A stretch of DNA of 64,000 bases, taken from Temnopleurus reevesii (Eukaryota > Echinodermata > Echinoidea > Temnopleuroida > Temnopleuridae). Positions within the stretch are counted from its first letter, which is position 1; every line of letters begins with the position of its first letter. The translations under genes and the position numbers were made by a program. The notes beneath the pieces are model-generated. The model was given only the letters and a program-made list of their open reading frames with translations. It ran no database searches and was not told where the DNA came from. The stretch spans positions 27,701 through 91,700 of the forward strand of contig BQKZ01001325.1 of the NCBI GenBank assembly GCA_036244855.1. Direction: 5' to 3'. Below, piece after piece: positions 1 through 64,000 of this stretch.

Positions 1-183
1 CTCTGGTTCCGAGAAATCAGGTCGCCAGAAGAAGCTGAGGGATGGAACTTATTCTCTTCAATCCGTTCTCTTGCTTCCTTCTCCGCAAGCTTCTTGTACA
101 CGTCAATAATTTGGTAATTTTTGGCTTGGTGTCCTTCTCTGACCAGTAACTTCTCCAAGAATTTCTGGTTCACTTCTTCCCAT
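1..183 (-). CDS. SLC9A (NHE): Na+/H+ exchanger exon E9 (partial, runs off the window)
   Basis: This exon encodes part of the cytoplasmic regulatory tail directly after the membrane domain of the exchanger. The acceptor CAG lies at 186-184 on the minus strand. The first base completes an Arg codon left by E8, then the frame reads WEEVNQKFLEKLLVREG and about 43 more codons to the window edge. The pattern (Trp, then KFLxKLLVR, then an acidic/basic helix xxYKKLAEKEA) matches the tail of SLC9A2/3-type exchangers, where this segment follows a His-rich GHHGHH stretch (E8 here). Residues 527-586 when counted from E1a. The rest of the tail and the stop codon lie outside the window. Confidence 0.85.
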
Positions 184-479
184 CTGTTGATGAATAAAGA
201 TTGAATGATTGAGATTGTCATCACATTTGACCTCTCAGGCCTAGGCCTGGCTATATTTTTTTTTTAAATCAAAATCTGTATTTTCAATCAGATTTTTCAG
301 AAAGAAAAGTCAGAAAAATACAAAATACTGCTTGTATTCATTGGATAGCTGTACTCTCCAGCTTTCCTTGAGAAGAGTGTTCAGTACAGTAGTGTCAAAA
401 GATGACTACGGTAAAAAAAAAAGGAAAGGATGTAGTTTAAAGGCGTGTATCATTCAAATTTGAATATTTACGCCAGAAG

Positions 480-640
480 AAGAAGAGAGGAAGAGGATCG
501 CCATCTTAACGTCTCCATCCGAAAGACGGTATGTGACCAGGCTTCGAACCCACAGGCAGGAACTAACCCCAAGTCTATGACTGTCCCAAACAGCTTGATT
601 TCAGGCGCACGCCACTAACGCCTCCGGGAATGAAAGGCTT
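480..640 (-). mobile_element. tRNA-derived SINE fragment (copied at ~2631..2791)
   Basis: Read on the minus strand, this stretch starts GGAGGCGTTAGTGGCG, resembling an A box, and later contains GGTTCGAAGCC, an excellent B box of a pol III promoter. There is no cloverleaf or anticodon stem that would make it a functional tRNA gene. It is repeated once because of the 2.15-kb duplication. Confidence 0.45.
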
Positions 641-984
641 TATTTTATATTAAATTCCTCAAAACTTGATACTTTTGTAGATAATATACTTAGGCCAAAG
701 GAAGGTTTGATTGGTATAACAAGATACAGAAATCTAAGTTAGGCAGGACAAAAATTGGGGGTTAGGACTCGAATGTTTGCCCGTTTTTCTGGTTGATAAG
801 TGCTTACAAGACCTAGAACTCACCCTAAAAAACTCATTTTCCCAACAGATACCAAGATAGAGGCATCTGAATATCCTTAAAATGTTTTTTTTTCTTTGAG
901 TAGGCTTGCTTTCCCATCTGCATTAGTGATTGCGATTGCAATATCAATTAGAAACTTGGTTTTGATGGGGAAAAAATGTAGGTT

Positions 985-1440
985 TGGCTTTTTTAAAGGG
1001 ATGACTGAATTCTATCCATTATTCTGAGCTTTTATAGTGATAACAGGTAGCATAGGATTCTGAATTGCACTGTATAACTCAAACTTGTGGTATAACAGTG
1101 GGATAACTGGACCATATATATATATATACTAGAAGCTTGGATCAGATAGCCAAAAAAATATAGCATTAGATTTTTTTAAAGAAGGGATTACTGAATTCTA
1201 TCTGTTATTATGAGCTTTTATAGTGATAACAGGTAGCATAGGATTCTGAATTGCACTGTAACACGCAAACTTGTGGTATAACAGTGGGATAACTGGACCA
1301 TATATATATATACTAGAAGCTTGGATCAGATAGCCAAAAAATATAGGTTCGGCTTTTTTTAAAAAGGGAGTACTGAATCCTATCTGGTATTCTGAGCTTT
1401 TATGGTGATAGCAGGTAGAAAAAAAATCTTAAATTGCACT
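985..1440. repeat. Tandem repeat, ~180-bp unit, three copies
   Basis: Three head-to-tail units contain the shared pieces GAGCTTTTATAGTGATAACA, GTGGGATAACTGGACC, an (AT)n run and CTAGAAGCTTGGATCAGATA. The third unit is shortened. The array is repeated near 3136..3591 in duplication copy 2, and a diverged single fragment sits near 39610. Confidence 0.8.
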
Positions 1441-1476
1441 CTCAAAACAGATTAACATAACTTTGATCACACTGAC

Positions 1477-1547
1477 CTTCCTTTGAGTGTATGGTGTCCA
1501 TGATGACCAATAATGTCCTCCACTCCCGACATGAGATGACCGTTGAA
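1477..1547 (-). CDS. SLC9A (NHE): Na+/H+ exchanger exon E8 (copy 1)
   Basis: A 71-nt exon preceded by CCACAG and followed by donor GTCAGT. It starts in phase 0 after E7 and ends with two bases of an Arg codon that E9 completes. It reads FNGHLMSGVEDI, then IGHHGHHTLKG (residues 503-525). The xGVEDIxGHHGHH block is a hallmark of the juxtamembrane cytoplasmic tail in SLC9A1-5 exchangers, and the phases on both sides fit E7 and E9. A second copy at 3698..3628 differs by one silent base and is probably an assembly duplicate. Confidence 0.88.
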
Positions 1548-2258
1548 CTGTGGACAAACAAATACATAGTTAAAGACATTATCACACATTATGATTCTGT
1601 TGTTAAAAAAAATAACTAATCGAGCTGTATGACCAAAGCATTATGTGTACTATGTCTCATACTGATATTTAAGGATTGAATGCATCATTATGTAAAGCTC
1701 TGAACCTGTTTGGAATTAACCTCCATATGAATTTTATGTATTACCAACCAACTACAAGTATACTACTCAAAGAAAGTTAAGGATTACTCCAATTATTATT
1801 ACTCTGATTATTGTAATTGTATCACTTCACTATGGGCTCACTTTTATGGATGCGTAGTGGAGCAAGAGATATCATACAGCAAATGAAATCACGCATAAGT
1901 GAACATGATTAAAGTCTGTTTGATAACACCCAAGAAAGTGTCATTGAGGGGTATTGCCAAAGAAATAAAACCCCATATAAAATTTATATACAGCTCTGAC
2001 GGTAATAAATAATTTTAATTGGCGGAGTGTATCTAGATGACATCTTGTTTTGGAAGCTAATGCACATGTTATGTCTATAATTCCGAATAATTTCCCATTT
2101 TTTTAAACTTTATTATCATCAGAGGTATTTTGTGCTGCATCAAAGAAGCACCCAAACAAAGTGAACAACAAACATGATTTTTCAATTTAAAACCTGGCAA
2201 ACATGAACACACATAAACAAAATGCCTGTATCCGGAATTTTTATGGCGGAGTGTATAA

Positions 2259-2259
2259 N
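2259..2259. other. Single n: sequence join between duplicated blocks
   Basis: Sequence right of the n restarts at the equivalent of position 109, inside exon E9. Two overlapping pieces that should have been merged appear to have been placed end to end. Confidence 0.75.
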
Positions 2260-2334
2260 ATTTGGTAATTTTTGGCTTGGTGTCCTTCTCTGACCAGTAA
2301 CTTCTCCAAGAATTTCTGGTTCACTTCTTCCCAT
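2260..2334 (-). pseudogene. Truncated second copy of exon E9
   Basis: Contains the E9 acceptor and about 24 codons beginning WEEVNQKFL, cut by the n at 2259. It cannot form a full exon and is most simply the overlapping end of a sequence piece. Confidence 0.75.
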
Positions 2335-3627
2335 CTGTTGATGAATAAAGATTGAAAGATTGAGATTGTCATCACATTTGACCTCTCAGGCCTAGGCCTG
2401 GCTATATTTTTTTTTTAAATCAAAATCTGTATTTTCAATCAGATTTTTCAGAAAGAAAAGTCAGAAAAATACAAAATACTGCTTGTATTCATTGGATAGC
2501 TGTACTCTCCAGCTTTCCTTGAGAAGAGTGTTCAGTACAGTAGTGTCAAAAGATGACTACGGTAAAAAAAAAAGGAAAGGATGTAGTTTAAAGGCGTGTA
2601 TCATTCAAATTTGAATATTTACGCCAGAAGAAGAAGAGAGGAAGAGGATCGCCATCTTAACGTCTCCATCCGAAAGACGGTATGTGACCAGGCTTCGAAC
2701 CCACAGGCAGGAACTAACCCCAAGTCTATGACTGTCCCAAACAGCTTGATTTCAGGCGCACGCCACTAACGCCTCCGGGAATGAAAGGCTTTATTTTATA
2801 TTAAATTCCTCAAAACTTGATACTTTTGTAGATAATATACTTAGGCCAAAGGAAGGTTTGATTGGTATAACAAGATACAGAAATCTAAGTTAGGCAGGAC
2901 AAAAATTGGGGGTTAGGACTCGAATGTTTGCCCGTTTTTCTGGTTGATAAGTGCTTACAAGACCTAGAACTCACCCTAAAAAACTCATTTTCCCAACAGA
3001 TACCAAGATAGAGGCATCTGAATATCCTTAAAATGTTTTTTTTTCTTTGAGTAGGCTTGCTTTCCCATCTGCATTAGTGATTGCGATTGCAATATCAATT
3101 AGAAACTTGGTTTTGATGGGGAAAAAATGTAGGTTTGGCTTTTTTAAAGGGATGACTGAATTCTATCCATTATTCTGAGCTTTTATAGTGATAACAGGTA
3201 GCATAGGATTCTGAATTGCACTGTATAACTCAAACTTGTGGTATAACAGTGGGATAACTGGACCATATATATATATATACTAGAAGCTTGGATCAGATAG
3301 CCAAAAAAATATAGCATTAGATTTTTTTAAAGAAGGGATTACTGAATTCTATCTGTTATTATGAGCTTTTATAGTGATAACAGGTAGCATAGGATTCTGA
3401 ATTGCACTGTAACACGCAAACTTGTGGTATAACAGTGGGATAACTGGACCATATATATATATACTAGAAGCTTGGATCAGATAGCCAAAAAATATAGGTT
3501 CGGCTTTTTTTAAAAAGGGAGTACTGAATCCTATCTGGTATTCTGAGCTTTTATGGTGATAGCAGGTAGAAAAAAAATCTTAAATTGCACTCTCAAAACA
3601 GATTAACATAACTTTGATCACACTGAC

Positions 3628-3698
3628 CTTCCTTTGAGTGTGTGGTGTCCATGATGACCAATAATGTCCTCCACTCCCGACATGAGATGACCGTTGAA
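3628..3698 (-). CDS. SLC9A (NHE): Na+/H+ exchanger exon E8 (copy 2)
   Basis: Identical to the E8 at 1547..1477 except for one silent His codon change (CAC for CAT), with the same acceptor and GTCAGT donor. If both copies were real and both were spliced in, 71 nt would be added and the frame would shift, so only one can be used per transcript. It is probably the same exon from the other haplotype. Confidence 0.6.
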
Positions 3699-4453
3699 CT
3701 GTGGACAAACAAATACATAGTTAAAGACATTATCACACATTATGATTCTGTTGTTAACAAAAATAACTAATCAAGCAGTATGACCAAAGCATTATGTGTA
3801 CTATGTCTCATACTGATATTTAAGGATTGAATGCATCATTATGTAAAGCTCTGAACCTGTTTGGAATTAACCTCCATATGAATTTTATGTATTACCAACC
3901 AACTACAAGTATACTACTCAAAGAAAGTTAAGGATTACTCCAATTATTATTACTCTGATTATTGTAATTGTATCACTTCACTATGGGCTCACTTTTATGG
4001 ATGCGTAGTGGAGCAAGAGATATCATACAGCAAATGAAATCACGCATAAGTGAACATGATTAAAGTCTGTTTGATAACACCCAAGAAAGTGTCATTGAGG
4101 GGTATTGCCAAAGAAATAAAACCCCATATAAAATTTATATACAGCTCTGACGGTAATAAATAATTTTAATTGGCGGAGTGTATCTAGATGACATCTTGTT
4201 TTGGAAGCTAATGCACATGTTATGTCTATAATTCCGAATAATTTCCCATTTTTTTAAACTTTATTATCATCAGAGGTATTTTGTGCTGCATCAAAGAAGC
4301 ACCCAAACAAAGTGAACAACAAACATGATTTTTCAATTTAAAACCTGGCAAACATGCACACACATATTAAACAAAATGCCTGTATCCGGAATTTTTATGG
4401 CGGAGTGTATATTCCATAAAATCTTTCTTTCAACAATCACTTTTCTTCCTTAC
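3699..4453. other. Intron 7 of the exchanger
   Basis: AT-rich noncoding sequence between E8 copy 2 and E7. No gene or strong element is visible beyond the edge of the 2.15-kb duplication. Confidence 0.65.
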
Positions 4454-4543
4454 CCTCTCATAAATTTCTTCATTCATCGTCGGTTTTCTCTTCTCTGCTT
4501 TCTGAATGTGTAAAAGGTTGACCAGAGGCTTGATGGTAATACC
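4454..4543 (-). CDS. SLC9A (NHE): Na+/H+ exchanger exon E7
   Basis: A 90-nt, 30-codon exon in phase 0 at both ends: acceptor AAACAG, donor GTAAGG. It reads GITIKPLVNLLHIQK and then a basic stretch ending NEEIYER (residues 473-502). GxTIKPLVxxL is the conserved end of the last membrane helix and start of the tail in SLC9A1-5 exchangers. Three partial copies of its acceptor and first two-thirds lie upstream at 5094..4653, so this is the only copy with a donor. Confidence 0.9.
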
Positions 4544-4652
4544 CTGTTTCCGAAGACAAAATAAAAGTACATACATGTAAATGAAAAAAAGTCAAGTCAT
4601 TTCCTTTGGAACTTTTGGAGCTACAAAAGAAGTAAAATATATGATTTTTTTT

Positions 4653-5094
4653 TCTTTTCCGCTTCTCAGCTTTCTGTATGTGTAAAAAGTTGACCAGAGG
4701 CTTGATCGTGATACCCTATTTGCGAAAAATAGAATAAATGTGCATAAATGTTAATCTTGATTTTTTAAAATCCTAATCACTTCCTCTACAGCTAGTATAA
4801 ATTGGAGCTAAAAAGAAGTAGAAAATATGAATAACAATTTTTTTCTTTTCCGCTTCGCTGTTTTCTGAATGTGTAAAATGTTGATGAGAGGCTTGATGGT
4901 AATAAGTTGTTTGCGAAAGCAAAACAAAAGTGCAGACATGTAATCTTGATTTTAAAAATCCTTGTCACTTCCCCAAGAACCATAAATTGGAGCTACAAAA
5001 TAAGTAAAATATATGAATAACTCCTTTTTTTTCTTTTCTGCTTCTCAGCTTTCTGAATGCGTAAAAGGTTGACCAAAGTCTTGATAGTGATACC
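4653..5094 (-). repeat. Array of three partial copies of exon E7 (acceptor + 5' part)
   Basis: Copies start at 5094, 4906 and 4715, about 170-190 bp apart and continuing the register of true E7 (4543). Each keeps about 20 codons of open frame: GITIKTLVNLLRIQK at 5094, ITIKPLINILHIQK at 4906 and GITIKPLVNFLHIQK at 4715. The 5094 and 4715 copies have acceptors (AACAG, AATAG); the 4906 copy has lost its AG. None has the E7 donor. The copy at 4715 differs from E7 at five synonymous and one non-synonymous codon in that stretch. Confidence 0.85.
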
Positions 5095-5099
5095 CTGTT

Positions 5100-6097
5100 T
5101 GAGAAAACAAAATCAAAGTGCATACATGTAATATTGAAGAAAAAAAATCAAGTCATTTCCTGTGGAGCTGTTGTAGCTACAAAGCGGCAATAACAAATGA
5201 ATAACAACTTTTTTTGTTTAACTGACACCTCTTCTATTTGAAAAATGCCAGTTTAAGGAAAATTATGACTAACAACTTTTGTTTCTTTTTAATAAATGAC
5301 AGGTCAACTTTATTTATGTTAAAAATGCCAGTCATTGGACTACTAAACAATATCAATGTTTTCAGATTCTTAAAACTGAAACAACTTATCAAAACTCAGG
5401 AAATGAGAATCATTATTTGGGGTAGATTTGTGCTATTGAAACTAAACAAAAGGAAAGACATTTATCATTGGTACACACAATGTAATTAATTTAACTCTAA
5501 AATTCAATAAGACCAAAATGAAAACTAATCAAAATCTAAATGAAAGCACTGAAATGTCACAATCAATCAGAACACAGTAACAAGGAAATAGGGGGAAAAC
5601 AAATAAAAGTTGGTCATAAATGGCAACAGAACAATATAGTTAACTCAATTACACAATTTGATAAGACAATGAAAATCAAAACAATAATGATCCATTATTC
5701 AAAACTCTGCATTGAATAAAGAAAAAAAGTAAACCACAGAATTTAATAAAACAAAAATAATCCCAATACAATGTGACATATAATTGACATCTATTTGAGA
5801 GAAAAACATAGTAATTTCTATGAGGGGCCAAAATTTTATAGCAACATTTCTTAATTTTGGTTTCGGTTCTCAATTTACACCCAGCACCCCAGAACACAAG
5901 CAAATATCCAGGATTGCTCTTGAGGGGGCAGGGAGGTGTAATATTCTAACAGTTTCTGACAAGAGTTTCTGACAGGAGTTTCTGTTAGGAGCAAAGGACT
6001 TGGAACAAATGAAAATTCATGTTTCAATTTGCAACCAGTTCGTAGTTGATTTGCATTAAATTGCAACTTTCTAGCAACACCTCCAAAAACGTCTTAC
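5100..6097. other. Intron 6 of the exchanger
   Basis: AT-rich noncoding sequence between E7 and E6. Several short ORFs have no recognisable product. Near 5955-5990 a short GAGTTTCTGAC/GTTAG motif repeats a few times. Confidence 0.6.
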
Positions 6098-6300
6098 CTG
6101 TATGAAGACGGTGAACATGATGATAACAACAGTCGTAGTGAAAAATATTGGCTTAGCACCGATCACTTTCGAGCATAATAGCGCCACCAATGAGAAAGCG
6201 ATAGCACCACGAATACCGCCATACATCATGATGAACTGGGAACGGGGGTTTATTTTGAAGAGTCGGAAACGATTCAAAATCGTGACCTGGAAAAACACAC
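6098..6300 (-). CDS. SLC9A (NHE): Na+/H+ exchanger exon E6
   Basis: A 203-nt exon: acceptor TTTGCAG, donor GTAAGA. Two bases complete the Gly codon begun in E5, then 67 codons follow, ending in phase 0 before E7. It reads VFFQVTILNRFRLFKI, then QFIMMYGGIRGAIAFSL (the invariant YGGLRGAIAFSL signature of the family, residues 431-442), then a final hydrophobic helix ending FTVFIQ. An internal CCAG|GTCACG could be mistaken for the acceptor, but only the upstream CAG keeps phase with E5 and restores the family sequence RAIGVFF. Confidence 0.93.
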
Positions 6301-6386
6301 CTGCAAAGTGATATAATGAAAGAGAATAATAGTTGTCACAAAAATTCAATGGGTTTGTGATATACATTTTCTATTGATTTTAAACT

Positions 6387-6500
6387 TAAAGGGCGACCCA
6401 CCCCTGGAATTGCATACTCTCAGTGAATGGAGAAAAATCAGTTGAACAAACTGAAAATTGGAGCAAAATCCATTAAGATGTAACTATTCAAAGTTTCAAT
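6387..6500. mobile_element. Fragment of the TTAAAGGGG MITE family
   Basis: Begins TTAAAGGGCGACC and shares the internal pieces AACAAACTGAAAATT and GAGCAAAATC with the longer elements at 14307 and 42586. No right end is seen. Confidence 0.4.
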
Positions 6501-6797
6501 AATGTCCTCTGATAAGTTTAGAATCTGTGACTTACAAGCAGACAACTATGGTCTCCCCATTCACTTTTTACGTAAGATGTTCAATAATGGGTTGAATGTA
6601 GAATTTAAAATAAGTGTTCAACATGATTATTTTAGAAATACATACAAAATTTATAAAGGTATGCTATACTCATTCAAGCAAAAAAAACCCCCACAAAACA
6701 CCACTTTGTCGACTCTTCTGAGAAAAGTCGCAGATTTCGGATGCAGAATGAATGGGCAGTTGTCTGACATGACCTCACAAATTTCATCAAAGTTGTC

Positions 6798-7008
6798 AGC
6801 AGAAGGAACAAAGGAGTTTGGACAAAGTAAACACCTTATTTCAAGCATTCATGATAGCTATGTAATATGCATCCAATTCTGCAGAGAATTGTCCATCAGG
6901 TGTTGCACAATGAATAGGGAAGCTATGTCCTTTTGTGTTCATGAAGCTATTGTGAATGCTTGAATGTGGTTGTTTACTTTGTCAAAAATTCCTTTGTTCA
7001 GTCTGCTC
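6798..7008. mobile_element. MITE-like element, ends GCAGAAGGAACAAAG / CTTTGTTC..CTGC
   Basis: Inverted ends: GCAGAAGGAACAAAGGA and GGACAAAGTAAAC at the left face GTTTACTTTGTC and TCCTTTGTTC..GTCTGC at the right. Related copies lie at ~56415-56600 and 59219-59416, and a partial one near 18865-18920. It lies in intron 5 between E6 and E5. A 153-codon ORF (6502..6963) that overlaps it matches nothing I recognise. Confidence 0.55.
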
Positions 7009-7093
7009 ATAATGATGTCTACCAAAAACTGACTGCACCAAAAAAATATTAAAGCAATAATCTTTATTGATAATTTCAGAAGTATGAACTCAC

Positions 7094-7314
7094 CTATCGC
7101 CCTATAGACGGAGCAGAAGAGAAGAGTGAAGAGAACAAAAGCGGTGTCCCACTGATGTGACTCCTTATTGAGAGAGGTTGTCCCAAGGAAGATGAAGATG
7201 ATGGTTTCGCTCATACTGCTTAACATTTTCAGGAAGTATTTGATGGTTGTATGGGATTTTTGCGAGATGTTCTGCTCTACGAAAGGCTTCATGAACATGG
7301 AACAAGTGACGATT
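7094..7314 (-). CDS. SLC9A (NHE): Na+/H+ exchanger exon E5
   Basis: A 221-nt exon: acceptor TTTGCAG, donor GTGAGT. Its first base completes the Ala codon from E4, then [41 protein letters not shown] and a later helix FVLFTLLFCSVYRAI follow (residues 332-404). SETIIFIFLG followed by a Trp-containing loop and SVYRAIG is typical of SLC9A2/3. Six upstream partial copies of its acceptor and first 34-42 codons are stacked at 8490..7415; only this copy has the second half and a donor. Confidence 0.93.
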
Positions 7315-7414
7315 CTGCAAACAAAAAAGAACAAAAATAGGAATAAATTGTAATAATTTTCACATTAACTGATTCAAATATTGATTCAATTTCAGGATTA
7401 TGATTGTTGTTTTG

Positions 7415-8490
7415 CTCATACTGCTCAACATTTTCAGGAAGTATTTGATTGTCGTGTGAGATTTCTGTGAGATGTTCTGTTCTACGAAAGGCTTCATGAA
7501 CATGGAACATGTGACGATCCTAGAAAACAGAAGAAATTAAGATCAAATGTAATTGTTTCTATTATTCATTAAACCTTTAGATTACATTCTGTAGGAAGAT
7601 GAAGATTATTGTTGCGCTCATACTGCTCAACATTTTCAGGAAGTATTTGATTGTGGTGTGGGACTTCTGCGAGATGTTCTGCTCTACGAAGGGCTTCATG
7701 AACATGGAACATGTGACGATTCTGGAAAAAGAAAAAAAAATAGATTTGAATCAATTCTCAGATTGATTACACTTATTCATTCAGAAGATGAAGATGATTG
7801 CTTCGCTCATACTGCTCAACATTTTTAGGAAGTACTTGATGGTCGTGTGAGATTTCTGTGAGATGTTCTGCTCTATGAAGGGCTTCATGAACATGGAACA
7901 AGTGACGATTCTGTAAATAAGCAAAAATTATGATAAATTTTAGTAATTTTCAAATTTACTGATTCAATTGATTATGGATTTGCTCATACTGCTCAAAATT
8001 TTTAGGAAGTATTTGATTGTGGTGTGAGAATTCTGCGAGATGTTCTGCTCTACGAAGGGCTTCATGAATATAGAAGAAGTGACGATTCTGGAAAAAAGAA
8101 CAAAATTATAATTAGTTTGAATAATTTTTGCATTTATTGATTCAATTAATTCACTTTCAAAGAAAGATGATGATTATGGATCCATTTACACTGCTAACAA
8201 TCTTTAGGAGGAACTTGATGGTCGTGTGGGATTTCTGCGAGATGTTCTGCTCTACGAATGGCTTCATGAACATAGGACAAGTGACAATTCTCGAAAAAGA
8301 ATTAAAATTGTGATTCATTTGAGTAATATCCACAATTACTGATTCAATAGTAGATTCAATTTCAGAATTATGATTATTGTTTTGTCTCATACTGCTCAAC
8401 ATTTTTAGGAAGTATTTGATTGTGGTGTGGGACTTTTGCGAGATGTTCTGCTCGACGAAGGGCTTCATGAACATGGAACAAGTAACAATT
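7415..8490 (-). repeat. Array of six partial copies of exon E5 (acceptor + 5' half)
   Basis: Copies start at 8490, 8289, 8087, 7910, 7721 and 7519, followed by real E5 at 7314 (spacings about 177-205 bp). Every copy has an AG acceptor after a pyrimidine-rich tract and stays open in the E5 frame for at least 33 codons. Copy 8490 differs from E5 at ten codons in the first 34, all synonymous. Homology fades after LSSM..IIFIF and no E5-type donor follows. Adjacent copies can read through the intervening sequence (8474..8157 is open across two copies). Confidence 0.9.
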
Positions 8491-8499
8491 CTGGAAAAA

Positions 8500-10200
8500 G
8501 GATAAAATATGATAGATTTTTATGATTTTTATGATTAACCCTGAAGAAGATGAAGATAATGGTTTAGCTACAGCTGCTTAACATCTGCACGAAAATTCTT
8601 GAGAGTAGGGGGATATTTTTTAATTTAAAAGGTACCATTTGCATGTAGGTACATACTTTTAAAATATTTACAGTTATGATTCACGGGAATACAAATGCTA
8701 AATGTACTCTATTTCACACAAATTCATTTTTTTTTTCTCAAGATGACAGTTGTGAAGAAAATCTTCACTGTTTGTCTTCATGAATTTCTTCCTGATCATA
8801 TAATGATACTTTTATTTGAAATGAAAAAATATAGAATTACTATAAAAGCTCATTCCACTTTTTTCAATTATGCTTGATGTATTCATTATCATATTGAAAG
8901 GAAAATGACTGAAACTGTTACTTCCTTGTACGAAAGACTTATTGGACAATTATCAAACAAATACATCTTATTTAATGACATCCTGCACTTTGTGGCTAAC
9001 CTACAAAAACCACAATGAAACAATAAAATATCATAAAGAATATAGTTTCTTGACAAGCAATAAATGTCTAAGTAATTCATCAAAATTATTTTAAGCAAAA
9101 TTGGTATCAAACTCTCAATCTGACTTTCAATCAAAACTTGTCAAAAAGTAATAAAAAAATAAATACATTTGTGGGTTACTCTTGTTGGCATAGTAATATG
9201 ATATCAAAATCCAATTGGAATAAAGGATGGGATTTCCCATTAATGATTAATGATCTCCAAGCAGTATGTTTGTATATATGTAAAGGAATGTTGTATATTC
9301 TATTATGAATCACTTTCAGTTTTAATAATGGCAAACACAAAGTTTAGAAGTGGAGCTATCATCGCTGCAGGATAGGCAGTGAATACGTCCAACATAAATA
9401 GAAAAACTTCACACAAGAAAATTACATAATCAAAGTAAGAGATGAAAATAAACTAATATAAATTACAATAACAAACCAAGACTGAACTTTTGCTATATAG
9501 TGCAAAGAAAATGAACAGGATTTCAAATGGTTTCATAAAAAATATAATTCATGAGGACCCCCTTCCCCCCCCAAATAAATTAGATAAGCTTTTGATGGCC
9601 ACTAACAGCAAAGTACGGTTATCACGAATGCTACACAATTAACGATGGTAGTAGCAGAGGCATATATAATTTCTCCCAGCAGGGCTATGCATAAGGTATA
9701 TCCTGTTTATACATATAGCTAACAAAATCACCTTATGCTACATTACCGGATCTAGGGCTCTTGTCAATGAGGAAGGAAATATATCTAAAAAATAACATGC
9801 TACCTACTTGGCATACATATATCTTTCAAACCTTGCTGATATGTAATTGTATGTAATATGCATTTGGAACTGATACAATGTTCAGAAATACCTCTAATGA
9901 AACGATAAAGGAAACAAAATTATTTAGATGCCCTCAAACAACTGACCCTCTGAAAATGGCCAAGCCTGTATTCTTTGTACATTCTTGGAGATTTCTACAT
10001 GTGTAGAATGTATTCTAGTCTATTTCTGGTGTAAATTTGCATAATGTTACATATGACAGTAAATTATATTTGAAAAAAACAAACAGTAAAATTGTAAGAA
10101 AACATGCGAATCATGACGTTTGAATTCATTTTTACAAAACCTGAAAAGTCATTTTCAGACATTTCTACTTGGAATCTGTTCTTTCTCCCCCCCCAAATAA
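8500..10200. other. Intron 4 of the exchanger, distal part
   Basis: AT-rich sequence with no gene visible. It has a short poly-C stretch near 9560 and scattered A/T runs. Confidence 0.6.
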
Positions 10201-10201
10201 A

Positions 10202-10363
10202 TACTGTATAAGCCAATATTTTAGCGTACAGAGATTTTCACGTTTTTTTTACAGTGTTTGTACATGATTGAATGTGTATCATATAAAGTGGAAATTTTTG
10301 CAAGGCCATAACCGCGAAATTTGCGAAAATAAAACCACTGTGAAAATTTGAGCTTATACAGTA
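10202..10363. mobile_element. MITE, TIR TACTGTATAAGC / GCTTATACAGTA
   Basis: A 162-bp element with perfect 12-bp terminal inverted repeats. The interior (GTGTTTGTACA, GGCCATAACCGCGAAAT) is shared with a 205-bp copy at 55499..55703 in GGCT-A intron 1. Confidence 0.8.
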
Positions 10364-10493
10364 GATGAATTTACAACCAACAGATGTAATTTTTCAAAGA
10401 AGTCATTCTTGGGCTTCTAAATGATTTTTTTACTCTTCCAAGTATATTGTTCGCACAAGGATGTAAAGAATATTTATCTTTTAGTTGCATGGA

Positions 10494-11021
10494 TTAAAGG
10501 TAGAATACTTTTTTTGCAGCCTAAAATTTGACTTTCCAAGATTGTTGTGTTACATGTATGCTGAAGAGTACTAAATGTTAGAACTTTCACCAATCAATTA
10601 AGCACAAAGATTGGTCATGATAGGCGCATTTATAGTTATTCCAATAATAATTCTTCTATTAGGGCCTCGAACTAATGGACCGTGCGTTAAAAATTCAATA
10701 CAGCCGTTAACCCCTCGCTGACCAATAGCGCAAGAGTCTCTCTCAGTGCGTATTCCGCATGGTGTGGCAGTGTATTGAAGTGTGCACTGTATGTGCTCTT
10801 ATGTTGTGTGTGTGTGTGTGTGTGTGGTACCGGAATACACTAGGAGTATCGCGATACCGTTGGTGTCAAGATGAATTATGATAGATTTTTATCTGAATTA
10901 AATATCCTGGACTACATTCGACCAAAATACTTCATAGAGGTTATCATTTTGGCATATCTGAGGTACACAACAAGTTGTAAGCATAACTGTACTGTGTGTA
11001 AATGTAGTTTTCTACCTTTAA
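10494..11021. mobile_element. MITE, TIR TTAAAGGTAGAA, 528 bp (copy 1)
   Basis: Begins TTAAAGGTAGAA and ends TTCTACCTTTAA. An inverted, highly similar copy of 533 bp is at 53736..54268. The interior includes a (GT)n run, GCGTATTCCGCATGG and TATCGCGATACCG. No transposase ORF is present, so it is non-autonomous. Confidence 0.88.
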
Positions 11022-11580
11022 GCTCTAAATGATCAACATATTTGTTGAAAAAGCCGCAATTGTCCTTTAAACAAAAATGTTAGGATATCTTGGGCAGTAC
11101 TGATCTTCGGTTGTAATGAGGGAAAAGTCCCTTTTGTCATCACACAATTTAAAAGAGTGCATTAGATAAGAAAATATCATTTAGCTTGCCAATTTAATGA
11201 TCATTTTTTACCAAATGCAATAGTAAGATGAAATCAAATATGTACATTGAGCCGTAATCAAGTCATAAATCAATGACAAACCATGCATCACCTAGCTAAA
11301 AGTTACCCTCTGCAATGAAAAAAAAATTCCGGTAGAATTTTACGACGTTATGGTCCATATAGATATGGAGGGAATTTTACCTATTTGTGCTGTTCCCTGG
11401 CTACCAATAACCAATAATATAGTCCAGATTCTTAACAACTTGAGAGTGCTATCCGCCGGTCTTTATGTCCTGACAAGCACAACGTTTCTCTTGATTGCTA
11501 CCAGGCCGAAAGGAGGAGTGACCCCGAAAATTCATGGCTAAGGAAAAAGTCTGGCATTCTCAGGCTCTGTACAAGTAACT
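11022..11580. other. Intron 4 sequence, no feature recognised
   Basis: AT-rich with no gene or structured element recognised. The piece AGTCCAGATTCTTAAC near 11423 recurs near 11887, suggesting a small duplication around the SINE. Confidence 0.5.
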
Positions 11581-11604
11581 GACCATACCATCTATAAGTT
11601 GTGC

Positions 11605-11890
11605 TCACTTATAATAATAATAATAGATTCAATTTATATAGCACACATATCCACTCTGCCAAGTGATCAAGGCAATTTGCAATATCATTACCCTGGCTTT
11701 AGCCCGGCAGCCACCAGCGCACTTGGCATTTCAAGGAATAAATATTCCTGCCAGGTACTCATTAACCTCACCTGGGTTGAGTGCAGCCCAGGGTAGATGA
11801 ATTTCTCGCTGAAGGAAATTGACACCTGGTTGGGATTCGAACCTACGACCCTCTGGTTGAAAGGTGAGAGTCACGACCACTGATATAGTC
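11605..11890 (-). mobile_element. tRNA-headed SINE (minus orientation)
   Basis: Read on the minus strand it has a tRNA-like head with GTCGTGACTCTCACC and a B box GGTTCGAATCCC. The body contains AATTTCCTTCAGCGAGAAAT and CCAGGTGAGG, then GAATATTTATTCCTTG, and ends in a (TTA)n tail at ~11625-11605. Same family as 40882 (+), 44430 (+) and 58515 (-). The body resembles sea-urchin SINEs as I recall them. Confidence 0.8.
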
Positions 11891-12375
11891 CAGATTCTAA
11901 ACGAGTTTTGAGAGCGCTATCTACCGGTCATTATGTCCAGACAAAGTACATTTATCCCGATTGCTACCCCCATAACACAGAAGAGATACAATCACTTTTG
12001 CAATCAATCGCAAACTGTGCTACATGATTTCCCATAGATTTGCAAAATTGATATTAATCGTACGATTGATTGGAAATCTACTTGTCAAGGGGGCCCTGTA
12101 TTGGGGACCAGTAGGAAATAACATATTATCACATGATAGGAGCACCTTGTTGGCTGCATTGATGCTAGGCTAGAATCGCCATCCAGTTACCAGGTTATAA
12201 TATCGGAAGTGCTTTGAGCAGTTGTAGACATGATAAGGTACTACAGTTGTATATGAATTCAAATTATTATTATCTAGGGCAAGTTTGGCTAGGAAATGGT
12301 TCTAGTCTTTTCAAATATCAGAGGTTCCTCGGGGTCTAAGTCTCTGTTAAGGAGTCAATTCCTTTAGCAGATACT

Positions 12376-12598
12376 TAGTCCAGCTGAGGACTGAGTGTTC
12401 TGATAGCACCCACCTCTGCATATTCACTTACACTGAACACACAAGGATTACACAGCACTCAACCACAGAGTCCTTACATAGCCCTATGAGCTGTATACCC
12501 CTCTGATCATGGAGTCATGTGCAGTCCCTGTGTGTTCAGTGTAAGTGAATATGCAGAGGTGGATGCTATCAGAACACTCAGTCCTCAACTGGACTAGC
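12376..12598. mobile_element. Foldback MITE with ~70-bp inverted arms
   Basis: Left arm starts TAGTCCAGCTGAGGACTGAG and continues through CACCTCTGCATATTCACTTA. The right arm is its near-perfect reverse complement and ends CAGTCCTCAACTGGACTA. The loop is about 80 bp and noncoding. Confidence 0.85.
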
Positions 12599-13036
12599 AG
12601 ATACTAGGAAGTGGTCTTCCCACGTAGCCAATACTTTTACTTTTGTATTTTACATCCTAGATTTTCTTTTATTTCTCTATATTTGAAAGACATATTAACT
12701 GTTAGAAATCCACTTAATAATTTTAATGAAATTAAACCTGTAATCAAAGTATCTTCGTGGCAAAAATAGAGGCACTTAATCATACAAGGTGCAACCATCA
12801 GGCCGAACAATGTTGTTTGGTTGCCATCCAATGTCACTTTTTTAAATACCATTATTTGATAAAAATGTCTTTTTCTAACTTTCAAAGCACATTTCATTCA
12901 ACAAATAAGAATTAGAATATCGTAGGGGTGAAAAAATCAAGAAAACATTTGAAAATGACTTTTCAAAATGCATTTCACATGTCCTTACCTGACTTTCCTA
13001 TGAATTTTAATTAACTTTGGTTCTTAACTTTGGTTT

Positions 13037-13617
13037 TTGCTTTTAATACTAATTTCTGCCTTTTTCCCTCCCTGTAATCTATTTTTGTTTTGTTTGTTAT
13101 ATCACCCCTATATGTTTTTCACTGTTGGCATTCTGCCAACTGTTCACTTTTTTCTTCCCTATCTCTTTCCTTTTTTTCTCCCCCCCCCCCTTCCGAGTTT
13201 TATCTGTTGGTTTTCCACACCCTATTGTCTTTACCTATTTATCTACTTCTCCTTTCGTTTTATTTTATATTTTCTCAACACTTTTCTTGCATGGGTCACC
13301 TATGTTTACCTATAGTCTTCTACATATGGCTTTCTCACCTTCCCTTCACCCCTCTCAACTTTCACACTTCTCTAATCCCTTCATTGTTTTGTCCCAAGCT
13401 CTCCTCTAGCTGGTCACCTTTCTTTTGTTCTAGCATTGGAGTTCCTTTATTCGTCCCTCCTTGCTCTGTGATTGGCTGCTCCTCACATCCTTTTCTTTTC
13501 TTTCTCTCCACCTCCTCATTTAGGTTTTTCTATATACTTGTGTGTTCACTTCATTTCCTTGTCATTTTGCTTATGATTAAGATTCTGCTAGGATCGAAAG
13601 CTCAAGCTCCTTTTTGA
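13037..13617. repeat. Pyrimidine-rich low-complexity tract (~580 bp)
   Basis: The plus strand is overwhelmingly C/T with short T and C runs. Long ORFs in several frames are compositional artefacts (Phe/Leu/Ser/Pro). Read in the direction of exchanger transcription it is purine-rich. Confidence 0.75.
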
Positions 13618-13665
13618 CTTCATTGACTTCAATCAATTCCAGAGGGTCAGTCGGTGAAGGGCAAC

Positions 13666-13702
13666 CAAACAATTTTTGGGGGGTTGGGGGGGGGGGGTTT
13701 AA
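13666..13702. repeat. Poly-G tract
   Basis: Contains a G6 run followed by GTT and a 13-base G run. Several further G or C runs of nine or more occur through the window. Confidence 0.8.
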
Positions 13703-14306
13703 TACAGATGGGAATTATTTCAGAGTGCATCTGAGTAGTATGTATGACATGGTTGGAACTGCTTACTATGTTAATATTGCTCAGTAGTCCAGATCTTTCA
13801 GTTTATTACTTTTGGGGAAAACCCATTTCAAGCCAAGCTGTCCTTAAGAGTGACTTTTGAAACATTTAATGTCCCACCATCCTGAAGAATAGGACAATAA
13901 ATTCAGCTAACCAAATATTTACAACTTGTATCGCTAATCATCTCTGCAATGCAAATAAGTAAATATAGGAATATAGGTGGGAAAACCTCAATCATTGTCT
14001 ATTAAACAAACAATATAAAAAATCTTGTTTGCATAGAAATAATAGAAACGCATGGTGCTTAACTTTTTCAATCAACCTGTGTATGTTTCATTCGACCAGA
14101 TTTGACATTATGGAGTGTTAACTAAAATCGGCAAAATGTTGTCAACCACGCATCAGGATAAAAGGGGCCACATCACAGTATACAGTTTTCGCAGAATCAC
14201 ATATTAGAGAGTTTCTTTGAATTTATCTTGTGGACTTTTTAATACTATATATGTTAAAATGAGAGTTCTGCCCAGTCAATTCATTGGCATATACACAATA
14301 ATCTTA

Positions 14307-14922
14307 TTAAAGGGGAACTTCCCCCAGACAGTCATTTGTTGTTGGTAAATGAAGAATATGAGATGAACAAACTGTAGAAATTTGAGAAAAAAGGATAATC
14401 AGTTCAAAACTTATGGATTTTCAAAATTTCCATTTCCAAAAATGGGAATCTATAAATTGGCATAAATTAATCTGTGGAAGCATCTTGGAGGACTTTCCAT
14501 CCTCTTTGTACACAAATTTTCACATTTTCCTCTTTTTCAGGAAAAGTACACAATTTTTTTCTGTAAAAAATATAATTTAGCCAAATCAATTCTGCAAGCA
14601 TTCCTGAAAGAATAGTATTGAGTTCTCTTCTGAAATTTTATCATATTGATCCATTTTTAATAAATTCATTGAAAAAATTGAAGAAGCTGGGGCTTCTCCA
14701 TATATATGACATCACATATTATATGAAGGTTGCCAATTCAAGGATGACCATCACAGCTGGAAATGACTTTGAAAACTTTGACTTTGAAAACTTTGAAAAT
14801 TCATGAATTTTTAACAGATAATCTGATTTTGCTCAAATTCACAATTTGTTCATCTCATACTTCTTCAATTACTGAAAATACATTACTAACAGCATATCAA
14901 TGTCTTGGTAAAGTTCCCCTTT
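14307..14922. mobile_element. MITE, TTAAAGGGGAACTT ends, 616 bp
   Basis: Left end TTAAAGGGGAACTT, right end AAGTTCCCCTTT. Internal inverted pieces (GTAAATGAAGAATATGAGATG facing CATCTCATACTTCTTCAATTACTG, trimmed here) show a foldback origin. Relatives: 42586..43191, 39756..40309, 22559..22697 and fragments at 6387 and 47969. Confidence 0.8.
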
Positions 14923-15237
14923 CACAAAGAGGAACTTCTGGGTAATATTAAATGTTTGTTTTTGACACCCTCATAGATATGTAAATATTAGATAGCAATT
15001 TGTAAAGACAATCTTATTTGCCAATTTATGGCAATTTATGACAAGAATGGGCTAGAGTCCCATAAACTATATCATCATCGGTTCATTACAATGATTGGGA
15101 AATCCTTTGGAAATTCCCATTCTGAAGATGATTTTGCAATTTAAGCAGATTGTGAAAATAAAATGAGTACAGAATTTTGAATTGTGGCCAGTATCACAAC
15201 CTACAAATGGAATGGAAACATGCACACTATTATAAAA

Positions 15238-15463
15238 GACAGGCGGGTATGTACATTTCATGCATTCTCTCATACGTTTAACACAAAGGTTGTTCTTGAC
15301 AACCCTAAAGCTTTCCCGAGGCTTGCCCGACATAGCAACAAGTAATGTATGCAAACTGGATTCCAAGTATTGTAGTCTTATTGTTATCAAACGGTTTAAG
15401 GAATACCACGTAAAGTGGCAAGAAAAGCACATAAATTTGAATGTGTAAGTAAACCCGCCTATT
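15238..15463. mobile_element. MITE, TIR AATAGGCGGGTTTAC, intact reference copy
   Basis: Right end AGTAAACCCGCCTATT. The left end (GACAGGCGGGTATGTAC) is slightly degraded. The interior has AAGGTTGTTCTTGACAACCC and GACATAGCAACAAGTAATG. Other copies: 25649..25853, 42215..42443 (degraded), a part at ~52165-52276, and 54294..55221 (split by another element). A second right-end fragment sits at 15491..15536. Confidence 0.82.
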
Positions 15464-15539
15464 CTTTCCACATAACTATGTTTTTCTCAGCAAGAAACAT
15501 GCATAAATTTACATATATTAGTAATCCAGCCTATAGACA

Positions 15540-16180
15540 AAAGAAGCTTTTCTCAGATGTGGGTACAGGGCAGGGTGAGCTTTCCACAGTGTATGAAATT
15601 CATTGGATGAACGCCAATTTTGCCCTTGTGATGGCAAAAATCGATCCTAATGACCTCATACTTTTGGACTTTTTTTTTCAAAATAGCCCCTATAAGATTC
15701 CTTTACATGGGAACAAATGCTAATTAATGCTTTGCATTTTACATGTTGTACATGTATGTGCATGGTGATAGTCTGTACAACAAAATATCACCAAGATATT
15801 CTGTGGAAGCCCCAATACAAAAATTTATCCCATAAAAATAATTAATTCCTAATTAATTCCTACACTTCTGTTTCTTTCACATCCATGTACACGAGGTGAC
15901 TAGCATATAAATGATTATCATAGTCACTGACATCTTGTATGCAATCAACACAGCAAGAAAAACACAGTGCAACAAAAAAATAAATATTTTAATTGGGGAG
16001 TTTTCAAATTTGAAGGGGTAAACTTTGAAGAAATATGAAAATAATTTAAACCAAGATGTGCTGTACGAATGAGTAGATGCAAAAGGGAAAACATCATTTT
16101 TAAAAAAGGTCCTTTTTGAAAGCTCCATGCACCTAGACATTTTCAGAAATTTTATTGATAAAAAATTTGTTGTTTATTAC
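15540..16180. other. Intron 4 of the exchanger, proximal part
   Basis: No gene recognised. The sequence leads into the E4 partial-copy array. Confidence 0.5.
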
Positions 16181-16184
16181 TTAT

Positions 16185-17227
16185 GCAAGTATACTGGAGA
16201 GAGATAGGCTCAATAACTCAAACCTTGCTGGTGAACTTCGTGATGAAAGTGTGGAGTAAATTATGGCAATTTAAACAAGCAAATCGATTTTCAGTACTTA
16301 CGCAAGGATACTGGAAAGTGTCAGCATCTCGGCTATGATGTACGAGAGATAAGCCATGACGAAAACAAAGATGGGCTCGATGACATGGACCTTATAGATG
16401 AACTTTGTGATGAAAGCGGTAAAGGTTGTTTCCAGTACTTACGCAAGGATACTGGAAAGCGTCAACATCTCGGCTATGATGTACGAGAGATTTACCCATG
16501 AAGAAAACGAAGATGGGTTCGATGATGCGAACCTTAGAAGTGAACTTTGCGATGAAAGTCGTAAGAAATTATGGATATTTTAATGGAAAAGGTTGATTTT
16601 CAGTACTTACGCGGGGATACTGGATAGCGTCAACATCTCGGCTATGATATACGACAGATACGCCGTGACAAAGACGAAGATGGGCTCGATGACGCGGACC
16701 TTGTAGGTGAACTTATTGATGAAAGCATGAAATAAATATGGAAACTTGAATGAGAGGGTTGATTTTTCAGCACTTACGCAAGGATACTGGAAAGCATCAA
16801 CATCTCGGCTATGATATACGAGAGATAGGTCATGGCGAAAACGAAGATGGGCTCGATGACGCAAACATTGTAGGTGAACTTAGTGATGAAAGCGGAGAGT
16901 GATTGACGGAATTTCGGGTGAGAAAGTTGATTTTTCAGTACTTACGCAAGGATACTGGAAAGCGTTAACATCTCTGCTATGATGTATGACAGATAGACTA
17001 TGACAAAAACGAAGATGGGCTCGATGACGCGGACCTTATGAACTTTGTGATGAAAGCGGTAAGTAAATTACGGAAACTCGAAAGGAAAAGGTTGATTTTC
17101 AGTACTTACGCAAGGATACTGGAAAGCGTCAACATCTCGGCTATGATGTACGAGAGATAGGCCATGACGAAAACGAAGATGGGCTCGATGACGCGCACCT
17201 TGTTGGTGTACTTCGTGATGAAAGCGG
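16185..17227 (-). repeat. Array of seven partial copies of exon E4 (3' half + donor)
   Basis: Copies run 17227..17110, 17059..16946, 16895..16778, 16726..16611, 16559..16443, 16419..16302 and a decayed 16250..16185. Spacing is ~164-168 bp for the first five, then shorter. Each carries the last ~118 nt of E4 ([30 protein letters not shown] region) plus ~50 bp of intron. The first six keep a GC|GTAAGT donor. Copy 1 differs from E4 at ten synonymous and one non-synonymous codon. Copy 2 has a 4-bp deletion near its start; copy 7 has lost the GT. All lack the E4 acceptor and 5' half. Confidence 0.9.
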
Positions 17228-17277
17228 TAAGTAAATTATGGAAACTCGAAAGGAAAAGGTTGATTTTCAGTACTTAC

Positions 17278-17534
17278 GCAAGGATACTGGAAAGCGTCAA
17301 CATCTCGGCTATGATGTATGACAGATACGCCATGACAAAGACAAAGATAGGTTCGATGACGCGGACCTTGTAGGTGTACTTTGTGATGAAAGCGGTGATG
17401 AATCCCATCACGAGGCCGATTGCGACTCCGCCGAGCGCCACCACGAAGAAGGAGATGAACCCAAAGATGATGTCCTGCGCTACCAGGTGCTCACCGCCAA
17501 TCTCGTTGAACGATTCAAAGACACGGTACAGTAC
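17278..17534 (-). CDS. SLC9A (NHE): Na+/H+ exchanger exon E4
   Basis: A 257-nt exon: acceptor ATGTAG, donor GTAAGT. It starts in phase 0 with VLYRVFESFNEIGG, passes through the helix FGFISFFVVALGGVAIGLVMG, then TKYTYKVRVIEP and [22 protein letters not shown], and ends with two bases of an Ala codon that E5 completes (residues 246-331). VLYxVFESF directly after NDAVTV (E3) and EMLxLSxILA are strong SLC9A2/3 signatures. Seven copies of its 3' half follow downstream in intron 4. Confidence 0.94.
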
Positions 17535-18143
17535 CTACATGAGGAGAGACGGAGAGATTTGTGTATTTTTCTTGAAAATGGATATTACTAATAATCATAA
17601 TAGCAATGTTTTGTAGCCACTTTAGTTTTCAAAAAAGTTGTGGGTCCTGCATATCATAAGCGTGAAGTTATAAATGATACTTTATATTGCTATTATAACA
17701 TAATTATGAAATGATGGCAAGGCTGCCAGTTCAAGGATCCAAATATTAAGGATTTAATTAAGATTTTCGAAATTCACCACTCAGAATATTAAATCATATG
17801 TCTCAGATTTCAGTTTCTACTGGCAGATCACTAATGCATGAGCTGGAATCATATTTGAAAACACATTCAATTTTTTTTCTAAAATTGGCAATCTCATGGT
17901 TTATTCGTTCATGTGTAGATCAATCAAATATCACCCAATCGTTCAAATTTTGTTCAAAATCTCAGATTAAAACTTAAGCGGATATACAACAGTTTCTATA
18001 AACTGATCATCATTTTATTGATTCTTTTGAATCAAAATGATGATTTTTTTTTGCATCATATGGGAAGTATTTACACAATCACAATGATTATTAAAATTTG
18101 GTGTAGTTTTTTTCTTTCCGTTCATTGATCTTAATACATCCTA
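17535..18143. other. Intron 3 of the exchanger, start
   Basis: AT-rich, no gene visible. An inverted pair AATCAAAATGATGATTTTT / ATCATCATTTTATTGATTC near 18005-18060 is local and short. Confidence 0.5.
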
Positions 18144-18276
18144 AAGCCCCGGTCACATAAGACCCCGGAAGAAACACGATTCACCCCGACTCGTTGTTCT
18201 GAGGCAGTTAACTGTGAATTAACAAAGAGTCGGGGTGAATCGTGTTGCTTCCGGACTTGTATGTGACCAGGGCTTA
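18144..18276. mobile_element. Short MITE, ends TAAAGCCCCGGTCACATA / TATGTGACCAGGGCTTA
   Basis: A 133-bp near-palindrome. The inner arms GATTCACCCCGACTC and GAGTCGGGGTGAATC are perfect complements. Related sequences lie at ~63632-63750 and at the two ends of a ~600-bp element inside each segmental copy (20682..21282 and 22978..23580). Confidence 0.8.
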
Positions 18277-18633
18277 AGTAATTTTCAATAATGAATCATT
18301 TTGAATAAAAATACATAACAATATTTCTAAAAATGTGTTCAGTCGTTTCACAAGGTTTATTGTGCAGATCATTGAGTAATACTAGACTCATCTGTCATGG
18401 AATGATAGCAGCAATTAAAATTAAGAACACTTCAGGGACTGGGATACGAGTACCAGCATAATGATGTAATTCAATGCTGGTTGATCTATCATAAAAGTGA
18501 ATTCTGAAAAAGATCTGGAAATATATCACTGAAAATACAGGGATAAAATAAAAACTTCAAGTCAAGCATTAAAGTGTCTAGATAACAAAAGAGTTAATGT
18601 ACATTCCATCTTATTCTTCTAATAAATGTTAAA

Positions 18634-18812
18634 GACCTGAGCGGTGTTTCACCAAGTCATTCTTAAAATTACGCACAACTTAACGTTCGACTGGTATCAA
18701 TTATTGCGCTGAATGCGCGTACTATTATGAAGTATACGCAGAAGAACTAATACCAGTCGAACGCAAAGTCGTGCGTAAAGTCTTCTTATCTTGGTGAAAC
18801 ACCGTCCTGGTC
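18634..18812. mobile_element. Foldback MITE, ends GGTGTTTCACCAAG / CTTGGTGAAACACC
   Basis: About 175 bp. The second arm segment GTTCGACTGGTATCA is matched by TACCAGTCGAAC. A half copy with the same left end and GTTCGACTGGTACC is at 41836..41905. Confidence 0.82.
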
Positions 18813-18989
18813 GTGAATGAAGAAATTTCTTCTTTTTGGGGGATCATAAAGCAACTGTAAAGGCTTGAATGAAATTGGGTTTTTTCTACTTTGTCCCAGT
18901 CCTTTTTCTCTTCTGCTTTACAGTGCATACTCCATTTACTCTGGAAACAACTTTCAGCAAATTAACTAAATTTCACACATTTGTCTGCA

Positions 18990-21610
18990 TTGGCAGGTTG
19001 TTATTTTCACGTTTTACATGCAATACAATGAGTGAAAAAATTGGGAATAAAACTCTACTGGAAATTTTTAGCTTGTCCTAATTCAAGTGTTAAACAAACT
19101 ACTAGGTCCCACAAAGACAATGCAGTTTGCAAATATTATAAGCACTAACTACTCATATCTGAAGTGGATAATAGTTTTGTAAATATCATGATCAAATAAT
19201 CAAAATAAACAAATAATTGAATACAATTACTTCTGAAATATCTAGGCCACAAAGATGAGGAAGTTTGAAAATTAAATTATAATGGAGACCAAATACTACA
19301 GACCATTGGAGGGAGGAGAGGAACAAAGTTTTGACATCCAAACAAAAATTATAACTCTTTCATTTATAGGGAAAATCCTTTGTCTTAAAAAATCCTTGGC
19401 ACTTCAGATCATTAATAACTGAAAACTTTTGACTCGTATCAGACTAAAAATTAGTGGTGTGATGAAGCAAACAAGTAATGTTGTGAAGTAACCTTGATGA
19501 CATTTCTTTTAGAAATGGTAAAGGAGGAGAAATTGGGGAAGATGAGCTGAAGAGAATTTTTGTGCATCGATACATCAAATTTGAGCCCCCTTCTGCCTAC
19601 CCTAGAGATCAAGCCTTCACCGAAGTCCCCCCCCCCCCCCCCCAAAAAAAAACAAGAATGCATGCACAATCACTGCTGCTACACAGGTAGGACAAGCACT
19701 GTAGCTTGCCCTACCTAGCAACAAGCACTGGATGTGTTGTTCATTCCCACTATTAAATGAAACATGAATATTTAATATCAGGTGAGAATGCATTTCCTTA
19801 TTGAATATTTTACAAAGATTTTACTCCATTGTTACTCTGCATGTTTATTCCTTCTTTGATGAAGCACTTTACTTCCCAAATGAAGTAAAAAATAAAATCT
19901 AATTCATACAGATTTTGCATGTAAGGCTCTATGCTGGTTATATTGTTATGCCCCCCCCCCCCCCCCCCCAAAAAAAACCACCAAGTTTTGATGCCCTCAA
20001 CCAACAGACCCTCTTAAAATAGCCCAACCTTTCCAGGTTATATCAAAGGGTAACATATTTTATATGATAAACAGTGTCACAGTGGGAGCAATGTATTGAT
20101 ACAAAAGGGCCCTTTAATGTAAGGCTCAATATTTCAGCATACATACATTTTTAGCAAATTCACTGAATATTGGACCTTTTCACACAGAAGCAAGTTATTT
20201 GAAAGATTAATGTACATATTAAGACTATCATAATTCTGATGAGTGAAAATTTTAGCAAATTCATTGTTGCAAAATTCACACAAATAAAGCCCCAGTGATA
20301 ATTTCAGCTTATACACTACAGCGGAGTTATATGTATTTACTAATAATTGTGTCAAAATCTACATTCCTAAATTCAGCATCATTCCGAAAACAATATTAAC
20401 ATGGCAGGAAACCCAATCATTACATCAAAAATAATTCCATTCAAATTCATAGAATTATTCAAATAATGAATACAGTATATCAATTCTACTTCAATCCTTA
20501 TAGTGAAAAATTTGATGGTATAATCCTCAATGACTATAAAGTAATCATTTCTATGATGACTGATTCGTCTGGACTGTGTCAGAGTAAATATGGTTATCCA
20601 TGGTAACAAGACGCCAATATATATACATGATGGTCTGGCTTGGCCGGTAACTCCAATGCAAACAGGTAAAGCATCAATCACATAGAAGCCCCGACTGAAC
20701 GCAATCCAATACGACTCTTTCTTCCGGGGCAGTAAACTGTAAAATGCATTGTATATCATTAAACATTTTTGTCTAAAATATTCTCAACTTCTAAGTGCTA
20801 AGTGCTACCTAGATGGTTGATGGTGTACATAATCTACTGTTTAGTAGAAATTTTTTAATTTAATTTTCCAGCTTTTTGCGATAAAATTGTTCTCCACATA
20901 TTCTATACCCGTAAATATACTTACAAATTATGACAAAAAGTGTACATGCACCACTATACAGCAAGCTGTAAACATTCTAGGCTTCAAAATCAATGTCTAG
21001 CATTCAAAAGAAACTCAAATAAGAAATAAAACTGTGCAGGCAAAAAGCATCTGTGGTACACTTTATTCATTTTTCATGGATATTTTGATAGTGCCTGAGT
21101 AACTTTCTTCTTGTTTGCATTCTTTGGGTTTTTTTTTTCATAAATCTGAATGTAAAAACATAGGTCAGACAGTTTGATTTGATGATTTAAAAAAAAAATA
21201 TCCTAATGTGTGACAGTGTCTTTAAATCAATGAGTCGTGTTGAATGGTGATCAGTCAGGGCTTCTGTGACTGGGGCCTAAGGAAAAAAATGGATTTGCTA
21301 CTATAAATGAACTTTAACTAGACTATTTAATTTGAAACGTTGAAAAGCAATCAGATGTCCAGAACGAATGACAAAATAATGGCCACTTGAAAGGTGTCAA
21401 TTGGCTCGAATGAGATCTTGTGATTTATGGGATTTTCAAGTTTTCTGGAATACACCACTACATCATGATGCAAATTATGAAAAAAAAATATTTAAAAATC
21501 ATGAAAATCTCTAATTCTCACAGATGCAAATTTCATGCTAACACATCAATTATTTTCTTGACCAACATAGCAACAAACAATGGCTACAAACTGGATTCCA
21601 TTTATTGAAG
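18990..21610. repeat. Segmental duplication copy A in intron 3
   Basis: Matches 21660..23990 in order, with insertions and deletions: for example AATTCAAGTGTTAAACAAAC, GGAGAGGAACAAAGTTTTGA and ATACACCACTACATCATGAT occur in both. Divergence is clear, so this is an older duplication. It includes poly-C runs at ~19628 and ~19951 and a 600-bp GCCCC-ended element. Confidence 0.85.
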
Positions 21611-21659
21611 TTAATTTCGACAAAATTTTGGCTCATTGACAACTGAAATTGGCAACTGA

Positions 21660-23990
21660 ACTCTGGTTGTTATTTTCAAGTTTTACATGCATTACAATGG
21701 CTGGGAAAATTTGCAAATAAAAATACTGGAATTTTTAGCTTGTATTAATTCAAGTGTTAAACAAACTACTAGGTATCACAAAGACAATTCAATTTGCAAA
21801 CATTATAAGTACTAGTTAGTATATCTGAAGTGGATAATAGTTTTGTAAATATTATGATCAAATACCTAATCAAAATCAACAAATGATTAAAAACAGTAAC
21901 TTCTGAAATTTCTAGGCCACAACGATGAGGAAGTATTAGTATTAAATCATGATGAAGACCAAATACTATAGACCATTGGAGGAAGGAGAGGAACAAAGTT
22001 TTGACGTTCAAACAAAAATTATAACTCTTTCATTTAGAGGGAAAATCCTTTGTCTAAAAAAATCCTTAGCACTTCAGATCATTAATAACTGAAAACTTTT
22101 GACTCATATCAGACTCAAAATTAGTGGTGTGATAAAGCAAATAAGTAGTGATGTGAAGTAACCATGATGATATTTCTTTTAGCAATGGTAACGGGGGAAA
22201 AATTGGGGAAGATGAGCTGAAGAGAATTTTTGTGCACCAATACACCGAATTTGAGCCCCCTTGCGCCTACCAAGGAGTCCAAGCCCCGAAAGCCTCCCAT
22301 CCCACACCAGCATGCATGCATGATCACTGTTGGTACTTATGTAGGACAAACATTGTAGCTTGCCCTACTTAGCAACAAGCACTACACGTGTTGTTCATTC
22401 CCTCTACTGAAATGTCATTATAATTAATAATATAAACAGAGAGGAAGCAAAGTATTGTTACTAAAAGGCCCATTATATATTATTTCTACATATGAGTAGT
22501 TGATCAAAATTCTGTCAAAATCTATGGTGGTAAATTCAGAATCATTTGGTAAACGTTATTAAAGGGGTGTAGATCAAACCTTTAAAATTCAAGACTTTTG
22601 AATGGATCACCCGATTTTGCTCAAATGTTCACAGTTTGATCATTGTATTTTTCTCCATCCACCGACAGCTCATTTATGTCTGGGATAATTCCCCTTTGAC
22701 ATGCCAGAAACCAAATCATTACAAAATCTTAAAATAATTCCATTTGAATTCATGAATTATTAAAACAATTACAATACACTTCTATTTCAATCCTTATTGT
22801 GACAAATTTGATGCCGTAATCCTCAATGACTAAGTAATTACTTCTATGATGACTGATTTGTCTGGACTGTGTCAGAAGTAAATATGGATATCCATGGTAA
22901 CAAGATGCCAATATGTATACATGATGGTCTGGCTTGGCCGGTAACTCCAATGCAAACAGGTAAAGCATCAATCACATAGAAGCCCCGACTGAACGCAATC
23001 CAATACGACTCTTTCTTCCGGGGCAGTAAACTGTAAAATGCATTGTATATTATTAAACATTTTTGTCTAAAATATTCTCAACTTTTAAGTGCTAAGTGCT
23101 ACCTAAATGGTTGATGGTGTACATAATCCACTGTTTAGTAGAAAATTTTCGAGTAAATTTTTTAGCTTTTTGCGATAAAATTGTTCTCCATGAATTCTAG
23201 ACCCGTAAATATGCTTACAAATTATGACAAAAAGTGTACATGCACCACTATACAGTAAGCTGTAAAAATGTTAGGCTTCAAAATCAATGTCTAGCATTCA
23301 AAAGAAGCTCAAATTAGAAATAAAACTGTGCAGGCAAAAAGCATCGGTGGTACACTTTATTCATTTTTCATAGATATTTTGATAGTGCCTGAGTAACTTT
23401 CTTCTGGTTTGCATTCTTTAATGTTTTTCATAAATCAGAATGTAATAACATAGGTCAGACAGTTTGATTTGATGATTTAAAAAAATATATAAATATCTTA
23501 ATATGTGACAAAGTCTTGAAGTAATCAATGAGTTGTGTAGAATGGTGATCAGTTAGGGCTTCTATGTGACTGGGGCATAAGGCGAAATATAATTTACCAA
23601 TGGATCTGCTACTGGAAATGAACTTTGACTAGACTGTTTACTTTGAAACATTGAAAAACAATCAGACGTCCAGAACGAGTGACAAAATAATGGCCACTTG
23701 AAAAAGGTGTCAATTGGCTCGAATGAAATCTTGTGATTTGGGGATGTTCAAGTTTTCTGGAATACACCACTACATCATGATGCAAATTATGAAGAAAAAA
23801 AAACATGGAATTATCAATTTCTCAATTAGATGTAAATTTCATTCAACTTCGCCAATTTTTTTTCTTGAGGGCCTGAGAGATTGCCTGGGGTCTGCCCAAC
23901 ATTACAACACATAATACATCACATAATACAATAGAGAAATGGAATCTGCAATTCCCATTAACTTTGTACAGGCAACATCTGGCTCCAGTA
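21660..23990. repeat. Segmental duplication copy B
   Basis: Tandem, diverged partner of copy A. Its last ~1 kb (23005..24014) recurs almost unchanged at 24189..25195, and the piece ends at the n at 24015. A short TTAAAGGGG element (22559..22697) is present here but not at the matching place in copy A. Confidence 0.85.
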
Positions 23991-24014
23991 GTCAAAGGGT
24001 TAAAAAGAAAAAAC

Positions 24015-24015
24015 N
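24015..24015. other. Single n: sequence join
   Basis: The piece left of the n ends AAAGGGTTAAAAAGAAAAAA. The same end recurs at ~25172-25193 and there continues into unique sequence, as expected for an unmerged overlap of two haplotypes. Confidence 0.75.
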
Positions 24016-24118
24016 GGTCGTAATCATGTGCGTTTTCATAATTTTGTCGGATTAATGAGTTGTCTGACTCTAATCCGTTTTTATGTAATGTCTATTTCGT
24101 GCACCAATTATTCAAAAT

Positions 24119-24182
24119 GTCGGCCTCGTGAGCTGTCGGACTTGTGGGCTGTCGGACTCGTGGGCTGTCGGACTCGTCGGTA
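24119..24182. repeat. Minisatellite, 17-bp unit CTGTCGGACTCGTGGG, ~4 copies
   Basis: Variants of GAGCTGTCGGACTTGTG are repeated with perfect 17-bp spacing. GC-rich in an AT-rich setting; no ORF is implied. Confidence 0.75.
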
Positions 24183-24188
24183 GTACCC

Positions 24189-25195
24189 ATACGACTCTTT
24201 CTTCCAAGACAGTAAACTGTAAAATGCATTGTATAACATTGTTTTTGTCTAAAAAATTCTCAACTTCTAAGTGCTAAGTGCTACCTAAATGGTTGATGGT
24301 GTACATAATCCACTGTTTAGTAGAAAATTTTCGAGTTAATTTTTTAGCTTTTTGCGATAAAATTGTTCTCCACGAATTCTAGACCCGTAAATATACTTAC
24401 AAATTATGACAAAAAGTGTACATGCACCACTATACAGTAAGCTGTAAAAATGTTAGGCTTCAAAATCAATGTCTAGCATTCAAAAGAAGCTCAAATTAGA
24501 AATAAAACTGTGCAGGCAAAAAGCATCTGTGGTATACTTTATTCATTTTTCATAGATATTTTGATAGTGCCTGAGTAACTTTCTTCTGGTTTGCATTCTT
24601 TAATGTTTTTCATAAATCAGAATGTAATAACATAGGTCAGACAGTTTGATTTGATGATTTAAAAAAATATATAAATATCTTAATATGTGACAAAGTCTTG
24701 AAGTAATCAATGAGTTGTGTAGAATGGTGATCAGTTAGGGCTTCTATGTGACTGGGGCATAAGGCGAAATATAATTTACCAATGGATCTGCTACTGGAAA
24801 TGAACTTTGACTAGACTGTTTACTTTGAAACATTGAAAAACAATCAGACGTCCAGAACGAGTGACAAAATAATGGCCACTTGAAAAAGGTGTCAATTGGC
24901 TCGAATGAAATCTTGTGATTTGGGGATGTTCAAGTTTTCTGGAATACACCACTACATCATGATGCAAATTATGAAGAAAAAAAAACATGGAATTATCAAT
25001 TTCTCAATTAGATGTAAATTTCATTCAACTTCGCCAATTTTTTTTCTTGAGGGCCTGAGAGATTGCCTGGGGTCTGCCCAACATTACAACACATAATACA
25101 TCACATAATACAATAGAGAAATGGAATCTGCAATTCCCATTAACTTTGTACAGGCAACATCTGGCTCCAGTAGTCAAAGGGTTAAAAAGAAAAAA
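24189..25195. repeat. Near-identical copy C of part of copy B
   Basis: Offset of 1182 bp from copy B, with two 60-plus-codon ORFs identical between B and C (non-genic in both). Probably the second haplotype of the same locus. Confidence 0.85.
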
Positions 25196-25272
25196 AACAA
25201 AACATTGAAACAAAAATTGAAACAAAAATTGAAACAAATTGAAACAAAAATTGAAACAAATTGAAACAAAAA
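25196..25272. repeat. Minisatellite, AAATTGAAACA units
   Basis: About seven copies of ATTGAAACAAAA with units of 11-13 bp. Confidence 0.8.
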
Positions 25273-25415
25273 TAGCATGTGAAAACATTTGATCACAAGA
25301 AAAGTGTTTCATTTTGAATCACAAAGAAGACCGGTTATTGTTGTGACTAGGTTAAACAAGCCATTACTGGAAATGACCAAAAGAATCTGAATGATAATAG
25401 AGAGGGTAAACTTAC

Positions 25416-25576
25416 CACAGTTACAGCATCGTTGAGCAGCGATTCACCAAACACTAGAATATGAAGGACTTGATTCACATGGATCTCTTCAAAGACGGCC
25501 AAGACAGCCACCGGATCGACGGCAGAGATGAGACTGCTGAACGTCATGCACTCCAAGAAATTGATGGTTGTATTGT
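25416..25576 (-). CDS. SLC9A (NHE): Na+/H+ exchanger exon E3 (ion-binding core)
   Basis: A 161-nt exon: acceptor ATTGCAG, donor GTAAGT. Two bases complete an Asn codon from E2, then 53 codons end in phase 0. It carries [18 protein letters not shown] and [13 protein letters not shown]. The Asn-Asp pair (residues 240-241) corresponds to the cation-coordinating ND motif of the CPA1 exchangers, and [11 protein letters not shown] is invariant in SLC9A1-5. No partial copies of this exon are seen, unlike E2, E4, E5 and E7. Confidence 0.95.
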
Positions 25577-25648
25577 CTGCAATTTGGTAATCAAGAAAGA
25601 CCATGACATCAGAATTATAGCTGCTGACCAACAATGAAACAATGTTTC

Positions 25649-25853
25649 AATAGGCAGGTTTACTAAGAAATGCACATTTCATACGCTCTCTTTACACAAA
25701 GGTTATTCTTTACAACTGAAAAGCTTGCCCAAGGTCTGCCTGACATAGCAAAACTATTGTATGTGAACTGGATACCAAGTGTTCATTACATTAGACTTCA
25801 TTTGTTGGCAAGAAATATGCAACAATTTAAATTTATTAGTAAACCAGCCTATT
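25649..25853. mobile_element. MITE of the AATAGGCGGGTTTAC family
   Basis: Left end AATAGGCAGGTTTACT, right end AGTAAACCAGCCTATT, 205 bp. It lies in intron 2 just 73 bp upstream of the E3 acceptor. Confidence 0.82.
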
Positions 25854-26504
25854 GCCGCCGAAAATTGGAAAAATATGTTGAAAATCTTTATTTTTTCAAA
25901 AATAGAATATTACAAAAAATTATTGAAAGAATCACCTATGATCAATGCACTCAGTTGTCTATCTATCAAGTTCCAAAAAATAGATAACAAAAATATGGTA
26001 ATCCTATAGCAGGTAAGAGGCTCATTGCTGCACAGGAACCTGCACATGACTCTTCAGACAAAACCAATGACTTATAACATTTAACATGTGTTTTTTATTC
26101 AGATAAAGGTACTGTCACACATTGCAGTTGCACAATTTAAAAAATTCTCAAACCAAGCTGTCTGTCCTATCTAAATATATTCAGATAGATGAAAAATAAA
26201 CAGAGCATCCAAAAATAAGGACAGTTATTCATGCACTATCAAGATATCAGTATGTACATTGAATTAAAGCGTCAGGATGACGCATTCATTCCTGTACAAA
26301 GCCTACGGAGGCAACGTTTTAGATTTTCGCCTGTGTTAAGCACTAAACGTTGATTATAAAGCCTAATATTTTCCCAGTTTAGATTATATGCACCATCAAC
26401 CTTTCAGATAACCTCTAGGATCTGGCGGTTGAGAATTTTTTTAATGAGAACAATGTTAAACAATGCCTTTAATTGAACAAATCACAAAAATGATAATCAC
26501 ATAC
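25854..26504. other. Remainder of intron 2
   Basis: AT-rich noncoding sequence. No further element recognised. Confidence 0.5.
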
Positions 26505-26807
26505 TTAGTAGTCCGCCCATGGACACGCCCCACAGCGACAGGCCGATGGTGAAGGCATTGATGAGCGTCCCGAAGACCGCAAACATCAGGATACTCCCGA
26601 TGTTGTTCCAAAAGGCCGCCTGGGGCATGAAGTAACCAGCCTCCATCATGATGGGAGGGAGGAGGTAGAGGAAGAAGACATGGGCCTCAAGCTCCGGGTT
26701 GAACGCCGACGATGGGTTGAGGAGAAAGAGGGCGCCGATGATAAAACCGATCGCGACGAGGAGGCAGCTTTCGGGGACATACTTGGGCAGCGGTGAGAAG
26801 TGGAACA
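26505..26807 (-). CDS. SLC9A (NHE): Na+/H+ exchanger exon E2
   Basis: A 303-nt exon: acceptor CCGCAG, donor GTATGT. Two bases complete a Leu codon from either first exon, 100 codons follow, and one base is left for E3. It reads FHFSPLPKYVPESCLLVAIG, then FFLYLLPPIMMEAGYFMP and GTLINAFTIGLSLWG (residues 92-191). VPES and LPPI..xAGYFMP are SLC9A signatures; the latter is the amiloride-sensitive segment. Here Glu146 replaces the Asp seen in human NHE1-3 (LDAGYF). Upstream are three decayed copies of the 5' part. Confidence 0.94.
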
Positions 26808-26913
26808 CTGCGGAGGATAAGGAAAAAAAAGGGGAACAATAGAGATTTATCTTACCGTTACAAATGTTAAGGGTGGAGAAAGAAGAATTAGTCATTAAAT
26901 GATTCTGATGATA

Positions 26914-27355
26914 GTTGAATAGAAAGATACCGCCGATTATGAAACTGATCGCGACGAGGAGGCAGCTTTCAAGGACATACTTGGGCAGAGGTGAGAAGTG
27001 GAACACTGTCAATGGGAGGTTGAAAAAATTGGAAGATTAAGTAGAGATAAATCATCATGTTATAAATTTTGAAAACTTTGAGAAAGAAAATAAAGAACAG
27101 GAATTCATAACTAAATGATTCTAATGTTTTAAAAAAAAGAAAGCTCTGATGATGAAACTGATCGATCGCGACGAGGAAGCAGCTTTCGGGGACATACTTG
27201 GGCAGCGATGAGAAGTGGAACACTGCGGATGGAAGGTTAAGAAGAAGACCGATTAAGTAGATATTAATCATACCATCTAATATGTAAAAAGATAAAGAAC
27301 TTAAATTAATAATAATTTTCTGATTATAGTTGAAAAGAAAGAGGGCGCCGATAAT
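26914..27355 (-). repeat. Array of partial copies of exon E2 (acceptor + 5' part)
   Basis: Copy i (27005..26914) has acceptor TTGACAG and ~30 open codons (FHFSPLPKYVLESC.. to GIFLFN) with several replacements. Copy ii (27222..~27150) has acceptor CCGCAG and FHFSSLPKYVPESCFLVAI, then a 4-bp duplication (ATCGATCG) that shifts the frame. Copy iii is a ~25-bp scrap near 27335..27355. None has a donor. These copies look more decayed than those of E4 and E5. Confidence 0.82.
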
Positions 27356-28445
27356 TGGTCACTGGATTCCGAATTCAAAAACCAAATTCACCCATTCGTC
27401 ACTGGCTTCCACCAGTGCCTAATTGGAACCTGGGTAAAAGTTCCAGAGGAAATTACTGTCACGTCGCTCTTAACTCACTATCATTAATTGTAATTACATG
27501 TATGGCTGGATTGCATGCACACTTTTAACCTATAGTCAAACGGCCTTTTATATTTGAGTTACTTAGAAATATGAGTCCTGTTTACTCAGTCTACAAAGAA
27601 GGGAAGTACACTATAAACTATTTTGTGTTTCGACATTCATGAACCCAAATTCCAACTTTCCTAAAAATCAGACAACCAACCGTTTTGTGCAATGTTATAA
27701 ACCATTGTTTGCAGATTACACGTATACATGTAGGGCATAATACCAACCTCTATTTCAAAGGTTTCATTTTACAACCTGAAACTATCATGTCTTGGAACAA
27801 GAAACTTATGTATTGATTATTCAGTCATATACAAATCACATGAAATAATCTTTTCTCTACAGCTTGCACGTTTTCAAAACATGTAGATTGTAATTAGTTT
27901 CCATCAAAAAATGCACATACATGTACATTTAGAAAAAAATCATTAAGCTCTAGAAAGACAGGATACATCTCATTTTATTTCTGATGCATGATTTAGTACA
28001 AGTAGCAAAGTCATTCATTTTCCATGACACATAATATTCATCAAAAAATGAGTTGATGCGTGTTGAACTTTGCCAATTCAATATCTAGAGATTAATTGTT
28101 TCTCAAGAATCTTATTCTTCCTTTTTGTACTGTTTAGAGATGGACTTGTATATTTTTTTCATGATTATAATATCCTTGATTTATTAATATCTTTGCTGAT
28201 TTTCATCTTTTTTGCTTGATGCATAACCAGATTTTACGGGGAAATAAATCCTAATAACATTTCTTCATCATGAAAGTAAAATCTTCTTTTCTGAGTTCTA
28301 AACTTCCACGCGAAGCTCCATGTAGGTGATCAAGGCAAACTCGATTTGAAATAAGTAGTAATGTTCATGATGAACAGAGTTGTAATCTCACCACTACACT
28401 CTGGCCAAGAATCAAATTAATCCATTGATTAAAATGATTGAACCA

Positions 28446-28617
28446 AGAGAACAATTTTATGGTATTGAATCGCAATTTGCTATGCATTTTAGCATGGATG
28501 CTATACAAAGGATGTTATGTGTAGCAACTTTTTCACAAAGAATTGTACAGTAAACTGTTCAAAATAATACCTTATGTCTAAAACTGCTAATCAAATTTGA
28601 AAAGTAAATTACTCCCT
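28446..28617. mobile_element. Degraded MITE of the CAGGGAATAATTTT family
   Basis: Same interior as the intact copies (GGTATTGAATCGCAATTTGC, AAACTGCTAATCAAATTTGA) but the ends are degraded to AGAGAACAATTTT and ACTCCCT. Confidence 0.7.
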
Positions 28618-30197
28618 GGAACCATTGTAATAAACCTTCTAACATCACTCAATCTTCTATAAAAGGTACATGACGAAATACATTCGCCATGTCAGAAGTA
28701 CTCATTTTCCATTATAAAGCTCTCATAATATCAAATGACTGCTAAAATGTAGGTCAAACAGATACATGGTAATGAGGGAAATATAATATGACTTCCCACA
28801 TTTTTTAATAACACTAAAAGGTCATCTTTGATTACATTTTCAAGAGCATGTGAAATTTTTCAAAGGATTTTAAGCACACTGTTTATCTTAAAGTCATAAA
28901 AACAGTTTTCATTCTCCCCCTTTTTGCTTAATTATGATATTTGTTTGTATTTTGGCTCGTTTACACTTTCAAAGTCTCAAAGAATGTCAGTACATATGAT
29001 TCCCAATAACATACAGCTATAACGTACAGCAAAAAAGTATTATCCTAGTATGGCATGGTATACGATTCTCATATAGATATTTACAACTAAAAAGAAATTC
29101 ATTGTCAATATCATGTACGACAATTGCAGATTTGGAATTAGCAATATACTAGAATCTCTAAACATGGATGATAATTTTCCTCAATATTTCAATTTTCACA
29201 CTAGTGACTTTCCAACGGAGACATATATTGATCAAGTACTACTCACTCATAAAAAACTAGTTGGATCATATTGAAGAATTTCAACACCACATTGTAATAT
29301 TGTTTTTTGGTGTTTTCTGCAATCTCATGAAACGTAAAACAGGGCGAGCAGGGACGCAGGTGAACAGAGACAAAAGTTAGATCATCTAATATTGCTTTCT
29401 GATGAGATGGATCACTATATGGACCATGCTATGGGATAAAATCTTTCAAAATAAACAAAGAATAAAAGCAAATGTGATAAAAGCAGATCTAAAGACTGTG
29501 CCAGTTTTGATCCTCTTCGCCACAGCATCCCCGTTTGCCCCATTTTACCGTATCAAGATATATCTCTTCTTTCAGCGCCTTTCTACCTCGTATTAGCTAA
29601 CAACACCTGAAGAGTCTAGTCAACTCTCATTTCATGGCCTATGGGATGATCGAGGGTGCTAAAATGCTTCCAAGATGCCTCTTGATCAAAGTAAAAATGT
29701 TTGCGATGGAAATCTCATGTGAGGTTGCAAATTATAATGGTTACTGACGCTCTGATGCCATTGGCGCATTAAGTATTTGATATCGACTGGCAATTCTGAT
29801 ATCAAATATCTTTTTATGGTCTACACTTCCAGTATAGATCATCAAAAATTTTTTTGATGTCATTACCTCTTTCTTCGCGAGCAAGCATGAATCAAACTGC
29901 TCTGGTGACTATCATACGGTTTCAAAAATACTTTTGAAACCGTACTGACTGACTGAAATTATATTTTACATCAATTCTCATTTAATTCTGAATATTTACA
30001 CCCAAATCCCAAAATATAAAAACATTGAGATTGTGATCATCATAAGGATTGATCTTCAGATTCCACTAAATTATTATAGAGTACTTCCTGTTTAATACAC
30101 ATTCATAGATCACAAAAACAAGTAACTCTGCATATTACAACTCAAATCTCTTAGGATTACTAAAAATCTGTTTGATATCTGCATCATTTTACATTTC

Positions 30198-30370
30198 AGG
30201 GAATAATTTTCCTGGTATCGCATTGCAATTTACTATACATTTTAACATAATTGCTACACAAAAGATTTTTTGTTTAGCTTGTTTTTCACATAACACAATA
30301 CTATAGTGTTGACAATGTTTTCCCAAAGTCTAAACCTGCTAATCAAATGTGAAAACCAAAATTATTCCCT
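30198..30370. mobile_element. MITE, TIR AGGGAATAATTTT / AAAATTATTCCCT
   Basis: A 173-bp element with clear inverted ends. Further copies at 34423..34609 and 38839..38977, and a degraded copy at 28446. Confidence 0.85.
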
Positions 30371-31597
30371 ACATCTTAACTATCTGCTGAAAGTAATATG
30401 GTCAAAATAATTTGGGCTTAACGGATCTTATCTTCATCAGATATGAACATGTTTTCAATCATTACCATGAAAACACTTACTGCAGAGGTGGTGTCGGGAA
30501 TAAGATTTCAAATCTAATTTCAAGAGAAGAAAGCTAATGACAAAACCCTCTAGTTTCGTGCACATACACTACTCTAAAAATATTAAGGTAAGCATAATGT
30601 GTATGGTGGGGGGGGGGGGCGTTGGCCTCATTTACCTGCAAAATCATTTCTTTCTTTTTTTACAATATCCATTGAAAAATGTACACTGTAGTCGCTTCAT
30701 GTATCACAAGTAGCAAGCCACATGCATGGTTTAATTTCATTTAAGAGTTACCTGGGCAAATTACTCTCGTATGTTGGGTTGTTGGGGGGGGGGGGAGACT
30801 TTACAGTATGATGTTGATTACATCTCACAGCGCAATGACATGAAAGATGATTAAAAACAATGTGGACCTGCCAGGTCCTATCTTGATGAGATATGAACAT
30901 GCTATGAACTATCAACATGGAAACATTTGCCTCAGTACCAACATTAGGAATATAAATCCTCTTAAATCTCACTTTGTAAATATGTAAAGTTAGGTGACAG
31001 AGAAACAAACGAGATTGAAGTTTCATTCAATTAGGACATTTTTTTATGTTCAAAGGGTTTTGGATCTAGGCTAGTGTTTGGGGCAAGAGGGGAGGGGGGG
31101 GTAAACATTTCTAGTCTGATATCCGAGGATGATTAAATTTTACTGTATGGTGACATGAAACATAATTAAACCAATGCTGGCTTGTCAGATCTTATCTCTG
31201 TGAGATAACAGGATATTTTCATTTATTAACAAGGACAGGCTTCTTGACAAAATCATATCCTTGTCTGAGATAAAAACACAAGATTTTCCGAAAATAGGAT
31301 ATCATAAAGGAAGTCTTTAAACCAGGAATAAATAAATAACTTGTTATCAATTATGCTTTCTCCTGAGAAATGATTGGTTCAGCCAATTTCTGGTTTAAAT
31401 CTAAATCTCTATTCTCATGCATATTCATGACCTATTGGCATGTCTCCAATTTTAATGTTTCTTCAGTTCCAGTGTTGTTATTGCCGGGTCTTGTTGACTG
31501 ATGGAGTTCACACCATCCAGGAAAATAAAATACAAATTTTTCTCTTTGTTTACACCGTGATACTTTGAATTTCTTGATATAAGATACATATACTTAC

Positions 31598-31838
31598 AGA
31601 CTTTAGCAAGGGCTCCAACAAGCACCCACGTGACTGGCACAAATGGTCCTACGACCTCCTCAAAATTGACACTCGCTATCTTATAGCCTGTGACTGCGGA
31701 GAGGTTTAGTTCATTGCAATGTCTCTGTTCTACGCTCTCGTACACTTCGACGCTTTCACCCGATGCATAGGAGTACATCAATGATGATAGAAAGACACTC
31801 AAAGATGATATTTGTAAAATATCCATTTTATTCCTCAT
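31598..31838 (-). CDS. SLC9A (NHE): Na+/H+ exchanger alternative first exon E1b
   Basis: An 80-codon first exon plus one base, ending T|GTAAGTA in the same phase as E1a, so it can join E2. It starts MRNKMDILQ (a second Met at codon 5 could be used). A hydrophobic stretch at residues 8-25 looks like a signal peptide, followed by an acidic extracellular segment with NLSAV (a possible N-glycosylation site), then VNFEEVVGPFVPVTWVLVGALAKV, homologous to the end of E1a. Protein from this start would be ten residues shorter than from E1a. It lies within intron 1 of the E1a transcript, which suggests a second promoter. An old duplicated first exon that is not used is less likely because the frame and donor are intact. 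Confidence 0.82.
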
Positions 31839-33000
31839 GGTTGCAATGAAAATGTTTGGACGTTTAGATTAATCCAGTTTTAAAATCATAAAGAATCCTT
31901 CCCACGGCAGAAGCACAGTCTCTAGGAGGGGAAGTAGTTTTTCAATGATGTAGTACTTAGTAGTTCATACAAAGTCCATAAGTAGTTCCTCCCAAGGCGG
32001 AGGCAAGACAAAGAAAAAAAACCTTTAGAAAAAGTGTACTTTCACTGTTATTTATTATTATGAGCAGTCCATCAGATTGGTGACACATCTATGGCATGAA
32101 AAAATTGTTTGGTTGCCATTCTGACCGACCCTCTGAAAAGGGCGAGACTTGAACGTTTTTTTTTCTTTCTTTTTTTGCTTTTCAGTGAAACTGAAAAATT
32201 GTACGATAAATATACGAAATGAAACCTGAAAAATAACTTTCAGGTGACCTTTAGATATTTACTCCATTCTAGGTCTTATTTTCCCCATGAATTGAGTGTA
32301 TTGTGCTTGAAAAATAAACAAAATTGATTTAAAAAACTTTTTCCAACCAACTGATGCCTTATTTTGAAATGGCTTTGGAGGGCAATCAAACAATTTTTTA
32401 TTTTGGTATAATGAAGAGCCAACCTGGACAAAAGTTCATAAACTGAAAGTGAAAACCTTTCAATGACATCTTCTGAATGTGTCAAAACAATTAAAAAATC
32501 CTCTTTAAAAAACCCAAGATGTTTTCTATGAAAAGTATTGATCTAATGACAGTGCTGCTCACCAAATGAAATTCGAAGACACACACTTGCTCTTATAGGA
32601 TTTGATGTATTGCTAAATGAAACACAATATGCATGAAAACATGGCATTTACAAATGATATAGAAAATATGACAACAAATTATCACTGATATCACAGTCCT
32701 AACCAGGAATCAAACATTCACACAAACATCCTCTTCTCTGTTTTTGACAAGCTCACCACAAAATATTGCAAACCCTGAGTGATACAAGACAAAGGCCTCA
32801 CTAAAATAAGAAGATTAGGCAATCAAGCAGGATAAATATTATCCAATTCTCATAGAAAGCCATAGAATTTACTAATAGATGTTGAATAAATGCAAATGAG
32901 GATGTAAAGAAGCGCTAAAATCCTCTGCAAATCCTATGAGAACAAATGTATTTAAACAAACTGAAATCCACACTGTTCACACCTTCAATACTTGATCAAT
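31839..33000. other. Sequence upstream of E1b
   Basis: No convincing TATA box or spliced 5' exon directly upstream. AT-rich; no other gene visible. Confidence 0.45.
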
Positions 33001-33009
33001 ATAATCTGG

Positions 33010-33560
33010 ATGCTATAAGATTCAACACACCAACCAGACATATGAATACCAGAAAAATGATACATGAGACGGTAGCAAGGGAACAAACTTGAAATCCAAG
33101 AACACAAATGCATCTCAGCTTTCAATGATTGAATTGCACAAACTGATGACTAAGTTGAATGTATGAATATGATGAAAATTGAAATACATGCAAGAAGGCA
33201 GCAGCAAATTATATGAGTGTATAAAAAGACACTCAAAATGATGTATCACTTGGCAGATCATCCTTCGTGGGAGAAATGAAACGGACCCAGCGAAAATTAA
33301 CATTACACAAAACATTTCCACACTTTCCAAATACCATCAAGAAACATCAATCCAATTTGTCTACTCAACTACTGTTGGTGAAAAAAATGGTATGATATTC
33401 AACACACCAGCTAGGTATTAATACCAGAAAATGATACCAGAAAAATGATATGTTAGAATCTGAAGTTTAATGCATCTCAGCTTACAATGAATGAATTGCA
33501 CAAGCTGATGACTAATTTGAATGTAAAAATATGAGGAAAATTGCAATACAAGCATAAGTT
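33010..33560. repeat. Two-copy tandem repeat, ~375-bp offset
   Basis: TTCAACACACCA, ATACCAGAAAAATGATA and AATGCATCTCAGCTT recur in the same order in both copies, with length differences between them. Confidence 0.7.
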
Positions 33561-33694
33561 AGAAGAGATGAAAAATCCTATATTCTACATTGAATTTCTG
33601 TCAATGACTCCAAAGCAAATACATTTTTACAGTGATTTCATCTCTAAAAGAAGAGCTATACCAGGGAGATATCATTGTATATCTCCATCACAAT

Positions 33695-34250
33695 AAAATG
33701 AGGTCTTGTAGAATATCTTTGCAGGGGAGAGATGTATGTTGTAACGCAGCACTAGTTGTTAAATACCTTCAACTGAAGAGACGAGACGAGCCGATACTAA
33801 AGCTTTTCATCCACTTCATGGAAAAACATATTGAATCCAGGCGATAAAAAACGTTTCATGAGGGCAACCTCCCTCACTTTACCAAAAAGGTATTGTAAAA
33901 TATCTTTGCAGGGGAGAGATGCATGATGTTGAGGTACAAGTGATGCAGCACTAGTTGTTAAATACCCTCAACGAGGAGACAAGCATATAGTCAAGCTTTT
34001 CATTCACTGAGTAGAAAAACATATTGAATCCAAATGACAAAAAAGTTTCACAAGGGCGATATCCTTGTATACACATGTACATCTCCTAAGTTGCTATACC
34101 AACGAGGTCTTATAGAATATCTTGGCACGAGAGAGATGTGGAGGTACAACTAAAGCAGCACTAGTTGTTAAATACCCTCAACCGAGGAGGAGGCGATCTT
34201 ACACTCAAGCTTTTCATCCACTGAGTGGAAAAACATATTGACAGAGGATT
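33695..34250. repeat. Three-copy tandem repeat, ~200-bp unit
   Basis: Each unit contains TAGAATATCTT, GAGAGATG, GCAGCACTAGTTGTTAAATA and AAAAACATATTGA. Copies start at ~33700, ~33893 and ~34112. Confidence 0.8.
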
Positions 34251-34422
34251 GCATCCAAGTAACTGTCTACGTGATGTTATGAGCAATTCCAAAAGGGTCA
34301 TAAGGAGCTTGCTATCAAACTCAAAGCTATTCCAGATGTGATATGGGAAGTATGATTGATATATGTCTTTTAATGTGACAAGATGACAATGGGTTGGTAG
34401 ATTTATAGTATCTATACATGAA

Positions 34423-34609
34423 CAGGGAATAATTTTCCTGGTATCACATCCCAATTTACCATACATTTTTAGCAAGATTGCTATACAAAATACATTTTAT
34501 GTAGCAACTTTTTCACATAGAACTGTATATACAGTGTAGTAAAGATTTTGAAAAGTTTCCTCGATGTCTACAACGGCTAATCAAATGTAAAAAGTAAAAT
34601 TAATCCCTG
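34423..34609. mobile_element. MITE of the CAGGGAATAATTTT family, with an empty-site partner
   Basis: Left end CAGGGAATAATTTTCC, right end TTAATCCCTG. The flanking sequence (ATAGTATCTATACATGA ... GATGAGTATGT) recurs near 35605-35625 as one uninterrupted piece (TTTAGACATGAGTACC), so the partner lacks the element. ATGA is a possible target duplication. Confidence 0.82.
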
Positions 34610-35009
34610 ATGAGTATGTGTCCGTCCAACCTCTCATAAACAAATCTGAAAAGCATCAATCTGATGTACAGATACATGTAGGTAACAAAAGAAGGGACAT
34701 TAAAGGAGGCATGAATATTCCTATCAAAAGCCTGAATTGAATCTCAAAGCGTGAGAATATATGAGATGGTGGCCCAGAGACAGATCAAAATAAATGACTG
34801 ATTTAGATTAATGAAGATCGTGGATTATCACACAGCTCAAACGATGTGACCTTCTTATATCAGAAGCAGGTAAACACAGGAAAACATTCACCAGAATGAT
34901 TCATCCTCCGATGAATTATGCAAATATTCCAAATTAAACTCAGGACAGTAATGATTGTGAACATTGAACATAACTGACATACAGCTTGATGCTAACTATT
35001 CATTAAGAT

Positions 35010-36620
35010 ATATAATTGCGGCGTAAGATGGGTTAACGAAGAGTTTCGTATCATCTGTTATAAAAAGCAAGAGAACACAGAGAGATGCCTGCACAGAAAG
35101 CTCCATTTATGAATGCTTCTATTCCAAATCAAACCTCAGCCAAGATCATTGGATATGTTGAGCATATTATAACACAGGACCATGCCAACTTTTCATTCAA
35201 TTTGCAACAAGTTAAAGCAAATATTTTCCAGAATCATGACTCAGATGCATAATTGCAGTGTAAGATGGGTAAACGAAAAATGTCCTATCATCCGATACAA
35301 AAAGCAAGATAACATAGAGAGCGCCATTCATAAATGAAATATCCGCTTATTCCAAATCAAACCTAAAGGGGGTATCTCACCGGGCTTGAAACTAGTTCGC
35401 GACAAGTTCGCGACTCCAGATTTTGCTAGTTGCAGAGACGTCTCCGCGACGTCTCCGAGACGTCTCCTGAAAATTACGGAGTCTCCAAAGAGTCNGGTCA
35501 TAAGTAGCTTGCTATCAAACTCAAAGCTATTCCAGATGTGATATGAGAAGTATGATATATGTCTTTTAATGTGACACAATGACAATGTGGTGGTAGAGTT
35601 ATAGCATTTAGACATGAGTACCTCTATGCTACTCGAACCTCTCATGATCTAAATATACAAATCTAAAAAAAGTATCTGATGCATGTATACTGTACGTGAA
35701 GGTGACAAAAGACGGCTCAGTAATAGGGCAGTCACACTAACAGACTGATCCAGCCCTGCTCTCAAACCACGTCAACAAAATTGTAATTAGTACTGTCTTA
35801 ATACTCAGTGTATAATTACGGTGTAAAATCAGTACGAAAAGCAAGAGAGCACAGAGATGCTTGCACTGAGAGCACCATTCATTCATGAAATATCTGCTTA
35901 TTCCGAATCAAACCTAAACCAGGAATCAGTGGAAATGCTGAATATAACTGACACAGGTCCATGCCAACGTTTTATTGAATTTGCAACAAGCTAAAACAAA
36001 ATATTTTCCTGAATCAAGGCCCAGAATCGTGGCGTAAGATCGGTAAACTAGGAGTTTCCTTTCATCTAATACAAAAAGCGAGAGAACACACAGAGATGCT
36101 TGCATAGAGAACTCCATCCATGAATGAAATATCCGCTTATTCCAAGTCAAACATAAGACAACAATTAATGCAAATGTTGTATATAACTGTCACACAGCTC
36201 CCTGCCAACTTTTCATTCCAAGTGCAACTGACAAAAAACAATATTTTACTGCATCAAGGCTCAGATGTATACTTGCTGTGGAAGATGGTTAAACAAGCAG
36301 TTTCCTATCATATGATATAAAAAAAAAACAAGTGAGCTCAGAGAGACGTTTGCACAAAGAGCTCCATCCATTGGAATATCCACTTATTCCAAATCAAACC
36401 TAAGCGAACAATTAATGCAAATGTTGAATATAACTGTAACACAGGTCCATGCCAACTTTTCATTTAATTTGCAACAAGCTAAAACAAAATATTTTCCAGA
36501 ATCAAGGCCCAGATGCATAATTGCGGCGTAAGATCGGTAAACGAAAAATGTCTTATCATCCGATACAAAAAGCAAGATAACATAGAGAGCACCATTCATA
36601 AGTGAAATATCCGCATATTC
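35010..36620. repeat. ~236-249-bp tandem repeat array, about six units
   Basis: The unit marker AAAAAGCAAGAGAACACAGA (and variants) occurs at ~35061, 35297, 35837, 36073, 36322 and 36567. Other shared pieces are ATTCCAAATCAAACC and CATGCCAACTTTTCATT. The gap between the second and third marker contains the n at 35495, which probably disrupts the array. ORFs on both strands follow the repeat and are not genes. Confidence 0.82.
35495..35495. other. Single n: sequence join
   Basis: Right of the n, 35496..~35700 resembles 34297..34700 but lacks the MITE found there. It is probably a diverged haplotype, or a repeat unit, joined here. Confidence 0.6.
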
Positions 36621-36639
36621 CAAATCAAACCTTAGCCAA

Positions 36640-38120
36640 GAATAGCTGGAGTGCTAAATATAAATGACACACGGATCCAGCCAAACTACACATACATCCA
36701 GTAAGCTTCACATAATTGTCTACCAGGTCCAACATACAAAAATGCACATCGTCTGCCAACTGGGAGGGAAATTTGATCACGGTGATAGTCGGACATATAT
36801 ATGCAGGCAGTTTGGAATGGCACCAAGTGCTAGTAACCTGCTAATGAGGTTCGGTAATATAAATGTCACGGGTAGACGAATAAGCAAGTAAAAATTGAAG
36901 ACTCTGTAAACCTAATCGATGAATCAACCCCCGTTAAGAAATCCACAAGAATTTTCCTTGCTTGGTCTGCACCGCGGTGTCTCGTAATCGTTAATGTTCC
37001 ACCTTCGCTCCGTCAGGTCGCATTTATACCTCCGTGGAGTGCGACATGTTCCTGATAAGAGGCATGCTAGGGTTTACTAAAAACAAATAGATGGGTCAGG
37101 GAGATGTGAGTAGGGCTTTGCAGAGTGGGGATGGGCGATGAGATTTTAATGTTGGATGATTAAAAATTCATTGTGCTTCAATTTCAAATTGGATTTGCAT
37201 GTGGGAAAGAGCAAGGGGGAGCTCATGAAAAAGAGATACCGTACTGATCAATTTTGCATCTCATTGGGGAGAAGGGGGGGGGGGGTAAAATATTGTGCCA
37301 GTGTGATGCTAAATTTAGAAACAGAACCTTTTGGGAAATGGAAAGCGTTTTCTAATTCTTATCGAAATGGCCTTTTCCCAAGAGAGAATATCATTCCATT
37401 TTCGTAACGAAAAAGGTATTTTAGTGTTTTCCAGCAGATTTCAAGAAAATGACAAAAATGTCATATCATTTGTATAGTGTAGTTTAAAATATATTTCTTC
37501 AAATGTGTTGAATACAGGAAATTCTGTACACCTGTAATTGAAATTGCTGAAGTTTCTACATGTGTGGGAAATTAACATTCGACAGTGGCTGAATCCATTT
37601 GAGAGAATGCTTACAAAATCCATTCATTTTGAGAAGAAGGAGGGGTTTGGGAGAGATTTGTCCCATCTTACCCTCCATTATTCCTCTACCATCCGATAAT
37701 AATATTGACATAGCAATCACAGGAAGCGATAAACCACCATCTATGTACACAAGCTTAAAATTTAATGATATTCAAGGGTTAAAGAAAACAATATCATATT
37801 CACTACTAAAACATTGAAGATTACAACATCCAAAGATAGTTTCCAAAAGGAGAGTATTTATTTGCTCAAATCACAAGTCGGCCAGTGATGGTTAGTTTCT
37901 TTGTTCACTGACCATGATAATTCAAGTACATACAAAAACAATTGTGACCACAAAAAAAAAGGCATTTCTAAACCTCATTTGATGGATTTTGATTTATAAT
38001 CTCCCATCAAAGGAAATTAAAAATATACTGACCTTTATTAAAAAGAACTTGCCATTAGCATACTATTTCTTAATATCAACAAAAGTTAACAAACTTTAAT
38101 AAATTTCATACGAATCCTGT
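36640..38120. other. Intron 1 (long form), unassigned
   Basis: Contains a small GC-rich patch at ~36960-37060 (separate entry) and a G run at ~37267. No coding exon recognised. Confidence 0.5.
36960..37060 (-). promoter_or_regulatory. Candidate TATA promoter in intron 1, upstream of E1b
   Basis: A CpG-containing patch within AT-rich sequence. On the minus strand GGTATAAATGCG puts TATAAA at 37028..37023, followed by GC-richer sequence containing ACACCGCGGTGC (a perfect palindrome). It could drive an E1b transcript with an untranslated first exon, but no splice link to E1b is visible. Weak evidence. Confidence 0.25.
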
Positions 38121-38129
38121 GGGCAAGGG

Positions 38130-38610
38130 GGGGGGGGGCTTTAGGGGCCCTTGTATCTGGATAGGTGGAAGGGGACATAACAATTCCTGAAGTACACCCC
38201 CCCCCTTTTTTTCTTGTCATTGGTCATCATAAGAGGGAGCATCAAAGACCAGTCAAATCCCCTCCTCCAGGACGTTAAATCCAGGATATGTACATGATCT
38301 TTATAAGCCAACCAAAGTATTTTTCTAATATATAGTAAGTGGAAGGGGGGCAGGAAAATTCCTGAAGATCCCCCCCTCCTCCCCCTTTATCTTGCCATCG
38401 GCCATCATGAGAGGATACACTGAAAACCTTCCCAAGGCTGTCAAATCCAGGATATGTGCATCGATTTATAAATAAGCCAACAAAAGGTATATTTTTTTTA
38501 GTATCTGGGCAAGTAGAAGGGGGCATGAATATTCCTGAAGACCACTCCCCCCCCCCCTTTTTTTATTCTTGTCAAAGGACATCATTAGAGGGGGCCCCCA
38601 AAACCAATCA
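38130..38610. repeat. Three-copy tandem repeat, ~175-bp unit with poly-G/poly-C
   Basis: Units share ATTCCTGAAG (38181, 38360, 38531), then a poly-C run, CTTGTCAT-like sequence and CATCATNAGAGGG. The C runs number seven to ten bases. Confidence 0.8.
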
Positions 38611-38838
38611 CTCCCCTGTAAAATCCTTTACCTAAATGAGCCTGTTTTTCGCCTTTTTAACAATTGGAACCTATGAAAATGTGGGAGGTTGGGTGTTGGA
38701 CGACAAAGAGGGGGTAAGCCTCTTAATTTTCGGGAGAAAAAGATCACTTGAATCTGCTTTTAGCTGCACAATTGATTTTAGATAACAGTTACCTCATGAA
38801 TGTTCAATATTCAATCTAAAATCATTTTTAATATGTAA

Positions 38839-38977
38839 AGGGAATAATTTTCCTGATATCCCATAACATTGCATTTGTATAGTAACTTTTTCGCATAGAA
38901 CTGTACAATGAAGTGTTGGAAATGATTCCTCAATTACTAAAACTGCTAATCAATTCTGAAAACTAAAATTATTCCCT
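38839..38977. mobile_element. MITE of the CAGGGAATAATTTT family (short copy)
   Basis: 139 bp with ends AGGGAATAATTTTCC and AAATTATTCCCT. It has an internal deletion compared with 30198..30370. Confidence 0.8.
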
Positions 38978-38984
38978 AATGTAG

Positions 38985-39510
38985 CTGGAGAGCTTTATCC
39001 CAACACTGGGTATATAAGTCTTATTTGGTGGAAATCTAGAACAATTAACAATTTACATGTATATTTAATCCCTTTTTTTTGGTATTAGATGTACTTCCCT
39101 TTAACAAAAAAGTAGGTAAAATTCTAATTTCGAAATCAATTAGGTCAGAGTACAACTGATCAAGGATAAAGGGAAAAGAAAAGCCACAAATTATCACTTT
39201 CATTCAATAAAATTACTCTTGATTCAGCCCTTGACATCATTTTTTTAGTTGGAGAGTTTGGAGTTGGAGAGCTTTATCCGAACAGGGGGTAATCTAAATT
39301 TTAAATCGTGGAAATCTAAAACAATCAATGCTTTCTAATTGAACCCTTTTTTCTATTTAATGTATAACTTCCCTTACAAAAATAGGTAAAATATTAATTT
39401 TTAAGTCAATTAGATTGGAATATGATTGATCAAGGATAAAGGGAAATTAAAAGCCACACATTACCACTTTCATTCAATACAGGTACTTTAGATTCAGCTT
39501 TTCTCATCAT
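38985..39510. repeat. Two-copy tandem repeat, ~265-bp unit
   Basis: TGGAGAGCTTTATCC, GTGGAAATCTA, TGATCAAGGATAAAGGGAAA and CACTTTCATTCAATA appear in the same order in both units. Confidence 0.78.
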
Positions 39511-39755
39511 ATTTACAGTGCAAGAATGAATTGTTTGCTTATCTGTTATCACTAAAAACACAAAGTTGGGAACCATAGACTGATTGCTGGGCTAAATCTA
39601 TTGTTCTGATCTCTTATAGTGATAACAGGTAGCACAGTATTCTAACTTGCACTTCACATGTATATTTTAATGCACACGAGTTTGAAATGGGACAGCATGA
39701 TACAGTTACATTTCTTTCAAACATTTTGGGAGGATTTCTTGAAATAATGGGGTGG

Positions 39756-40309
39756 TTAAAGTGGAATTAACCCCAGGCACTAATGCGCCGTCAGTGGATA
39801 TAATACAATGATCAAACTCTGAAAATTTGAGCAAAATCTGACAATCCTTTCAAGAGTTATGAATATTCCAAATTCTTTACTTACACCCCTTAAGGGCTCC
39901 TTTTGTTGGCAACCTGCAGGCACAAAATGGCTGCCAAAATGGAGAACTCTCTATTCACTTTGTATACAGAAATTCACATTTTCTTATTTTTCTTCAAGTA
40001 TATAATATGGACATAATATTAATTCATCATGCATATTGAAATGAATCTTCTTGATAACTTGTCTACTTTAAAAGGGAACAAAATGCAGAATTCTGTGTAC
40101 AAAGTGAATGGAGTGTTCTCCATGTTGGCAGCCATTTTGGGCTTGTAGATTGCCAACTCAAAGAGTCCACTAGAGGTGTACAATAAAAACTTTGAAAATT
40201 CACAACTTTAGGATGAATCATCTGATTTTGCTAAAATTTTCAGTTTGATCATTGTACTTTTCTCCATCCACTGCCAGAACATTAATGTATGGGGTAGATT
40301 CCCTTCTAA
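39756..40309. mobile_element. MITE/foldback of the TTAAAGGGG family
   Basis: Ends TTAAAGTGGAATT and ATTCCCTTCTAA. The interior carries GGCTGCCAAAATGGAGAA and its inverse TTCTCCATGTTGGCAGCCAT. Confidence 0.75.
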
Positions 40310-40881
40310 AGTCTGGGGTTAAATATCCTTTAATATCAAGTATAAAAACTTGAATGCACTTGAGTAATTGTTGCATTTGAACCAATTGATTTCCTCAGTT
40401 TTATCAGAATGCGCTAAACCAAACCCATGGTTTAAACCAGGTTTAGAGCTCAAGTAAAGTTTTGGTAAAAGCGAATATTTTTGTCCAGAAATTTTGTCTT
40501 CAAATCTAAATAAAATGAAATATTGCATCATGAACATGTTACACAAAAGATTCTGTGAAAAATGAATGAGTTATAATAAAGCTACAACCTAGAATGTGCC
40601 AAAAAAATCTCAGTATAGGGTACCCCCATACTGAACCAATATTTCTCATGCACAGAATTAGATGAAAATTTCAAAATTTATTTTTTGTGTATACCTTTTT
40701 ATTATTCTTTTGTCAAATCTTGGGAATAACCTCGTATATGCCTGATAACAAACAAAATATCATTATTACCGAGAGAGGGTGCTAACTATGATTTAAAGGT
40801 CACAAATTCAAATTTTAAATGTGACTCAGTGCACAAAATCTTATCCTATCGTCTCAGAATGTGTGTAAGATAGTCACGTTT

Positions 40882-41195
40882 GGAAGCGTTGTGGTGTAGT
40901 GGTTCTGACTCTCGCCTTTCAGGCAGAAGTCTGCGGTTTGAGTCCTACCCATGGTGTTAATTTCCTTCAGCAAGAAATTCATCCACACTGTGCTGCATTC
41001 TACCCAGGTGAAAAATGGGTACCTGACAGGAATTTATTCCTTGGAATGCTTGAGTGCCTAACTGGCTTGCTCGGCAATTATAACCAGGGTAATAATATGG
41101 TACCTAGTATCAAGCACAGTAGAGTATATGCATATAGTGATTGCGTTATATAAATGGACCTATCATTATCATTATTATTATTATGTTAAACATCC
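40882..41195 (+). mobile_element. tRNA-headed SINE (plus orientation)
   Basis: Starts with GGAAGCGTTGTGGTGTAGTGG (A-box region) and GGTTTGAGTCC (B box). The body has TTTCCTTCAGCAAGAAATTC and GGTACCTGACAGG, and the tail is ATTATTATTATT. The head is tRNA-like but does not form a functional tRNA. Confidence 0.82.
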
Positions 41196-41835
41196 GGTAA
41201 AATTTCTTAATCGTTACCAACACTGTATTTGGGCTTTAAACCATGGACTACAAAATATACACCACCATAGAAAATTCTGTCCGGTATCTCTTTCGGAAGG
41301 GTGATGTAGCACAAATATTTCCTGCTACTCAGCTTCCTGCACTGCCTAGGATCCTGTATGAAACCTTAGTACAACAAGCTGATTTATCAAATGCTACTGT
41401 GTGGGTATACACGACTAATTGTTTCTCCATAGACCCATGTATTATTTTGCCTTTTTAAAAATTCATATTTGGTTGAGTGTTTGGTAGCAATGGAAAGGAA
41501 ATTTTCTTGACTTTGTCATTCTGCATTCAAAAATACATCTCGACCAGCTCATTTTCAAGAAATTATCCCTAAAAATTAACATAGGAACATGTCTTGAATC
41601 CATAAACTCCATTCCCCTAAGGAGGTAAAATGAGTCTATCTGTAGCTGTGTCAAGGAGTTCCAAAAATCAAGAATCATTAGGTTCCCTTTTCGATAAAGA
41701 AAGTTCATATCTTTTTTTGTTATTGTTGAAAGTTCATTTTTTCATATCATTTACTAATATCCAAAGTTGAATAATCACTAATGCACATATATTAACAATA
41801 ATCAAGTATACCTGAACTTCAAAGGGTTGCCTCTG

Positions 41836-41905
41836 AGTGGTGTTTCACCAAGATAAAAAAGACTTTACGCACGACTTTAAGTTCGACTGGTACCCCTTCT
41901 TGTGC
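41836..41905. mobile_element. Half copy of the GGTGTTTCACCAAG MITE
   Basis: Matches the left arm of 18634..18812, including GTTCGACTGGTACC. No right end found. Confidence 0.6.
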
Positions 41906-42214
41906 GTATTTTACACATGCTCTGATATGATTTGGCAAGTATTTTTTAATAGTATGCTATTCAAAGTTTCTCTGTACATGTACGTGTAAGTTTTTACATC
42001 TTAATTCACCCTAGGAATATCAAAAGCCACACTGCAGGAAACATGGGTTCTCCCATACTGCAGAAAATAAATAGACAAAATATCTTGATAATTGTAAATT
42101 TGGAAGCAAATTCTTCTCTGCAACACCATCATCTCATTTAAAACTACTCTAACAAACACCCGACACTGGTACATATTGGGCTTCCATTTTATCATGTTTC
42201 TACCAGTACCAGTA

Positions 42215-42443
42215 AATAGGCTGGTTTACTATTAGATTCAAATTCATGTGCCTTTTTTGCCGACAATCAAAGTTACGTGACATTCGGTAAACTGTTTAAC
42301 AACAATGGATCTACTATACTTGGAATCTAGTATGTAAACATTACTTGTTGATATGTTAGGCAAAGGATTATCAAGAACAGCCTCTGTGTGTAGATTTTTG
42401 AGAACACATAAAATTGTCCACATATCGATAAATATGCCTATTT
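42215..42443. mobile_element. Degraded MITE of the AATAGGCGGGTTTAC family
   Basis: Left end AATAGGCTGGTTTACT. The interior contains CTTGGAATCTAGTATG and ATTACTTGTTGATATG. The right end is degraded to ATATGCCTATTTT. Confidence 0.6.
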
Positions 42444-42585
42444 TACAGAGGCTTATCTTTTGTTACCTTATCATAAAGTGCAACTGAATGTTTATGCAGC
42501 AACTTAGAAACACACTCTCAATAGCTACATCGTTGCACATATATGCATGTCTTTTAAAATTGTCATGTCCTAATAAGCAAGAGTA

Positions 42586-43191
42586 TTAAAGGGGAACTAC
42601 AAAAAACACTCAGACATTAAATTGCTATCATTAAATGAAGAAAAATAAGATTAATAAACTGTGAAAATTTGAGCAAAATCGGATAATCCATTCAAAAGTT
42701 ATTAACTTTCAAAGTTTTGATTTACATCCCTCATGGGCTCCTTAGATTGGCAGACGTACAGGCACAAAATGGCTGCCAACATGGAGAACTCTCCATTCAC
42801 TTTGTACACAAAATATTATACTTTCCTCTTTTTCCAGAAAAGTATACAAAACTTTTTTCTTTGGGGTTAAATGTATTATAGCCACATTAATTCTGCAAGC
42901 ATTCCAGAAAGAACGGTGTTGATTCCTCATTTGAAATATGATATTGATCCATTTTTAATCAATTTATATACAAAGTGAATGAGGAGTTCTCCATGTATGA
43001 CATCACAGATTATGCAAATTGGCTATACATTGCCAATTCAAGGATGCCCAGCACAGGTGGAAATGATAACTTTGAAAATTCATAACTTTTGAACGAATTA
43101 TCCGATTTTGCTCAAATTTTCACAGTTTGTTCATCTGATTTTTCTTTACTTACTGACCATACATTATTGTCTGGGTGTAATTCCCCTTTAA
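42586..43191. mobile_element. MITE/foldback of the TTAAAGGGGAACT family
   Basis: 606 bp. Ends TTAAAGGGGAACTAC and GTAATTCCCCTTTAA. The interior has matching inverted pieces such as GAGCAAAATCGGATAATCCA versus ATTATCCGATTTTGCTC. Confidence 0.85.
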
Positions 43192-44050
43192 TAAGCTCTC
43201 GGATAACTACATGCAAAGTAATTTTGACATAAAGTGATTTTACAACAAGTTTAGAAATCATTGAAAGCTAAATAATACAATAGTTCTCAGAATGAATGGA
43301 GATTTATGACTCTCATTTTCATAAATGATCCTCTTGAGATTTACTGGAGAGGATCAAGAGTACAATAATTTTGAAACTGACAAGTGGTTGTGAGAGTTTC
43401 GTTAGAGTTGTATTGTTAGAGTTTGTTCTGGACTTAAACCCAAGCCCAAGTCGACTCTGTTTAATACAAATAAATAAATGCTGTTTCAATGGTGATGTAT
43501 TTGTGATACCTACTCCCTCTGGTGATTAGTTTGCAGGCACAATCCAGAGTCTGCAGGCAGAGACTATTCTATATAGGCCTACTGTATGTTATGAATCGAA
43601 GGAAAATAATGTACAGTGTGTTTGCAGAATCTGTATAAATACACAAATTATTACAACACTGAATCCCAATGGTCTGTGCCTGCAGACTATGCATATACAG
43701 TATATGCAGGATCTGTGATACACGTTTGATATAAGTTAGGCCTCAATTCAACATTTTAAGGAAAACATGCAGAAAAGAAATGAAGTACGAGACAGCATTT
43801 GAACAAACAATTTTCTTCAGAAATTGTAGTTCTTATTGATTGCAGAGAATTCAAGATTGCCAAATCTTCACATTCGTTCTGTGTTCAAATAAAAATTCTT
43901 ACCATAATACCATGCAACTTTCCATGTAAACAATGATGCAAACATTTGCTCAAATACAGAAAAAAAATTATCATGATGAGGGAGTGCCCACACGATGCTG
44001 AGGTATGAAATGCAAAAAAAAAAATGCTATGTAATTCTGTTTGTCATCAT
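43192..44050. other. Intron 1 sequence, no feature recognised
   Basis: AT-rich. The pieces AGTCTGCAGGCA near 43548 and TGCCTGCAGACT near 43677 are inverted partners about 130 bp apart and may mark another degraded MITE. Confidence 0.4.
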
Positions 44051-44227
44051 CAGGGTGCTACAAACCCACTTGCCCGAATGCCCAGGGCAACGAAATTCAA
44101 CCATTGGGCAAGTAAATGATATTGTTACTTGCCCAAAAAGGCATATAGAAATTGTGTTTGGGCCAGTAATTTGAGAGGCCACTTGTGCTGTTGGGCAAGT
44201 GGTTCAAAAAATTCTTGTAGCACCCTG
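44051..44227. mobile_element. MITE, TIR CAGGGTGCTACAA / TTGTAGCACCCTG
   Basis: 177 bp with 13-bp perfect ends. Subterminal CCACTTGCCC is matched by GGGCAAGTGG. Confidence 0.88.
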
Positions 44228-44429
44228 AATGATTCATGTCGCATTACCAAGATATGATCATTGTGCTCACCACTCAACTTATGATCGGCTAACAATCTGC
44301 TTGGGAAATAGATCATACAAGCAGCACTAATTATAGGTTTTTTTTTGACAAATATATATATTTTGACAAATAAAATCTACCCGATTCTCATTCCAAAAAC
44401 TCAAACTAAACCGGGCTTGATCTTTACAG

Positions 44430-44765
44430 TGGAGGCGTTGTAGAGTAGTGGTTTAGACTAGACTAGTAGTGGTTTAGACCTTTCGACTAGAGGGTTGCAG
44501 GTCCGAATTCCACCTACGACGTTAATTTCCTTCAGCAAGAAATTCATCCACATTGTGGTGCAGTCGACCCAGGTGAGGTGAATAGGCACCTGGCAGGATT
44601 TTTTTCCTTAAAATGCAGCACGCTACTAACAGCTGCACTGTTAAAGCCAGGGTAATTATGCTACATTGTACATTGTAGAGCGCTTAGGGACGACAGATAA
44701 AGTTGGTGTTAGACGCTATATAAGAACATTTATTTATTATTATTAATATTATCATTACTATTAAA
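44430..44765 (+). mobile_element. tRNA-headed SINE (plus orientation)
   Basis: Same family as 40882..41195. The head contains a small duplication (GTAGTGGTTTAGAC twice). Tail of ATT/TTA repeats at ~44736-44760. Confidence 0.82.
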
Positions 44766-46680
44766 ATTCCTTTAGAGAGCCAGTCTGGCTCCTTGCCTTC
44801 ATTTTTGGGAGCCCTTACATACGGTACATTATACTAAATCTGAGACACTTGTGATGTTGTTCACTTAACAAATTCATAATAATTCATTGTTGAGCCTATC
44901 CCACTTTTTTCATCACGTGATATTTTCTATAATTTCTATTCATCAGGGTTACTGGTAATTAGTTTTATGCTATTTGTACATGTTTGTACAAAAGCAAAAA
45001 AGCAAATTAAATAAAACTTTCCTTTTTTGTATGTTCTACTGTATACTATGGATCTACTTTTGTTGAGATTGTTCACAGGAGTCTATCTATTACAGCACTC
45101 TAAAGGGGGTGCTGCTAGAAATGTGTTATTCATTGCAAATCAACTGCAAGTATAAGGTTTGCAAATTGTAAAATGTATTTTCATTTGTGCATGGCCTGCA
45201 CTTTTAACAATATGAGCAATAAAAAAAGCAATGATTTTGATTGGCTTGTGTCGATCCCTTGCAACTTCGATTAATTGCTGCTTTCTTGCAACACCATATT
45301 TGCTTCATATAACAACCTATTTTAGATACTGAATACCTTGTAAGATATACTTTGACATTGAGCAAACTGGTATAATCAATTCCTTTCAATAAATACAAGG
45401 TTATCTGATACCAGCCGATAATTTTATGGGATGAAACAAAAGTATACGATAACTCAAGACAAATAACAAACAATCCCTGTTTACAAGAAAATCCTCACTG
45501 TGAGGATGGTGAGGGAATATATGGTTAAAATTGCAATGAAAAGAATAATTTAAAAGAAACAAATATCAATTTGGGTGTAGAGGAAACCATAATTACCTAG
45601 CCTACATTCCCCTCTAAACATGAAATCAATCATATCTGTTTACTGATTTTAGTTCAATGATGATGGTAATCGATCACTCTACAAAACAATTATTCAAAAC
45701 TTATTTAATGTGCTTTCAACCATTTTACTGTATTGTTTCCTTTTTTTCACTTAATCACCTGTGCCTGATAATTAAAGTGGATACTGTATCTTGGAGAAGT
45801 AGCCATGAGAATATGACTCTGAGATATTTACTATAAAATTCATAACATCAAAATCAGCCTCTACAATGTAGCAGCCAAATTTTGAGACCAATCATATGGT
45901 TGGCGGAAAACATTTGGAAAGGTTGAATCGGTCATAAAACCACAAACAATGCATACTTGATCATTAATGAACATTGCATTGCATACTTTATAAAAGTTGA
46001 CAAGATAAAAAAAAATGACAGGTCATTGAAACAAATAAATAATACGTAAATCTGTCCTTTCCAGAATGGAAATCCAGAGGATCAATTTCCTTCTCACTGA
46101 AAGACAGACTACTGATTGGAATAGGAAGTTATCAAATCAATCTCTTTTTTCAATTCGGGCCATCAACAATTGGAATGGTCTCCACAAGGAAGCAGCTTCT
46201 GCAACTTCCCGTCAACATGTTTTAAGTTAGACAGAAAAATCTGACTCTCGGAGGGGTTTTTTAACGATTTCTGACTTTTGGTGGTGCCCCCTCCAGAGAG
46301 TCAGAAAACGCCCCAATTCAGCGTGTAGTGCAGGTTGTTGAAGTTACAATACACAGCGTCTATGGGAGAAAGGGTGCTGCCGCGCACCCTCACGAAAATT
46401 GGCTATTTTATATTTGTATAATATTAACTTAACTATGAATACGATAAAAAAATATATAATTTTTCAGATTACCTTGAAGGTTTCCCCAAAAAACCTTGAA
46501 AATCTGTGTTTTCTGAGTGAAAATCAGAGGGTATCACTACAAGTACAACTTCATCACAGGCGTCTTTAGCGCCGTTAACGGTCTATTGAGGAAGGATGCG
46601 TAGCGTTATTTTACAATGACGAAATTCGTCGATTCGGACGTCTATAACATACGAGTGAATTTAAGGCCTTATTGAACGTC
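44766..46680. other. Intron 1 sequence, mostly unassigned
   Basis: AT-rich with no exon recognised. Near 46555-46580, GGCGTCTTTAGCGCCGTTAA resembles a diverged edge of the hairpin array that follows. Confidence 0.45.
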
Positions 46681-47712
46681 TATATATGGATCAATTTTGA
46701 CGCCGTTTGCAGATCCACTAACGGCCTCAAAATGTTCTACTATATTAACGACTTCTTTGACGCCGTTTGCGATTCCACAAACGGCGTCAAAATGTACGTC
46801 TACATATGACACATTTTGACGCCGTTTACCAATCCACTAACGGCCTTAAAATGTTCTACTATATTACCGACTTCTTTGACGCCGTTTGCGATTCCATTAA
46901 CGGCGTCAAAATGTACGTCTACATGTGACACATTTTGACGCCGTTTGCCAATCCACTAACGGCCTCAAAATGTTCTACTATAATACCGACTTCTTTGACG
47001 CCGTTTGTGAATCCACGAACGGCCTCAAAATTGTGAGTTTCATAAAGTTGCGGGGTTTTTTTTACGCCGTTTGCCAAATCCACGAACGGCCTCAAAATGG
47101 TAAGTATATTAACATGCGGTTCTTTGACGCCGTTTGCGAATCCACGAACGGCCTCAAAATGGTCAGTATAATAAAAGTGCGTCTTCTTGGACGCCGTTTG
47201 CGAATCCACGAACGGCCTCAAAATGGTCAGTTTAATAAAATTACGTTTTCTTTAATTGACGCCGTTTGCCAAATCCACGAACGGCCTCAAAATGTCCAGG
47301 ATAATAAACTTAGGTTCTTTGACGCCGTTTGCAAATCCACAAACGGCCTCAAAATAGTCGGTTTAATGAAATTGCGGTTTCTTTGACGCTGGTTGCCAAA
47401 TCCACGAACGGCCTCAAAATGTCCAGCATATAAAATTGCGGTTCTTTGAAGCCGTTTGCGAATCCACGAACGGCCTCAAAATGGTCAGTTTAATAAAATT
47501 GCGTTTTCTTTAACGCCGTTTGCCAAATCCACAAACGGCCTCAAAATGTCCAGTATATTAAATTAATTGCGTTTTCTTTAACGCCGTTTGCCAAATCCAC
47601 GAACGGCCTCAAATTATGTTCTACATATAATTGCGATTCTTTAACGCAGTTTGCGAATCCATGAAATAGTGAATTCTTTGACGCCGTTTGCAAATCCACT
47701 AACGGCCTGAAA
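46681..47712. repeat. Array of ~17 regularly spaced hairpins (GACGCCGTT ... AACGGCCTC)
   Basis: Units recur every ~60-66 bp. A conserved 36-bp core, TTTGACGCCGTTTGC then GAATCCACGAAC then GGCCTCAAAAT, folds back on itself (TTTGAcGCCGTT against AACGGCcTCAAA). In the second unit the arms TTTGACGCCGTTTG and CAAACGGCGTCAAA are a perfect 14-bp inverted repeat with an 8-nt loop. Spacers of ~25-30 bp are related but more variable. Long ORFs on both strands simply follow the repeat. It lies in intron 1, ~1.2-2.2 kb downstream of E1a. Confidence 0.92.
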
Positions 47713-47723
47713 ACGATAAACTG

Positions 47724-47882
47724 CGGAGCTTTAGCTAACAGTACGGTAGGGCGGATCAGGACGTTATTTCTCAAGCGCGGGATAATCTAGCGGCCCGCTA
47801 AGGTTGAGAACGCCCGCTAGATTGTCCCGCGCTTGAGAAATAACGCCCTGATTGCCCTGCCGTACTGTTAGCTAAAGCTCCG
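47724..47882. repeat. Long palindrome, ~71-bp arms, ~17-bp loop
   Basis: Left arm CGGAGCTTTAGCTAACAGTA through CTCAAGCGCGGGATAATC. The right arm is its reverse complement with about five differences, ending GCTAAAGCTCCG. It directly follows the hairpin array and may be one terminus of the same foldback element. Confidence 0.9.
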
Positions 47883-48907
47883 TATTGTGTTTTCTTCGAC
47901 GGCGATTAATTGCAAATGGTCGGGAATGAAACTAGTAAATGTTATTGACGCCATTTGCGACTTTGATATTAAAGGAAAATTGGATGAACAAACTGTGAAA
48001 AGAATAAGCAAAATCGGACAATTCGTTCAAAAGGTTTGAATTAAAGCCCATGTATAGTTTTGGTAAAGATTAAAGAAATGTGAATTTTGGGGATATATAC
48101 CATGACATATAGTTTGTATACACATTTCAAGATNATAAGCTATTAGCTTTACGTCTCTACATTCAAGTAAATTCAAGTAAATTCAATGATTTGACACTTT
48201 TTTCATAAATTTATAGAGTTTGTGGAGAAAAAAAAAATCAGCCTCACTTAACAATCACACTCTCTGTAAAATTTTACGCGAAGGCACATCTTTAGGGCTC
48301 AACAAAATATCGAATTTCGGTTGGTCTTAAATCGTGCACCATATGATCTTTAGAAAACATGTTTCTTTCTTTCACAACTGCAGTGTTCAAAATTGATTTA
48401 CAACCTCTACAAAGAGTATCACTTCCAAGTTCCTCATCATGACCCAAAACAAATCAAACAAGTTTAAAGCAATTCTCGTAGTGTAAGAGAGGTGAGGGGG
48501 TAGCGAAGCCATTCAAACGGTTCAATTCTTGTTGTTGCTGCTTTATTTTTGTTATAGAATAAAACACTTGATGTATTCATACCTTAAATCTACATTTATG
48601 AATAATGCTCAATACATCTACATTTCACTACTACTTAGGATGACCCAGTTCCTCCCATTTCTTTAAATTTCATAGGGTTACGCCGTATCTTGTGGAATAA
48701 AGCTTTAGCAAACTAATATTTGTTGGTCTGTTATCTCTAGATCTCATTCCGAGTAAACTGTCAAATAAAACAAAAGAAAATGTTAACTGATATTAATTGG
48801 TCAATTCCTCCTGAAAAGAGGAACTAAAGTAAATTAAAAAGTCAGCAATTTCAGTTTGCATATGTTGCCCGTATTCATTATGAATTTTAGTTTACTGGAA
48901 AACTTAC
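47883..48907. other. Intron 1 next to E1a
   Basis: AT-rich. It has a TTAAAGG-type MITE fragment at ~47969-48045 and a single n at 48134. Nothing else recognised. Confidence 0.5.
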
Positions 48908-49178
48908 AAACTTTGGCGACTGCTGCAACCAGTATCCAAATTCCAATGGCCAAAGGGACGGCAACCTCTCCAAAATTAACCGTGAGAATCTCATAACTTT
49001 CTGGCTCAGAGTGAATCGCTGTTCCATTTTCATCGTACGCTTCTTCTTTATGGGCAACGAACTCCTCACACCCACTCTCGATGATGTCTCCCCCGGGTCC
49101 TACCGGGGACACCGTCGGCAAGAGAACGATGGAGAGCAGCAGGGTCACCACTCTCCCTTTTCGCAAAAAGTTCCACAT
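48908..49178 (-). CDS. SLC9A (NHE): Na+/H+ exchanger first exon E1a
   Basis: 90 codons plus one base, donor T|GTAAGT, phase-compatible with E2. It starts MWNFLRKGRV. Basic residues 6-9 followed by a hydrophobic stretch (11-26) look like a signal peptide. An acidic extracellular segment follows (NGT at 51-53 is a possible glycosylation site), then VNFGEVAVPLAIGIWILVAAVAKV, the first retained membrane helix of the exchanger. The start is the only Met that gives a signal peptide. Compared with E1b, only the helix and its VNFxEV lead-in are alignable. Confidence 0.88.
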
Positions 49179-49440
49179 CGTTTTCGAATTTTCGAATTAA
49201 AAGCTGTCTAATAAAAGCTGTGAAAAGTGCCCTAGCCTCTTCTTGCGTAGGTTAGAAAGCTCAAAACAAGTTTAGAACTTCAAAAATCGAATGCCCTCGC
49301 AGCATCTCCGCATTTCTGCAACCCGGAACTAAGCACCACAAATCATAAAGTTGTCAAGTTTCGGTGCGGGTAACATCCGGTGCGCGCCGCCTGCATGCAT
49401 TGCTGATCGACCGTACCGACACCCGACACCTGCCCCATGT
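49179..49440 (-). promoter_or_regulatory. Likely 5' UTR and promoter region of E1a
   Basis: Sequence upstream of the E1a start becomes CpG-rich between ~49360 and 49430 (GGTGCGGGTAACATCC, GGTGCGCGCCGCC), unlike the flanks. No canonical TATA box is seen. Placement is by position and composition only. Confidence 0.4.
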
Positions 49441-52400
49441 TTGTGTACACGCCTTCCTACAGCTTTATTTGCGTTTGGGATTTCCTCATTCTATATATTT
49501 CTGACCTTTCTGACCGATTGGTCATAAAAAGATGTAATGAAACCCTATGTCCAGTCATGTTGATATGTGTAAGAACCGTAGTAGGGACCCTGGGGGTAAT
49601 ATTAATATTCTTGCCCTGGGAATCTATTACCCAGAAGAGGTCAATAACCTTTCGGATTTTGTGTTACCCCCCTCCGATTATGGGCGGCCAAAAGGGCCAA
49701 TATTCAAAAGAGAGAAAATTAAATAACAACGTGAGAAATAATAGTAACCAAAGGAAAAATATATATATAACGCAGAAATGTGAAAGAAGCGCAAAAGAAA
49801 ATGTACTACAAAAATGAACCAAAAGTGTGGAAACAAAAACATTGATAAATATCTAGCTGTGTAAAACGAAATTAAAACCAAGATGAATAATCTATATCTT
49901 CTGCAGAAATAAGAACAAACACCAAAAAAGAAAAACAATGTCAGAAAATACAAATATATTGAAAACATAAATAAGTATTGAAATAATATANGTGGCATTT
50001 GAGTGACTTTCCACTCCGTTCTTGATCTCCGTTATTCGAGTGATACCTACCAAAATGCCAAAAGAGTGCAAATTAAAGATTCACTCGAATATCACTCTGT
50101 TCACAAAATTCACTCCCTTTCCCATCCAACTACTTTTTGAGAGAGAACGCGCAATAACTTTATTTTAAAACATTATAAAAAAATTGACATTGGTACACCA
50201 TAACTTGAAAGTAAAAATAATTTCATTTAAATAAATAAATATATGACCTTATAATGTAATTGTCGTGAGAGATTGTTAATTCCGTTACCGAAACGTTTGT
50301 TTTGAAAAAAAAAATGGTTACAGAAATTCTGCCATATTGGGCATTGTCACTTGATTTTTAGAATAAAGTTGAATAACCAAATAACGAAATCTGAGGTTAT
50401 ATTTTGATAGAAGGCTTCTATACATTTTCAGACAAAATTTCTTTGAAATGAGAGTTTCAAAAACACCACCATTATCTGATGGTAATTCCATGACCAAAAA
50501 AGCTTAATTTACAATTTTTTGTCTTGTCTTTCCGTTTACGCCCATAATATTATTACGGCATTTCGGGTGTAGATCGCGACCTGACTAATTTCTATTCAAT
50601 CAGTTTATTGTAATTAATTAAGTAGTTGTATTCATTGTATCAATTTACTTCAAATCATTGCATATCCGTTTGTACAAATTAATATACCATTAAAGTATAT
50701 ATTAAGTACTTAATGCCCAACATCAAAGTAACTCAAGTACAGGTAGATCGTATATTACCTTCATGAACTCTAATGCAATAAATATCTACAGAGCAGAAAA
50801 AGAAATAACAGAATGGAGAATATAGATCTGCTTTAAAAAGCAAGAAAACTTTCTTTCTGCTCATGTTAAAAAAAAAAAATAATTATTTTTTGGGTAGACT
50901 CTTCTTTTAATGTTAGCCCTAATTTTACAAATCCTGCTATAAATACATTATTGGGTGGTTATATCACAACATTTACAGTGACATAGAAAAGTGAAAAGTA
51001 TAGTTTTCTAAAAAATCTCGTGAGTTGTAATTCCGTTACCAGATACGTAATTCCATTATACTAATGACTTGCCTTTTGGAATAGACCTGCTGCAGCCTAC
51101 CTGCGGTGTCATATACTTTTATGTGTTGTGTCCAGGACAAAATTGCATATTATTTACACAACTTACAAAATCTAAAATTGACCTTTCTAGTAATTACGTT
51201 ACCTATATGGTTAATCCGAAGATCCCCGAATTCAAGCGGAGGGTCAACAAGAGAGAGGTTAGAAATACTGAGATTTAATGAATATAAACTCCTCAAATTT
51301 TTTTTGAAATCTAAGTTTACGGACACAATGTCATCTAGCAAAAATATGGGAAATTTATTTCCATATCGGGTAATATCATTGAAAAGAGTGAGAATGACAT
51401 CTCATTTATATACAGATGTTATTTAATGGCTAAGCAATTTCCTATGAAAATAACAAAGGTATGAGAGTATAAAAACTGCAAAATGTGCAATTGACTTACT
51501 GTAGTGTCACCATTAAAATGTGATTTTAAATGGATAAGATTGATGCAAGAGCAGGAATAAATGATTAATTAAAGAGTGAAATAATGAATAAATGAGCTTT
51601 TTTTCAGCCTGTGGTTTTTTTTTAGATTGTTACCAGTCATTGTAACAAACATCTTTACAAGTTGATTAGCATTGATTATTCGTTATTTTATTCATCAATC
51701 TATCCATTCACAGACCTGTATCCATTTAAATCCATAGTTTAACAACGTACTATATTTATAGATCAATTACTGATTTGCAGCTTTTGCGCCCATACTTTCC
51801 TCTACTTCAAAGGGAATTACTCAGCTGTGTAATAACCTCTGGAAACAAATGAGGTGTCATTCTTTAGATAATAAAACACTCTTTTCGATTCACTTATGCA
51901 TGTTTCATGCCAATTTACTTGGTATTCCTTTAAAACCAACAACAATAGAACTAATCATAATACTTGAAATCCAGTTTGTATATTGAATAAACTCAATTTT
52001 TCGCCGTGGTTTTATTTTCGCTCCCGAATTACCTTATCATCAGTGACCATGAGTTTGCTCAAAATGTTAACTAGAATGCTTAAAGACTTGTAATGTGTAC
52101 AATAATCATGAAAACAGCAACTCGCTAAAGTCTGAAAATCAGTGAATTCGCTGAACGTACGCTTAATATTGGCTTCTACCGTACATCACTTGTTACTATG
52201 TCGGGCATGCCTCGGACAATCGTTTGTCAAGAACAATATTTGTGTATAGAGACGCATAAAACTTATATTTATTAGTAAACACAGAGGCAGGAGGCAAAAT
52301 GGAAGGCACTTTTTTGCCCCTCACCCCCCTCACCCCAAGGAAAAAAGCAATATCTTAATTTTGCACATTCTGAGATATTGACCATTCTATGTGGGGAAGA

Positions 52401-52485
52401 CCCTTTCCTGCCCCCCAAAAGTCGAAGGCTGAATACTGCGATTTTCCTTTGCGGATTGGGGAGGGGGNNNNNNNNNTTTAATTTT

Positions 52486-52516
<31 letters not shown>

Positions 52517-53099
52517 GGAAGGGGGGGGGGGGCAGGGTGGAATTTAGTACATACACGGAGCTCTCGGAGTGGCCATTTCAAATTGAAATAAAAATGTAAT
52601 TAAACCCACTATGAAGGCTGGAAAATGTGTATAATTTTCCTTTTTTCTGCCTTATGAGATTTATGATATTTATCCATTTTTGTTTTGTATCTAACCCCAT
52701 AGTTTTTGTTTTGCTATATACAGGCACATGTCAACCCCATTAATGGGAAGTGAGGCCCGTTTTTCTCTTTTTTGTATTGTTTTTTGTTTGTTTGTATATT
52801 GTATAGATACATATTATATTTCAACCCCACCCCATACACCCGTAAAGTGCATATTTATTGTCAGCCTGTGGCTGTTGAAATGTCCAATGACTTATTGCTC
52901 CTCTCAAAATCCCGCTCCCCTCCTCTGTGAAATCTTAAAAATCAATGACCCCCCCCCCCCCCCCCCAACAAAGTCTAGAAGAAGAAGCAATAGCGCCAGC
53001 TGCACTATTTCGATGTATAGGCCTGAGACCACCACAACAGATTCTGTCTTCTGTTACAGTGGAATTACAAGAAAAGTGCAATTATTACTGTGATATACC
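49441..53099. other. Intergenic region between the exchanger and GGCT-A
   Basis: AT-rich, with a single n at 49991, a run of nine n at 52468..52476 within a very G-rich stretch (~52494-52535), a poly-C run at ~52950-52967 and a MITE fragment of the AATAGGCGGG family at ~52165-52276. No further gene recognised. Confidence 0.55.
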
Positions 53100-53225
53100 A
53101 TGGCAGCACCTCAAAATAGCCACGACGGGACATTTCTATATTTTGGATATGGCAGTAATCTGTTGAAAGAGAGGATCCACTTGAAAAACCCGTCTGCTGT
53201 GTTAGTTGATGTCGCAGAATTGAAG
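53100..53225 (+). CDS. GGCT: GGCT-A exon 1 (gamma-glutamylcyclotransferase)
   Basis: 42 codons, donor GTAAAT, phase 0. The ATG has A at -3 and G at +4 (ATACCATGG), a strong start context. It reads MAAPQNSHDGTFLYFGYGSN, then LLKERIHLKNPSAV (same order as FLYFAYGSNLLTERIHLRNPSA in human GGCT). The YGSN loop (residues 17-20) binds the substrate's gamma-glutamyl group. The enzyme is cytosolic and converts gamma-glutamyl amino acids to 5-oxoproline plus the free amino acid. The complete predicted protein is 176 residues, against 188 in human. Confidence 0.93.
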
Positions 53226-53735
53226 GTAAATTGATACTGATACTTTTAGCGGAACTTGGCTGAGCGTTTCCCCCACAGCTTCCCGAGGATTGATGGGTAC
53301 GGGACCCTACCGGTGTCTGTACCAGTGCCATGGCAATTGTTTTGGTTTGCAAATTGCAATTATACTTATCAGTTGAAATATGATAAAGAGATTGTGGAAC
53401 ATTTTGATAAATTAAGTGGAGGAGCTTTGTACCGGTATATGATTTTATCACTTACCACATTGTTCATAATAATTTTGTGCATGGATGATAGATTTAAATT
53501 CGTGTTATTTTATTAATATTTATTTTTAAAAAATTGCATTTGTGCTGTAACTGATGNCTACGGCACATTCCCCTTCTCTCTCTTTTTTTTTGTGCCTCCA
53601 TTTGTAAAATCAATGGTACTGTACATCCTGACTGATTAGCTGATGGATCCTGTCAAGTACCAAAAATTCTAAGTTCACCCTAAACTGTTCTTTCAAATTA
53701 AATAAGATTTCCCTATTCCATTCTCCAAAGTAGCC

Positions 53736-54268
53736 TTAAAGGTAGAAAACTACATTTGCACACATTACGGTTATGCTTACAACTTGTTGTGTACCTCAGA
53801 TATGCCAAAATAATAACCTCTGTGAAGTATTTTGGTCGAATATAGTCCAGAATATTTAATTCAAATAAAAATCTATTACATCATAATTCATCTTGACACC
53901 AACGGTATCGCGATACGTCTCCTAGCGTATTACGGTACCACACACACACAAAACATGGTAAGAGCACATACAGTGTGCACTTCAATACACTGCCACACCA
54001 TGCGGAATACGCACTGAGAGAGACTCTTGCGCTATTGGTCAACGAGGGGTTAACGGCTGTTTTGAATTTTGAACGCATCGGTCCATTACATGTAGTTCGA
54101 GGCCCGAATAGAAGAATTATTGTTGGAATAACTATAAATAAGCCTATCATGACCAATCTTTGTGCTTAATTGATTGGTGATAAGTTCTAACATTTAGTAC
54201 TTTTCAACATAACACAACAATCTTGGAAAGTCAAATTTTAGGCTGCCAAAGAAGTATTCTACCTTTAA
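53736..54268. mobile_element. MITE, TIR TTAAAGGTAGAA, 533 bp (copy 2, inverted)
   Basis: Reverse-complement counterpart of 10494..11021 with high similarity throughout and the same 12-bp ends. Its CA/GT run is shorter. ORFs inside (e.g. 54156..53881) do not match a known protein. Confidence 0.88.
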
Positions 54269-54349
54269 AAAACACTTGGGTTTTTAGTAATCAAATAGGC
54301 GGGTTTACTTATATATTCAAATTTATGTGCTTTCCTTGCCACTAAACGT

Positions 54350-55039
54350 TAGCTACGGATAGCTCTCTGGAATAGTTTTTGACATTTTTTGACATTGTCA
54401 CTACTCCAGAGAGCTATGGAGTTGATACCGCCTCACCTGTGTAGCAGAGATAAATGTGATTTGAAAAGCTCCCTAAATGATGCTTTTCTAATCACCAATC
54501 CCAATGTCACACGGCTTGAAACTTCTGTTAGGTTCTAGCCCATCATTTAAAGTATATATGAAAAGGAATGGTTCTCACCAGTGCTGAAAAAGCTGTATTT
54601 TGAGCGAGACCGTGTGCGCGGGGCGCACCACCTCGCTCAGTATGCACGGTCTCTAATTCTCCGACTTACGGAAGCTGGATGACGATTGCGAAGTGGCCAC
54701 AGAACTCCCAATTTTACCCTTTGACCCGAACTGGATGTTTACGACGGGAGTCATCAATCTTCATTGTGATTATAATTCAGCTCTGTACAACCTGTCTGCT
54801 ACGGAAGTAGAGAGGAAGATAAAATCCAACTTTTTCAGCACTGATGAGTACCATTCCTTTTCATTTCTACACTAATGATGGGCTAGAACCTAACGGAAGT
54901 TTCAAGCCGTATGACATAGGGATTTGTGATTAGAAAAGCATCATTTAGGGAGCTTTTCAAATCACATTTCCCTCTGTTACACAGGCGAGGCGGTATCAAC
55001 TCCATAGCTTTCTCGAGAAGTGACATCTATCTGTAGCTA
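54350..55039. mobile_element. 690-bp foldback element nested in another MITE
   Basis: Ends TAGCTACGGATAG and CTATCTGTAGCTA. Inverted arms of ~145 bp run 54407..54547 and 54873..55019 (e.g. GGTTCTAGCCCATCATT against AATGATGGGCTAGAACC). A further inner pair is CAGTGCTGAAAAAGCT against CTTTTTCAGCACTG. The centre (~54600-54825) is not palindromic and is GC-richer than the surroundings. Confidence 0.88.
54660..54875 (+). other. Open frame of ~70 codons in the centre of the foldback element
   Basis: Open from a stop at ~54653 to a stop at 54873, reading through DLRKLDDDCEVATELPILPF and later LHCDYNSALYNLSATEVERK. Amino-acid composition is balanced, unlike the low-complexity ORFs elsewhere. I do not recognise the family. 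It may be a captured piece of host or transposon coding sequence. No start or splice site is supported. Confidence 0.3.
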
Positions 55040-55244
55040 GAACATAGAATTACATGGTATTCCTTGAACCATTTGATATCAATAAGACTACAATACTTTG
55101 AATCCAGTTTGCATACATTACTTGTTGCTATGTTGCTTCGGGCAAGCTTTAGGGTTGTCAAGAACAACCTTTGTGTTAATGGTATGCATAAAACTTGCAT
55201 CTGTTAGGAAACCCGCCTATTAGACAATAATATTTATCAACTAT

Positions 55245-55472
55245 CGTACTACTTCTTCTTCTTCTTCTGAGTCTTCTTCCTACTCCTCCTTCTCCTTCTC
55301 CTTCTTCTTCTCCTCTTTTTCTTCTTCTTCTCTTTTTTTTCTTCTTCTTCTTCTCTTTTTTTTTCTTCTTCTTTTTTTTCTTTTCTTCTTCTTCTTCTTC
55401 TTCTTTTTCTTTTTCTTCCTCTTTTTCTTCTTCTTCTCTTCTTCTCCTCCTTCTCCTCCTTCTGTTGTTGTT
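55245..55472. repeat. Pyrimidine microsatellite (CTT/TTC)n with (GTT)n end
   Basis: About 220 bp almost purely C/T on the plus strand, ending in (TGT)5. The minus-strand Lys/Arg/Glu-rich ORFs (55641..55249) are artefacts of this repeat. Confidence 0.9.
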
Positions 55473-55498
55473 GTTGTACAGTCTCCCTCACAGTCATA

Positions 55499-55703
55499 TA
55501 CTGTATAAGCCAATATTTTGGCATATACAGATATTTTCGCGATCTCTGACCAGTTTGACACATTGGCTTGTTGTTATTTTCATGTTTTTGACAGTGTTTG
55601 TACACTAATGAATGCGCATCATATAGAGAGGAAATTTTCACGAGGCCATAACCGCGAAATTAGCGAAAAATAAAACACCGCGAAAATTTCAGCTTATACA
55701 GTA
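55499..55703. mobile_element. MITE, TIR TACTGTATAAGC / GCTTATACAGTA (copy 2)
   Basis: 205 bp, with the same ends and interior as 10202..10363 (GGCCATAACCGCGAAAT). It has an extra ~40-bp segment in the middle. Confidence 0.85.
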
Positions 55704-56414
55704 CATGTTGTCAGGCACAGTGCAATCAATGTTTTGTGCTTAACAATGTGCTTAATAAAATTGATCTTTTGTAAAGTAGGAAAAGTACATTATTATTATC
55801 ATCATTATTTTTTTTTGGGGGGGGGGGCTGAAAGTGAATCGTTTTTTTGGGGGGGGGGGGGGGGGGGTTTGGGTGTACAATACAATGGTTTAGATTTATA
55901 GCCCTGGTGGGCCAAATTCATAACCACTCTCCAATTCACCATGCGCCCTACTTCTTTTAGCCTTCCATTGACCTCTTCAACACAATGTCTGACTTCTTTT
56001 ATTTGCTCACAATAACGGCTTATAGAAAGCTTTCTGGGTGCAGCCCATTCAAGATTCGAATTCCAGAAATGAAGGATTTCAATACATACCTGTTTGAACG
56101 TTATAATCCCTCATATTTATTTGTTTGTGATTTCAGCCTCATGGGGAAAATACAAGAGAACAGATCTGTATTTTTACGTTATTTTAAAGTCAGTCATGTA
56201 TGTAAAGCATTGGTTACTAAGTACTCAGTTCTATTCTGGCAGAAGGAAGCAACTCTAAATTTTATAAAGAGTGATATTTTACTTCATTTGAACTACTCTA
56301 CTTCAAAAAAAGTCAGGGATCATAGAGACCACTTTTTACATGCAGTTGTTTGATTTCACTTTGGGCTCCTTTTCAGGATGCGTAGTGGTACAAGAGATAT
56401 ATGTAACATCTCAT

Positions 56415-56600
56415 TATGAGCAGAAGGAACAAAGACCTGGGACAAAGAAAACGACCCCCATTCAAACATCAACAATGGCTAGATGCACACAAAATAAATT
56501 TCTCTCCTTCTCATCTTGTGGAAAAATAGTTGAACAAGAGAAGCACCTGAGATTTTCTATTGTAATTATGAAGCTATTGTAAATGCTTGTTAGATAATGT
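56415..56600. mobile_element. GCAGAAGGAACAAAG-type element (degraded right end)
   Basis: Left end GCAGAAGGAACAAAGACCTG GGACAAAG (split here), interior TTCAAACATCAACAATG and ATGAAGCTATTGTAAATGC as in 59219..59416. Preceded by GGATGCGTAGTGG, also found near 1849, so the two sites share a longer repeat. Confidence 0.55.
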
Positions 56601-56926
56601 GCAATGCAATTGCATTTTGGGGGGTATTTCTCGAAATGTAAAACTTTTTCTGAAGTTTATATTTGATAGTAGTCCCTGACTTTTTAATTGTGTATGTAGC
56701 ATTTGCTTTTCATGATGGTTAAGATAGCAAAAAAAATCAAGGCTATACAACACCTACATGTACCATTAAAAAAAGAACATGTATCAAAATGAAGCAAGAT
56801 GAAGATGAGAGTGTGATAGAAAAATATTTTTTTGATTTACTCCAAAACTTGTTTGTCTCTTTGGCCCCGTTGGTAAAAAAAAAACGGTAGAAATGAATTT
56901 AAAAATTTCTTCTATGTTTCTTTCAG

Positions 56927-57072
56927 AATTACAAATTATGTTTTGGAAAGCAGAGCGAATGGAGTAGTGCACGCTGGCATGGAGGTGTGGCGTCAGTGGA
57001 GGAAAGTGACAATGACTCCGTCTGGGGTATTGTCTGGAGATTGGATGAAAAGGATCTTGCGAGTCTCGATTT
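56927..57072 (+). CDS. GGCT: GGCT-A exon 2
   Basis: A 146-nt exon: acceptor TTTCAG, donor GTGAGT. Phase 0 at the start, two bases over at the end. It reads NYKLCFGKQSEWSSARWHGG, then a short acidic loop, then DSVWGIVWRLDEKDLASLD (residues 43-90). WHGGxA and VWGxVWxL.xxxLxSLD are diagnostic of GGCT. The acidic loop before VWG is longer in GGCT-A than in GGCT-B. Confidence 0.94.
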
Positions 57073-57881
57073 GTGAGTGGTAGATTTGATAATAGATCAG
57101 ATAACATAATAAACTTGTAACAAAACATTAAGTTATAGTGTTCTGATATTAGTGAGTATTGGTTTTTTAATTTGTTAGATTTTCTCATTGATAACATGGT
57201 ATATAATCTTGTAATGAGGTGTTTTTATTCCAATGAGAAATATTTTGTTTTAATTTAACAAAGCTCCTTTTGAAAGAGAATGGGTACAGCTCTCGATGGA
57301 ATAGAGCTCTAATCTTTTTATTAAATCTCTAATTCTTTTTATATGATACATTTGATCATTATTACTTAGTCATGAGTCCAACATTTTAAAGTTTATTTTT
57401 GATTGATGCAAAAAAAAAAGAAAATGAAAAGTGGAAAGAATCATTAATTGTACATATTATTTTTAAGATATTGTTCAAGAATAAAGCATTGAAATGAACC
57501 CTAAAATGCTATATTAATAATTTTCAAGCAAAACAACAGGCATGCTTAAATTTTTGATCTTCACTGTGATATCAAAATGGTCACTAAACCTGTCTCATTA
57601 GACCAAATGATCATATTGATCACTTGACATTGTACCCCCTTTTTTGGTTATTTGGGAGATCTGAGTATATCCTGTTAAAATAACCTAATATCTGAATGTT
57701 CTTTTCAGGGTCGTTCTTAATTTAGATTAGAATGAGGATAAATTACAATTTCTTCATAAAATTGATAACATATTAGTTAATCTTTCTGTATAAATGCTAT
57801 ATTACAGCTCACAAACTTTTCCATTTAAAAAAAATCAAGTTTGGATCGAAATGAAGGAAATGTTATATAATTTCTTTGTAG
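57073..57881. other. GGCT-A intron 2
   Basis: AT-rich, no element recognised. Confidence 0.6.
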
Positions 57882-58140
57882 GCAGGAAACTGCAGGCATA
57901 GTATACAGACGGATGAAAGTGAATGTGACCTCCCAAGATGGCCGCCGTCATCACACATGCTGGACGTACTCCATGATGGACTACCATGAGTATGCCCCAT
58001 CTCCGCATTACTTGAACGTGATCAGGAAAGGAGCGGAACAGAACTCTCTCCCTCCGGAGTATCTCAAATGGTTGAGGTCGATCAGAGATAATGGATATAG
58101 TGGGACGGTGGATATTGTGAATCAGATTAATTCCAAGTGA
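57882..58140 (+). CDS. GGCT: GGCT-A exon 3 (stop codon)
   Basis: Acceptor TTTGTAG; the first base completes a Leu codon. It reads QETAGIVYRRMKVNVTSQ, then HHTCWTYSMMDYHEYAPSPH, YLNVIRKGAEQNSLPPEYL and ends INSK-stop. The Glu of QE (residue 93) aligns with the catalytic Glu98 of human GGCT (EQEG). YxxxPSPxYxxVIxxGAxxNxLPxEY is the conserved C-terminal block. An alternative acceptor four bases downstream would break the frame. AATAAA at 58332 is a candidate poly(A) signal 192 nt past the stop. Confidence 0.94.
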
Positions 58141-58179
58141 GTATCAGAAGTATTTCGATTTCAGATTTCGTACAATATT

Positions 58180-58440
58180 TGACTGTAATACATTTAAACA
58201 AAAATCCCCTGATCGCTCAATCCTGTGATTTTACGAATTGGCTTGGAAACATGGTATATACTGCTTCATCAACGCTCAGAAAGTATAACCAAACTGGCTA
58301 ACTATTATATTTGACTGTAATATGTTTTACAAATAAATTCCCCTGATCATTCAATCCTGCAATTTTTATGAATCGGCTGGGAAACAGGGTACATACTGCT
58401 TCGTCAACACCCAGATAGAATAAACTGAACTGGATAAATG
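58180..58440. repeat. Two-copy tandem repeat, ~130-bp unit
   Basis: TTTGACTGTAATA, CCCCTGATC, TTCAATCCTG and ATACTGCTTC recur in order in both units, within the GGCT-A 3' flank. Confidence 0.75.
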
Positions 58441-58514
58441 TTGAATTATGCATTAGTTGTCTTGATAGCCTTATGTGCTGTTCAGATAGCAGTTCATAAA
58501 ACTATTTTTTGTGA

Positions 58515-58775
58515 TAATAACAATAATGATAGTAATAGATGCGATTTACATAGCATACGCATCCACACTGTGGAGTGCTCAAGGCACCTTGCATTTAATA
58601 TTATTATTACCCTGTCTTTTGCCTGAAGTACACCAGCGCACTTAGCATTTCAAGGAATAAATATTCTACCATGCATCCATTCACCTCACCTGAGTTTAGT
58701 GCAGCACAATGTGAATGAATTTTTTGCTGAATTAAATTAATGTTTGTACATTGAAGCACAGCTAATAGCAGTGCA
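58515..58775 (-). mobile_element. SINE body, tRNA head missing
   Basis: Minus-strand reading gives CATTGTGCTGCACT.. and GAATATTTATTCCTTGAAAT as in the other SINEs, ending in a (TTA)n-like tail near 58530. The region where the head should be (~58735-58775) does not match. Confidence 0.7.
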
Positions 58776-58943
58776 GGAGTTTTCTTGGTGCTCATTTTAC
58801 TCACATTGAATGAGCATACAAGTTCATTTGGTATAAAATCTATACATTACCTAACAGCGACCAGTCCCCATTACCATGTTAGTGTACGGGTAATTTTGCA
58901 AATTTACACTGAAATTACTTTTGTTATATCTTTTCTGGTGCAG

Positions 58944-59026
58944 CGATGGAGACAATACATTCCTGTACTTTGGCTATGGTAGCAACATGTTGAAAGCCAG
59001 AATCCATGCCCACAATCGTACCGCAA
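58944..59026 (+). pseudogene. Partial copy of a GGCT-B exon (acceptor + 5' part)
   Basis: Acceptor GGTGCAG, then DGDNTFLYFGYGSNMLKARI and about seven more codons, ending abruptly at a T run (59027..59038) with no donor. It differs from the real exon at 59082 by two silent and three replacement changes over ~27 codons (I for L, A for V, R for P). This is the same kind of truncated acceptor-side copy seen for exchanger E2, E5 and E7. Confidence 0.8.
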
Positions 59027-59081
59027 TTTTTTTTTTTTAATTTACACTGAAATATCATTTATTTCATCTTCTCTGGAGCAG

Positions 59082-59190
59082 TGATGGAGACAATACATTC
59101 CTTTACTTTGGCTATGGTAGCAACATGCTGAAAGCCAGACTCCATGTCCACAATCCTACCGCAGAGCTGGTCGGTCCAGCTAAACTGGAG
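59082..59190 (+). CDS. GGCT: GGCT-B exon with the YGSN motif
   Basis: A 109-nt exon: acceptor GGAGCAG, donor GTATGT. One base completes an upstream codon, then 36 codons in phase 0: DGDNTFLYFGYGSNMLKARL, HVHNPTAELVGPAKLE. It aligns with GGCT-A residues 8-42. There is no in-frame Met before the motif, and a stop lies ~50 nt upstream in the same frame, so an earlier coding exon carrying the start must exist. I did not find it between 58141 and 58943. Confidence 0.9.
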
Positions 59191-59218
59191 GTATGTCAGA
59201 TGATTATATTCACCATTC

Positions 59219-59416
59219 ACTGCGAAAAGGAGCCACAGAGGCATTGGACAAAGTAAACAACCTCCATTCAAACATTAACAATAAATTACTTCTTTTTCTA
59301 CGGAAAAATGTTGAACATGAATCGCATCCGGGACTTTCTGTTGTGATCATGAAGCTATTGTGAATGCTTGAATGGAGTCGTTTACTTTGTCCCAGTCTTT
59401 TGTCCCTTTTGCTCAC
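59219..59416. mobile_element. MITE-like element, GCAGAAGGGACAAAG family
   Basis: The left end is a degraded GCGAAAAGGAGCCACAGAGG, then GGACAAAGTAAAC. The right end is GTTTACTTTGTCCCAGTC TTTTGTCCCTTTTGC (split). Same interior as 6798..7008. Confidence 0.6.
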
Positions 59417-59816
59417 AATGATTACACCCGCTTGCGCCTGGCTATGATGAAAGGAAATTCTGGAATACAAGTTTTGCAGCAAAGCATTTTCCCTATTTCA
59501 CTGTGTCCGATGTTTTGCTTTCTACTGATATCTTTGTATTTCAAGTTGTAAGGGTCATGAGACCTAGATTTCTTTACTTGGAGCTCTCGGATTTATCATG
59601 AGTGCTTGCTATTTAAAAGATTCACATACATGTATTTGTTCTATGCCTTTCTTCATTTTTGCACTGTATCATTTGCATTTTTATGTATACAATATTGATC
59701 ATACTATGTACTATATTTATCATCTTAAATGGACTATTTTTTCTGATCCTAAACTGAATTTTAGGGATTCCGATATTTGTATTATGTAATATTTCTAATT
59801 TACTATGCGCTATTTT

Positions 59817-60807
59817 TTTTATGCCTCCGCCACCGTAAGGTGGTGCCGGAGGCATTATGTTTTCGGGATGTCCGTCCGTGCGTGCGTGCATGCGTGCGTG
59901 CGTCCGTGTGTCCGTCCGTCCGTCCGTCCGTCCGTCCGTCCGTGCGTCCGGACCTTGTTACCGCAATAAGTTCAGAACTGCTGTACAGATTTTGACAAAA
60001 CCTGGCTCAAGTATGTATAAGCATAGGAGGATGAACTGATTAGATTATGGGTTCAGTGGGTCAAAGGTCACAGGGTAAAAAAACTTGTAAAAAATCACCC
60101 AAAATAGCTTGTTACCGCAATAAGTTCAGAACTACTGTACAAATTTTGACGAAACCTGGCTCAAGTATGTATAAGCATAGGAGAATGAACTGATTAGATT
60201 TTGGGTTCAGTGGGTTAAAGGTCAAAGGTCACAGGGCCAAAAAACTTGTAAAAAATCACCAAAAATAGCTTGTTACTGCAATAAGTTCAGAACTGGTGTA
60301 CAGATTTTGACCAAACTTGGCTCAAGTATGTATAAGCATAGGAGGATGAACTTATTAGATTTTGGGTTCAATGGGTCAAAGGTCAAAGGTCACAGGGCCA
60401 AAAAACTTGTAAAAAATCACTAAAAATAGCTTGTTACCGCAATAAGTTCAGAACTGCTGTACAGATTTTGACCAAACTTGGCTCAAATATGTATAAGCAT
60501 GTGAGGATGAATTGAATAGATTTTGGGTTCAGTGGGTCAAAGGTCAAAGGTCACCGGGCAGAAAACTTGTACAAAGTCAACCGATATACATGGAGCTCAC
60601 TTATTACAGAAAAATTGATCCAATTTCTTTCAAACTTACAGTGTGTAGCTCAATTATGTATTTAAGCATGTGAGGAAGAACTTATGAGATTTTGGGTTCG
60701 TGGGGTCAAAGGTGGCAGTGCCCAAAATTTGTAAAATGTTTTTGATTTCTGATGGCATGGAACAAGCCGTACATATCTTTCTGATTGCGTGATGGCGGAG
60801 GCATAAA
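59817..60807. mobile_element. ~1-kb composite repeat element, ends ATGCCTCCGCC / GGCGGAGGCAT
   Basis: The left end is itself a hairpin (GCCTCCGCCACC .. GGTGGTGCCGGAGGC). A (CCGT)n/(GCGT)n microsatellite follows at 59872-59950. Then ~155-161-bp tandem units begin at 59953, 60108, 60269 and 60430, with a diverged fifth from ~60590. Each unit starts CTTGTTACCGCAATAAGTTC and contains GGGTCAAAGGTC. The right end is GATGGCGGAGGCATAA. No transposase is visible. Confidence 0.82.
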
Positions 60808-60954
60808 TTTTGACCGTGTGCGGTCGAGGATTCATCTAGTTTATCTCACTGTACACCTTCTTTATCCCACAGTGCACAATCTTAGTATGCACTATTTTTG
60901 TGTTACTAATGCACTTTGTTTATCTTACTGTATGCTATTTATATTTTCTTCCAG

Positions 60955-61097
60955 GGCTACAAGCTTTGTTTCCGCTCCTATCCAGAATGGTTATACTATT
61001 GGAAGGGCGCACCAGCCTCTATAGATAACGCTTCTAATGAACATCTATGGGGTGTCATATGGAAGCTAAACAAGTCTGATTTAGAGAGTCTTGATAG
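60955..61097 (+). CDS. GGCT: GGCT-B exon with the WGVIW motif
   Basis: A 143-nt exon: acceptor TTCCAG, donor GTATAT. Phase 0 at the start, two bases over, exactly as in GGCT-A exon 2. It reads GYKLCFRSYPEWLYYWKGAP, then ASNEHLWGVIWKLNKSDLES and LD. The WHGG of GGCT-A is WKGA here. Identical phases in both genes support origin by tandem duplication. Confidence 0.93.
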
Positions 61098-61978
61098 GTA
61101 TATATTAAATACACACAATGTATCATTTTCGTACTCCCCTTCCTTGTTCACCATCTCCTCATACTCATCCCCCTCTTCTCCCCTCTGCTCTTCCTCCTTA
61201 CCATCCCTGCTTTATTATCTTCCTCCGCCTTCTTCATCTCCTCATTCTTCTCGCCCCTCCTTCTACACATCACCCATCCTACTATCTTACTTTATTCCCC
61301 TCTTCCTCCTTCCCCTTCTCCTATTCCTCCTCTGTGCCTTCCTCTCCCCAACCCCCTGATCCCCTTCATTTCCTTCACCTCCTACATGTCCCCTTCCTAC
61401 TATCTTCCCCCTCCTTGTCCTACTTCTCCTTCTCCTCCACATCTTCTACTACGCCACCTTTCATCATACCCGCCTCAGATCTAAAGAATGTAGATAAAGT
61501 AATTGCTACCACTTATTTTAGTCTCCTTTTCCTACTCTCCTTTGTCTACTTCATATTCTTGTTATTGTTCTTCTATTCTTCTTTCTCTTCCTTTTTATTT
61601 TATCTTTTTTTGTTATGTTCCTGTTTTCATGATTCATTTATTGATATTTAGGAATTTATTATCATAGAAATTCTTGGGAGAAAAGGCAGTTTTTTTTATG
61701 AACTGAAGAACACAGGACGGCAGCACAAACACAAACACAAGAACATACAGCAGCACAATATGTGATAATTCTTTAGCTCATTTATTCAGTGTTTTATGAT
61801 GCCTTCGTATGTTGGCCTATCTTTGTGTAATGCCTTTTATAAATTCTTATGGTTTACATCTCCTATTTGAACACACATTACCAGTTTCTATAGGTGAGAG
61901 GGATGCTATTTGATGTTATTTATGACACTATTTAATATATGTGGTATTAACCTTGATTTACTGTCTATCAATTTACAG
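61098..61978. other. GGCT-B last intron, with a pyrimidine-rich tract
   Basis: From ~61125 to ~61475 the plus strand is C/T-rich (CCTCC, CTTCTTC). The long Ser/Pro/Leu ORFs across it (61118..61651 and others) are compositional. The rest is AT-rich. Confidence 0.75.
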
Positions 61979-62237
61979 TCAAGAAAGTGAGTACAGTGCC
62001 ATCACCGTCAGAGTAACAACTCCAGAGGGCAGCAGTCATGTATGTCGGACCTATCAACTCAAAGATGATGCGAAGGAGATGCTCCCGTCACCACACTATA
62101 TGAAGGTATTGATAGAGGGAGCCAAACATTGCGGAGTACCTGCGTCTTTCGTTGATTACCTCAGATCTATACCACACAACGGGGATTCAGATCCCCCTCC
62201 CATTATGAAGTCTCTATTTAATGATGATACTCATTGA
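61979..62237 (+). CDS. GGCT: GGCT-B last exon (stop codon)
   Basis: Acceptor TTTACAG; the first base completes a Ser codon. It reads QESEYSAITVRVTTPEG, then SHVCRTYQLKDDAKEMLPSP, HYMKVLIEGAKHCGVPASF and ends FNDDTH-stop. The QE Glu, equivalent to human catalytic Glu98, is kept, as is PSPxYxKVxxxGA. The exon is the same length (259 nt) as GGCT-A exon 3. GGCT-B has 169 residues visible plus an unknown N-terminus. AATAAA occurs at 62741 and 63315 downstream. Confidence 0.94.
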
Positions 62238-62322
62238 TGATGTGTGTTTTTATTAATAGAATTGAACCTCTCTTTTTTTTTATATGGTGGGACTAGTTTG
62301 AATCCGGTCAAGTGATTTGATG

Positions 62323-62499
62323 TACAGTCAAACCTGTCTATAAAGACCACCCAAGGGAGACAGAAAACACAGTCTTTGAGAGCAGATGGTCTCTATAGAC
62401 AGGTTCATTTACATTATGTTCTAGGGAGTCAAGAAAGGGGGTCTTTATGGACAGCTGGTCTTTCTATACAGGTGGTCGCTAAGGCATGTTTGACTGTAT
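62323..62499. mobile_element. MITE, TIR TACAGTCAAAC / GTTTGACTGTA
   Basis: 177 bp. Subterminal CTGTCTATAAAGACCACC is matched by GGTGGTCGCTAAGGCATG in diverged form, and GGTCTCTATAGACAGG is an internal near-palindrome. Placed directly 3' of GGCT-B, so it may lie in its 3' UTR. Confidence 0.82.
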
Positions 62500-62559
62500 A
62501 TGCAGGAAACTCTGCCTAAGTCGAGCCTCTTTGAGACCACAATAATTTGATTAATGAAA

Positions 62560-63120
62560 GAGAAATTCTAATTAAAAGTGGTAAATAACACATATTTTAT
62601 ATGATTGTACAGGAAAAAGCCCACCGACTTTCCCAATTATGGGACTTATGGGGTGTTGCTCAAAAGTTGCAATTGATAGGAATGCGCCAATCAAAATCAG
62701 TGTTTTATGCGCGTCCTGTTAAATGCGCATACAGTGCACGAATAAAAATGTGTGTTACAATTCGCAAAGTTGCAGTTGATTTGCAGTTGATTTTGAGCAA
62801 CACACCCTTAGACAAGTTGTACTTAGGCAGAGTTGACTGTATTTTCATCTGTTGAATGCACCCAGTTGCATGTGTCTGAGGTGTTTGAATGTAAAGCCCA
62901 CCGCCCACCTTGCGATATGATGACTGCCATGTGAAGTTGGCGCGGGATTATATGATGTTGCTGAAGCATAAGCCAGTTGTAAGCACTGCCAGGCACACCT
63001 TGTGTCATCCAGTGGCAAGCCAGTCGAAACGCGCTCGAGTCTTGGTGTGTGCTGTGGGCTTTAGGCAAAATCACAGGGAATTAGAACTGGATGATAAAGA
63101 GATCCAGATAATTGATTTTA
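62560..63120. other. 3' flank of GGCT-B, possible further element
   Basis: AAAGCCCACCGCCCACC at ~62892 faces GTGGGCTTTA at ~63054, which may be the ends of a ~170-bp element; evidence is thin. TTGCAGTTGATTTGC at ~62771 resembles the TAGTTGATTTGCATTAAATT stretch near 6043. No gene recognised. Confidence 0.35.
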
Positions 63121-63343
63121 AATGAAGTTTGCTTTCTGGTGTATGGGGCTTGCCACTACCTACTTTTTCAAAAAAAAATCTATGCCAAAGCTAAAAATTG
63201 TACATTTAATGGAAAAATAGTATCTTCTTTATACATGATATATTACTCTGAATATATTGTTAAATTTTGCTTTAACTAATGAATATATATATACTTGTTT
63301 TATATATGTACTGAAATAAAAGTGTAATGGATAGGAGTGAGCA

Positions 63344-63354
63344 AGAGAAAGAGA

Positions 63355-63387
<33 letters not shown>

Positions 63388-63430
63388 GAGGGGGGAAGAA
63401 GAGAGGAGGAAAGAAGGGAGGGAGAGTGGG
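63344..63430. repeat. (GA)n microsatellite and purine-rich tract
   Basis: About 40 bp of GAGAGA followed by GGAGGGGGGAAGAAGAGAGG and more purines. Confidence 0.9.
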
Positions 63431-63631
63431 ATGGATGGATAGAATGAAAATTTAAATCTCTTTTGAATTAGAATGAACCCAATCTACATGGCCAAATAAT
63501 TATTTTAAATGCTCGATATGTTGCCAATTTCGAGATTTTTAAAAAAATTGTTAGTGTTTTTTTTTTTAATTTGCTGTGTTATATGACAAATAGTTGCGCA
63601 TTAGTCAGATTTTTTTTTTTTACATTTCTGT

Positions 63632-63752
63632 AAAGCCCCAATTGAACACAATTCACCATGACTCTTTGTTCAGTTAATAATAATCTACCCAAGAGCATAG
63701 AGTCGTGTTGAAATTGATCGAGTCGGGACATGTATATGACTGGGGCATAATT
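63632..63752. mobile_element. Short MITE related to 18144..18276
   Basis: Left AAAGCCCCAATTGAACACAA, right TATATGACTGGGGCATAA. The interior GACTCTTTGTTCAG and GAGTCGTGTTGAA recall the elements at 20682 and 18144. Confidence 0.6.
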
Positions 63753-64000
63753 TGAAACTGCCATATACCAAATACATATTCATGACTCGAAGCTGAAAAG
63801 AATTCTTCCAAATTTCAGTAGCATTGTACAATGGATGGATATATTGAGGCCTGTGTTGAATGTTATCTTCAATTGATAGAGGGCTTTAATTTTTGCTTTG
63901 GTTCAGCCCCTAATTACATACTCAAAGCATTGTTTTAAGATAGATTATTCACACAAAAATATGAATTTTGTACACCTTTTAAATTTATTTAAGTTGCGCA

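Follow-up and report, generated by a model that had tools for sequence, protein, structure and literature searches.

The intron in front of one exon of a sodium/proton exchanger gene, here called E5, holds six tandem copies of the acceptor and first half of that exon, and half-exon arrays of this kind are real, unusual and found beyond E5. Taking all the evidence together, we give a probability of slightly under one half, roughly 0.47, to the reading that replacements are filtered out by repeated exchange of sequence between the half copies and the intact exon that ends the array.

Host gene and exon layout

The window, that is the whole stretch of 64,000 nucleotides analysed (G000:C1324:27701-91700, part of a 558-Mb genome), carries on its minus strand a gene identified by protein comparison as a sea-urchin SLC9A Na+/H+ exchanger (nhx-9/NHE3-like). 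Over 244 residues, the composite of exons E4-E7 aligns with NHE3 chain 7x2u as a collinear exchanger domain (E = 7.5e-75). The 527-residue composite is 87% identical to the nhx-9-like protein of Lytechinus pictus and also 87% identical to that of Strongylocentrotus purpuratus, so the host organism is very probably a sea urchin. Since the composite matches both proteins without a gap through E4-E7, the full form of E5 is considered the normal exon.

E5 (7094..7314, 221 nt, phase 2 to phase 1) is the last unit of its array and is collinear with NHE3 7x2u and the echinoid nhx-9-like proteins. The other working exons, all on the minus strand as well, include E4 upstream of E5 (17278..17534, 257 nt, phase 0 to phase 2), E6 after E5 (6098..6300, with a phase-1 acceptor), for which no half copies were noticed in the window, E7 (4454..4543) and E2 (26505..26807, its end read by eye). 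At 109-4411 a 2,152-bp direct repeat with 99.6% identity flanks one N, at 2259; it causes the candidate E8 region to appear twice and is probably an assembly redundancy.

A close paralogue was rejected as the donor of the diverged exons, as the 14 matches of the composite protein in its own genome (best candidates) all lie on the window's contig. A second exchanger-family locus, L040 (G000:C339:33446-33727), where the match overlaps long tandem repeats with about 70% identity, was rejected as a donor too: it matches the exchanger-family profile but gives no composite match at E ≤ 1e-5.

Half copies of E5

Each of the six tandem copies upstream of E5 consists of the acceptor and the first 33 codons of the exon and contains no indels. 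Their first exon-like bases on the minus strand are at 8490, 8289, 8087, 7910, 7721 and 7519, with E5 following at 7314-7094, and the spacings are 201, 202, 177, 189, 202 and 205 nt. The six-fold repeat of the acceptor and first codons described in the original prediction was thus recovered, for 33 codons and with a spacing of 177-205 nt, together with the AG acceptor and the open E5 frame, which are kept in all six copies over these codons. In terms of synonymous (S) and replacement (N) differences from E5, half copy 1 (8393..8490) has 10 S and 0 N, half copy 2 (8192..8289) 9.5 S and 5.5 N, half copy 3 (7990..8087) 9 S and 4 N, half copy 4 (7813..7910) 9 S and 1 N, half copy 5 (7624..7721) 8 S and 0 N, and half copy 6 (7422..7519), composed of the acceptor and 98 nt, 9 S and 0 N. 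A decayed seventh remnant, the tail part only, is located at about 8542..8583, also on the minus strand. The E5 frame stays open from half copy 1 across its intron into half copy 2 (8490-8184; the spacing of 201 is 3 × 67).

The copies are tightly conserved to about AGCAGTATGAG, over 98 nt and slightly further in, and the alignable homology of all six to E5 stops between nt 118 and 130 of 221, a range of 13 nt. A search of the window at E < 0.1 revealed no relic of the second half of E5. Because the copies share their end within 13 nt, they were probably never complete exons and their founder would already have been truncated. It had been proposed that they are remnants of once complete alternative exons, each of which has lost its second half, and past purifying selection would indeed give the synonymous pattern; the proposal is nevertheless barely credible, as it demands six independent losses at one place with no relic left behind, and the donor-side mirror arrays described below would require another account.

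Silent divergence in the E5 array

Third positions of the E5 copies differ at 29% on average and first and second positions at 2.7%, which bears out the claim that filtering at the protein level acted while the array diverged. A dN/dS-type check of the copies, run as S/N counts, gave a total of 54.5 S and 10.5 N for the six copies against E5 (N/S 0.19). A random substitution in the E5 segment is synonymous with a probability of 0.22, and copy 8490 was correctly described as differing from E5 by synonymous changes only, namely 10 S and 0 N in 33 codons (p = 2.7e-7). Copies 8490, 7721 and 7519 differ mutually at 12 codons, all of them synonymous (0.22^12 = about 1e-8). Three of the six copies encode the 33 residues of E5 exactly and a fourth differs at one. 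The broader statement that the copies diverged only synonymously is correct for 8490, 7721 and 7519 and incorrect for 7910 (1 N), 8087 (4 N) and 8289 (about 5.5 N).

The intron parts of the array show an apparent difference of 19%, mapped by simulation to about 0.27 substitutions per site, on a distance scale which saturates (shuffled introns give 26%); the synonymous depth of E5 is 0.44-0.50 per site. At the protein level, the motif KPF occurs in all seven E5 units and in none of the seven other compared proteins, SSM occurs in six of the seven units, and the Q of ISQ is shared with the Diadema and Acanthaster proteins. A spread through the array would account for the presence of KPF and SSM in the units, and so would duplication after those changes. 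A mixture of species is unlikely, with KPF being present in every E5 unit and absent from the other proteins.

Other half-copy arrays in the window

Downstream of E4 there are seven donor-bearing tandem copies of its 3′ half with a unit of ~168 nt (16183..17276, minus strand), which mirror the E5 array at the opposite end of the same intron. Neither this mirror array nor those in other places figured in the original prediction. The GT dinucleotides of these copies are at 17109, 16945, 16777, 16610, 16442 and 16301, with a degenerate one at 16184; the copies at 16945 and 16442 contain indels, and no acceptor was evident by eye in any E4 copy. The six scored copies, the seventh being degenerate, have 52 S and 18 N (N/S 0.35).

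E7 is accompanied by three half copies with a 188-nt unit (4640..5094, minus strand), starting at 5094, 4906, where the AG is lost, and 4715, and having 9 S and 7 N (N/S 0.78). Two acceptor-bearing half copies of E2 start at 27222 and 27005 (26915..27222, minus strand) and have 8.5 S and 9.5 N (N/S 1.12). On the plus strand, another gene has one acceptor-bearing half copy (58944..59030) of a working exon at 59082-59190, which we take from its sequence to be gamma-glutamylcyclotransferase (GGCT)-like; this copy has 2 S and 2 N (N/S 1.0). Tandem arrays at 46695-47613 (119-322-bp units) and 35850-36542 (247-bp units) were tied to no exon here.

The E5 copies had also been suggested to form a ladder of decoy acceptors regulating the splicing of E5, and their AGs, all six intact and accompanied by pyrimidine tracts in a stretch of 1.2 kb, would suit such a role. 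Decoys, however, require acceptors and no amino-acid sequence, which the copies have kept, and E4 has donor copies, unrelated exons carry arrays and one E7 copy is left without its AG, all of which makes the ladder highly improbable.

Arrays elsewhere in the genome

The profile searches listed exon matches for four families, namely 20 for ABC, six for exchanger, 137 for kinase and 126 for kinesin. Half-copy arrays were found in all ten small regions chosen for repeated matches to one part of a profile, although two of these regions, L077 and L078, are separated by only ~2.5 kb of the same contig and could be duplicates. Twelve further genome stretches were read with half-copy arrays, which occur in both polarities; apart from the profile families, their gene labels were read from the sequence. 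A MAPK exon with three acceptor-bearing half copies is located at L076 (G000:C537:42900-44150), and at L075 (G000:C142:72050-73350) a kinesin-II-like exon is preceded by four acceptor-bearing half copies and followed by one donor-bearing half copy. Donor-bearing copies accompany NEK-like and MLK-like kinase exons, and further kinesin exons have arrays as well.

Self-comparison of the ABC loci revealed repeats over the match in 4 of 20 (L023, L027, L030 and L034), with L027 and L034 being acceptor-bearing half-copy arrays, i.e. at least two of the 20 ABC matches carry one. Among the kinase loci, repeats were found by self-comparison in 2 of 30 (L056 and L068). L068 (G000:C1418:20967-21696) contains three tandem kinase-exon segments with ~255-bp spacing, two of which were listed inside a 650-codon open frame.

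Judging from the structure of the arrays, the basic event appears to be a tandem duplication across an exon-intron boundary. An assembly artefact, with haplotypes or repeats set in tandem, has a precedent in the one redundancy that the window holds (2,152 bp, 99.6%, around the N at 2259). Against it stand the seven E5 units with no N inside the array, the occurrence of two polarities at many loci and a synonymous divergence of 0.3-0.5, far above what is expected for alleles, and we would be surprised if it were the explanation.

Selection signature across arrays

The 41 scored half copies of 16 arrays have 286 S and 95 N relative to their working exons, a count in which 11 of the 16 arrays (kinases, kinesins) were found via repeated protein-profile matches and are thus biased toward conserved copies, and in which two of the 41 copies, L081 and L082, extend past the end of the sequence read, with just 31 and 36 nt covered. 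The alignment threshold excluded from the scoring the E4 relic (16184), the E5 remnant (8583-8542) and possible E2 relics near 27400, and the E4 copy at 16442 was set aside in one comparison on account of its insertion. The neutral expectation is 2.7-4.5 N per S, and about half that for a neutral copy beside a constrained exon.

In the arrays free of the profile bias the N/S values are 0.19 for E5, 0.35 for E4, 0.78 for E7, 1.12 for E2, 1.0 for GGCT, 0.87 for L027 and 1.16 for L034. Depletion of replacements is therefore strong in E5 and E4 and weak in E2, E7, GGCT, L027 and L034, the copies of which look nearly neutral (N/S 0.8-1.2). In these seven arrays the correlation of N/S with the number of units is not significant (Spearman −0.59, p = 0.17), and across all 16 arrays the synonymous depth does not rise with unit number (Spearman 0.08, p = 0.76). 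Synonymous divergence exceeds the apparent intron divergence (0.27 vs 0.14, p = 0.004).

If the half copies were neutral relics of old tandem duplications, with the synonymous pattern produced by chance or by the choice of examples, values such as those of E2, E7, GGCT and the two ABC arrays would be expected, as would the stops and indels seen in some copies. The same explanation is contradicted for E5, where 10 of 10 differences are synonymous (p = 2.7e-7) and three copies differ at 12 codons with no replacements, and for E4 with its 52 S and 18 N, so that as a general account it is very unlikely.

Possible splicing of the half copies

All seven E5 units have a GT exactly 98 nt after the acceptor, in the context GCA/GTATGA in five copies and E5 and GCA/GTGTAA in 8289. 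The claim that the copies have neither the second half of the exon nor its donor was accordingly right about the former, with homology ending at nt 118-130, and needs qualification for the latter, given that this GT is found in every copy but matches the consensus at only four of nine positions. The +98 GT has the phase of the E5 donor. Every one of the six copies keeps an open frame up to it, which holds for no other GT beyond nt 60. GCA/GTATGA matches 4/9 positions of MAG/GTRAGT, while the real donors of E5 and of the kinesin exon match 8/9 each. Weak GTs of 5-7/9 occur in the E5, kinesin and MAPK half copies (5-6/9 in the latter two), and a weak GT is therefore of no diagnostic value.

One reading of the +98 site is that the copies are real 98-nt alternative mini-exons with the donor GCA/GTATGA, which would replace E5 between E4 and E6 and would yield an exchanger shorter by 41 residues; protein selection would then bear on each copy directly. 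Both phases fit, the site is found in seven of seven units with the frame open in six of six copies, and the copies diverge shortly past it. The site is weaker, however, at 4/9, than ordinary GTs (5-7/9) in the half copies; according to the alignment with NHE3, parts of two membrane helices would be missing from the product; the peptides are nearly identical, so that a choice among copies would add little; and the E4 copies have no evident acceptor, with indels in two of the six scored. Mini-exons of this kind seem quite unlikely to us.

A cassette insertion of the half copies in frame was judged unlikely, since +98 shifts the frame (98 mod 3 = 2), and the frame-keeping GT at +90 (AAT/GTTGAG) is present and open in four of the six E5 copies with a match below 5/9. 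It is also very doubtful that paired mini-exons are used in the E4-E5 intron, whereby a 98-nt E5′ (GTATGAG donor), with or without a 101-nt E4′, would join E3 to E6 in frame and produce shortened exchangers; were this true, selection on the protein would act directly on each copy, and half-exon arrays would amount to a novel type of alternative exon in use across urchin genes. Direct splicing use of the E5 half copies thus appears to be the less likely reading. The original suggestion that they are used in a way missed by splicing models is likewise considered less likely, the common in-phase site being weaker than ordinary GTs and the E4 copies being depleted in N in spite of having no evident acceptor.

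Proposed exchange with the working exon

Segments of ~150-240 bp spanning one exon-intron boundary are found in tandem and form a chain of half exons beside one intact exon, each half exon carrying an acceptor, or a donor where the chain is downstream of the exon. Under the exchange proposed here, the sequence of a half copy that is silent in one chromosome would often have served lately, or come to serve, as the 5′ part of the working exon on a different chromosome. The working slot would purge replacements, frameshifts and splice-site losses and let synonymous changes through, and the array would store synonymous diversity without expression of the half copies. Within the window, E4 (donor side) and E5 (acceptor side) would provide the two strongest examples.

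The proposal is favoured by the same architecture in both polarities among the 16 arrays and by the depletion of N in the E4 donor copies, which have no evident acceptor. In the MAPK array the three introns of 97 nt are identical but the exons are of two types, separated by 6-7 S and 2 N over 126 nt; the working exon is of the type of its nearest copy, with a difference of 2 S over 141 nt. Most differences between the two types are synonymous, and M-I in one is swapped for I-M in the other.

In the E5 array, exon distances gave a Mantel correlation of r = −0.08 with the downstream tail and r = 0.61 (p = 0.02) with the upstream intron, a discordance that, like the MAPK array, favours mosaic units. 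For third positions against whole introns the contrast was weaker, with r = 0.15 (p = 0.32) for the following intron and r = 0.38 (p = 0.11) for the preceding one. Incompatible pairs of third-position sites make up 22/45 in E5, 8/15 in E4 and 7/15 in kinesin; nulls with no recombination have 13-19% incompatible pairs on average, and under each of them a share of at least 0.49 arises with p about 0.1. No signal of recombination was detected in the E5 units by NSS (p = 0.86) or phi (p = 0.44).

A forward simulation with strong exchange (cN = 60), seven units and a single-locus synonymous diversity of 0.05 gave an N/S of 0.19. Very frequent exchange with a selected end unit resulted in N/S of 0.14-0.22, with 0.27 S per site for seven units, and little exchange in N/S of 1.4-2.1; other low-exchange runs lowered N/S inconsistently. 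In earlier simulations at cN 40, N/S was 0.28 with pool exchange and 0.66 with exchange between neighbours only, and pool exchange reduced the simulated N/S at cN 11-60.

The N/S of E5 (0.19) is therefore reached in simulation, whereas its synonymous depth of 0.44-0.50 is greater than the simulated 0.27 (k = 7), and in two-unit arrays the synonymous divergence is 0.14-0.52 per site against a simulated 0.095 (k = 2, strong exchange). Other observations speak against exchange as well: the simulated pool predicts a depth that rises with the number of units and the real arrays show no such rise; a synonymous divergence greater than that of the introns is not predicted, although intron distances saturate near 0.26; and the arrays met without the help of protein profiles, E4 and E5 apart, have an N/S close to that of a neutral copy. 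The negative NSS and phi results and the N/S of 0.66 under neighbour-only exchange count on the same side.

The excess depth of several two-unit arrays, missed by the exchange model, and the depletion of N in several genes and both polarities would suit a constraint acting at the DNA or RNA level on the half copies themselves, codon by codon and without splicing into mRNA. To our knowledge there is no process that reads the codons of unspliced intronic sequence, and the copies of E2, E7, GGCT, L027 and L034, which look nearly neutral, are at odds with such a constraint, which we regard as unlikely.

Comparison with known systems and implications

Dscam-type clusters are clusters of mutually exclusive exons. 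Like such clusters and tandem exon duplications (PMC9013439), the E5 array consists of tandem exon-like units with acceptors in one intron; it differs from them in that its units are without the second half and a normal donor and encode nearly the same peptide, and in that the E4 copies have no evident acceptor. The units of a mutually exclusive cluster each have an acceptor and a donor, which is true neither of the E5 nor of the E4 copies, and differ in the encoded protein, whereas three of the six E5 copies have the residues of E5.

In concerted evolution, gene conversion keeps non-functional copies functional-like through exchange with a functional copy. The urchin arrays differ from this in being built of half exons inside a single gene, with the array end as the one working slot, and in that their synonymous sites stay diverse. 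Since diversity does not grow with the number of units, an array at most works like a concerted-evolution array and is not a member of that class.

Minisatellite or VNTR arrays occur in introns. Tandem units of 119-247 bp are found in the window too, where TRF detected arrays of that size with no exon connection made; the half-copy unit differs from them in straddling a splice site and including a coding half exon.

The closest known system is tandem duplication across an intron-exon boundary as in the potato intron gain (PMC4974935). There, one duplication in the potato RdRp gene crossed an intron-exon boundary and, with a GTAAG donor in the exon, created a new exon and intron, a gain shown by 106 RNA reads (PMC4974935). 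As in the urchin arrays, the duplicated segment crosses the boundary and the splice signals are inherited; by comparison, the urchin arrays have up to seven copies, weak donor-like sites, donor-side mirrors and representatives in several genes, and they are known from DNA alone. Multi-copy arrays, their two polarities, their presence in several genes and the strong signature at silent sites, seen at either end of a single intron, go beyond the potato case. No prior description of half-exon arrays in urchins was found in a limited search of the literature.

Replicate arrays such as these could be used to measure the rate at which new splice sites arise by duplication and to learn whether they come into use. 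If the copies were used instead of being exchanged, they would represent a new form of alternative exon. Should exchange with the working exon be the right explanation, purifying selection would be seen to leak into DNA that does not code. Expression of an exon-like copy could then not be deduced from a dN/dS below 1, and the annotation of genes in such genomes could be misled.
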